In this document: one piece after another, positions 1-39,709 of the stretch
Position numbering within the stretch: the stretch's first letter is position 1
How the letters are laid out: the number at the start of each line of letters is the position of its first letter
DNA from: Thermoleophilia bacterium
GTDB lineage: Bacteria; Actinomycetota; Thermoleophilia; BMS3ABIN01
Assembly (NCBI GenBank): GCA_016650015.1
Contig: JAENWV010000003.1
Location: 1-39,709 of the forward strand
Direction: 5' to 3'
Length of the DNA: 39,709 nt
Notes under the pieces: model-generated
What the model saw: the letters and a program-made list of their open reading frames with translations, nothing else
What the model was told of the DNA's origin: nothing
Database searches by the model: none
Translations under genes and position numbers: made by a program

Positions 1-194
1 TCCTCGAGCTGTTCACCGCGCTGGCAGTAGCGCCGGGAGACGCCGTAGACCAGCGGCAGGTAACGGGTGATTAGTTCGTCGCGGGCGCGGGTGTCCCCCT
101 GCCGGCAATAGGCTGCCAGCAACTGCCCTTCACTGAGATGCCGGTGACGTGCCGCGGTCGTGTTTTGAGTTGCATAACATGCTGCCGTGCTCAT
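1..194 (-). CDS. RNA polymerase sigma factor, SigB/SigF type (N-terminal part, truncated by window edge)
   Basis: Not in the ORF track because it runs off the window. Reverse complement from the ATG at 194 reads MSTAACYATQNTTAARHRHLSEGQLLAAYCRQGDTRARDELITRYLPLVYGVSRRYCQRGEQLE, which resembles sigma-70 regions 1.2/2 of SigB/SigF (LL..Y...GD..AR..L..RYLPLV...ARRY..RGE.LED). Confidence 0.8.
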   Translation of the reverse strand, partial: MSTAACYATQNTTAARHRHLSEGQLLAAYCRQGDTRARDELITRYLPLVYGVSRRYCQRGEQLE

Positions 195-357
195 TGCCCA
201 CCTCCATCGATTTGCGCCTAACCTGACGGCGCTTTTGTTCTGTTTCGATGGTCCCACCCAGACCTGGCCCTGAACCCTGAGCAACACCCTGAAGCGGGAT
301 TATGGACCTACCCCAGCCTGCATAATAAACCTCAGCCTTCTGCGCACAAGCTTATAC

Positions 358-642
358 TCAAACGAGGAAATCCGACATCGGGCTTATCCCTGAATTCGCG
401 CCGGCAAGTTCCCGATCAAACTCCGCCTCGCGCTCGGTAGCCGCCTTCCTGCCGACCTCCACCGCTTCCTTCACTTCTTGCTGCAGTTCAGCCTGCGTCT
501 GCTTAAGTTCACCAGGCAGGTTCGCCAGAACCGCCCCCATGTCCCTGCCGGTCTTTTCCGCTCGCCGCTGGGCGTAGACTAATACAGCCGCGCCGGCTAT
601 CATTCCCGTCCATCCCAGTTTGGCGAACAGCTTGCCCATCAC
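358..642 (-). CDS. YtxH-like small membrane-anchored protein
   Basis: N-terminal hydrophobic segment (WTGMIAGAAVLVYA) followed by a charged coiled-coil-like region; 4-nt ATGA overlap with the DUF948 gene. Confidence 0.6.
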   Translation of the reverse strand: MMGKLFAKLGWTGMIAGAAVLVYAQRRAEKTGRDMGAVLANLPGELKQTQAELQQEVKEAVEVGRKAATEREAEFDRELAGANSGISPMSDFLV

Positions 643-1007
643 TGGCGCCTTCCTCTCTGGCTGACCAGGGAGGAGATTGCCTCCGACACTCCGGCCGTGA
701 CACCGGCGACCTTCTTGACCGGCGCGGTCAGCGCCGACGATACCGCCCTGGTGGTATGGTCGACCCGGTCGGTCACTCCCACCAGCGTCCCCATCATGTC
801 ATCCAGCTTGCCCAGCTGGCTGTTCACCTCGTCCAGCGTCACCTGGAGCCTGGTCAGCAACGGGATGACCTCTTCGTCGAGCCGTTTGAGGAATACATTC
901 AGCCTCGAAAACGTCCCACCCATCTTCAAGAGCAGAAACGCCAGAGCCAGCGCTGTTACTACCAAAAAGAAGCTCAACGATCCTTCGAGAATGTCTGTCC
1001 AGTCCAT
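639..1007 (-). CDS. DUF948 domain-containing protein
   Basis: Single N-terminal TM plus the DUF948-like pattern LNVFLKRLDEEVIPLLTRLQVTLDEVNSQLGKLDDMMGTLVGVTDRV; a common neighbour of YtxH proteins. Confidence 0.7.
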   Translation of the reverse strand: MDWTDILEGSLSFFLVVTALALAFLLLKMGGTFSRLNVFLKRLDEEVIPLLTRLQVTLDEVNSQLGKLDDMMGTLVGVTDRVDHTTRAVSSALTAPVKKVAGVTAGVSEAISSLVSQRGRRQ

Positions 1008-1298
1008 ATGGGTTTTCCTCCCGTGTATTGACAGTTTGTCGCTTGTATCTTAACACAGTTGAAATACCCATTGTGACCGGCATTGCCTCCCTGGAAAGTC
1101 CACCTTTACTTAGGCTGAGTTGCCAATATATCGCAATTCTGAAATAAACCTTAATCGGGAAAAACCCCTTTTTACAGGTAGTAAAACCCTGAGTACCTCC
1201 TTATCAGATTTTCATTATTATGTCGTGATGCGCCGGTGATACTCTCCCCGGGCTAGCGTATACATGGTTGAGACCGAATAAAGAGAGGGTTTGCCGCC

Positions 1299-1889
1299 AT
1301 GGCAAATACGGAAGAAACAGTGGTGAGAATGAACTTGCTTCGCAGACATAAGCAAACCGCTGGCGCGATGGCAGCGGACATCACCTCTCAGTTCGATGAA
1401 GTCTATCGTGCTTACCTGAGGCCAGTATATGCCTTCGTTGCATTCCGGGTCGGCAATCGTGCCGCCGCGGAGGATATCACCGCTCAGGTGTTCGAGAAGG
1501 CCTGGCGCGGTTATCCCAGGTTCGACCCGCGCAAGGCGGCGATATCAACCTGGCTGTTCACGATAGCCAGAAACAGCCTGACCGACCACTATCGCAGCGC
1601 CGGCAGAAAAACCGATGAAGTCGAGCTTCCCGATGATCTGGGCGCCGGGGCTGAATCAGACCCCGTTCCCCGGCTTGAAGCCCTGGAGCTGCGGCGCGAG
1701 CTTAATGCGGCGCTTACCAGCCTGGAACCGCGGGAGCTGGAGATCGTGTCACTGAAATTCGGTGGCGCCATGACGAACCGCGACATCAGCACACTCTTGC
1801 AGATTTCTGAATCCAATGTTGGCACCATCCTCTACCGGTCTCTCAAGAAAATGAAAACCCGAATTGAGGGCGGGATCAAAAATGACTGA
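1299..1889 (+). CDS. ECF-type RNA polymerase sigma-70 family factor
   Basis: Region 2 (YRAYLRPVYAFVAFRVGNRAAAEDITAQVFEKAW...STWLFTIARNSLTDHYR) and region 4 (LTSLEPRELEIVSLKFGGAMTNRDISTLLQISESNVGTILYRSLKKMK). Confidence 0.93.
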   Translation: MANTEETVVRMNLLRRHKQTAGAMAADITSQFDEVYRAYLRPVYAFVAFRVGNRAAAEDITAQVFEKAWRGYPRFDPRKAAISTWLFTIARNSLTDHYRSAGRKTDEVELPDDLGAGAESDPVPRLEALELRRELNAALTSLEPRELEIVSLKFGGAMTNRDISTLLQISESNVGTILYRSLKKMKTRIEGGIKND

Positions 1890-3204
1890 TGACAGAGAAC
1901 AACAGGAACTAATTGACCTGATCGAACGGCTGCTCGCCGGCGAAACCGTCGCAGCGGCAGGCGATCGCGAGGAAGAACTGGAAAAGCTTCTGGCTATCGC
2001 GGCGGAACTCAATGAGCGAAGGCCGGAACCGTCAGCTGAGTTCGAGGAAAGGCTCGAAGCCAGGATGGCTGGGTTGAAAACCGCTACGGCCGTAACGAGC
2101 GATGATACTGCAGACGCGTCCCCCGGAGACGGCGTTGCGGCTCCCGGTGCGGCAACCGGAACGTCAATCGACGAGAAGAGCTGGTTGCGTGCATGGCTCT
2201 CCATGCCGCGGCTTGCCGCCGTGGCGGCCGCGCTGGTCATCGGGCTCGGCGTGGTCGGCATGGGCGGAGCCATTATCCGTGGCGGCTACCAGGGCAAAAC
2301 AGCTACTGTATCAGATGTGGCCAGCGATACCGGGACCCCTGCTGATGACGTAAAGACCCTGGAAAATGCCACGGGGCAGTCGGCTGCCGGGCGCTCCGGG
2401 GAAATCGCCGCCGGCGACACCGCGGGTTATGCCGGTTCGCCCCCCGGTGGTTCCGCCGACTCGGGCAGCACCGCAGGCATATCCGGGGTAGATACCGTGA
2501 CGCCGCTGCCTTCCACCCAGCGAATCATCCAGAGCGCCGACTACCAGGTCGAGGTGGCGCAGGGTGAATTCAACGACAAGTACTCGCAGATTTCGGCTAT
2601 CGCCGCGAAGTATGGCGGTTATGTGGTATCCGGCGATACGCGCTCCAGCGGCGATGAGCTCAAGCGTGGCAGCATCACCATCCGCGTCGCCAGCGGCAAC
2701 GACAACTTCACCAAGGCCCAGGCCGATCTCGAGGGACTCGGCAACGTGACCTCCAGGAAAGTATCCGGCCAGGATGTCACCGAAGAATACGTGGACCTGC
2801 AAAGCCGGCTGCGTAACGCCGAGGCCCAGGAAACCCAGATGCTGGAGCTGATGAAAAGGGCGCAGACCATCGAGGAGATACTTACGGTGCAGTCGCGCCT
2901 GGCGGAGATCCAGTCCCAGATCGAGCAGATCAAGGGCCGCATGAAATACACGGAGTCACGCACTGACTTCGCCACCATCACTGTGGACCTGCGCGAGACG
3001 AAGGAAGGAGTCAGCGAGACTGAGAGCGTTGGCACCAACTGGGGTTTCATCGACTCGCTAAAATACGCCGGCTGGCTGGCGGTTCAGACGCTGAACTTCG
3101 TCATCGTAGCGCTTGCGGTTATCGTTCCGCTGACCTTTATGGGCGGCGGTCTGGCTATTCTGTTCTACCGCCTGGCACAATGGCGGCGGAACCGAAACAA
3201 GTAG
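1882..3204 (+). CDS. DUF4349 domain-containing transmembrane protein, candidate cognate anti-sigma factor
   Basis: ATG at 1882 overlaps the sigma gene stop (ATGACTGA). Cytoplasmic acidic N-terminus, central TM (LAAVAAALVIGLGVVGMGGAII), DUF4349 pattern (RIIQSADYQVEVAQGEF...YGGYVVSGDTRSS...YVDLQSRLRNAEAQETQMLELMKRAQTIEEILTVQSRLAEIQSQIEQIKGRMKY) and C-terminal TM. Confidence 0.85.
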   Translation: MTDDREQQELIDLIERLLAGETVAAAGDREEELEKLLAIAAELNERRPEPSAEFEERLEARMAGLKTATAVTSDDTADASPGDGVAAPGAATGTSIDEKSWLRAWLSMPRLAAVAAALVIGLGVVGMGGAIIRGGYQGKTATVSDVASDTGTPADDVKTLENATGQSAAGRSGEIAAGDTAGYAGSPPGGSADSGSTAGISGVDTVTPLPSTQRIIQSADYQVEVAQGEFNDKYSQISAIAAKYGGYVVSGDTRSSGDELKRGSITIRVASGNDNFTKAQADLEGLGNVTSRKVSGQDVTEEYVDLQSRLRNAEAQETQMLELMKRAQTIEEILTVQSRLAEIQSQIEQIKGRMKYTESRTDFATITVDLRETKEGVSETESVGTNWGFIDSLKYAGWLAVQTLNFVIVALAVIVPLTFMGGGLAILFYRLAQWRRNRNK

Positions 3205-3246
3205 GGACATGAGGACAGCGCTGCCAAAAGCGCAGGCAATAATCCG

Positions 3247-3278
3247 AAAAGGGAGCGTCGCAAACGGTGCTCCCTTTC
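3247..3278 (+). terminator. Terminator-like hairpin downstream of the sigma/DUF4349 operon
   Basis: AAAGGGAGC ... GCTCCCTTT inverted repeat about 45 nt after the stop codon; only a weak U-tract. Confidence 0.5.
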
Positions 3279-3518
3279 ACTATCTGCCATGGCGTCTCTA
3301 TTCAGCCAGCTGTTACGCCGGGGTGTTCCTCCTCTTTCTTATGGGTATAAGAAAAATGCAATATTGTTAGTTTTCCTGGCAGCGAGCCACAACCATGGGG
3401 AAAATTGCTTTGTGAGGCGCTAATTGAAAAAACGGGATGTGGATAATCATCAGTGGCGTGGATATGTTTTGTTAATTCTCGCCACGAGTGATATCCGGGA
3501 ACGGCCGGGGCGGCATTA

Positions 3519-5633
3519 ATGATAACTCTGTTTGGCCTGCTTTCGCTGGCATCGACTGGCATCGCCTTGATTATGGGGACCCTGGTGATCTCCCGGAATC
3601 ATCGGGAACCGGTCAACCGGATCTTCTTTGCCCTATGCCTGGCGATCGCCTACTGGTCCTTTACCAAGTATGAGCACCGCATAGCCGGCGAATATGACGA
3701 AGCCCTTTTCTGGATCCACATATCGTTCGTCTGGGCGCTGCCCAGCGCCATGCTGCTGCACTTCGTCCTGGTCTATACAGGCAACGAGCGTTTTCTCCAG
3801 AAGAAATGGCCCTTCATGCTGCTGTATGGCCCGTCGGTGATCATCGCGGTTCTGACTATCGTCAGCGATGACTATTCCGGGCTACCCAAGATGAGACCGT
3901 GGGGCTGGTCCATCGAACCTCTGCATGGCCGCCTCACTATCTTTAGCTATTTTTACATATCTTTACTCACCTTTTCAGCGTTGCTGATCTGCTTGCGCTT
4001 TTTTTTGAAACAGGATGATCCTCGAAAGCGAATTCAGTCAGGTCTTACGCTTGCCGGCATCAGTGTCTATGCCATAGCTCCGGCACTGAGTTACATCCTG
4101 CTGCCGTTGCTCAAAATAAGAATCCCCGATATCAGCTCTGTCACCTTCGCAGTGGGGGTCGGCGGCATCATCGGCTACGGGATCTGGAAGTACGATCTGC
4201 TCTCGATGACCCCTGCCGACGCCGCCGAAAAAATCATCTCAACAATGTCCGACGCTTTGCTGCTGATTGGCACCAGTGGCGAAATCAAGAATATCAACAA
4301 CGCGGCCCTGGACCTTCTCGGCTACGAACAGGCAGAAATCCTGGGCATGTCGGCGGAAAAAATCTTTCCCGATGGCTGGCTGAAGGAATGCATCCTCAGC
4401 CGCGAGGGAACCAGCGGCAGCATCGAGGGCGTCAGCGAAATCGAAACAATCGTTCTGACCAGGTCGGGCGAGAAAACGCCGGTCTCCCTTTCCAGCTCCA
4501 AACTTCATAACCAGCGCAAACAGCTGGTCGGAACCGTCTGTATCGCCCGCAATATCAGCGAGCGCAAACGCGCCGAGGACCTGATCAAAATGCAGAGCGA
4601 AGGTCTGATTTCCAGAAACGCCGAGCTGACGGCGCTTTACGAGATCTCAAACGTAGTCCGCAACAGCCTTGACCTTGACCTGATGCTGCGGCAGGCGCTG
4701 GACACGATAACCAGCCTGTCTGTATTCAACATCGAGTATAAGGGTGGCATTTTCACGGTCGAGGGCGAAACGCTGCGACTGTTGGCGAGTCTGCATCATG
4801 CAGATAATTTCCTGCGGGCCCATGATGGAATAAAGCTTGGTGACTGCCTCTGCGGCCAGGCGGCCCGAAGCGGCGAGATCATCGTATCATTGAATGCCCG
4901 GGAGGAAGACAGGCATACGAAAGATTATCCTGAAATCAGTGATCACGGGCATGTGATCGTACCGCTCAAAGCCATGGAAAAAGTCACCGGTGTCCTCTAT
5001 CTTTATCTGCCGGCGAACGCTGAAATCGATAATCGGCAGCTTAAGCTGCTGGAGACGATCGCTGCCGAGCTGGGCATCGCCATCGAGAACGCCCGCCTCT
5101 ACACAGAGACCCGGACCTTGTCGCTACACGACCCGCTGACCGGCCTCGCCAACCGGCGACTGATGGCGCTGGAGCTGGACAAGGCCCTCGCGCGCGCCAA
5201 GCGCACGGGCAAGCCCTTCTCGCTGGTCATGGCGGATATCGACCTTTTCAAAAACTACAACGACCTCTACGGGCATGCAGCCGGCGACGAAATTCTGGCC
5301 GGGATAGCAAAATTGATACTTGAAGAAATTCGCCGCATCGATCTTGGGGCGCGCTTTGGCGGCGAGGAATTTCTACTGATACTACCGGACACGGACCTGG
5401 ATGAAGCTGTCGAGGTCGCTGAACGCATACGCTGTAAGGCTGCCGCAACCGAGTTCACCTGCTCCGCAACCTTGAAAACATCCGGCATCACGATCAGTCT
5501 GGGTGTAGCGACCTGGGACGACAGTATCGGCAGCGAAGACATATTGGTCGCCAGGGCCGATACGGCGCTATACATGGCGAAAAACAAGGGTCGAAACCGG
5601 GTTGAGAGCTGGAAGCGGATGAACATAACCTGA
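3519..5633 (+). CDS. Membrane diguanylate cyclase: 7TM sensor (histidine kinase N-terminal 7TM type)-PAS-GAF-GGDEF
   Basis: Multiple N-terminal TM segments; PAS-like segment around IISTMSDALLLIGTSGEIKNINNAALDLLGYEQAEILGMSAEKIFP; GAF region; C-terminal GGDEF with intact RFGGEEF and RRID (RxxD I-site) five residues upstream. Confidence 0.92.
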   Translation: MITLFGLLSLASTGIALIMGTLVISRNHREPVNRIFFALCLAIAYWSFTKYEHRIAGEYDEALFWIHISFVWALPSAMLLHFVLVYTGNERFLQKKWPFMLLYGPSVIIAVLTIVSDDYSGLPKMRPWGWSIEPLHGRLTIFSYFYISLLTFSALLICLRFFLKQDDPRKRIQSGLTLAGISVYAIAPALSYILLPLLKIRIPDISSVTFAVGVGGIIGYGIWKYDLLSMTPADAAEKIISTMSDALLLIGTSGEIKNINNAALDLLGYEQAEILGMSAEKIFPDGWLKECILSREGTSGSIEGVSEIETIVLTRSGEKTPVSLSSSKLHNQRKQLVGTVCIARNISERKRAEDLIKMQSEGLISRNAELTALYEISNVVRNSLDLDLMLRQALDTITSLSVFNIEYKGGIFTVEGETLRLLASLHHADNFLRAHDGIKLGDCLCGQAARSGEIIVSLNAREEDRHTKDYPEISDHGHVIVPLKAMEKVTGVLYLYLPANAEIDNRQLKLLETIAAELGIAIENARLYTETRTLSLHDPLTGLANRRLMALELDKALARAKRTGKPFSLVMADIDLFKNYNDLYGHAAGDEILAGIAKLILEEIRRIDLGARFGGEEFLLILPDTDLDEAVEVAERIRCKAAATEFTCSATLKTSGITISLGVATWDDSIGSEDILVARADTALYMAKNKGRNRVESWKRMNIT

Positions 5634-5683
5634 AATTCAGACTAACCGGTTGCCGACGCACCCGAGGCCAAAAGGGAACTCGA

Positions 5684-7159
5684 TCAGAATGCTGTTTCGA
5701 TAACTCCGCCGGCCATCAGGATCTGATCATCATAGATCACCGCCGACTGCCCGGGCGCGATACCGTGGACCGGCTGGTCGAGTTCCAGGCGCCATGAGCC
5801 CCGGAAGTCTTCCACAATGCGGCCGGGAACAGCCGGAGCGTTATACCTGGGCTGGATCATCAGGCTGATGCCGAGCAATTCATCGGCCGGGACGAAACTG
5901 TTTACCTGTCCGATCACCAGTGTCGACACCGCCAGCTCTGCGCGGCTTCCCGCCACCACCAGATTCTCTTCCGGAACCGTCCGCAAAACATACAGGGGTT
6001 CCGGGGCGCTGACGCCAAGACCGTGCCGCTGGCCTACCGTGTAGTCGATAAAGCCTCCGTGTGATCCAAGCCGGTCGCCAGCGGCATCGACGATATCCCC
6101 GGCTCCGGGAAGCTCCACGGCGCGACTGCGCAGGAAGCGGCGATAATCGTCGTCGGGAATGAAACAGACCTCCTGGCTCTCCGGCCGGTTGTGGGCGGCG
6201 ATTCCTGCCTCACGGGCCAGATTACGGCTGTCATCCTTGGACAATTCCCCCAGGGGGAAATCAAGCCGCTCCAGCAATGCGGGCTTGATGCCCCAAAGCA
6301 TGTATGACTGGTCCTTTGCCTGATCGGCGCCGCGGACGATCAGGCGGCCATCACCACCCGACTGCCGCAGCCGGACATAATGGCCGGTGGCCACTTGGGC
6401 GGCACCCAGCCTGTCGGCCAGAAGAATCAGCTCGTGGAAACGGAAGCGGCCATTGCAGCGCGCGCAGGGGTTAGGCGTCCGCCCGGCCATGTATTCCCCG
6501 ACGAAGTCGTCCACGACCACCGCAGCGAACGTCTCCGTGTAGTCGACCGTCAGGTGGGGCAGGCCCAGGCCATGGCAGACCTCGCGAGCGCCACGGATGG
6601 CCTCGGGAGAACAACAGCTGGGAGATTCAACATCTTCGCAGGATGGATCGCTCCAGAGGCGCATCGTGACGCCGACAACATCGCGGCCGGCGTTTCGTTC
6701 GAGCAGGCAGGCGGTGGAGCTGTCGACGCCACCGCTCATGGCGACGAGCATGCTATTTTCATGGATCTCTTTCGCCTTGGGGAAGGTGCCGCGCCCGATG
6801 GCGTCCTCCAGGGCTGCATGCAGGGACTCGACGGCGAAGAACGCGGCTTTTCGGATCGATTCGCCGCCACGTTCCGAGTCACCACTCAATGCCGCCTCTA
6901 TCGTCGCGGACGGCAAGCGAGCCGCTTCCTGCCAGCTCCTGCCGGTTATTATTTCGGTGATCAGGCTGCCGGCGGCGATGGCCGCGCTCGAACCAGATGC
7001 CTGAAAACGGGCTTCGGCCAGATTGCCGGCATCAAAGTTGATGAAAAATTTTATGACAACGCCACAGCCGGGATCGCCGGCCCCGCCACGTCCATCAGCG
7101 CCGGGAAGCTCTCCGGCGTTTCTGGGGTTATGGAAATGATCGAGGAGCAGTGATGTCAT
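5684..7159 (-). CDS. mnmA: Fusion protein: degenerate NifU/IscU-like N-terminal domain + tRNA 2-thiouridine(34) synthase MnmA
   Basis: N-terminus LLDHFHNPRNAGEL...GDPGCGVVIKFFINF...ARFQASGSSAAIAAGSLITEIITGRS aligns with IscU/NifU. C-terminal about 365 aa is MnmA: VAMSGGVDSSTACLL (PP-loop), GRTPNPCARCNGRFRF, SQEVCFIPDDDY, GQRHGLGV. Confidence 0.95.
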   Translation of the reverse strand: MTSLLLDHFHNPRNAGELPGADGRGGAGDPGCGVVIKFFINFDAGNLAEARFQASGSSAAIAAGSLITEIITGRSWQEAARLPSATIEAALSGDSERGGESIRKAAFFAVESLHAALEDAIGRGTFPKAKEIHENSMLVAMSGGVDSSTACLLERNAGRDVVGVTMRLWSDPSCEDVESPSCCSPEAIRGAREVCHGLGLPHLTVDYTETFAAVVVDDFVGEYMAGRTPNPCARCNGRFRFHELILLADRLGAAQVATGHYVRLRQSGGDGRLIVRGADQAKDQSYMLWGIKPALLERLDFPLGELSKDDSRNLAREAGIAAHNRPESQEVCFIPDDDYRRFLRSRAVELPGAGDIVDAAGDRLGSHGGFIDYTVGQRHGLGVSAPEPLYVLRTVPEENLVVAGSRAELAVSTLVIGQVNSFVPADELLGISLMIQPRYNAPAVPGRIVEDFRGSWRLELDQPVHGIAPGQSAVIYDDQILMAGGVIETAF

Positions 7160-7190
7160 GAATCCATGATAACTCTATACGACAGCAGGC

Positions 7191-7225
7191 AAAAGAAATG
7201 GCCGCCCCCTTAAGGAGCGGCCATT
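7191..7225 (-). terminator. Rho-independent terminator of the Trx-fold lipoprotein gene (and of any upstream 6S readthrough)
   Basis: Minus strand: AATGGCCGC-TCCTTAAGGGG-GCGGCCATT followed by TCTTTTGCC; about 55 nt after the stop at 7279. Confidence 0.75.
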
Positions 7226-7278
7226 GAATATATTCCTATTGAAATTCCGTTGCGGGAAAACCCATCCGCTTTTGCTTG

Positions 7279-7920
7279 TTACCTGACCGTGCCGGTGCCG
7301 CTCTCCGTTCTGATGCCGGTACTGGTGCCGGAGCTGCCAGTTGTATTCGTGCTGGTCCCGCCGCCACTATTACTGCTGCCGCTGCTTGAGCTGCTGCTGC
7401 CGCTGCAACTTCCCGTGGCCTCGCAAATACCCTGTTCGATCGACTTGGAATCAACAAAGCCGGACCAGGCGCGCTGCACCTGCGCCTCCTTGTTGATGAT
7501 GACGACCGTAGGCGTTGTCGAGACTTTGAGAATGATCGACAGATCGCCGAACTTCTGACCGTCCGTATAAAGGTAATCGTAGAAGTCTACCTGGCCGCGG
7601 AATTTGTTCTGCAACGACATCACCGAAGAGCGAACCTGGTTATCATCGTAAGGTCCGCTTATATAAAAGGTGACGACGATCGGCCGTCGCGATTCGATCG
7701 AGCTCTTAAAATCCTTGGGAGACAGTTCGCCAGGAGTTATGACCTGTCCGATGAGGTCTTCCGGTTTGCCGGTGCTGGCGCTTCCCGAGCCCGACTTGCT
7801 GGTTTTGGAGGTCTTGGTCGGTGTAGTGGCCGGTGCTCCCGAGTCACCACAGCCGGTAAATATAAAAGCCACAAGCGCTACTATGAGCACTGTGGCTGTA
7901 AGCTTCAGAATTTTGGTCAT
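7279..7920 (-). CDS. Thioredoxin-fold lipoprotein lacking a CxxC motif, with Ser/Gly/Thr-rich C-terminal tail
   Basis: Start at MTKILKLTATVLIVALVAFIFTGCGDSG (lipobox FTGC). Trx-like core (PIVVTFYISGPYDDNQV...STTPTVVIINKEAQVQRAWSGF) with cis-Pro-like TTP but no CxxC; tail SGSSSSSSGSSNSGGGTSTNTTGSSGTSTG. Confidence 0.7.
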   Translation of the reverse strand: MTKILKLTATVLIVALVAFIFTGCGDSGAPATTPTKTSKTSKSGSGSASTGKPEDLIGQVITPGELSPKDFKSSIESRRPIVVTFYISGPYDDNQVRSSVMSLQNKFRGQVDFYDYLYTDGQKFGDLSIILKVSTTPTVVIINKEAQVQRAWSGFVDSKSIEQGICEATGSCSGSSSSSSGSSNSGGGTSTNTTGSSGTSTGIRTESGTGTVR

Positions 7921-7943
7921 CCGCCGCCTTCTTGTTGCAAAAT

Positions 7944-8099
7944 AAAGCTCCACCTTGCCGTCTCCGCTTGTTTATTGAACCTGCTCTAGCAGGTGGGTGC
8001 CCGCTCCCCAGCTACCCTTAAGCAGTTGGGAAAGACTAAGCTCCCGTACTCAATATGTTGGCTCAATAAAGTTACGAATCACAAACAAGGTCGAGCTTT
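7944..8099 (-). ncRNA. ssrS: 6S RNA (candidate)
   Basis: About 156-nt minus-strand RNA. Closing stem 5' AAAGCUCGACCUUGU / 3' GCAAGGUGGAGCUUU. Inner stem UUUAUUGAGCC / GGUUCAAUAAA. Central bubble with a 3'-side hairpin ACCUGCUAGAGCAGGU. Apical hairpin UUUCCCAACUGCUUAAGGGUAGCUGGGGA. Primary sequence resembles 6S blocks (UGAGCC.A.AU..., CACC...GGUUCAA...GCGG..GGC). Located next to aspS, as recalled for B. subtilis 6S-1 (bsrA). Confidence 0.8.
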
Positions 8100-8104
8100 G
8101 ATTA

Positions 8105-8134
8105 ATAATATCATACGCCTTTCTTTTTCGGCAA
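8105..8134 (-). promoter_or_regulatory. Putative sigma-70 promoter of the 6S RNA candidate
   Basis: Minus strand TTGCCG (8134-8129) - 18 nt - TATTAT (8110-8105), placing the TSS about 7 nt downstream, at the first base of the closing stem (~8098-8099). Confidence 0.6.
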
Positions 8135-8210
8135 TAGCCAAAATAATCCTTCCGAGTGGCTTTGAAGCAATTTGTCAAGACCCCGGCTCGGCTATCAGCA
8201 ATAATCCCCG

Positions 8211-9959
8211 TTATTGCCGGATTTTGAGCTCTTTTAGCTGCCGCGGATCAACGATTGCCGGAGCGCCGGTGAGCGGACAGCCGCCACTCTGTGTCTTGGG
8301 AAATGCTATCACATCCCTGATGGTGGAAAGACCCGCCATCAGCATGACCAGGCGATCGAGGCCGAAAGCCAGCCCGCCGTGGGGCGGCGCTCCATATTTG
8401 AGAGCCTCCAGCAGGAAACCGAAATCCCGTTCCATCTGGTGGTCCTCGTGGCCGAGAATGGCGAGTATCCGCCGTTGCAGTTCCGGCTTGTGGATACGCA
8501 GACCACCGCTGGCGATCTCCACGCCGTTGAGAACCAGGTCATAGAGGCTGCCACGAACCTTGAGCGGCTCGTCCTCGAGAAAAGCGACCGTCTCCGCGCT
8601 GGGCAGTGTAAAAGGATGATGTTCGGCGACGATCTGGCCACTTTCTGCGTCCAGTTTAAACATGGGAAAATCCGTCACCCAGAGGAAGCTCCAGCCGGGC
8701 TCGACCAGTTCCAGCTCGGTGGCCAGGCGAGGCCGCAGGACGCCCAGGACCTCCACAGCCACGTCGACGGTGTCGGCGACGAAAAATACGATGTCGCCCG
8801 CTTCGGCCGCGGTTGCATCCAGGACCTGTGACAGTTCCTCCCGCGAGAGAAACTTGGCGATCGGCGACTGCACCTCCAGGCCTTCCTTGATAATCAGGTA
8901 TGCGAGCCCTTTGGCGCCATGGGAAAGCGCGAAGTCGGTATGTTCGTCTATTTCCCGGCGCGTAAAACGCCCGGCTCCTGGCGCCCGGATTGCCCGCACC
9001 GTGCCACCATCGGCTAGCGCCCGGGAAAACACGGCGAACTCCGAGCCGCGGAAGATATCGGAAGCGTCGACGATAGGAAGGCCGAAACGCAGGTCTGGTT
9101 TGTCGGAGCCGTACCTGAGAATCGCCTCGTCGTAGGTCATGACGGGGAAGGGTTTGTCGAGCGCGACGCCAAGCACTTCGTCGAAGAGAACAAGCATCAA
9201 ATCCTCGAGCAACCCCATGATCCCAGCCTCCGACATGAAGGACATCTCTATGTCCACCTGGGTGTGTTCGGGTTGCCGGTCGGCGCGCAGGTCCTCATCC
9301 CTGAACGCGTGCGCGAACTGGTAATAGCGGTCGAGCCCGGAGATCATCAGCAGTTGCTTGAAGAGCTGCGGCGACTGCGGCAGGGCGTAGAATTTTTTCG
9401 GTTGCAACCGCGACGGCACCAGGAAATCCCGGGCGCCTTCAGGCGTGCTCTTGGTGAGCACGGGTGTCTCCACCTCGGTGAAATTATTATTATCCAGAAA
9501 TTTTCGGGCGCTGCGGGAGACGCGGTGGCGCAACAGCAGGTTGTCGAGCATCTCCTCGCGGCGCAGGTCGATGTAGCGGTATTTGAGGCGCAGGTTGTCG
9601 TCCACATCGCCACGCTCCTCGACGCTGAACGGTGGCGTCTCGGAACGGTTGAGCACTTCGACGGCGGCGACGTTTATCTCGACCTCGCCGGTGGCCAGGT
9701 CCGGATTGACCGTTTCCGCCGGGCGGGGAGCCACTTTGCCCTTTATCTGGAGGACATCCTCCGGACGCAGCGAGTGGCCGATGGTATGGACTTCACCGGA
9801 ACGTTTGGGATCGAAGACGATCTGCACCAGGCCACTGACATCTCGAAGATCGACGAATATCAGCCCGCCGTGATCGCGCCGGCGATGGACCCAGCCGCAC
9901 AACGTTACGTCACGGTCGAGATCGTCCTTTTTTAGTTTTCCGCAGTAGTCGGTACGCAT
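8211..9959 (-). CDS. aspS: Aspartyl-tRNA synthetase (bacterial type, with GAD insertion)
   Basis: [51 protein letters not shown]...; class II motifs [61 protein letters not shown]. Confidence 0.98.
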
Positions 9960-10078
9960 TATTCTTGTTTCTATTCTCGTTTCGTTGTGGGGGCCATGTT
10001 TTTCTAATTTCGGCTCTTAGTAAACCTGGGGGGCTACCCAAAAGTTTCTTAAACAGCCATCTCTTCAAGTAAGGTTTT

Positions 10079-11329
10079 TCAAAACCGTTCTGACAGGTTT
10101 TGCTCCAGGCCATCCAGCGCCACCGACTCCTGCTCGCCGGAACCCATATCGCGGACAGTGGCCGCGCCTGACGCCAGTTCGTCCTCGCCGATGATAACAG
10201 CAAAACGCGCGTTGAGGCGGTTCGCCTGCTTCATCTGTCCTTTCGCCTTTCGGCCGGCGTAATCCGTATCGGCGGAAATTCCCAAGCCGCGTAGCCGGTG
10301 CAGCGCCTGCATGACCCGCGGCCGCGCTTCTTCAGCCAAAACCATGATAAAGACGTCGATGCCCGGCGGCGCCGGCGTGATCCCGGCCGATTCAAGAGCC
10401 AGGACAATGCGCTCGAGACCGGTACCAAAACCGGTTGCCGGTGCCGGCTGGCCGCCGATCTCCTCGACAAGATTATCATACCGTCCGCCTCCCCCGATCC
10501 CTTTTTGGGCCCCGAGACGGGCGCACTCGTATTCAAAAGTCGTTCGCGTGTAATAATCAAAGCCGCGCACGAGCGTACCGTCGACCCGGTAGCTTCGCCT
10601 GAAAAGGTCGAGGTAACCCCTTACCTCGTCGAAATGTTTCTGGCAGGAAGGGCAGAGATTATCAACCAGTTTGGGCGCCTCGCCCAGCAGTGAAATACAA
10701 TTTTCGTTCTTGCAGTCGAAAACACGCAGCGGATTCAGCTTTGCCCGCTCCTGGCAGTCACGGCAGAGAGCATCACCAACGCCTTCCAGATAGAGCTTCA
10801 GCCGTTCCAGATATGGTGGCCGGCATTCCCTGTCGCCCATGCTGCTGAGCCTGAGCTCCACATCCGGAACGCCCAGCACCTCGTACAGTTGCGACAGCAT
10901 CATGATCATTTCCGCGTCGAGGGCGGCATCGCCGGAACCGATGGCCTCGGCCCCCAGCTGGTAGTGCTCCCGGTAACGACCGGCCTGGGGCCGTTCGAAA
11001 CGATACATGCGTTCTAAATACCAGAGCTTCACCGGTTGGGGCAGTTTGTGCATCCCGTGCTGCACGTAGGCTCGCACTACGGGGGCGGTGCCCTCGGGTT
11101 TCAAGGTCAGGCTGCGGCCGCCTTTGTCCTCGAAGCTGTACATCTCTTTTCTGACGATATCCGAAGAAGTGCCAACGCCCCTGACGAATAATTCTGTGTC
11201 CTCAAACGCCGGTGTGTTGATGTGTTCGTAGGCCGCCGTGCGAAATATGGCGGCGGCGACGTCAATAACCTGTTCGCGGAGAGCCTGCGCCGCCGGCAGA
11301 ACGTCGTATGTTCCTTTGGGACCCTGCAT
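10079..11329 (-). CDS. hisS: Histidyl-tRNA synthetase
   Basis: Start reassigned to MQGPKGTYDVLP (11329). HisS motifs GTAPVVRAYVQHGMHKLPQPVKLWYLERMYRFERPQAGRYREHYQLGAEAIG, LVRGFDYYTRTTFE, GGGGRYDNLVEEIGG. Confidence 0.97.
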   Translation of the reverse strand: MQGPKGTYDVLPAAQALREQVIDVAAAIFRTAAYEHINTPAFEDTELFVRGVGTSSDIVRKEMYSFEDKGGRSLTLKPEGTAPVVRAYVQHGMHKLPQPVKLWYLERMYRFERPQAGRYREHYQLGAEAIGSGDAALDAEMIMMLSQLYEVLGVPDVELRLSSMGDRECRPPYLERLKLYLEGVGDALCRDCQERAKLNPLRVFDCKNENCISLLGEAPKLVDNLCPSCQKHFDEVRGYLDLFRRSYRVDGTLVRGFDYYTRTTFEYECARLGAQKGIGGGGRYDNLVEEIGGQPAPATGFGTGLERIVLALESAGITPAPPGIDVFIMVLAEEARPRVMQALHRLRGLGISADTDYAGRKAKGQMKQANRLNARFAVIIGEDELASGAATVRDMGSGEQESVALDGLEQNLSERF

Positions 11330-11330
11330 T

Positions 11331-11942
11331 TTACCAGCCCAGATCGGTGAGAAAGGGGTTGTCCTCCCTCTCGGCCGCCAGAGTTGTACTGTTCCCGTGC
11401 CCGGGATAGACCCTGGTATCCGGTGGGAAGTGCAGAATAAGGTTCTTGACCGCCGCAGCCAGCTCATCGAATGACCCACCAGGTAAATCAGTGCGGCCTA
11501 CTGAGCCATGAAAAAGCAGGTCGCCGGTAAACAGGCAATCAGCGACAAAAAAAGTGAGTGATCCCGGCGAATGACCACGCGTGGCGATTATCTTGACGTC
11601 AATGCCATCGATTGAGACCGTCTCGCCGCCCTCGAGCAGGCGATCGACCTTGCAGCTTGAAAAACCGGGCATGCCGGGGAAGAACTGAAATTTTTCCGGG
11701 GCTGCCAGAACCATCTCCACCTCACGGCTGGCATAGACCTCAGCACCGGTAGATTCCGCCAGTCCGGCCACGCCGCCGATATGATCCGGGTGTCCGTGCG
11801 TGATGAAGATCGCCGAACACCGGGCTCCAGCTTCCCTGAAAGCCGTGAGGACCACTTCCGGATCACCGCCGGGATCCACGGCAAAACCGGCACCCGAGGC
11901 GGAATCGTGAACTATATAGCAGTTGGCCTGAAGCGGACCCAC
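11331..11942 (-). CDS. MBL-fold metallo-hydrolase (glyoxalase II-like / YcbL type)
   Basis: PLQANCYIV, THGHPDHIGG, RGHSPGSLTFF, FTGDLLF, YPGHGNSTTL motifs. Start codon uncertain (the ORF track begins at a GTG). Confidence 0.9.
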   Translation of the reverse strand: MGPLQANCYIVHDSASGAGFAVDPGGDPEVVLTAFREAGARCSAIFITHGHPDHIGGVAGLAESTGAEVYASREVEMVLAAPEKFQFFPGMPGFSSCKVDRLLEGGETVSIDGIDVKIIATRGHSPGSLTFFVADCLFTGDLLFHGSVGRTDLPGGSFDELAAAVKNLILHFPPDTRVYPGHGNSTTLAAEREDNPFLTDLGW

Positions 11943-12000
11943 CGCCCTGGTTATGATTTCGATGCTGATAAAGCTCTCCTGAATAGTTTTGCTACGCTGG

Positions 12001-13302
12001 TTACTCTAGCAAAAGTACGGGAGCAGGTTCTACCCTCGACCTGGAAATCCCGTACGCCGCCTGGATCATCCCGGCAGCCTTCTGGCCTTTGGATTTCTCA
12101 GTAGCATACACTGACGCCAATACCTGCCCCGGCATTACCGGGTCTCCCTTTTTTAGCTTAAGCCTGACTCCAACCGAGTGGTCAATGCTGTCTTCCTGAC
12201 GCTGGCGGCCGGCACCCAGTTCCACGGCGGCCCTGCCCACCACCCGCGCATCGATTGCCTCAATCCAGCCTTGAGAAGAAGCCTGAATCTCGATTTCGGT
12301 GGAGGCGACGGGCAACGCAGCCGGATCATCGATAAACGAGACGTCCCCGCCCTGTACTTTGATCCATTCACGAAACTTTGCCAATGCCGAGCCATTCGCC
12401 AGGGCACGCCGCGCTTCGGCTTCAGCCTGCGGCGCTTCCCAGCCAAGGTCGGACAGAACCAAGAGCCGGGTCCCCAGAGCCAATACCACTTCTACCAGAT
12501 CTGACGGACCTTTCCCCTTAAGCGTCTCAACCGCCTCGAGCACCTCCAGGGCGTTGCCGACGGCGTGGCCCAGCGGCTGCTCCATCGAGGTCATGATCGC
12601 CTCGACGGTAATGCCGCGGCGCTCCCCCACTGCCCGCATCAGATGGGCGACTCCCTGGGCGTGGCCCATGGTCTTGAAGAACGATCCCTTGCCGACTTTG
12701 ACGTCGAGCACAACGGCGCTGGCTCCGCCCGCCAACTTCTTGCTGATGATGCTGGCGGCGATCAGCGGGTTTGATTCCACGGTGGCGGTGACATCCCTGA
12801 GGGCGTAGAGGCGGTTGTCGGCGGGCACCAGGTCGGCGCTCTGGCCGGCTACACAGATGCCGGTCTCCCCCAGCTGTCCGACAAAATCTTCCGCTGACAG
12901 GGAGGTGCGAAACCCCGGGATCGACTCCAGTTTGTCGATAGTGCCACCGGTATGACCGAGGCCACGCCCCGACATCTTGCCGAAGACGGCCCCAGATGAG
13001 GCGACCAGCGGCCCCAATACCATCGTGACCTTGTCGCCGACGCCGCCGGTGCTGTGCTTGTCGACGACGCGCCGGCCGAGCGGGGTGAGATCCAGCCGCT
13101 TGCCCGAGTCCAGCAGGGCGTCGGTAAGCGCCAGGGTCTCAGACAGGCTCAACCCTTTGAGCAGGGCCGCCATCAGCCAGGCAGACATCTGATAATCTGC
13201 TACCTCTCCGTCCATGAACGCCCGGATGAAGCCGGCCAGCTCCACAGCGGAGTGCTCGCCGCCATCGCGCTTCCGCTGGATTATATCGACCGGTGATGTC
13301 AT
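12001..13302 (-). CDS. pdp: Pyrimidine-nucleoside / thymidine phosphorylase
   Basis: MTSPVDIIQRKRDGGEHSAVEL...; DKHSTGGVGDKVTMVLGPLVASSG; MSGRGLGHTGGTIDKLESIPGF. Confidence 0.95.
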   Translation of the reverse strand: MTSPVDIIQRKRDGGEHSAVELAGFIRAFMDGEVADYQMSAWLMAALLKGLSLSETLALTDALLDSGKRLDLTPLGRRVVDKHSTGGVGDKVTMVLGPLVASSGAVFGKMSGRGLGHTGGTIDKLESIPGFRTSLSAEDFVGQLGETGICVAGQSADLVPADNRLYALRDVTATVESNPLIAASIISKKLAGGASAVVLDVKVGKGSFFKTMGHAQGVAHLMRAVGERRGITVEAIMTSMEQPLGHAVGNALEVLEAVETLKGKGPSDLVEVVLALGTRLLVLSDLGWEAPQAEAEARRALANGSALAKFREWIKVQGGDVSFIDDPAALPVASTEIEIQASSQGWIEAIDARVVGRAAVELGAGRQRQEDSIDHSVGVRLKLKKGDPVMPGQVLASVYATEKSKGQKAAGMIQAAYGISRSRVEPAPVLLLE

Positions 13303-13341
13303 AGGCTGCTGAACGCTCCCTGGGTCGCATTTGGCACTGCC

Positions 13342-13370
13342 ATATTATTGCCTGTTTAACTACTAAACAA
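13342..13370 (-). promoter_or_regulatory. Putative promoter of the nucleoside phosphorylase gene with overlapping palindromic operator
   Basis: Minus strand TTGTTT-17 nt-TAATAT. Perfect inverted repeat TGTTTA-N5-TAAACA at 13353-13369 spans the -35 and spacer. Confidence 0.55.
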
Positions 13371-13683
13371 GTGTTGCGGCCCATAGCTACTTCACGAGAC
13401 TCAGTGCCGCCTGCCGAGTAATGCCAGTTTGTAGACTTAACAGGGGTTACAGCGGGAAATGCCGCCGGAATACATCAAAAAACTATAGACGCCGGCAGCA
13501 CTTTATGGTACTCTCAAAACCTAGCGATCGTCGGGTAAAAAAGTAACCCGGCAAGCGGGCCTTCGTCTTCACCCGGTGCGCGCCGCCGGGAAGCGTTACG
13601 CCCTGGCTGATGCCCGCCCCCGCGGCCTGATCAACTGCCTGGCTGAAACGTGACTTGCGGCCGACTTGCGCCGTGGACCTTCC

Positions 13684-14976
13684 TTATTTTTTCACTGTGA
13701 CCAGAAACGGCCTGCCGGCAAGTTTCAACGCCTCCGCTATTTCCAGCTTCGGACCGGTGAAAAAACGGAAGACCGTGGCTCCCACATCGGCAAATTCCCC
13801 CATATACGGTTCGTCGCGCGGCTGGCGGCCCGAGATGCCCTGTTCCAGAGATGCCGTTTCAAACAGCGACCCTCCAGGTGAAAACACCTCGCTGCCCAGC
13901 CGGGCCAGCAGCGGTATGTACTCCCTGGTGTGGTCGGTTCCAGGCGCCAGGGGGTCGCAGCCATGGTCGGCGGTGATAATCATCAGATCGTTTTCGCCGC
14001 AGGAGGCGATCAGCTCCGGCACCGCGGCGTCCACTTCCTCCAGGCCGGCGGCAAAACCGGCCGGGTCATTGCGATGGCCCCAGAGCATGTCGAAATCCAC
14101 CAGGTTAGTGAAAACCAGGCCCTCTTTAAGCTCACGCATGAGCGAGATTGACTTCTCCAGACCTTCGGCGTTGCCGGTGGTCTTGTACTCGTAGCGAACT
14201 CCCGATCCGGCGAAAATCTGCGATATCTTGCCGACGCCGTGCACCGGCACGCCTATCTCGCTGAGAATGTTGAGATAGGTGCGTGGTGGCGTCACGGAAA
14301 AATCCCGGCGCCGCGGCGTGCGGCTGAAGCTGCCCGGTTCGCCGCTGAACGGCCGGGCGATCACGCGCACGACCTCGTTTTCGCCGCGCAAAATCTCCCG
14401 AGCACGACGGCAGTAATCGTAAAGATCATCCACGGAGACGATATCCTCGTGGGCGGCGATCTGGAAGACGCTGTCGGCCGAGGTGTAGACGATTAGCTTG
14501 CCGGTCCTGAGGTGCTCCTCCCCCAGCTCGCTGATGATCTCGGTGCCGGAGGCGGGAATATTGCCCAGAACACCTCGGCCGGTGACCCGCTCAAATTCCT
14601 CGATAACCGTCTCTGGAAAACCTTCGGGAAATACTGGAAAGGATTTTCCGGTGACAACTCCCATGAGCTCCCAGTGACCAACGGTAGTGTCCATGCCTCG
14701 GGAACGCTCAGCGAGCTTGCCGAAGAGCGCCTGCGGCCTCGGCGCCGGCGGCACGCCCGGCAGCGGCAGTATATTCCCCAGCCCTAACGCGCCCAGGTTC
14801 GGCAGCTTGAGGCCGGCGATTGCCTCGGCAACGTGCCCCAGGGTGTTCACATCCAGGTCACCGAACTCGCCGGCATCGGAAAGCGCGCCACAACCAACGC
14901 CGTCCAGGGTGATAAGCAGGCAGCGCACCCGCCGCCGCAGCCGTTTCCGGCCGAGCAGCCAGAGGGGGTTAATCAT
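13684..14976 (-). CDS. deoB: Phosphopentomutase
   Basis: Start at MINPLWLLGRKRLRRRVRCLLITLDGVGCGALSDAGEFGD; NTLGHVAEAI, MDTTVGHWELMG, FTNLVDFDMLWGHRND, ADHGCDPLAPGTDHTREYIPLL motifs; 8-nt overlap with xerD. Confidence 0.95.
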   Translation of the reverse strand: MINPLWLLGRKRLRRRVRCLLITLDGVGCGALSDAGEFGDLDVNTLGHVAEAIAGLKLPNLGALGLGNILPLPGVPPAPRPQALFGKLAERSRGMDTTVGHWELMGVVTGKSFPVFPEGFPETVIEEFERVTGRGVLGNIPASGTEIISELGEEHLRTGKLIVYTSADSVFQIAAHEDIVSVDDLYDYCRRAREILRGENEVVRVIARPFSGEPGSFSRTPRRRDFSVTPPRTYLNILSEIGVPVHGVGKISQIFAGSGVRYEYKTTGNAEGLEKSISLMRELKEGLVFTNLVDFDMLWGHRNDPAGFAAGLEEVDAAVPELIASCGENDLMIITADHGCDPLAPGTDHTREYIPLLARLGSEVFSPGGSLFETASLEQGISGRQPRDEPYMGEFADVGATVFRFFTGPKLEIAEALKLAGRPFLVTVKK

Positions 14977-15937
14977 TGACCGGTGACTTCCTCGCCCGGG
15001 GATGTGAATCGAAATAGATATCCCGCAACCGCTGGTGGCTGAGGTGAGTGTAGATCTGAGTGGTCGATACGTCCGCGTGCCCCAGCATCTCCTGGACGCT
15101 GCGCAGGTCGGCGCCACCGGCCAGCAGGTGCGTGGCAAAACTGTGTCTCAACGTGTGTGGGGTAACCACCTTCTGAATCCCGGCCTGACGGGCATAACTA
15201 ACCACCAGGCGATGGATGCTCTGGCGCGTCAGCCCCCGCCCGAACCGATTCAGGAAAAGATGGCTGGTTTTGCCGCCCTTGCCCAGAAAAGGCCGCCCCA
15301 GCTGCAGGTAGCGGTGCACGGCGGCCAGCGCCGGCTCACCAACCGGGATAATCCTTTCCTTTGAGCCTTTGCCCAGGCAGCGGACAAATCCCCCCTCCAG
15401 GTCCACGTCGCCGGTATGCAGCCCGATAAGCTCCGAAACCCTCAGTCCGGCGCTGTAAAGCAGTTCCAGGATGGCGGTGTCCCGGCTCGCCCCGGGCGTG
15501 CCGCCGGTCGGCTGGCTGAGCAGGATCTTGACCTCGGCCAGGTTGAGTACGGTGGGCAGCTTGTGATTCTGCTTGGGCGATTTAATCGATACAACCGGGT
15601 TGGCATCGGTCAGTTTCTCGCGGCAGAGGTACTTGTAAAAGCTTTTGAGCACGCTGATCTTGCGGGCCATGGTGGCGCCCGCCGGCAAACCTTCGATACC
15701 GCTCAGACCTGCCAGAAAATTCCGGATGGAGCCTGTAGTGACCACGATGGCGTTCATGCCCTGCCCGTCGATGAATGCCTGAAACTGCGCCAGGTCCCGC
15801 CGGTACGAAGAAACCGTATTGTCTGCAAGCCCGCGCTCGAACTGCAGATAGGCCAGATATTCATCGATCAGCTGGTTTCGGATATCCGCTTGTATTGTTA
15901 CCGCTCCGGTTTCCGGAGCCTCAAGCTGCTGATCCAT
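14969..15937 (-). CDS. xerD: Tyrosine recombinase XerD
   Basis: SAM-like N-terminal domain (YLAYLQFERGLADNTVSSYRRDL) and catalytic R..K..HxxR..H..Y (SAGLRVSELIGL, GKGSKERIIPV, TPHTLRHSFATHLLAGGADLRSVQEMLGHADVSTTQIYTHLS). Confidence 0.95.
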   Translation of the reverse strand: MDQQLEAPETGAVTIQADIRNQLIDEYLAYLQFERGLADNTVSSYRRDLAQFQAFIDGQGMNAIVVTTGSIRNFLAGLSGIEGLPAGATMARKISVLKSFYKYLCREKLTDANPVVSIKSPKQNHKLPTVLNLAEVKILLSQPTGGTPGASRDTAILELLYSAGLRVSELIGLHTGDVDLEGGFVRCLGKGSKERIIPVGEPALAAVHRYLQLGRPFLGKGGKTSHLFLNRFGRGLTRQSIHRLVVSYARQAGIQKVVTPHTLRHSFATHLLAGGADLRSVQEMLGHADVSTTQIYTHLSHQRLRDIYFDSHPRARKSPVND

Positions 15938-16072
15938 GGCCTTTTGATTCGCTGTCGGGCATCAATGCTCCTTTTTTACCAGATAACAATCAGTCAAAAA
16001 TTCGTCCTCACTGTTTAGCGACCACGTTTACATAAACAAACGCGGTGCGAACAGCGTGCCCCCCTGCCAGCG

Positions 16073-17221
16073 TTACGAGACGGGAAACTGGTCTGATGAC
16101 GACAGCCGGAAGGGGATGATGCTGGATAACTGATAATGGGGCAGACCGACGGAGTCGGCCACCGCCTGATTGGTAATCTTTCCCTCCATGACGTTGACTC
16201 CGTGGGCCAGCGCGTCATTGCGCCGGATAGCCGCAATGGTGCCTTCGCTGCCCAGGTCGACGATGTAGGGCAGAGTTGCGTTCGTCAGCGCGAACGTGGA
16301 GGTGATGGGCACCGCTCCGGGAATATTGCCGACGCAATAATGGATCACGTCGTGGGCGAGGTAGGTGGGTTCGCTGTGGGTAGTCATGCGTGAGGTCTCG
16401 GCGCAACCTCCCTGGTCGATGGAGACATCGACGATGACTGAGTGCGGCACCATCTCCTCGACCAGTTTTTCCGAGATAAGCTTCGGCGCGGTAGCGCCCG
16501 GATTGAGCACGGCGCAGATGACCAGGTCAGCAGTGGAGACCTGCTCCTCGATGGAAAGCGCCGTGGACATGACCGTGGTCAGTCGGCCGGAAACATAGCC
16601 ATGCAGTGAACGCAATTTGTCCAGATCCTTGTCCAGGACGACCACATTCGCCAGCATGCCCGCGGCTATCTTGGCGGCATTGGCGCCAACGATGCCTGAG
16701 CCGAGCACGACGACCTTCGCCGGCGGCACCCCGGCAACGCCGCCCAGCAGGATGCCGCGCCCGCCGATCATCTTCTCCAGAAAATAGGCTCCCACCTGGG
16801 CTGACATGCGTCCGGCTATCTCGCTCATGGGGGCAAGCAGTGGCAGGCGGCCCTCCTGCTCGACCGTCTCATAGGCGATGCAAGTGGCGCCTGTCTCCAT
16901 CAACTGCCGCGCCAACTCCGGCTGGGGCGCCAGGTGCAGGAAGGAAAAGATTGTCTGTTCCGGCTTTAGCAGCGCCACTTCCCGGGGGGAAGGATCCTTG
17001 ACCTTGACGATGAGCTCCGCCGTGTCAAAAAGCTCCTCGAAACTTTCGATGATACGGGCGCCCTGGCTCTCGTAGGCAGAATCCGGCAATTTGCTGCCGT
17101 CGCCGGCGCCCGCCTGGACCAGAACCGTCATGCCCGCGCCTGCCAGCTCGCGAACCCCGGCCGGCGTTATGGCCACGCGGTATTCGTCAACATCGACTTC
17201 CGATGGGACCCCGATTATCAA
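16073..17221 (-). CDS. ald: Alanine dehydrogenase
   Basis: MIIGVPSEVDVDEYRVAITPAGVRELAGAGMTVLVQAGAGDGSKLPDSAYESQGARI; KVKDPS, FSFLHLAPQPEL, VVVLGSGIVGANAAKIAAGM. Confidence 0.96.
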   Translation of the reverse strand: MIIGVPSEVDVDEYRVAITPAGVRELAGAGMTVLVQAGAGDGSKLPDSAYESQGARIIESFEELFDTAELIVKVKDPSPREVALLKPEQTIFSFLHLAPQPELARQLMETGATCIAYETVEQEGRLPLLAPMSEIAGRMSAQVGAYFLEKMIGGRGILLGGVAGVPPAKVVVLGSGIVGANAAKIAAGMLANVVVLDKDLDKLRSLHGYVSGRLTTVMSTALSIEEQVSTADLVICAVLNPGATAPKLISEKLVEEMVPHSVIVDVSIDQGGCAETSRMTTHSEPTYLAHDVIHYCVGNIPGAVPITSTFALTNATLPYIVDLGSEGTIAAIRRNDALAHGVNVMEGKITNQAVADSVGLPHYQLSSIIPFRLSSSDQFPVS

Positions 17222-17333
17222 TCTCTTCTCCTTGTCGGTGAGTTATGCCAATAATTGCTGATCATAAAACCTTTCGCTCCGGCCCGTCCCGCTACCTGCC
17301 GCCATCCCGCGCGCAGCCCGTCTTAGCTAATAT

Positions 17334-17864
17334 TCAACCGCGCCCGGCCAATTCCCTGTGCGCGAGCATAACGCCAATGATCGATTTGCCATCCCTAAGC
17401 TCTTGCAACAGCTCCGGCAGGGGATCCAGCGGACGCTGTTCGGGCTCGATGAACTCCTCGTGATCACTGTCCTCTTCGCCATGGGTGAGCTCTTCCGCAA
17501 GAAAGACATGCAATATCTCATCGCAAAAACCAGGTGATGAATAAAAGGCGGTCAACCGGATGAGTTTACCGGCCGTCAGCCCCAGTTCCTCGCGAAGCTC
17601 GCGCCGGGCGCAGTCGGCGGGATCCTCACCGGGATCGAGCTTGCCGGCGGGAACCTCCAAGAGCTGCTGCCCGATGGCGTCGCGATACTGGCGCACCAGA
17701 TGCACCGTACCCTCGCCGTCGACAGGAACGATAACCGCCGCTCCGGGGTGCTCCATGACCTCGCGGATGGTCCGATGGCCGTCGGGCAACTCTACCTGAT
17801 CCACCCGCAGCCTGATCACGCGGCCCTTGTAAACATATTCCGATGAGAGGATGCGGTTATTCAA
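17334..17864 (-). CDS. NUDIX hydrolase (ADP-ribose pyrophosphatase-like)
   Basis: Nudix box GKLDPGEDPADCARRELREELGL. Start probably TTG at 17864 ([22 protein letters not shown]), 4-nt overlap with the upstream peptidase stop. Confidence 0.9.
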   Translation of the reverse strand: MNNRILSSEYVYKGRVIRLRVDQVELPDGHRTIREVMEHPGAAVIVPVDGEGTVHLVRQYRDAIGQQLLEVPAGKLDPGEDPADCARRELREELGLTAGKLIRLTAFYSSPGFCDEILHVFLAEELTHGEEDSDHEEFIEPEQRPLDPLPELLQELRDGKSIIGVMLAHRELAGRG

Positions 17865-19021
17865 AAGCTCATCTGCCCATTGGCGCCGCGGGCTTCCTCC
17901 ACCAGCGCCATCAGAAAATCGTGCATCTGCTGAAGCGATTCCACGGAGATATATTCTTCGGGTGTATGCACACACTCCATGCCGGTAGCAAGATTCACGC
18001 AGGGCAGCCCCCTGAGGTTGAAAACATTGACGTCGCTGCCGCCACCAGTCGATGTACGCTCGGTAGGCAGACCCAGGCGGCCGAATGCCCGTTCGGCCAG
18101 CTCTATGGGCAAACCGCCAGCGGAGAAATCAAATCCGTGGAATTCATCCACGACCGTTATCTCTACATCCACCTCTTCCTCAGCCGCGGCCAGGTTGATT
18201 GCTTCGAGCATATGCACAACCTGGTTTTCCAGCTTCTCCTGATCGTGACTGCGAGCTTCGCAATGGATGGCACAGCGGTCAGGGACTACGTTGACCGCCT
18301 CTCCTCCCCGGATAATGCCGACATTGGCGGTAGTCTCACCGTCGAGGCGGCCCAGCTTCATCGCGGCAACCGCCTTCGCCGCCGCCACCACGGCATTGCG
18401 GCCGTCTTCCGGCACAACGCCGGCGTGAGCCGACTTGCCGATAAATGTAGCGTTCACGGTCTTCTGTGAGGGTGAGCGCACTATGACACCACCCACCGGA
18501 CCGGTGCAGTCGAGGCAAAAACCGCACTCGGCCACCACCAATTCCAGGGAACTTGCCTTGGCGCCGCGCAGGCCTCCCTCCTCCCCCACGGTCAGCAGGA
18601 GTTCGATACCGGCCTGGGGCAGCTTCTCGCGAATGATCCTTTCCAGTGTATGGATGATGGCGGCCACCGCCGACTTGTCGTCAGCTCCCAGCACCGCACG
18701 GCTGCCGCTGCGGATAACGCCATCCACCAGCGTCGGGTCGGGCAACGCCTCGTCTTCGGAAGGGACAGTATCGGTATGGGCTGAAAGCAGGATGGGTGTC
18801 CCGGGGACACTTGCTTCCAGGCGACAATATAGATTGCCGGCGCTGGAGCCGCTGTCCGGGTATAGAGGCTCGTCCTCCCGGACCTCCAGCCCCAGGCCCC
18901 GCAGCCGTGTCGTCAGAAAATCATTGATAGCCCTCTCGTGGCCGGAAGGGCTGGGGATACGTGCCAGCTCCAGGAAAAAAGTTACCAGGGGGCCAGCTGC
19001 GGCTATGCTATCTTGCCTCAT
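17861..19021 (-). CDS. M20-family metallopeptidase, peptidase T-like
   Basis: [95 protein letters not shown]. Confidence 0.9.
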
Positions 19022-20699
19022 CGATCAGGTCGGGTAAAGGGACTTCGAAAGTGTCCTCCCCGACATGATGGCCCTGGTCGCCGGCGAACTCCCGCTTTTG
19101 CGCCAGCTCGATGGCGGCACCGACAAAATCACGGAAGAGCGGGTGTGGCCTGGTCGGCCTGGACTTGAACTCGGGGTGGAACTGGGTTGCCACGAACCAG
19201 GGATGGTCGGTCAGCTCGATGATCTCCACCAGGCGCTTGTCCGGCGAGGTGCCGCTGATCTTCATCCCGGCCTCCACCAGTTTCGGCCGCAGAGCATTGT
19301 TGACCTCATAACGATGGCGGTGGCGCTCGTGTATGGTGCGCTCGCCATATGCCTTGACCGCTTTCCCGGAGCGTGACAGCTTGCAGGGATAAGAGCCCAA
19401 CCGCATGGTGCCTCCCATGGCCTCAACATCCTTCTGTTCCGGCAGCAGGTCGATGACCGGGTAGGGCGTGCTCTGGTCAAACTCGGTGCTGTTGGCCCCG
19501 GGCATGCCAGCGACATTGCGGGCGTACTCGACCACGGCACACTGCATTCCCAGGCAGATGCCCAGGAAGGGGATCTTGTTCTCGCGGGCATAGGTCACGG
19601 CCTGCACCTTTCCCTCGATGGCCCGCGGCCCGAAACCGCCGGGGATCAGTATGCCGTCGACGTCGCGCAGCTGGGATTCCACCAGCATCGGCGATACGTC
19701 TTCGGAATCCACCCAGATCAGCTCCAGTTCGCGATTATGAAAAACGGCCGCGTTCTTCAGCGCCTGGATCACACTCATGTAGGCATCCCACAACTGTACG
19801 TACTTGCCAACCAGGGCGATCCTTACCTTGTCCTTGCAGGAGTTTATCCGGTCTACCAGGTCCTGCCAGTCGGCGAGGTCAGGTTCTGCCGCATCTATGC
19901 CCAGTTTCCGGATTACCAGGTCATCCAGTCCCTCGTCGTGAAGTATCAGCGGCACCATGTAGATATCGGGAGCGTCGATCGCCGTGACCACCGCTTCGAC
20001 TTCGATGTCGCAAAGAAGCGCGATCTTCTCCCGCAGACCCTTGTTCAGATGGCGCGGCGACCGGCAGACGATAACGTCCGGCGTGATGCCGATGCCACGC
20101 AGCTCCTTGACCGAATGCTGCGTCGGCTTGGTCTTCTGCTCACCCGCCGCTTCGAGATACGGCACCAGGGAAACGTGGATGTAGAGCGCGTTCTCTCGGC
20201 CGACATCGTTGCGGAACTGGCGGATGGCCTCGAGGAACGGCAGCGACTCGATATCGCCGACAGTGCCACCGATCTCGGTGATGACCACATCGACGCCGCC
20301 ACCCATATCGGCCACGCGATGGATGCGCTGCTTGATCTCGTTGGTGATGTGCGGGATCAGCTGTACGGTCTTGCCAAGGAAATCTCCCCGGCGCTCCTTG
20401 TTGATGACGCTGAAGTAGACGGTCCCGGAGGTTACGTTGCAGTCGCTGGTCAGATTTTCATCGACATAGCGCTCATAGTGACCGAGGTCGAGATCGGTCT
20501 CGGCGCCGTCTTCGGTTACAAACACCTCTCCGTGCTCGTAGGGGCTCATGGTGCCAGGGTCGACGTTGATGTACGGGTCCAGCTTCTGCATCTGCACCTT
20601 GAGGCCACGGCTTCTGAGCAACCGCCCCAATGATGCGGCCGTGATGCCTTTTCCCAACGACGATACCACCCCACCGGTCACGAAAATATGTTTAGCCAT
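19008..20699 (-). CDS. pyrG: CTP synthase
   Basis: Start [72 protein letters not shown]; amidotransferase [19 protein letters not shown]. Confidence 0.98.
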
Positions 20700-20740
20700 G
20701 CGTCTGCCGCCTTTCCCAGCCAATTAAATGATTATTAAAC

Positions 20741-20766
20741 GAAAAAACCGGAGGCTCGGCTCCGGT
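20741..20766 (-). terminator. Rho-independent terminator between ferredoxin gene and pyrG (about 41 nt upstream of pyrG ATG)
   Basis: Minus strand ACCGGAG-CCGAGC-CTCCGGT-TTTTTC: perfect 7-bp GC-rich stem plus U-tract. Confidence 0.85.
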
Positions 20767-20848
20767 AAGTTGAAAAACAGATAAATTTTCGGACCTTGCG
20801 CCCATCGGCTATCCTGTTGCCATCATGGTGGTCTGATTACAATTGGAG

Positions 20849-20857
20849 AGTATATCA
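20849..20857 (-). promoter_or_regulatory. Putative extended -10 promoter element upstream of the pyrG-proximal terminator
   Basis: Minus strand TGATATACT (TGn + TATACT); poor -35 (TTTCCC) 17 nt upstream. Confidence 0.35.
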
Positions 20858-20896
20858 CCTGTCGCCGCATCGGGAAAGTGCTACCGCCTGCGTCCT

Positions 20897-21145
20897 CTAC
20901 TCTTCTTCGTAGGTGATTGCATCCTCCGGGCAGTTCTCCACCGCCGCCTCGATGCAGCCCTCCAGCCCGAAAAAGTCCGAAATAATAACATGCGACAGGT
21001 TATCGGACTCTTCGATCAGAAAAACCTCAGGGCAGATTGCCTCACAGTTGCCACAGGCCACGCATTTTTCCGGATCGACTTTCGGTATTTTCAATTCCCG
21101 GTCTCCTTTATCAACCGTGGCGCAATCCGCTTCTCTACCGTTCAC
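20897..21145 (-). CDS. Single-cluster [4Fe-4S] ferredoxin (Thermotoga-like type)
   Basis: KVDPEKCVACGNCEAICPEVF ... LEGCIEAAVENCPEDAITYEEE: CxxCxxC ligands plus CP, with an extra Cys pair as in T. maritima ferredoxin. Confidence 0.92.
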   Translation of the reverse strand: MNGREADCATVDKGDRELKIPKVDPEKCVACGNCEAICPEVFLIEESDNLSHVIISDFFGLEGCIEAAVENCPEDAITYEEE

Positions 21146-21254
21146 GCCTGGCCATCATTTTAGCATACGGCGCAGATATCCCTGGCTATGAGCGGCGATT
21201 GAAGGCGAGTTGTTTCGCTGCGGGGTTTTTCAAAGGCTCCTGCGGAGCAGACGC

Positions 21255-22154
21255 CTATCTGCCTGGCTCGATATGGATGATCACATCCGCCTGTTCGCCA
21301 TATTCCGTTTTCAGCCGCCGCTCGACGTGGGAAGCAAGCTCATGGGAGCGGCGCGTGGTCAGCTGCGGCTCCACCAGAAGGTGCAGATCGATCCAGTAGC
21401 CCGACTCACTGCCCCGGGTGCGGATTTTATGACAGCCGAGAATCTCTTTTTCGCCGCCACCGAGACAGATCTCTTCGACTTTCGCCGGGTCAAGGACGGC
21501 GCGATCGAGCAGGACGACTGAAGCCTCCTTCATTATCCTGAAAGCCGCGTAACCGATGACCAGGGCGATAAAACCACCGACTAGCGCATCGATCTCCGGA
21601 TGTCCGAGACGCACCGCGATCAGGCTGGCGATCACGGAAAAGGAAACATAGACGTCACTGAGGGTGTGTTTGGAATCGGCGACCAGGAAGACGCTGTTCA
21701 GCTTCCTGCCCTGCCGGCGCTCGTAAATGCTGACGCAGATGTTGATGGCGATGGTCACGCCCATCATCGAAAAAGCGAGCACGCCGGCATCCGGACTGAC
21801 CGGGTTGTTGGTGGTCAGGCGGCCGTAGACGCTTTCACCGATCTGCACCGCGGTGATCAGCAACAGCACCACGATACCCATGCTGGCAAAAGTTTCGAAC
21901 TTGGAGTGGCCATAGGCATGGCTGTCGTCCCGCGGGCGTGAAGCCAGGCTGATGCCTATCAGCCCGATGATGTTGGAGGAACCGTCCATCAGGGAATGAA
22001 ATGAATCGGCCACCATGCCAATAGAGTGGCTGAGGATCCCCACGACAAACTTGCCCAGGGCAACCGCAAAGTTGGCGATGAGAACGTAGATCAGAACCAT
22101 CCTGATCTGATGGTAGCGTTCCTGGCTGGTGTTTTTGCTGGTCGCGCTGTTCAT
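21255..22154 (-). CDS. Cation diffusion facilitator (CDF) family transporter
   Basis: Start at MNSATSKNTSQERYHQIRMVLIYVLIANFAVALGKFVVG; SIGMVADSFHSLMDGSSNIIGLIG, VADSKHTLSDVYVSFSVI, HELASHVERRLKTEYGEQADVIIHIEP. Confidence 0.95.
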   Translation of the reverse strand: MNSATSKNTSQERYHQIRMVLIYVLIANFAVALGKFVVGILSHSIGMVADSFHSLMDGSSNIIGLIGISLASRPRDDSHAYGHSKFETFASMGIVVLLLITAVQIGESVYGRLTTNNPVSPDAGVLAFSMMGVTIAINICVSIYERRQGRKLNSVFLVADSKHTLSDVYVSFSVIASLIAVRLGHPEIDALVGGFIALVIGYAAFRIMKEASVVLLDRAVLDPAKVEEICLGGGEKEILGCHKIRTRGSESGYWIDLHLLVEPQLTTRRSHELASHVERRLKTEYGEQADVIIHIEPGR

Positions 22155-22170
22155 TTTTCTTAAAGCTGGT

Positions 22171-23319
22171 TCAGAGCCGGCGGCGCAATCCGACCAGGGC
22201 CGCGGTCGCGAAAATGCCGGCCGCGGCAATGCCGGCCAACGAACCCTTGCCCTTGCCCTGCCGGTCGAGCGCCGCGTCTTCCGGCAGGTAGTCCTGCAGC
22301 AGCTGCCCCCACCTGGTCTCCGCTATCTGGTTAAGATGTTTCCAGCCGGAATACGGATACCAGCAGTAATCCTGCAATAATTTTGCGGCCCTGGCTGGTA
22401 GTAGTGATCCCGGAGCAAGCAGGTTGTTCCCCAATCTGCCGCCATCCGGTCCCTCAAATTGGAAGTTTATGGCGGCGATATCCTCGCCGGCTATTTCAAT
22501 TTCGCTTATGTCGCCACAACCCAATCCCCGTTCGTGGGCCTTGCGGATGTAACCGATTGACCGGGGGTCGAATCCCATCATCCTGGCGATTACGGCGTCC
22601 ACGGCAACCGGATCAGCGCCGGCCAGAATGTATCCCTTCTCATAAGGGGTGAGCGCCCGGGGCCCGGGGCCGTCGCCGCAAAAGACACCGTCAGCCACGT
22701 TAAACAATCCGGGGTGCAATTCCTGCTGCAGCGCCAGCAGATCGACGAGCAGATCATCGATCCCGGCGCTGCTGAGCAGGGCATTTTCACGCACCAGGCC
22801 GCCCATTGCGTTCTGCATGGCGCCGGCCAGGAAAGCCCGGGCATGCGTCTTCATGGTCGGCAGATGAATGATGTTACTGCCGGGGAAAAAGTCCGGAACC
22901 AGTATTCCTTCCGGGTATATTTGGTCAATGGCCGGCAACGCCACCCGGGAGCGGTAACGGATCCAGTTCACCGGGGGCTCTTCGAGGCAGGTTATGCCGA
23001 TGCCCAGACGCTCGACGGCAGTGGTGAGGCCGTTTTTGCGCTCGGCACGGCGAGGATCGATGCCGCCGGAGCCACTGTCAGCGGGAATGATGCTGGTCGC
23101 GTCGTAACCATCGTCGACGAGCGCCCTGCAGACGCCCTCCAGTTGCCAGGGCGCCGTGGAACAGGCAGGGAACCAGAGATCCCAGGAGAGATTGATTTTT
23201 AGCACGGTGTTGCGGCCCGGTTTGACGAACCCGGTACAGCCGGATTCGCGGAGCAGTCTTCCATAATCATCGATAACCGTCTCCGGGCCGGTTTTTAGAA
23301 TGGTTACTTTTGAGTTCAA
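22171..23319 (-). CDS. DUF362 domain-containing protein
   Basis: LKINLSWD..., NIIHLPTMKTHARAFLAGAMQNAMGGL, LLALQQELHPGLFNVADGVFCGDGPGPR..., GADPVAVDAVIARMMGFDPRSIGYIRKAHERGLG. No CxxCxxC cluster domain in this copy. Confidence 0.88.
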   Translation of the reverse strand: MNSKVTILKTGPETVIDDYGRLLRESGCTGFVKPGRNTVLKINLSWDLWFPACSTAPWQLEGVCRALVDDGYDATSIIPADSGSGGIDPRRAERKNGLTTAVERLGIGITCLEEPPVNWIRYRSRVALPAIDQIYPEGILVPDFFPGSNIIHLPTMKTHARAFLAGAMQNAMGGLVRENALLSSAGIDDLLVDLLALQQELHPGLFNVADGVFCGDGPGPRALTPYEKGYILAGADPVAVDAVIARMMGFDPRSIGYIRKAHERGLGCGDISEIEIAGEDIAAINFQFEGPDGGRLGNNLLAPGSLLPARAAKLLQDYCWYPYSGWKHLNQIAETRWGQLLQDYLPEDAALDRQGKGKGSLAGIAAAGIFATAALVGLRRRL

Positions 23320-25109
23320 CGGCTGCCCGCTTTCGTCGATGTTCCGTTTTTGATCGACGCTCGATTGTTTTTCGTGTCAGAAATCTTCTGAACCCTCAGC
23401 AGCAAATCGCCGGCGTGGGCGCGAGCCTTGCCGTCTTTGGGCTTCGAGCCCATCATGCGGCAGAGTTCATCGACGACTCCCTCTCCCTGCAGCCGCTCCA
23501 CCGCGGTCACCGTCTGGCCGCCGGCGGTCCGCTTGACCACCCGGAAATGCGCGTCAGCATAGCAGGCTATCTGAGGCAGGTGAGTGATGCAGATGATCTG
23601 TGAGCCGCTGGTCAGGCTCCTCAGCCTTGCGCCCACGGCGGCGCCGGTTTCGCCGCCGATGCCGGCATCGATTTCATCGAATACCAGGGTGGCGGTATCG
23701 CGCGAGGCCAAAACAGCGCTTTTGATAGCCAGCATGATTCTTGACAACTCGCCACCGGAAGCGGTGTCGCGCAATGGCGTTGCCGGCATTCCCGGATTGA
23801 GCCGTACCAAAAACTCAGCGTTGTCCGCTCCGTTGCGGTTGGGCGATTCAGCCTTGGACAGCCGCACTTCGAAACCGCAATCGTTGAAGGCCAGCTCCCC
23901 GAGATGCCGGCCGGCTTCCTCTTCCAGCCTGGAGGCGGCTTCCTGCCGTAGCTCGCTAAGTTTAGCGGCCAGCCCGAGCAGCTCCGCCGAAACTTGCGAC
24001 AGTTCTTTTTCCAGGGCCGGCTTGCCTTCGCTGACGCCCGTCAGCCGGGCGAGCCTCTCCGCCGACCTGACCGAATAGTTCAAGATTTCTTCGATGCCGC
24101 CCGGTGAGCCGTTGCCGGCGGCTTTTTCGCCACTGCCGGCGACTCCCTGGCCGACGCCATATTTTCGTTTGAGCTGTCCGATGAGGTCGAGCCGTTCCTC
24201 GACTTCCCCCAGGTGCAGGGGATCACTCTGTACGGATTCCGAATAATCCCGTGCCGATCGGTTGATTTCCTCCAGCTCATAATAATTCTTCTGCAGCCGG
24301 CCGGCGATGGCGTCCAGTTCGTCGTCGACCCCGGCGGAGTTCTCCAGCCGCGCCATCATCTGCGAAAGGGTGTCCGTCAGGCCAGCTCCGCCTTCGTCTC
24401 CGCTCAGGACCGCCGTCAGCTCCGCGGTTGCCTCCCTCAATTCCTGTGCGTGGAGCAAACGCCGGCGCTCGTCCTCGAGCTCCAGATCCTCTCCCTTTAG
24501 CAGATCCGCATTATCGATTTCGGACAACTGGAACCGGAGCAGTTCCGCTTCGCGTGCCTGGGCTTCGTAATCCTGGCTCAAATCAGCCAGCTGATCAGCC
24601 AGTTCCCGGTGGCGATCGTAGGCCAACCTATATTCGTCCAGCAGGTCCGCCAACCCTGCCCCGGCAAAATCATCGAGGATCTCCAGCTGACGCGACGCCA
24701 GCATCAGCCGCCGCTGCTCGTGCTGGGCGGAAAAAGCCAGCAAGCGGCCGGTAAGCTCGCCCAGCAGCGAGAGCGTGGCCGAGCGTCCGCCGATGAAAGC
24801 GCGGCTTCGGCCATCCCGGGAGATGCGGCGGCGCACAGCCAGCACATCTTCATCGGGAAGGTCGATTTCGCCGGCAATATCGGCGAAAAAACCTTCGGGC
24901 AGGGAGAAAACGGCTTCGACTGAAGCTTCGGCGGCGCCGGGCCGGATGAGCCCGCTATCCGCCCGTGTGCCTAAAAGCAGGGAAATGGCATGGGCCAGGA
25001 TGGTCTTGCCGGCGCCGGTCTCGCCGCTGATGACGTTAAGTCCGGCGTCGAAGACCAGGTCGGCGCCGTCGATGACCGCCAGATTCTCGATGTGGAGTTC
25101 GATGAGCAA
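23316..25109 (-). CDS. recN: DNA repair protein RecN
   Basis: MLIELHIENLAVIDGADLVFDAGLNVISGETGAGKTI; LVRLNPGMPATPLRDTASGGELSRIMLAIKSAV; TLVFDEIDAGIGGETGAAVG; ICITHLPQIACYADAHFRVVK. 4-nt overlap with the DUF362 gene. Confidence 0.97.
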   Translation of the reverse strand: MLIELHIENLAVIDGADLVFDAGLNVISGETGAGKTILAHAISLLLGTRADSGLIRPGAAEASVEAVFSLPEGFFADIAGEIDLPDEDVLAVRRRISRDGRSRAFIGGRSATLSLLGELTGRLLAFSAQHEQRRLMLASRQLEILDDFAGAGLADLLDEYRLAYDRHRELADQLADLSQDYEAQAREAELLRFQLSEIDNADLLKGEDLELEDERRRLLHAQELREATAELTAVLSGDEGGAGLTDTLSQMMARLENSAGVDDELDAIAGRLQKNYYELEEINRSARDYSESVQSDPLHLGEVEERLDLIGQLKRKYGVGQGVAGSGEKAAGNGSPGGIEEILNYSVRSAERLARLTGVSEGKPALEKELSQVSAELLGLAAKLSELRQEAASRLEEEAGRHLGELAFNDCGFEVRLSKAESPNRNGADNAEFLVRLNPGMPATPLRDTASGGELSRIMLAIKSAVLASRDTATLVFDEIDAGIGGETGAAVGARLRSLTSGSQIICITHLPQIACYADAHFRVVKRTAGGQTVTAVERLQGEGVVDELCRMMGSKPKDGKARAHAGDLLLRVQKISDTKNNRASIKNGTSTKAGSR

Positions 25110-25122
25110 AAGCGCCGGCGCC

Positions 25123-26010
25123 TTACCTCGGGGGCTGGATAAAGCGGTCGCGAAGAGTGAGATAAAAATCGGCTCCCGGAGGCTTCACCAGGTGAGCTTT
25201 TTGTGACGCCATGGACAGCTTCAGGGAACTGCCGGAAGCCAGCAGGCCGCGATTGCGACCGTCGACATAGATCGCCGCGGCCGAGCCGATAGTCTCGTTG
25301 CCGATGACGAGCTTCTCCGTCGGCCCCATCACCATCGCCCGGAACTGCAGGGTATGGGGCGCGATGGCCGTCAGAGCCAGCGCGTCCAGCGAAAGCGACA
25401 GCACGGGACCACCGTTGGAAAGGTTGTAGGCTGTGGAGCCGGCGGGAGTCGAGAGCACCATGCCGTCGCAGCTTATGGCATCGAATTCGACGCCGCCGGT
25501 GCTGTAAGCAAGCCGCACGACCGAACCGCCATCGGGTTTGTGGACGACGACGTCGTTAAGCGCCAGCGCCCGATCGCCAGCGTTTTCCATTTCGATGAGA
25601 CTCAGGTCGAGCGTCTCATAACCACCCTGGAAGATCGAACGAAGCCCTTCGGGAATATCTTCCGGCCCGATCGCCGAGAGGAATCCGACGCGGCCGAAGT
25701 TCACGCCAAGCACCGGCGTCTGCATCTCGGGGAACCGGCGAAAAGCCCTGAGGATGGTGCCGTCTCCGCCCAAAGCCACGCAGAAATCTACCTGGACCTC
25801 TTCCAGGAGCGGCACGACGGTGCCGAAGCTGCCTGCTTCCTCCAGCGAGTATTTCTCCACTTCAAGCTGGGGAATGACCGCCTCGATGGAGAGTTCCCGG
25901 CAGAGCTCCAGAACCCGCAACAGAGCTTCACGGGTGGCCTCTGACTGGCGATGGCTGATGACTGCGATTTTCGTGACCAGAGCTGCCCCAGATCTTGCGT
26001 ATTTTTCCAT
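25123..26010 (-). CDS. nadK: NAD kinase
   Basis: VDFCVALGGDGTILRAFR, VLGVNFGRVGFLSAI, STPAGSTAYNLSNGGPVLSLSLDALALTAIAPHTL. Exact start uncertain (26010 or 25977). Confidence 0.95.
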   Translation of the reverse strand: MEKYARSGAALVTKIAVISHRQSEATREALLRVLELCRELSIEAVIPQLEVEKYSLEEAGSFGTVVPLLEEVQVDFCVALGGDGTILRAFRRFPEMQTPVLGVNFGRVGFLSAIGPEDIPEGLRSIFQGGYETLDLSLIEMENAGDRALALNDVVVHKPDGGSVVRLAYSTGGVEFDAISCDGMVLSTPAGSTAYNLSNGGPVLSLSLDALALTAIAPHTLQFRAMVMGPTEKLVIGNETIGSAAAIYVDGRNRGLLASGSSLKLSMASQKAHLVKPPGADFYLTLRDRFIQPPR

Positions 26011-26142
26011 AACCCTGAATTGGATTCGCCCGATCCAGAGCCGAAAGCATTTTATCACAGCAGGCGGATACTTATGAGAGCCATATTAGAGCCAATGAGT
26101 CAATCGACCCGATGCTTATCGGCTATGGAGCGAGTTAATGAG

Positions 26143-26925
26143 TCAATCAAGCATTGCCAAAACGTCATTCCTGTCCGGCTTTGACGCGTATCCCTGGTTG
26201 TCAGCGGCGAAATACAGCAGATACTCACGATTCCCCTTGGGGCCGCGGACGGGCGACTCAGTGAGACCCAGAACCACCCAGCCTGATTCTTCGATGAAAG
26301 ACCATATTTCCTCAAGGACTTCACGGCGCACGTTGCTGTCGCGCACAACCCCGCCCTTGCCGACCTTGCCGCGCCCCGCCTCGAACTGGGGCTTGATCAG
26401 GGCGATTGCCTGAAAATCCTCTTCGAGCGTATCGATGACCGGCTGAAGAACCTTTTTGAGTGAAATGAAGGAGAGGTCAAAGGTGGCAAATGACGGTGCT
26501 TCGGAAAGCATTTCCTGTGTGATGCCGCGGATATTGGTACGCTCAAGCACATCCACCCGCGGATCATTCCTGAGCTTCCAGTCCAGTTGCCCGTAGCCGA
26601 CGTCCACGGCGATGACTTTTCTGGCGCCGTGCTGGAGCAGACAATCGGTGAAGCCGCCTGTGGAAGCCCCGGCATCGAGAGCTACGCGGCCGGTGACATC
26701 GATCGGGAATTCCTCAAAAGCCCGTTCCAGCTTGAGGCCGCCGCGAGATACGAAGCGGGGTTGCTCTTTAAGCGTGACTTCAATGTCCGGCGTCACCAGC
26801 GTGCCCGCCTTGGTGACCGGTTGCCCGCTGACTCTCACTTCACCCGCGAGCACCGCGGCGGCGGCCTGGGATCGGGAAGAAAAAAATCCCCGCTGGACGA
26901 GGACGGTGTCGAGACGCTCTTTCAT
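26143..26925 (-). CDS. tlyA: TlyA-family 16S/23S rRNA (cytidine-2'-O)-methyltransferase
   Basis: S4-like N-terminus MKERLDTVLVQRGFFSSRSQAAAAVLAGEV; FVSRGGLKLERAFEEF, ALDAGASTGGFTDCLLQHGARKVIAVDVGYGQLDWKLRNDPRV, LIKPQFEAGR. Confidence 0.96.
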   Translation of the reverse strand: MKERLDTVLVQRGFFSSRSQAAAAVLAGEVRVSGQPVTKAGTLVTPDIEVTLKEQPRFVSRGGLKLERAFEEFPIDVTGRVALDAGASTGGFTDCLLQHGARKVIAVDVGYGQLDWKLRNDPRVDVLERTNIRGITQEMLSEAPSFATFDLSFISLKKVLQPVIDTLEEDFQAIALIKPQFEAGRGKVGKGGVVRDSNVRREVLEEIWSFIEESGWVVLGLTESPVRGPKGNREYLLYFAADNQGYASKPDRNDVLAMLD

Positions 26926-26942
26926 TCAGACGTACCCATACC

Positions 26943-28928
26943 TCAGTTGTCCTCGCCCGAAACCTTCTTTCGCTCCGCCGGCACGATCTTCTTTTTCAGC
27001 AACCTCTCCCCCACGTACGCAGAGACCGCCTCAGGGTTGAGGCCGATGTCCCGCAACAGCTTGTTGCGATTGCCGTGAGGGACGAAATAATCCGGAATGG
27101 CGAAGCTCTTGACCGACACCGATGCTTCTTCGGCAAACAGCCCCTGCACGGCGGCGCCGAAACCTCCTCTGGCCGTACTCTCTTCGACAGTCACTACCAG
27201 CTCGTGCTGTGAGGCCAGCTCGCGGATCAGCCCTTCATCGATCGGCTTCAGGAAACGGGCGTTGACCACCGTCGGCCTCAGACCGTGCTGCTCGACGAGC
27301 AGCCGGGCGGCGCGGCGACAGATGCCGACGCCGCTGCCTATTCCCAGGAGCAGCGCCCCCTCACCGCGGTCGATGACCTCGGCCTTGCCCACCGGCAACG
27401 CCTCAAAGTCCTCCGGCAGGGAGACACCGCCTCCCGCCGCGCGCGGATAACGGATGGCAGCCGGCTTGCCCAGTTGCAACGCCGTGTAAACCATGTTTTG
27501 AAGTTCGGCTTCGTCCCTGGGCGCCATCACGATGAGACCCGGCACCAAACTCAGGTAGCCGAGGTCGAAGACGCCATGATGCGAGGGGCCGTCGTCACCC
27601 ACCAGCCCGGCGCGGTCCAGGGCGAAAACCACCGGCAGTTCCTGCATCGCCACATCCTGTACCAGCATGTCGAATGCCCGCTGCAGGAAGGTGGAATAGA
27701 TTGCGACCACCGGCTTGAACCCGCCGATGGCGAGGCCCGCCGCAAAAGCCACGGCGTGCTCCTCGGCGATACCGACGTCAAAAAACCTGTCGGGGAACTT
27801 CCTCTCAAAATGATACAGCCCGGTGCCGCTGGACATGGCGGCGGTGATAGCTACGATCCTGTCGTCGCTCTCGGCCATGCGCGCCAGCCCCTGCCCGAAA
27901 GCCTCGGTATAGGTGATCGGTCCCGGCCTCTTGATGGCCTTGCCAGTGCTGACGGTGAAGGGCGCTATGCCGTGGAAGGTGTCCGGACGCGCCTCGGCGG
28001 GCTCGTACCCCTTCCCCTTGGTGGTCTTAATATGGATCAGCACCGGACGCTCGATCTCCATAGCCGCCCTGATGCTCTTGCGCAGCGCCTTGATGTCGTG
28101 CCCGTCGATGATGCCGATGTAGGCGAAGCCCAGCTCTTCAAAAAGCATCCCCGGCACCAGAAAAGCCTTCATGCTTTCCTTGATCGATCGCGAGGCGCCG
28201 CGGATGCCCGGTATCTTCTCGATGCCGTGCTCGAATTCCTCGCGCAGCTTGAAGAGCGTAGGGTCGAGGCGCAGCTTGTGTAAATACTGGGAGATGGCAC
28301 CCACATTGGGCTTAATCGACATCTCGTTGTCGTTAAGAATCACGATGAGCGGGGTTTTGAGATGGCCGGCCTGGTTCATCGCCTCATAGGCGATGCCGCC
28401 GGTCAGAGCCCCATCACCGATCACGCAGGCGACATGGCCCCCGGTCTTTTCCTCGCCGGCCTCCTCGCTGCCCGGCTCACTGCCGCCGGCCAGAGTCGCA
28501 TCGATGCCGGCCAGCTCCGCCTGCGCCGCCGCCAGCCTGATGGCCTCCTGGATGCCAACGCCATAACTGATGGAAGTGGAGCTGTGCCCGGTCCCGACGA
28601 TATCGTGCTCTGACTCGTGCTTATTGGGGAATCCGGAGAGGCCGCCGTACTGGCGGACAGTATGAAATTCGGCGGCTCGGCCGGTGATGATCTTGTGGGC
28701 GTAGCACTGGTGACCGACGTCCCAGATGATTTTATCTTCAGGGCTGTTGAGGACGCTGTGCAGGGCCAGAGTCAGCTCGACAACACCGAGGCTGGGAGCG
28801 AGGTGACCGCCGACCTTGGACACAGCGCCGATCATGAATTCGCGGATCTCGTCGGCGAGCAGCTGCAGCTCGCGGTCGTTGAAACGACGCAAGTCTGACG
28901 GGGAATGGATTTGCTCGAGGAGCGACAC
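26943..28928 (-). CDS. dxs: 1-deoxy-D-xylulose-5-phosphate synthase
   Basis: KVGGHLAPSLGVVELTLALHSVLNSPEDKIIWDVGHQCYAHKIITGR, GTGHSSTSISYGVG, VIGDGALTGGIAYEAMNQAG, ILNDNEMSIKPNVGAIS, DRFFDVGIAEEHAVAFAAGLA. Confidence 0.97.
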   Translation of the reverse strand: MSLLEQIHSPSDLRRFNDRELQLLADEIREFMIGAVSKVGGHLAPSLGVVELTLALHSVLNSPEDKIIWDVGHQCYAHKIITGRAAEFHTVRQYGGLSGFPNKHESEHDIVGTGHSSTSISYGVGIQEAIRLAAAQAELAGIDATLAGGSEPGSEEAGEEKTGGHVACVIGDGALTGGIAYEAMNQAGHLKTPLIVILNDNEMSIKPNVGAISQYLHKLRLDPTLFKLREEFEHGIEKIPGIRGASRSIKESMKAFLVPGMLFEELGFAYIGIIDGHDIKALRKSIRAAMEIERPVLIHIKTTKGKGYEPAEARPDTFHGIAPFTVSTGKAIKRPGPITYTEAFGQGLARMAESDDRIVAITAAMSSGTGLYHFERKFPDRFFDVGIAEEHAVAFAAGLAIGGFKPVVAIYSTFLQRAFDMLVQDVAMQELPVVFALDRAGLVGDDGPSHHGVFDLGYLSLVPGLIVMAPRDEAELQNMVYTALQLGKPAAIRYPRAAGGGVSLPEDFEALPVGKAEVIDRGEGALLLGIGSGVGICRRAARLLVEQHGLRPTVVNARFLKPIDEGLIRELASQHELVVTVEESTARGGFGAAVQGLFAEEASVSVKSFAIPDYFVPHGNRNKLLRDIGLNPEAVSAYVGERLLKKKIVPAERKKVSGEDN

Positions 28929-28931
28929 TAG

Positions 28932-29870
28932 CTAACTCTGGCGCTCATAAATGTAGTTGGTGATTCCGGCAAGAGCATCGGTTTTCCCTCCTACCCGGTC
29001 AAGAGCCTCAAGAGCTTCGTCCCGGGACTTGAGCGCCAGGCGCTCCGCCTCTTCCAGGCCATATACGCTGACGTAGGTACGCCGATCCAGCCTGGCGTCG
29101 GCGCCCGCTTCCTTGCCCAGCAGGGCCGTTTCACCCACTACATCCAAAATATCGTCTTTTATCTGGAATAGCAATCCGAGCTCGGCGGCAAAATCGCGAA
29201 GATTTGTTAACTCCTGTCCGGGCGCTTCGGCGAGCAGCGCGCCACAGTGAACACAGGCCATGATCAGCCGCCCGGTTTTCAGAGAATGGAGCAGTTTCAG
29301 GGAATCCGGCTGACTTTCAGAGATCCCTGATACGTCCAGGTACTGGCCGCCGACCATACCGTTGACGCCGGTTGCCACTGCGATCTCCCTGATTACTCCG
29401 AGCAGGATAGCGGCAGCCCCCTGCTGCCGCTCGCAGATAAGCCTGAACGCCTCGGCGAACAGGGCGTCGCCGGCGAGAATGGCCGTGTTCTCACCAAACT
29501 TCACATGGCAGGTAGGCTTGCCACGGCGCAGCTCGTCGTCGTCAAAGGCGGGCAGGTCGTCATGGATCAGGGAATAGGTGTGAATCATCTCCAGCGCGGC
29601 GGCGGTCGGCAACATCCCGGCGGGCTCACGCCCGAAGGCCTGGCCGGTCGCCATCAGCAATACCGGCCGGATCCGCTTGCCGCCGGCCAGCAAGGAATAC
29701 TGCATGGCTTCGCTGAGAGGCGACACCGAGGCATCCTCGCCGTAGTCGAGTTCCTCCAGATAACCGTCAAGCAGGTGAGTCAGTTCTTCGGGATAGCTCA
29801 AAGTCTCCTGATCCTCAAGGGCCCCGGAATTCTCAGAGCCCCGGAATTCGGTCTTGTTCGTGAGGCTCAT
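28932..29870 (-). CDS. ispA: Polyprenyl synthetase (farnesyl/geranylgeranyl diphosphate synthase)
   Basis: GGKRIRPVLLMATGQAFG, EMIHTYSLIHDDLPAFDDDELRRGKPTCH (DDxxD), GLLFQIKDDILDVVG. Start approximate; overlaps xseB. Confidence 0.93.
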   Translation of the reverse strand: MSLTNKTEFRGSENSGALEDQETLSYPEELTHLLDGYLEELDYGEDASVSPLSEAMQYSLLAGGKRIRPVLLMATGQAFGREPAGMLPTAAALEMIHTYSLIHDDLPAFDDDELRRGKPTCHVKFGENTAILAGDALFAEAFRLICERQQGAAAILLGVIREIAVATGVNGMVGGQYLDVSGISESQPDSLKLLHSLKTGRLIMACVHCGALLAEAPGQELTNLRDFAAELGLLFQIKDDILDVVGETALLGKEAGADARLDRRTYVSVYGLEEAERLALKSRDEALEALDRVGGKTDALAGITNYIYERQS

Positions 29871-30207
29871 CCTCCGGGGAACCATAGACGACATCCTGTA
29901 CGACCCGATCGAGCTTCTGGCTGCTCTCCATGGCCAGCTCATTGGCTTCCGATAACAGGCGCACCGACTCTTCCCAGTCGGATTCGCCCGCCTCCAGCTT
30001 TCGTACGATCGTCTCCATGCGCTCGATGGACTGGTTGAGGCTCTCGAGGGTGGATACCAGGGCGCTGGTCAGCTCGCCTTCCTTCGCCGGCGGATCCGGT
30101 TGCCGGTTCGGCTGTGATGCCGCCTGTGGCGTTTCGTTCCGCCTGCCCGACGGTTCCACCGGTTGCGCGTTATCCGGTTGCGGACCAGATTCGGTTTCGT
30201 CATTCAT
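29833..30207 (-). CDS. xseB: Exodeoxyribonuclease VII small subunit, with Pro/Gln-rich N-terminal extension
   Basis: LNQSIERMETIVRKLEAGESDWEESVRLLSEANELAMESSQKLDRVVQDV matches the XseB helical pair; nusB-xseB-prenyl synthase-dxs context. Confidence 0.82.
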   Translation of the reverse strand: MNDETESGPQPDNAQPVEPSGRRNETPQAASQPNRQPDPPAKEGELTSALVSTLESLNQSIERMETIVRKLEAGESDWEESVRLLSEANELAMESSQKLDRVVQDVVYGSPEDEPHEQDRIPGL

Positions 30208-30217
30208 GGCAGCTCAC

Positions 30218-30658
30218 TCACTCGTCGTTTGACAGTGGTTCAGCGCTCTCGGACCTCTCTTCAACGATCCTGCCGAGAACACCGTTGACCAGCGATCCCG
30301 CCTCGCGGGAACAGAAGCGCTTGGCCAGTTCCACAGCTTCGTCGATGCTCACTTCGGCCGGGATGTCGTCACGGCTCTGGATTTCATAAATCGCCAGACG
30401 GAGTATGTTGCGCTCCAGCGCGGCCATCCTTTTCGCGGACCAGTTGTTAGCGTTGGCATCGATGACCGCATCGATCTCATTCCGCGAGGCGAGCACCGCC
30501 TCAACCTCATCGCGGGTAAATGAATCGAGCTTGCGAGCTTCCTCACGCTCCAGATTATCATACAAATCTTCCAGCGCACCACCGGTCAGGTCGTGCTGAT
30601 AAAGCAACACCATGGCGTCTCGGCGGGCCTGGCGGCGTGTTGTGGATGATGAGTTCAT
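30218..30658 (-). CDS. nusB: Transcription antitermination factor NusB
   Basis: MNSSSTTRRQARRDAMVLLYQHDLTGG...; DANANNWSAKRMAALERNILRLAIYEIQSRDDIPAEVSIDEAVELAKRFCSREAGSLVNGVLGRI. Confidence 0.95.
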   Translation of the reverse strand: MNSSSTTRRQARRDAMVLLYQHDLTGGALEDLYDNLEREEARKLDSFTRDEVEAVLASRNEIDAVIDANANNWSAKRMAALERNILRLAIYEIQSRDDIPAEVSIDEAVELAKRFCSREAGSLVNGVLGRIVEERSESAEPLSNDE

Positions 30659-30695
30659 CGTTCCTGGTTCCCGGCTTCTGATTAAAACAGAAAGC

Positions 30696-32045
30696 CTAGA
30701 ACTGAAGCAGCTCCATATTCTCTTCGATGAAGGCTGTCGTGTATTCACCATCACGGAATGCCGGTGCTTTAAGTATCCGGGCGCAAAGCTCCTTGTTGGT
30801 GACGATGCCCTCGATCACATATTCGTCGAGGGCCCGGAGCGCCCGGCGAATGGCTGCCGGCCGATCCACATCCCAGACGATGAGCTTGGCCAGCAGGGAA
30901 TCGTAAAAAACCGGGATGGTATAACCCTCATAGAGGTGCGAATCCACTCGCACGCCAGGGCCGCCTGGTGTCACATAACGGCTGATGGTGCCTGTGTTGG
31001 GACGAAAATCGTTGGCCGGGTCCTCGGCATTGATGCGCAGCTCGATGGCATGTCCCCGCGGTTGAAGCGCGCCGGTATGCGGCAGGAGATCGCCACGGGC
31101 GATCCTGATCTGCTCACGGACAATATCTATGCCGGTGACCATCTCGGAAACTGGATGCTCCACCTGGATACGGGTGTTCATTTCCATGAAATAAAAGTTG
31201 CGTTCGTTATCGACCAGAAATTCCAGGGTGCCGGCATTCTCGTAACCACAGGCGCGGCAGGCGACAATGGCCGCTTCCGACATTTTCTGCCGGGTTTCCG
31301 CGTCCAGAAACGGCGACGGGGATTCTTCCACCAGTTTCTGGTGGCGCCGCTGCACCGAGCAGTCACGCTCGCCCAGGGTCAACACCGACCCGGCCTTGTC
31401 CACCAGCACCTGGACCTCGACATGATGGGGGCCGACGATCACCTTTTCCAGGTACATCGTGCCGTCGCCGAAAGCGGTTTCGGCTTCGGCGCTGGCCATG
31501 TTGAAAAGGTTCTCCATCTCGGCCGGCGAATTGACCAGGCGCATGCCCCGCCCACCACCGCCGGCGGCAGCTTTTACCATCACCGGATATCCGTAACTTT
31601 CGGCGAGCCGACCCCCTTCGCTGGCGTCGGCCACAGTTCCCTCGGAACCTGGCACAACCGGTATACGCGCCTCCTTCATTAACTGCTTGGCGAGAGACTT
31701 GTCGCCCATGCTGCGCATCAGGTCGGCTCCCGGCCCGATAAAGACCATGTCATTGTCCTCGCAGGACAGAACAAAATCGGGATTCTCGGCCAGGAAACCG
31801 TACCCGGGATGAATAGCGTCGCAACCGGTGATTTCCGCCGCGCCGATGATGTTGCGGATCTGCAGGTAACTGCCGCTGACGGGGCCGGGGCCAATGCAAA
31901 CGATCTCATCGGCTTCCTTCACATGTAACGAATCGACATCCGCCTCGGAATAGACCGCCACGCAGGGAATGTCCAGTTCATGGCAGGCGCGAATTACCCG
32001 CACGGCCACTTCACCACGATTGGCTATAAGAATTTTAGAAAGCAT
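30696..32045 (-). CDS. accC: Biotin carboxylase subunit (AccC/PycA)
   Basis: MLSKILIANRGEVAVRVIRACHELDI, HPGYGFLAENPDF, MVKAAAGGGGRGMRLV, QVLVDKAGSVLTLGERDCSVQRRHQKLVEESPSP, MEMNTRIQVEHPVSEMVTGIDIV. Confidence 0.97.
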   Translation of the reverse strand: MLSKILIANRGEVAVRVIRACHELDIPCVAVYSEADVDSLHVKEADEIVCIGPGPVSGSYLQIRNIIGAAEITGCDAIHPGYGFLAENPDFVLSCEDNDMVFIGPGADLMRSMGDKSLAKQLMKEARIPVVPGSEGTVADASEGGRLAESYGYPVMVKAAAGGGGRGMRLVNSPAEMENLFNMASAEAETAFGDGTMYLEKVIVGPHHVEVQVLVDKAGSVLTLGERDCSVQRRHQKLVEESPSPFLDAETRQKMSEAAIVACRACGYENAGTLEFLVDNERNFYFMEMNTRIQVEHPVSEMVTGIDIVREQIRIARGDLLPHTGALQPRGHAIELRINAEDPANDFRPNTGTISRYVTPGGPGVRVDSHLYEGYTIPVFYDSLLAKLIVWDVDRPAAIRRALRALDEYVIEGIVTNKELCARILKAPAFRDGEYTTAFIEENMELLQF

Positions 32046-32051
32046 CGAGCG

Positions 32052-33893
32052 CTACTCTTCGGCTTCAACCGGCTCGATATACAAAAGCGACTGCCCGTAC
32101 TCGACCGGCTTGCCGTTCTCGACAAGCACCCGCCGTACCGTCCCGGCAATCTCACTAGTAACCTCATTCATCAACTTCATCGCCTCGAGAATGCAGAGCG
32201 TCTGCCCCACGGTCACCTCATCGCCCTCCTGAATAAACGGATCGCTGGTCGGCGACGCGGCGTGGTAGAAAGTGCCCACCATCGGTGACTTGACAACATG
32301 ATAATTGTTTTCCTCCTCAATCAACGGGATGCCGGCCGGCGCCGCGCCGGCCGCCGCGACCGCTTCGCCAGTTTCAGCCGGGGCAGCCTCGCCGCCCTTG
32401 CGGACCGTAATCCTCGTGTCGCCTTCCTCGATGGTGATTTCGGAGATCGTCGACTGCTCGACCGTGGCGATCAGATCCTTGATTTTGTCTATATCCATTT
32501 CAACCCCACTTTTCTCCTCCGTTTCCTGTATCAGGAACACGTCTTCTTCGACCCGGTGCTGGCGCTTCTCCAGAAATGTGCGCCCGGTCGCCGGGAAAAG
32601 AGCATAGGTCAGAACATCTTCCTCGTTGTGGGCCAGCTCGCCGATCTCACCGGCATACCGCTCCAAAGTTTCGTCCAGCAGATCCGCCGGCCGGCAGGTG
32701 AGCGGTTGCTCGTCACCCAGCACCTTGTGCATGACGTCCGGGTTGATCGGGCCCGGCGCCTTGCCATAACGGCCACGCAAATATGATTTCATCTCATCGG
32801 GAATAATCTGCCAGCGCTTGCCTGAGAGGATATTCAGCACCGCCTGGGTTCCGACAATCTGGCTCATCGGCGTCACCAGCGGCGGGTATCCGACTTCCGC
32901 CCGTACGATCGGAATCTCCTCGAGCACTTCGGGCAGCCGATCCAGCGCGTTCTGCTCGGCCAGCTGGCTTTCCAGATTGGAAATCATGCCGCCCGGCACC
33001 TGGTGCGAGTATACCTGCATATGCGTCAGCGAGGTGACCCCGCGCGGATGTCCGCCGCGAATGCGAACTTCTTCCCAATATTTGGCGATTTCGAACAACT
33101 TATCCAGATCCAGCTCGGTATCGTAGGGCGTACCGGAGAGGGCGCTGACGACCATCTCGGTCGCCGGGTTGGAAGCGCCGAATGCCAGGGGCACGGTGGC
33201 CGTGTCGATTATGTCGACGCCGGCCTCGATTGATTTCAGATAGGTCATGGGCGCCAGGCCACCGATGTAATGGCAATGCAGCTCCAGCGGCAGGTCGAAT
33301 TCTTCTTTGATGCGCTGCACCAGCTGCTCGGCGTGATAAGGCGACAGCAGGGCCGCCATGTCCTTGATGCAGAGGGAGTCGGCTCCCATGTCCGCGTAGA
33401 TATGGGCTACCTCCATGAAATGATCAAGGGTATGGACCGGGCTTATCGTGTAGACGATGGCCCCCTGAAAGTGTTTGCCGGCTTCCTTGATCGCCTCGGC
33501 TGCCGCCTCGACGTTGCGGGTGTCGTTGAGGGCATCGAAAACCCTGAATATGTCAACGCCGCTCTCGGCGGAGTGGGCGACGAACCGGCGGACGATATCG
33601 TCGCCATAATGCCTGTAGCCGACCAGGTTCTGGCCGCGCAGCAGCATCTGCAGGGGCGTCTTGGGACAATGGTGCTTGATGGTGCGCAGACGCTCCCAGG
33701 GATCGTCGTCCAGGAAACGGATACAGCTGTCGAAGGTCGCCCCGCCCCAGACTTCCAGTGAGTAGAAGCCGATATCGTCCATGGCCGACAGGATGGGCAG
33801 CATCTCGCTGGTCCGCATGCGCGTGGCCCAGAGCGACTGATGGCCATCCCTGAGAGTGGTATCGGTGATCAGTATGCGGCGCGCTTTTGTCAT
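32052..33893 (-). CDS. Fusion: pyruvate carboxylase/oxaloacetate decarboxylase-type carboxyltransferase + full-length AccB-type biotin carboxyl carrier protein
   Basis: N-terminal CT domain (LITDTTLRDGHQSLWATRMRTSEMLPI, FRVFDALNDTRN, CIKDMAALLSPYHAEQL, LHCHYIGGLAPMTYLKSIEAGVDIIDTATVPLAFGASNPATEMV). C-terminus is AccB-like from MDIDKIKDLIATVEQSTISEITIEEGDTRITVRK through an Ala/Pro linker to SPMVGTFYHAASPTSDPFIQEGDEVTVGQTLCILEAMKLMNEV. Confidence 0.93.
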   Translation of the reverse strand: MTKARRILITDTTLRDGHQSLWATRMRTSEMLPILSAMDDIGFYSLEVWGGATFDSCIRFLDDDPWERLRTIKHHCPKTPLQMLLRGQNLVGYRHYGDDIVRRFVAHSAESGVDIFRVFDALNDTRNVEAAAEAIKEAGKHFQGAIVYTISPVHTLDHFMEVAHIYADMGADSLCIKDMAALLSPYHAEQLVQRIKEEFDLPLELHCHYIGGLAPMTYLKSIEAGVDIIDTATVPLAFGASNPATEMVVSALSGTPYDTELDLDKLFEIAKYWEEVRIRGGHPRGVTSLTHMQVYSHQVPGGMISNLESQLAEQNALDRLPEVLEEIPIVRAEVGYPPLVTPMSQIVGTQAVLNILSGKRWQIIPDEMKSYLRGRYGKAPGPINPDVMHKVLGDEQPLTCRPADLLDETLERYAGEIGELAHNEEDVLTYALFPATGRTFLEKRQHRVEEDVFLIQETEEKSGVEMDIDKIKDLIATVEQSTISEITIEEGDTRITVRKGGEAAPAETGEAVAAAGAAPAGIPLIEEENNYHVVKSPMVGTFYHAASPTSDPFIQEGDEVTVGQTLCILEAMKLMNEVTSEIAGTVRRVLVENGKPVEYGQSLLYIEPVEAEE

Positions 33894-33902
33894 GGCCTGG
33901 GG

Positions 33903-34460
33903 TTAGACCCTCTCCACATAGTTGCCAGTACGGCTGTCGATCTTGAGCATGTCGCCGGTCTTGATAAAGAGCGGTACGTTCACCAATGCTCCCGTCTCCA
34001 GGGTCGCGGGCTTCGAGCCACCGCTCACCGTGTCGCCCTTGACGCCGGGCTGGGTGTCGGTAACCTCAAGCTCGACGAAAATCGGCGGCACCAGCTGGGC
34101 CGGTTTGCCGTCGATCATCTGAACCTCGACTTCCATGTTGTCCTTGATGAAAGAAAGAGCGTCACCAGCCAGGGCCGGCGGCAACGACAGCTGCTCGTAG
34201 TTGTCGTTGTCCATCAGCACCACCTCGTCCGGCGTCGCGTACAGAAAGAGCATCTTCTTACTCTCGATGCGCACCCGACGGAACTTCTCCACCGGCCTGA
34301 AGGTCCGGTCAAGCACCGCGCCGGTCTCAATGTTCTTGATCTTGGTGCGCACGAAAGCACCGCCCTTGCCGGGTTTAACATGTTGGAACTCGACAATGGT
34401 AAATATCTGGCCTTCGACCTCGATGGCCATGCCATTTTTAAAGTCGCTTGTTGAAACCAA
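33903..34460 (-). CDS. efp: Elongation factor P
   Basis: STSDFKNGMAIEVEGQIFTIVEFQHVKPGKGGAFVRTKIKNIETGAVLDRTFR; C-terminal SRTGNYVERV. Confidence 0.97.
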   Translation of the reverse strand: MVSTSDFKNGMAIEVEGQIFTIVEFQHVKPGKGGAFVRTKIKNIETGAVLDRTFRPVEKFRRVRIESKKMLFLYATPDEVVLMDNDNYEQLSLPPALAGDALSFIKDNMEVEVQMIDGKPAQLVPPIFVELEVTDTQPGVKGDTVSGGSKPATLETGALVNVPLFIKTGDMLKIDSRTGNYVERV

Positions 34461-34596
34461 GATTCCTCCGAAGGGTCAATCGTTCTTCACAAACACGGGC
34501 AAAGAGAGATTTTACACTATAAACGGAGGCCGGGGGAAGCCTGACAGCCATTCCGGTTCCTTCCGGAACAGCCCTGATCAGGCGCAAATACGGGCT

Positions 34597-35646
34597 TTAA
34601 CGCAGAACTTTGAGTTCCCGCGGGAATTTCGTCAGCGGTATGGCGCCCCTGGCGCCGACCAGTACCGTGTCCTCGATGCGCACACCGCCAAGACGCTCGA
34701 GGTAGATGCCAGGCTCGATGGTGACAGTCATGCCGGCCTTCAGGGTCTCTTTCGACCGGCCTGACAGCACCGGCGCTTCATGGGGCTCGAGTCCGACCCC
34801 GTGGCCCAGGGAATGGCCAAAAGCTTCGCCAAAACCGGCCGCCGAAATGTGGTCACGGGCCAACCGGTCTATTTCGGCGCAGGCCACGCCGTCACGCACG
34901 CCGGAAAGGGCCAGTTGTTGGGCTTCCTGTACGATGCGATGGATTTCGGTCAGCCGCGGCGGCAGATGCCCGCTGGCAAAAGTTCTGGTGGCGTCGGAGC
35001 AGTAACCGTCGAAGCTGGCGCCCAGATCCACTACCACCAGCTCTCCTGTCCCTATTATCCGATTTCCGGCGACGCCATGGGGCAGCGCCGAACGCGGCCC
35101 CGAGGCGACAATTATCTCGAAAGGCATGGATCCGGAACCGGCCTCGCGCATGGCGGACTCGAGCAGCCAGGCGACCTGTTTCTCACTCCTGCCCACGACT
35201 TTTAAACGGACCAGCCTGGCGAAGGCCAGGTCCGCAATCGCCGCCGCCCGCCGCAGCCGCCTCAGCTCAACGGGTTTCTTGACCTGGCGCCGCTGTTCGA
35301 TCTCTCCCGAGGCGTCCAGAAAGCTGAGCCCCTTGAGCTGCTTCTTCATCAGCTGAAACTGCCGGAGAGTCAGATGATCGCCATCGTAGCCGATAACCCC
35401 GGTTTTCAGACGCCGGACGTTGATGTAACTGCAGCAGCCCTCCATTGCTCCACCATTGACGATGCGGACATCGAAACCCTTTACCTCCCGGATAGCCTGG
35501 CCGCGGTAGCGAAAATCGGTGAAGAACAGATTTAGCCGCGGTGTCATCAGGGCGCACCCGGCTGAGCCGCTGAAACCGGTCAGGTAGCGAATACTGGGAA
35601 GGTGGGTTACCAGCAGGGAGTCGGGCTTGCGGGATTCGGAGGTCAA
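34597..35646 (-). CDS. pepP: Xaa-Pro aminopeptidase (M24 family)
   Basis: VVDLGASFDGYCSDATRTFASG, FGHSLGHGVGLEPHEAP, GMTVTIEPGIYLERLGGVRIEDTVLV. Start likely TTG near 35646 just after the aroQ stop. Confidence 0.93.
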   Translation of the reverse strand: MTSESRKPDSLLVTHLPSIRYLTGFSGSAGCALMTPRLNLFFTDFRYRGQAIREVKGFDVRIVNGGAMEGCCSYINVRRLKTGVIGYDGDHLTLRQFQLMKKQLKGLSFLDASGEIEQRRQVKKPVELRRLRRAAAIADLAFARLVRLKVVGRSEKQVAWLLESAMREAGSGSMPFEIIVASGPRSALPHGVAGNRIIGTGELVVVDLGASFDGYCSDATRTFASGHLPPRLTEIHRIVQEAQQLALSGVRDGVACAEIDRLARDHISAAGFGEAFGHSLGHGVGLEPHEAPVLSGRSKETLKAGMTVTIEPGIYLERLGGVRIEDTVLVGARGAIPLTKFPRELKVLR

Positions 35647-35647
35647 G

Positions 35648-36112
35648 CTAACCAGTCGGGTTGAGCCGCTGCGCCAGCGACTGCAGCGCCTCCATGTAGC
35701 CGTCAGGGCCCTTGCCGGAAATGGTCTGGTCGCAGACATCGCGTATCACGGAATGGTGCCGCCATTCCTCCGTCCGCGCGTCGATATCGGAAAGGTGGAC
35801 TTCGATGACCGGCCCCTTGACCATTTCCAGGGCGTCACGGATGGCATAGCTGTAATGTGTCCAGGCGCCCGGATTGATGATCATGCCCAGCGCCCTCAGG
35901 CGCAACTCATGGATCTTTTCCACCAGATCACCCTCATGGTTTGTCTGGAAGGAAATACAGACCAGCCCCAGGCGGCGCGCCTCTTTGACCACCTGGTTTT
36001 CCAGTTCGGCCAGGCTCAGTGTGCCGTAATGTTCCGGATCGCGCTTGCCCAGCATATTCATGTTGACACCGTGCAGAAGAGCTATGTTGAGGATCTCCCG
36101 TTCCTGGTACAT
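35648..36112 (-). CDS. aroQ: Type II 3-dehydroquinate dehydratase
   Basis: Start MYQEREILNIALLHGVNMNMLGKRDPEHYGTLS; QTNHEGDLVEKIHE; MIINPGAWTHYSYAIRDAL; IEVHLSDIDARTEEWRHHSVI; GPDGYMEALQSL. Confidence 0.93.
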   Translation of the reverse strand: MYQEREILNIALLHGVNMNMLGKRDPEHYGTLSLAELENQVVKEARRLGLVCISFQTNHEGDLVEKIHELRLRALGMIINPGAWTHYSYAIRDALEMVKGPVIEVHLSDIDARTEEWRHHSVIRDVCDQTISGKGPDGYMEALQSLAQRLNPTG

Positions 36113-36113
36113 T

Positions 36114-37208
36114 TCACTTTCCCCCCGCGGCCAGGCGCTCGACTTCCCGGCGCAGCATGGTGGCGTCAACGTCACAGTTGATCACCGGTTCGCCAATGGT
36201 CTTGAGCAACACCATGTTGGCCGAGATATCATCCGCCTTCTTGTCGCTGGACAGGGCGCTGATTACAGCTCCCGGGTCGATGCCCTGGTAATGCGTCGGC
36301 AGCCCCAGCAACTCCAGCAGGGCTTCCAGCCTGTGGGAATAATCTCCCGGCAAGGAAAAAATCTGCTCCGAGATGCGCACGGCTGCCAGCAGCCCGAGCG
36401 CCACAGCCTGCCCGTGGGAATAGGCGGTGTAGTTGCCGGCCGTCTCGATACCGTGGCCGACGCTGTGTCCAAGGTTCAGCACCGCCCGGCGGCCATAATC
36501 GCGCTCGTCTTCCGATACCACCCCGAGCTTGTACTCGATGCAGCGCCGGACCATCGGCTCGACGAGAGCCATGTTCAGCATCAGGAATTCCTCGTAGCCG
36601 GATTCGAGCGCGTAGAAAAATTCGTCCCCGGAAAGCAGGGCGTATTTGATCACCTCGGCCAGGCCCTCGACCAGCTGTTCCCGCGGCAGCGTTTTCAGCA
36701 GCTCCGGATCGGTGATGACCATATCGGGCTGATAAAAGGAACCGACGTAATTTTTTGCTTCGTTGATGTTGATGCCGACCTTGCCGCCGATGCTGGAATC
36801 CACCTGGGACAGCAGTGTGGTCGGTATCTGCACAAACCCGATACCGCGCATGTAAGTGCTGGCCACAAAGCCGGCCAGATCGCCGACGACTCCGCCGCCA
36901 AGGGCGCAAACGGCATCGCCACGCCGGGTCTGCAGGCGAAACAGTTCCGAGAAAAGCCTCGTGGCCTCGGCCAGGCTCTTGGCCTCCTCGCCGGCGTCGA
37001 CAACAATAGCCTTGACCGCGAAACCGGCTTTCACAAAAACCTGCTCCACTGAGCCAAGAAAGAGGTTGGCCACGTTACTGTCGGTAATGATCACCACTTT
37101 GCCCGGCCGGCCGCGGGAACTCCAGAGGTTGCCGGCCTCCCGCACGGCCGCCGCGCTGAGGTATACCGGATATTCCTTGCTGCGCGTGCTGGCGAGCAGC
37201 TGGATCAC
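36114..37208 (-). CDS. aroB: 3-dehydroquinate synthase
   Basis: VVIITDSNVANLF, GGGVVGDLAGFVASTYMRGIGFVQIPTTLLSQVDSSIGGKVGININEAKNYVGSFYQP, LNLGHSVGHGIE, HGQAVALGL. Confidence 0.97.
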   Translation of the reverse strand: MIQLLASTRSKEYPVYLSAAAVREAGNLWSSRGRPGKVVIITDSNVANLFLGSVEQVFVKAGFAVKAIVVDAGEEAKSLAEATRLFSELFRLQTRRGDAVCALGGGVVGDLAGFVASTYMRGIGFVQIPTTLLSQVDSSIGGKVGININEAKNYVGSFYQPDMVITDPELLKTLPREQLVEGLAEVIKYALLSGDEFFYALESGYEEFLMLNMALVEPMVRRCIEYKLGVVSEDERDYGRRAVLNLGHSVGHGIETAGNYTAYSHGQAVALGLLAAVRISEQIFSLPGDYSHRLEALLELLGLPTHYQGIDPGAVISALSSDKKADDISANMVLLKTIGEPVINCDVDATMLRREVERLAAGGK

Positions 37209-37732
37209 AGGATCCCGGTCCTTTCGTGAATCAGTCTGATGATCCTGTCGGCCACCTGTTCCACCTTCAGGCCACGAGTATCGACGATATATTTGGAAAG
37301 GCTGCGATAAAGGCTTTCCCTTTCGGAGTAGAGGGCCTGAAATTTGTCCCGGTCATCGGCAAGCGGCCGCTTGCCACCACGGGCGCGCTTGAAGGCCATG
37401 TTGATATCCTCGTCGAGCAGTACCACCAGAGGCTCCCGGGTCAAGCGTTCGTATACAGCCGGTATGGTTACGGCGCCACCACCCAGTGAAACGACGGTGC
37501 CAGTCTGCGCACGCGAGGCTTCTTCCAGCAGCCCCAGTACCACTGCCTCCTCAGCCTTGCGAAAACCGGACTCACCATGTATTTCAAAGATCTCGTGAAT
37601 CGGCATACCAAGATGTTGCTCTACGAGGGGGTCAGCGTCGAAGAAATCCCAGCCCAGTTTTCCGGCCAGCCGCTTGCCGACGGCGGTCTTGCCGCTGCCC
37701 ATGAACCCGGTCAGGATCAGCCTCTCGGCCAA
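37205..37732 (-). CDS. aroK: Shikimate kinase
   Basis: LTGFMGSGKTAVGKRLAGKLGWDFFDADPLVEQHLGMPIHEIFEIHGESGFRKAEEAV; VVSLGGGAV; RPLADDRD. Confidence 0.96.
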   Translation of the reverse strand: MAERLILTGFMGSGKTAVGKRLAGKLGWDFFDADPLVEQHLGMPIHEIFEIHGESGFRKAEEAVVLGLLEEASRAQTGTVVSLGGGAVTIPAVYERLTREPLVVLLDEDINMAFKRARGGKRPLADDRDKFQALYSERESLYRSLSKYIVDTRGLKVEQVADRIIRLIHERTGIL

Positions 37733-38889
37733 TTTCCCCTCATTCTCCTCATGCAGGCGAGGTACGATTCCCTGACATCAACAAGACAATCTCCGCCAAA
37801 CTTTTCCAGAAATGCCGCCGCCAGCTCTATGGCGACCATCGCCTCGGCGACGACCGCCGCGGCCGGGACAGCGCAGACGTCGCTGCGCTCCTTGAGCGCC
37901 GGCTCCTCGTCACCGGATACCACATCGACGGAACGCAGCGGTTTGGTCAGGGTGGGAATCGGTTTCATGCAGGCGCGAACGATGAGAGGCTCACCGTTGG
38001 TCATGCCGCCCTCGAGGCCGCCGGCATTGTTGGTGCGTCGATGATAGCCGGTATCATCGAAATAGATTTCGTCGTGAACAGCCGATCCCGGCCTGCCGGC
38101 CAGGTCGAAGCCCGCGCCGATCTCCGCCCCCTTGATGGCTGGTATGCTCATCAGTGCTCCGCCGATACGGCCGCCGAGCCGCTCCGGTCCCGAGGCGTAA
38201 GAACCCAGCCCGGGTATCAGGCCAAATGCCTGGACCTCGAAGACTCCGCCCAGGGACTCGCCATCCTTGCGGGCCTTGTCGATCTCCGCCACCATTGCTT
38301 CAGCGGCCTTCCCGTCCAGGCAACGAACCGGCGATTCGTCAACCTCCAGGAAATCCTCCGGACTGACTGCCGGTCGATCTGCTTCGATTATGCCGATCCG
38401 GGTCACATGGCTGACTACCGAAATCTCAAAACCGGCAAGCAGCTTCCGGGCGATCGCACCGACTGCGACCCTGGCGGCGGTCTCCCGGGCACTCGCCCGC
38501 TCGAGCACGCTGCGAACATCATTTAGTCCAAACTTCTGCATGCCCGCAAGGTCTGCATGGCCCGGCCGGGGAACTGTCAGTGGTGCACCTTTTTTTCCGC
38601 TTTCGGGCTGACCGGCCGCCATTGCCTCGGTCCAGTTCTTCCAGTCGCTGTTAGCGATCCTCAAAGCTATGGGCGTTCCCAGGGTAGTCCCGTGCCGTAC
38701 GCCACTCACGATTATCGCCTGATCGGTTTCGATCTTCATGCGGCCACCGCGGCCATGCCCCAGCTGCCGCCGTGCCAGGTCGCGATCGATATCATCAACG
38801 GACAGACCGAGGCCAGCCGGTACACCTTCGGCTATGGCAACCAGCTCGGGGCCATGGGATTCGCCTGCTGTCGTAAAGCTAAACGGCAA
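37717..38889 (-). CDS. aroC: Chorismate synthase
   Basis: FTTAGESHGPELVAIAEGVPAGL, RRQLGHGRGGRMKIETDQ, SGVRHGTTLGTPIAL, RPGHADLAGMQKFGLNDVRSVLERASARETAARVAVGAIA, NNAGGLEGGMTNGEPL. Confidence 0.97.
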   Translation of the reverse strand: MPFSFTTAGESHGPELVAIAEGVPAGLGLSVDDIDRDLARRQLGHGRGGRMKIETDQAIIVSGVRHGTTLGTPIALRIANSDWKNWTEAMAAGQPESGKKGAPLTVPRPGHADLAGMQKFGLNDVRSVLERASARETAARVAVGAIARKLLAGFEISVVSHVTRIGIIEADRPAVSPEDFLEVDESPVRCLDGKAAEAMVAEIDKARKDGESLGGVFEVQAFGLIPGLGSYASGPERLGGRIGGALMSIPAIKGAEIGAGFDLAGRPGSAVHDEIYFDDTGYHRRTNNAGGLEGGMTNGEPLIVRACMKPIPTLTKPLRSVDVVSGDEEPALKERSDVCAVPAAAVVAEAMVAIELAAAFLEKFGGDCLVDVRESYLACMRRMRGNWPRG

Positions 38890-38994
38890 GAAATCACTCT
38901 CCCGTAATGAGATTTGTTTTTACCTGCGGACAGGCTCTGGAGCCGGCCTGTTGAGGAATGCCCCGAACCTTTTCGTTCAGGATTGACACTTGAG

Positions 38995-39558
38995 TTACTT
39001 TACCGGCGGCGGAGTGTATGTGCCACTGGTGCCACTGGTGCCACTGGTGCCACTGGTGCCGGTACTTCCCGTGGTGCCGGTAGTACCCGTCGTTCCTGTC
39101 GTGCCAGTTGTACCGGTAGATCCGGTGTAGGTATAAGTGCCGGTGGTGCCGGTGGTGCCAGTAGTTCCTGTGCTGGTTGACGGTGTCGTCGAAGTACCAG
39201 TGGTGCCTGTTGTGCCGGTGCCACTGGTCGTGCCCGAACTCTTGGAGACCTGCTGAATGAAAGGATCCTTCCTCAGAAACACAGGTTTCCAGGCGCTTTC
39301 GGCGGTCCTGTATCCATCGCTGGTACCGGAAACAGAATAACCGCTGGTCGATGGCGTATTCGACGACTTGTTAGTCGTGGTTCCAGTGGTTCCACCCGGC
39401 TTCGTCTCGGCATTTGTCTTCGCCGAGGTCGGCGGGGCAGTTTCCTCGCCACAGGATACAGCCAGGGCCACCGTGAGCATCACCAGTACGATGGCTGCAA
39501 CCGCCGCAAGTATCGGCGAGCCCCGAAATTTTACAAATTTTGTTACTAATATGTTCAT
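38995..39558 (-). CDS. Membrane-anchored/lipoprotein-like protein with DPF motif and collagen-like (Gly-Thr-Thr/Ser)n C-terminus
   Basis: N-terminal hydrophobic helix ending ALAVSC, central KPVFLRKDPFIQQV motif, C-terminal GTT/GTS repeats. Located between a pilO-like CDS end and aroC. Confidence 0.75.
   Translation of the reverse strand: MNILVTKFVKFRGSPILAAVAAIVLVMLTVALAVSCGEETAPPTSAKTNAETKPGGTTGTTTNKSSNTPSTSGYSVSGTSDGYRTAESAWKPVFLRKDPFIQQVSKSSGTTSGTGTTGTTGTSTTPSTSTGTTGTTGTTGTYTYTGSTGTTGTTGTTGTTGTTGSTGTSGTSGTSGTSGTYTPPPVK
39016..39168 (-). repeat. Coding tandem repeat: 17 consecutive triplets, 16 of them Gly-X-Y (mainly GTT and GTS); includes 4 perfect TGCCACTGG 9-mers at 39021-39056
   Basis: Residues 131-181: GTT GTT GTT GTY TYT GST GTT GTT GTT GTT GTT GST GTS GTS GTS GTS GTY; DNA at 39021-39060 is (TGCCACTGG)4 TGCC. 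Confidence 0.9.
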
Positions 39559-39578
39559 TTATTGATCATTTCCCGTAA

Positions 39579-39709
39579 TTATTGAGTGGCGCTTGTATCA
39601 CTCTGGGTTCTGCTGGCTGTCTTGCTCGCCGGGGCCGGGTTCGTCATGTAGGCGTTGGCTCCGATCTTCACCAGCACTTCCGGGAAGTCACCGTTATCCG
39701 GCTGCATCA
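39579..39709 (-). CDS. C-terminal fragment of a CDS running off the window; possibly PilO-like
   Basis: Minus-strand frame ...MQPDNGDFPEVLVKIGANAYMTNPAPASKTASRTQSDTSATQ*. A 'V.I.ANAYM' end followed by a low-complexity tail suggests a PilO-like C-terminus; position upstream of a DPF protein and aro genes fits pilMNO(P)-aro. Family assignment is weak. Confidence 0.4.
   Translation of the reverse strand, partial: MQPDNGDFPEVLVKIGANAYMTNPAPASKTASRTQSDTSATQ

Follow-up and report, generated by a model that had tools for sequence, protein, structure and literature searches.

The gap that follows aspS in the window, the 39,709-nt stretch of Thermoleophilia DNA analysed here, almost certainly contains a genuine 6S RNA gene of this genome. 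6S RNAs are small RNAs that mimic an open promoter and sequester RNA polymerase. The RNA in the window is an ordinary member of the known family; its interest lies in its phylum. Two papers set Actinobacteria apart as exceptional in having no 6S RNA, save for one contested Streptomyces candidate (PMC9130861, 2022; PMC11077062, 2024). Among 298 genomes sampled from this supposed exception phylum, roughly one in three has a canonical 6S RNA, and nearly all of these lie outside the lineages that carry WhiB or RbpA.

The RNA extends from 8099 to 7944 on the minus strand (156 nt), or about 156-157 nt from the predicted start to the end of the closing stem, which falls inside the range of 150-210 nt that 97% of known 6S RNAs occupy (PMC4191392). 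The Rfam model of 6S/SsrS RNA, RF00013, matches positions 8099-7943 on the minus strand over its complete length (model positions 1-187), with 79.9 bits and E = 2.4e-14 in a scan of the window; the gathering score, which is the curated cut-off for membership, is 46.4 bits. No other Rfam family reaches its curated cut-off anywhere in the window, and none besides 6S matches between 7600 and 8500 with E up to 5. The match is single-copy in the genome (1.9 Mb, ~85% complete). The minimum free energy of the RNA is -64.0 kcal/mol, as against -43.8 +/- 3.6 for shuffled sequences (n = 200; z = -5.59), none of which was as good. A preliminary description of this DNA had proposed a 156-nt minus-strand RNA with 6S architecture and had named a search with 6S covariance models as a check; the end-to-end match, far above the cut-off, and the z-score bear the proposal out. 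The gap between aspS and the downstream lipoprotein gene, which it gave as 250 bp, measures about 290 bp from the aspS stop at 8211 to the ATG at 7920.

The fold of the RNA has the 6S layout of a closing stem, a large central bubble and an apical arm (Table 1). The closing stem, AAAGCUC-G-ACCUUGU / GCAAGGU-G-GAGCUUU with one G-G mismatch, is present as previously drawn, as is the inner stem UUUAUUGAGCC/GGUUCAAUAAA, whose 11 pairs are identical in 19/19 family members. The hairpin described on the 3' side of the bubble also exists, in another form: it had been written as ACCUGCU-AG-AGCAGGU, and because a 2-base loop is sterically impossible, the actual hairpin is ACCUGC-UAGA-GCAGGU, with a 4-base loop and 6 pairs. 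The GGU at the end of its 3' arm also takes part in the upper inner stem (GAGCC/GGUUC), and the full forms of the two are consequently mutually exclusive. GAGCC is invariant in the 41 class members aligned and AACA is kept in at least 90% of them; when the window RNA is aligned with the 6S RNAs of Bacillus, Cytobacillus, Tepidibacillus and Veillonella, the blocks CCAACA, GGGAG, CACCCACCTG and ACGGCA are invariant.

Table 1. Features of the 6S RNA locus in the window.
Feature	Position	Strand	Evidence or remark
6S RNA gene (ssrS-like)	7943..8099	-	RF00013, 79.9 bits; only copy in the genome
-35 hexamer TTGCCG	8129..8134	-	same in 19/19 family members
-10 hexamer TATTAT, preceded by TG (extended -10)	8105..8110	-	spacer 18; start expected at ~8099
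Closing stem, 5' arm (AAAGCUCGACCUUGUUUGU)	8081..8099	-	fold; family and class alignments
Closing stem, 3' arm	7944..7962	-	conserved G-G mismatch; fold, alignments
Inner stem, 5' arm UUUAUUGAGCC	8060..8070	-	with the following AAC, predicted pRNA template (pRNA 5'-GUUGGCUCAAUAAA...)
Inner stem, 3' arm GGUUCAAUAAA	7971..7981	-	fold; family alignment
3'-side hairpin ACCUGC-UAGA-GCAGGU in central bubble	7979..7994	-	GGU common with inner stem
Apical stem (GGGAGCU.../...GGCACCC) and terminal hairpin	7995..8045	-	centroid fold; covariation
U-rich tail (UUUAUUUU)	7939..7946	-	follows closing stem; may mark termination or the 3' end
aspS, upstream neighbour	8211..9959	-	Pfam tRNA-synt_2 and GAD; synteny
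Thioredoxin-like lipoprotein gene, downstream neighbour	7279..7920	-	PF13848, 20.3 bits, below cut-off of 27; kept family-wide

Covariation across 41 relatives of the class, another check that had been proposed for the long stems, is found in the closing, inner and apical stems. The alignment was not structure-guided. In this set, 25 of 49 pairs have changed on both sides, and there are 176 both-side-changed cells compared with 64 +/- 8 after shuffling. The covariation score is 0.312, as against 0.159 for shuffled and at most 0.112 for slid controls (every control was lower), and paired cells amount to 89.2% versus 38-47% in the slid controls, over which the tested structure is favoured by having been taken from one aligned sequence. 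RNAalifold independently recovers the closing stem, the top of the inner stem and the apical stem; 20 of its 42 pairs are compensated. The stems are almost unvarying among the 19 family sequences; the inner stem is invariant inside the family, and the wider class is therefore the sole source of its covariation. Covariation says little about the bubble hairpin, which is 99% paired and nearly invariant.

The promoter suggested earlier for this RNA, TTGCCG-18-TATTAT, is present, and TTGCCG-N17/18-TANTAT recurs in 19/19 family members. These promoters sit 6-10 bases upstream of an invariant GCTCGAC (19/19), in most cases with a TG ahead of the second hexamer, and the hexamers are kept while the surrounding bases vary. 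We found no standard small-stem terminator by the 3' end of the RNA; only the closing stem and the U-rich tail fit, the tail having a mean of 6.7 T per 8 bases in the 19 family members.

Because the ATG of the lipoprotein gene lies only 23 nt beyond the end of the 6S RNA, leaving no space for a further promoter, the lipoprotein mRNA is probably produced by read-through from the 6S or the aspS promoter. The same spacing, the likely read-through and the retention of the RNA and lipoprotein gene as a pair throughout the family are what would be expected of a cis-acting leader of the lipoprotein gene, such as a riboswitch or attenuator, as opposed to a free-standing RNA. We consider a leader very improbable, since the sole Rfam match is to 6S, with no leader family matched, and since base conservation follows the 6S pattern and not that of a ligand pocket linked to the lipoprotein gene. 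Moreover, several class members that keep the RNA (L011, L017, L028 and L117) have no detected, or only a very divergent, lipoprotein homologue downstream of it, and the RNA also occurs with no homologue detected in Bacillota and in some other classes.

Within the family of the window's genome, the 6S RNA is found in 19/19 genomes, and the gene order aspS - 6S - thioredoxin-like lipoprotein - mnmA is constant in all of them. Fifty of 60 relatives overall have a 6S match, as do 96 of 149 genomes in a wider draw of the class. The match is complete at 49 class loci: aspS is directly upstream at 38, within 2 kb and non-adjacent at seven, and not found in the fetched flank at four. At loci that were fetched by aspS alone, 6S directly follows aspS in 'Actinomycetes bacterium Dive96_bin3.284' (L032) and also in Tepidibacillus, Cytobacillus, Bacillus and Veillonella. 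These Bacillota loci, together with the reported position of bsrA by aspS (PMC11077062), uphold an earlier likening of the window's arrangement to that of B. subtilis 6S-1. No 6S match was found among the listed genomes of one family, f7 (e.g. G028, G033, G038, G048, G058), while related families have one; it is possible that 6S has been lost or has strongly diverged there. Two genomes have two full-length 6S matches each, G408 (C63, C88) and G365 (C104, C95), possibly paralogues or contamination. A second 6S-like match in the relative G007 (L130, C47:3930-4000) is partial (71 nt), scores 37.6 bits, below the cut-off, and lacks the 6S neighbours; it was not counted.

Two further gene arrangements were observed in the window. 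The MnmA protein (5684-7159, minus strand) has an N-terminal NifU/IscU-like domain (PF01592 at residues 5-119, PF03054 from 137), a possible fusion of a sulfur or iron-sulfur scaffold with a tRNA thiolation enzyme; in many relatives the N-terminal part is matched in a comparable way. A gene for a DUF4349 protein (1864-3204, plus strand) lies upstream of, and codirectional with, one for a 7TM/PAS/GAF/GGDEF diguanylate cyclase (3519-5633).

The competition between bubble hairpin and inner stem is predicted to form a release switch triggered by pRNA. During recovery, polymerase would take the 5' bubble strand (...UUUAUUGAGCCAAC) as template, and the short pRNA product would begin GUUGGCUCAAU.... 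Pairing of the pRNA would open the inner stem and free the GGU, which would complete the ACCUGC/GCAGGU hairpin, and polymerase would be let go. The sequences of template and hairpin are conserved and, with the template masked such that UUUAUUGAGCCAAC is unavailable, the hairpin reaches a mean predicted probability of 0.97 over the 19 family members, up from 0.36. By homology, the window 6S RNA would be expected to bind polymerase, to direct pRNA synthesis and to have a role in stationary phase.

Across the phylum, 100 of the 298 genomes sampled have a 6S match, 74 of them above the gathering score. WhiB, which to our knowledge is restricted to Actinomycetota and their phages, occurs in 140 of the 298, many of them genomes of 7-10 Mb, and thereby marks the sampled phylum as Actinomycetota; it was not found in the window's own genome or in the class members listed. 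WhiB and 6S occur together in only four of the 298 genomes (G062, G072, G086, G312); the Fisher p of 5e-30 for their exclusion is not a fair probability because the genomes are related. RbpA is found in 29/298 genomes, of which only two, both with a partial weak match, have 6S. Across these 298 genomes, 6S on the one hand and WhiB or full-length RbpA on the other come close to mutual exclusion. A literature search found no paper linking 6S RNA with Coriobacteria.

The phylum is also that of the carriers of Ms1, which binds core polymerase without sigma in Mycobacterium and Streptomyces and likewise has an open-promoter-like fold (PMC4191392). That the window RNA is Ms1-like is nevertheless hardly credible. 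Mycobacterial Ms1 measures ~300 nt, and Ms1 carries additional hairpins (PMC9130861, PMC4191392). The window RNA, by contrast, has neither the length of about 230-300 nt nor the extra terminal hairpins of Ms1, being a 156-nt RNA that fits the 6S model end to end. Its pRNA template block is that of 6S, its neighbour aspS is that of Bacillota 6S genes, and RbpA, a companion of Ms1 lineages, was not found in its own genome or in sampled family members.

Taking the RNA as 6S, we lean towards the view that Actinomycetota and Bacillota share an inherited, aspS-linked 6S RNA that is still used in classes without WhiB and RbpA and was lost in the lineages bearing them, its place there being taken by Ms1 or other RNAs that bind polymerase. 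The distribution of 6S, WhiB and RbpA is consistent with such a replacement and is no proof of it. It points to particular lineages where the timing and cause of the replacement of 6S by Ms1 can be studied, and also raises the question of whether 6S became dispensable through RbpA, a stabiliser of the holoenzyme.

B. subtilis 6S-1 (bsrA) and other Bacillota 6S RNAs share with the window RNA the RF00013 membership, the gene position after aspS and identical conserved blocks. The pRNA of B. subtilis starts with GU, the start expected for both the window RNA and Bacillota 6S RNAs. The window RNA, at about 156 nt, has a shorter apical arm than the matched Bacillota loci (173-190 nt), and its downstream gene encodes a thioredoxin-like lipoprotein, whereas bsrA is flanked by aspS and yrvM (PMC11077062). 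The predicted release logic resembles the pRNA-triggered release of E. coli and B. subtilis 6S RNAs. E. coli 6S RNA (ssrS) has the same architecture, a pRNA-triggered release hairpin and a protein gene close downstream, and differs in being longer and in its neighbours. The downstream gene in E. coli is ygfA (ssrS-ygfA). Finally, Ms1 / MTS2823 / scr3559 of Actinobacteria are alike in phylum, open-promoter-like fold and association with polymerase, and differ in their length of about 230-300 nt, their binding to core polymerase and their gene neighbours (PMC9130861, PMC4191392).
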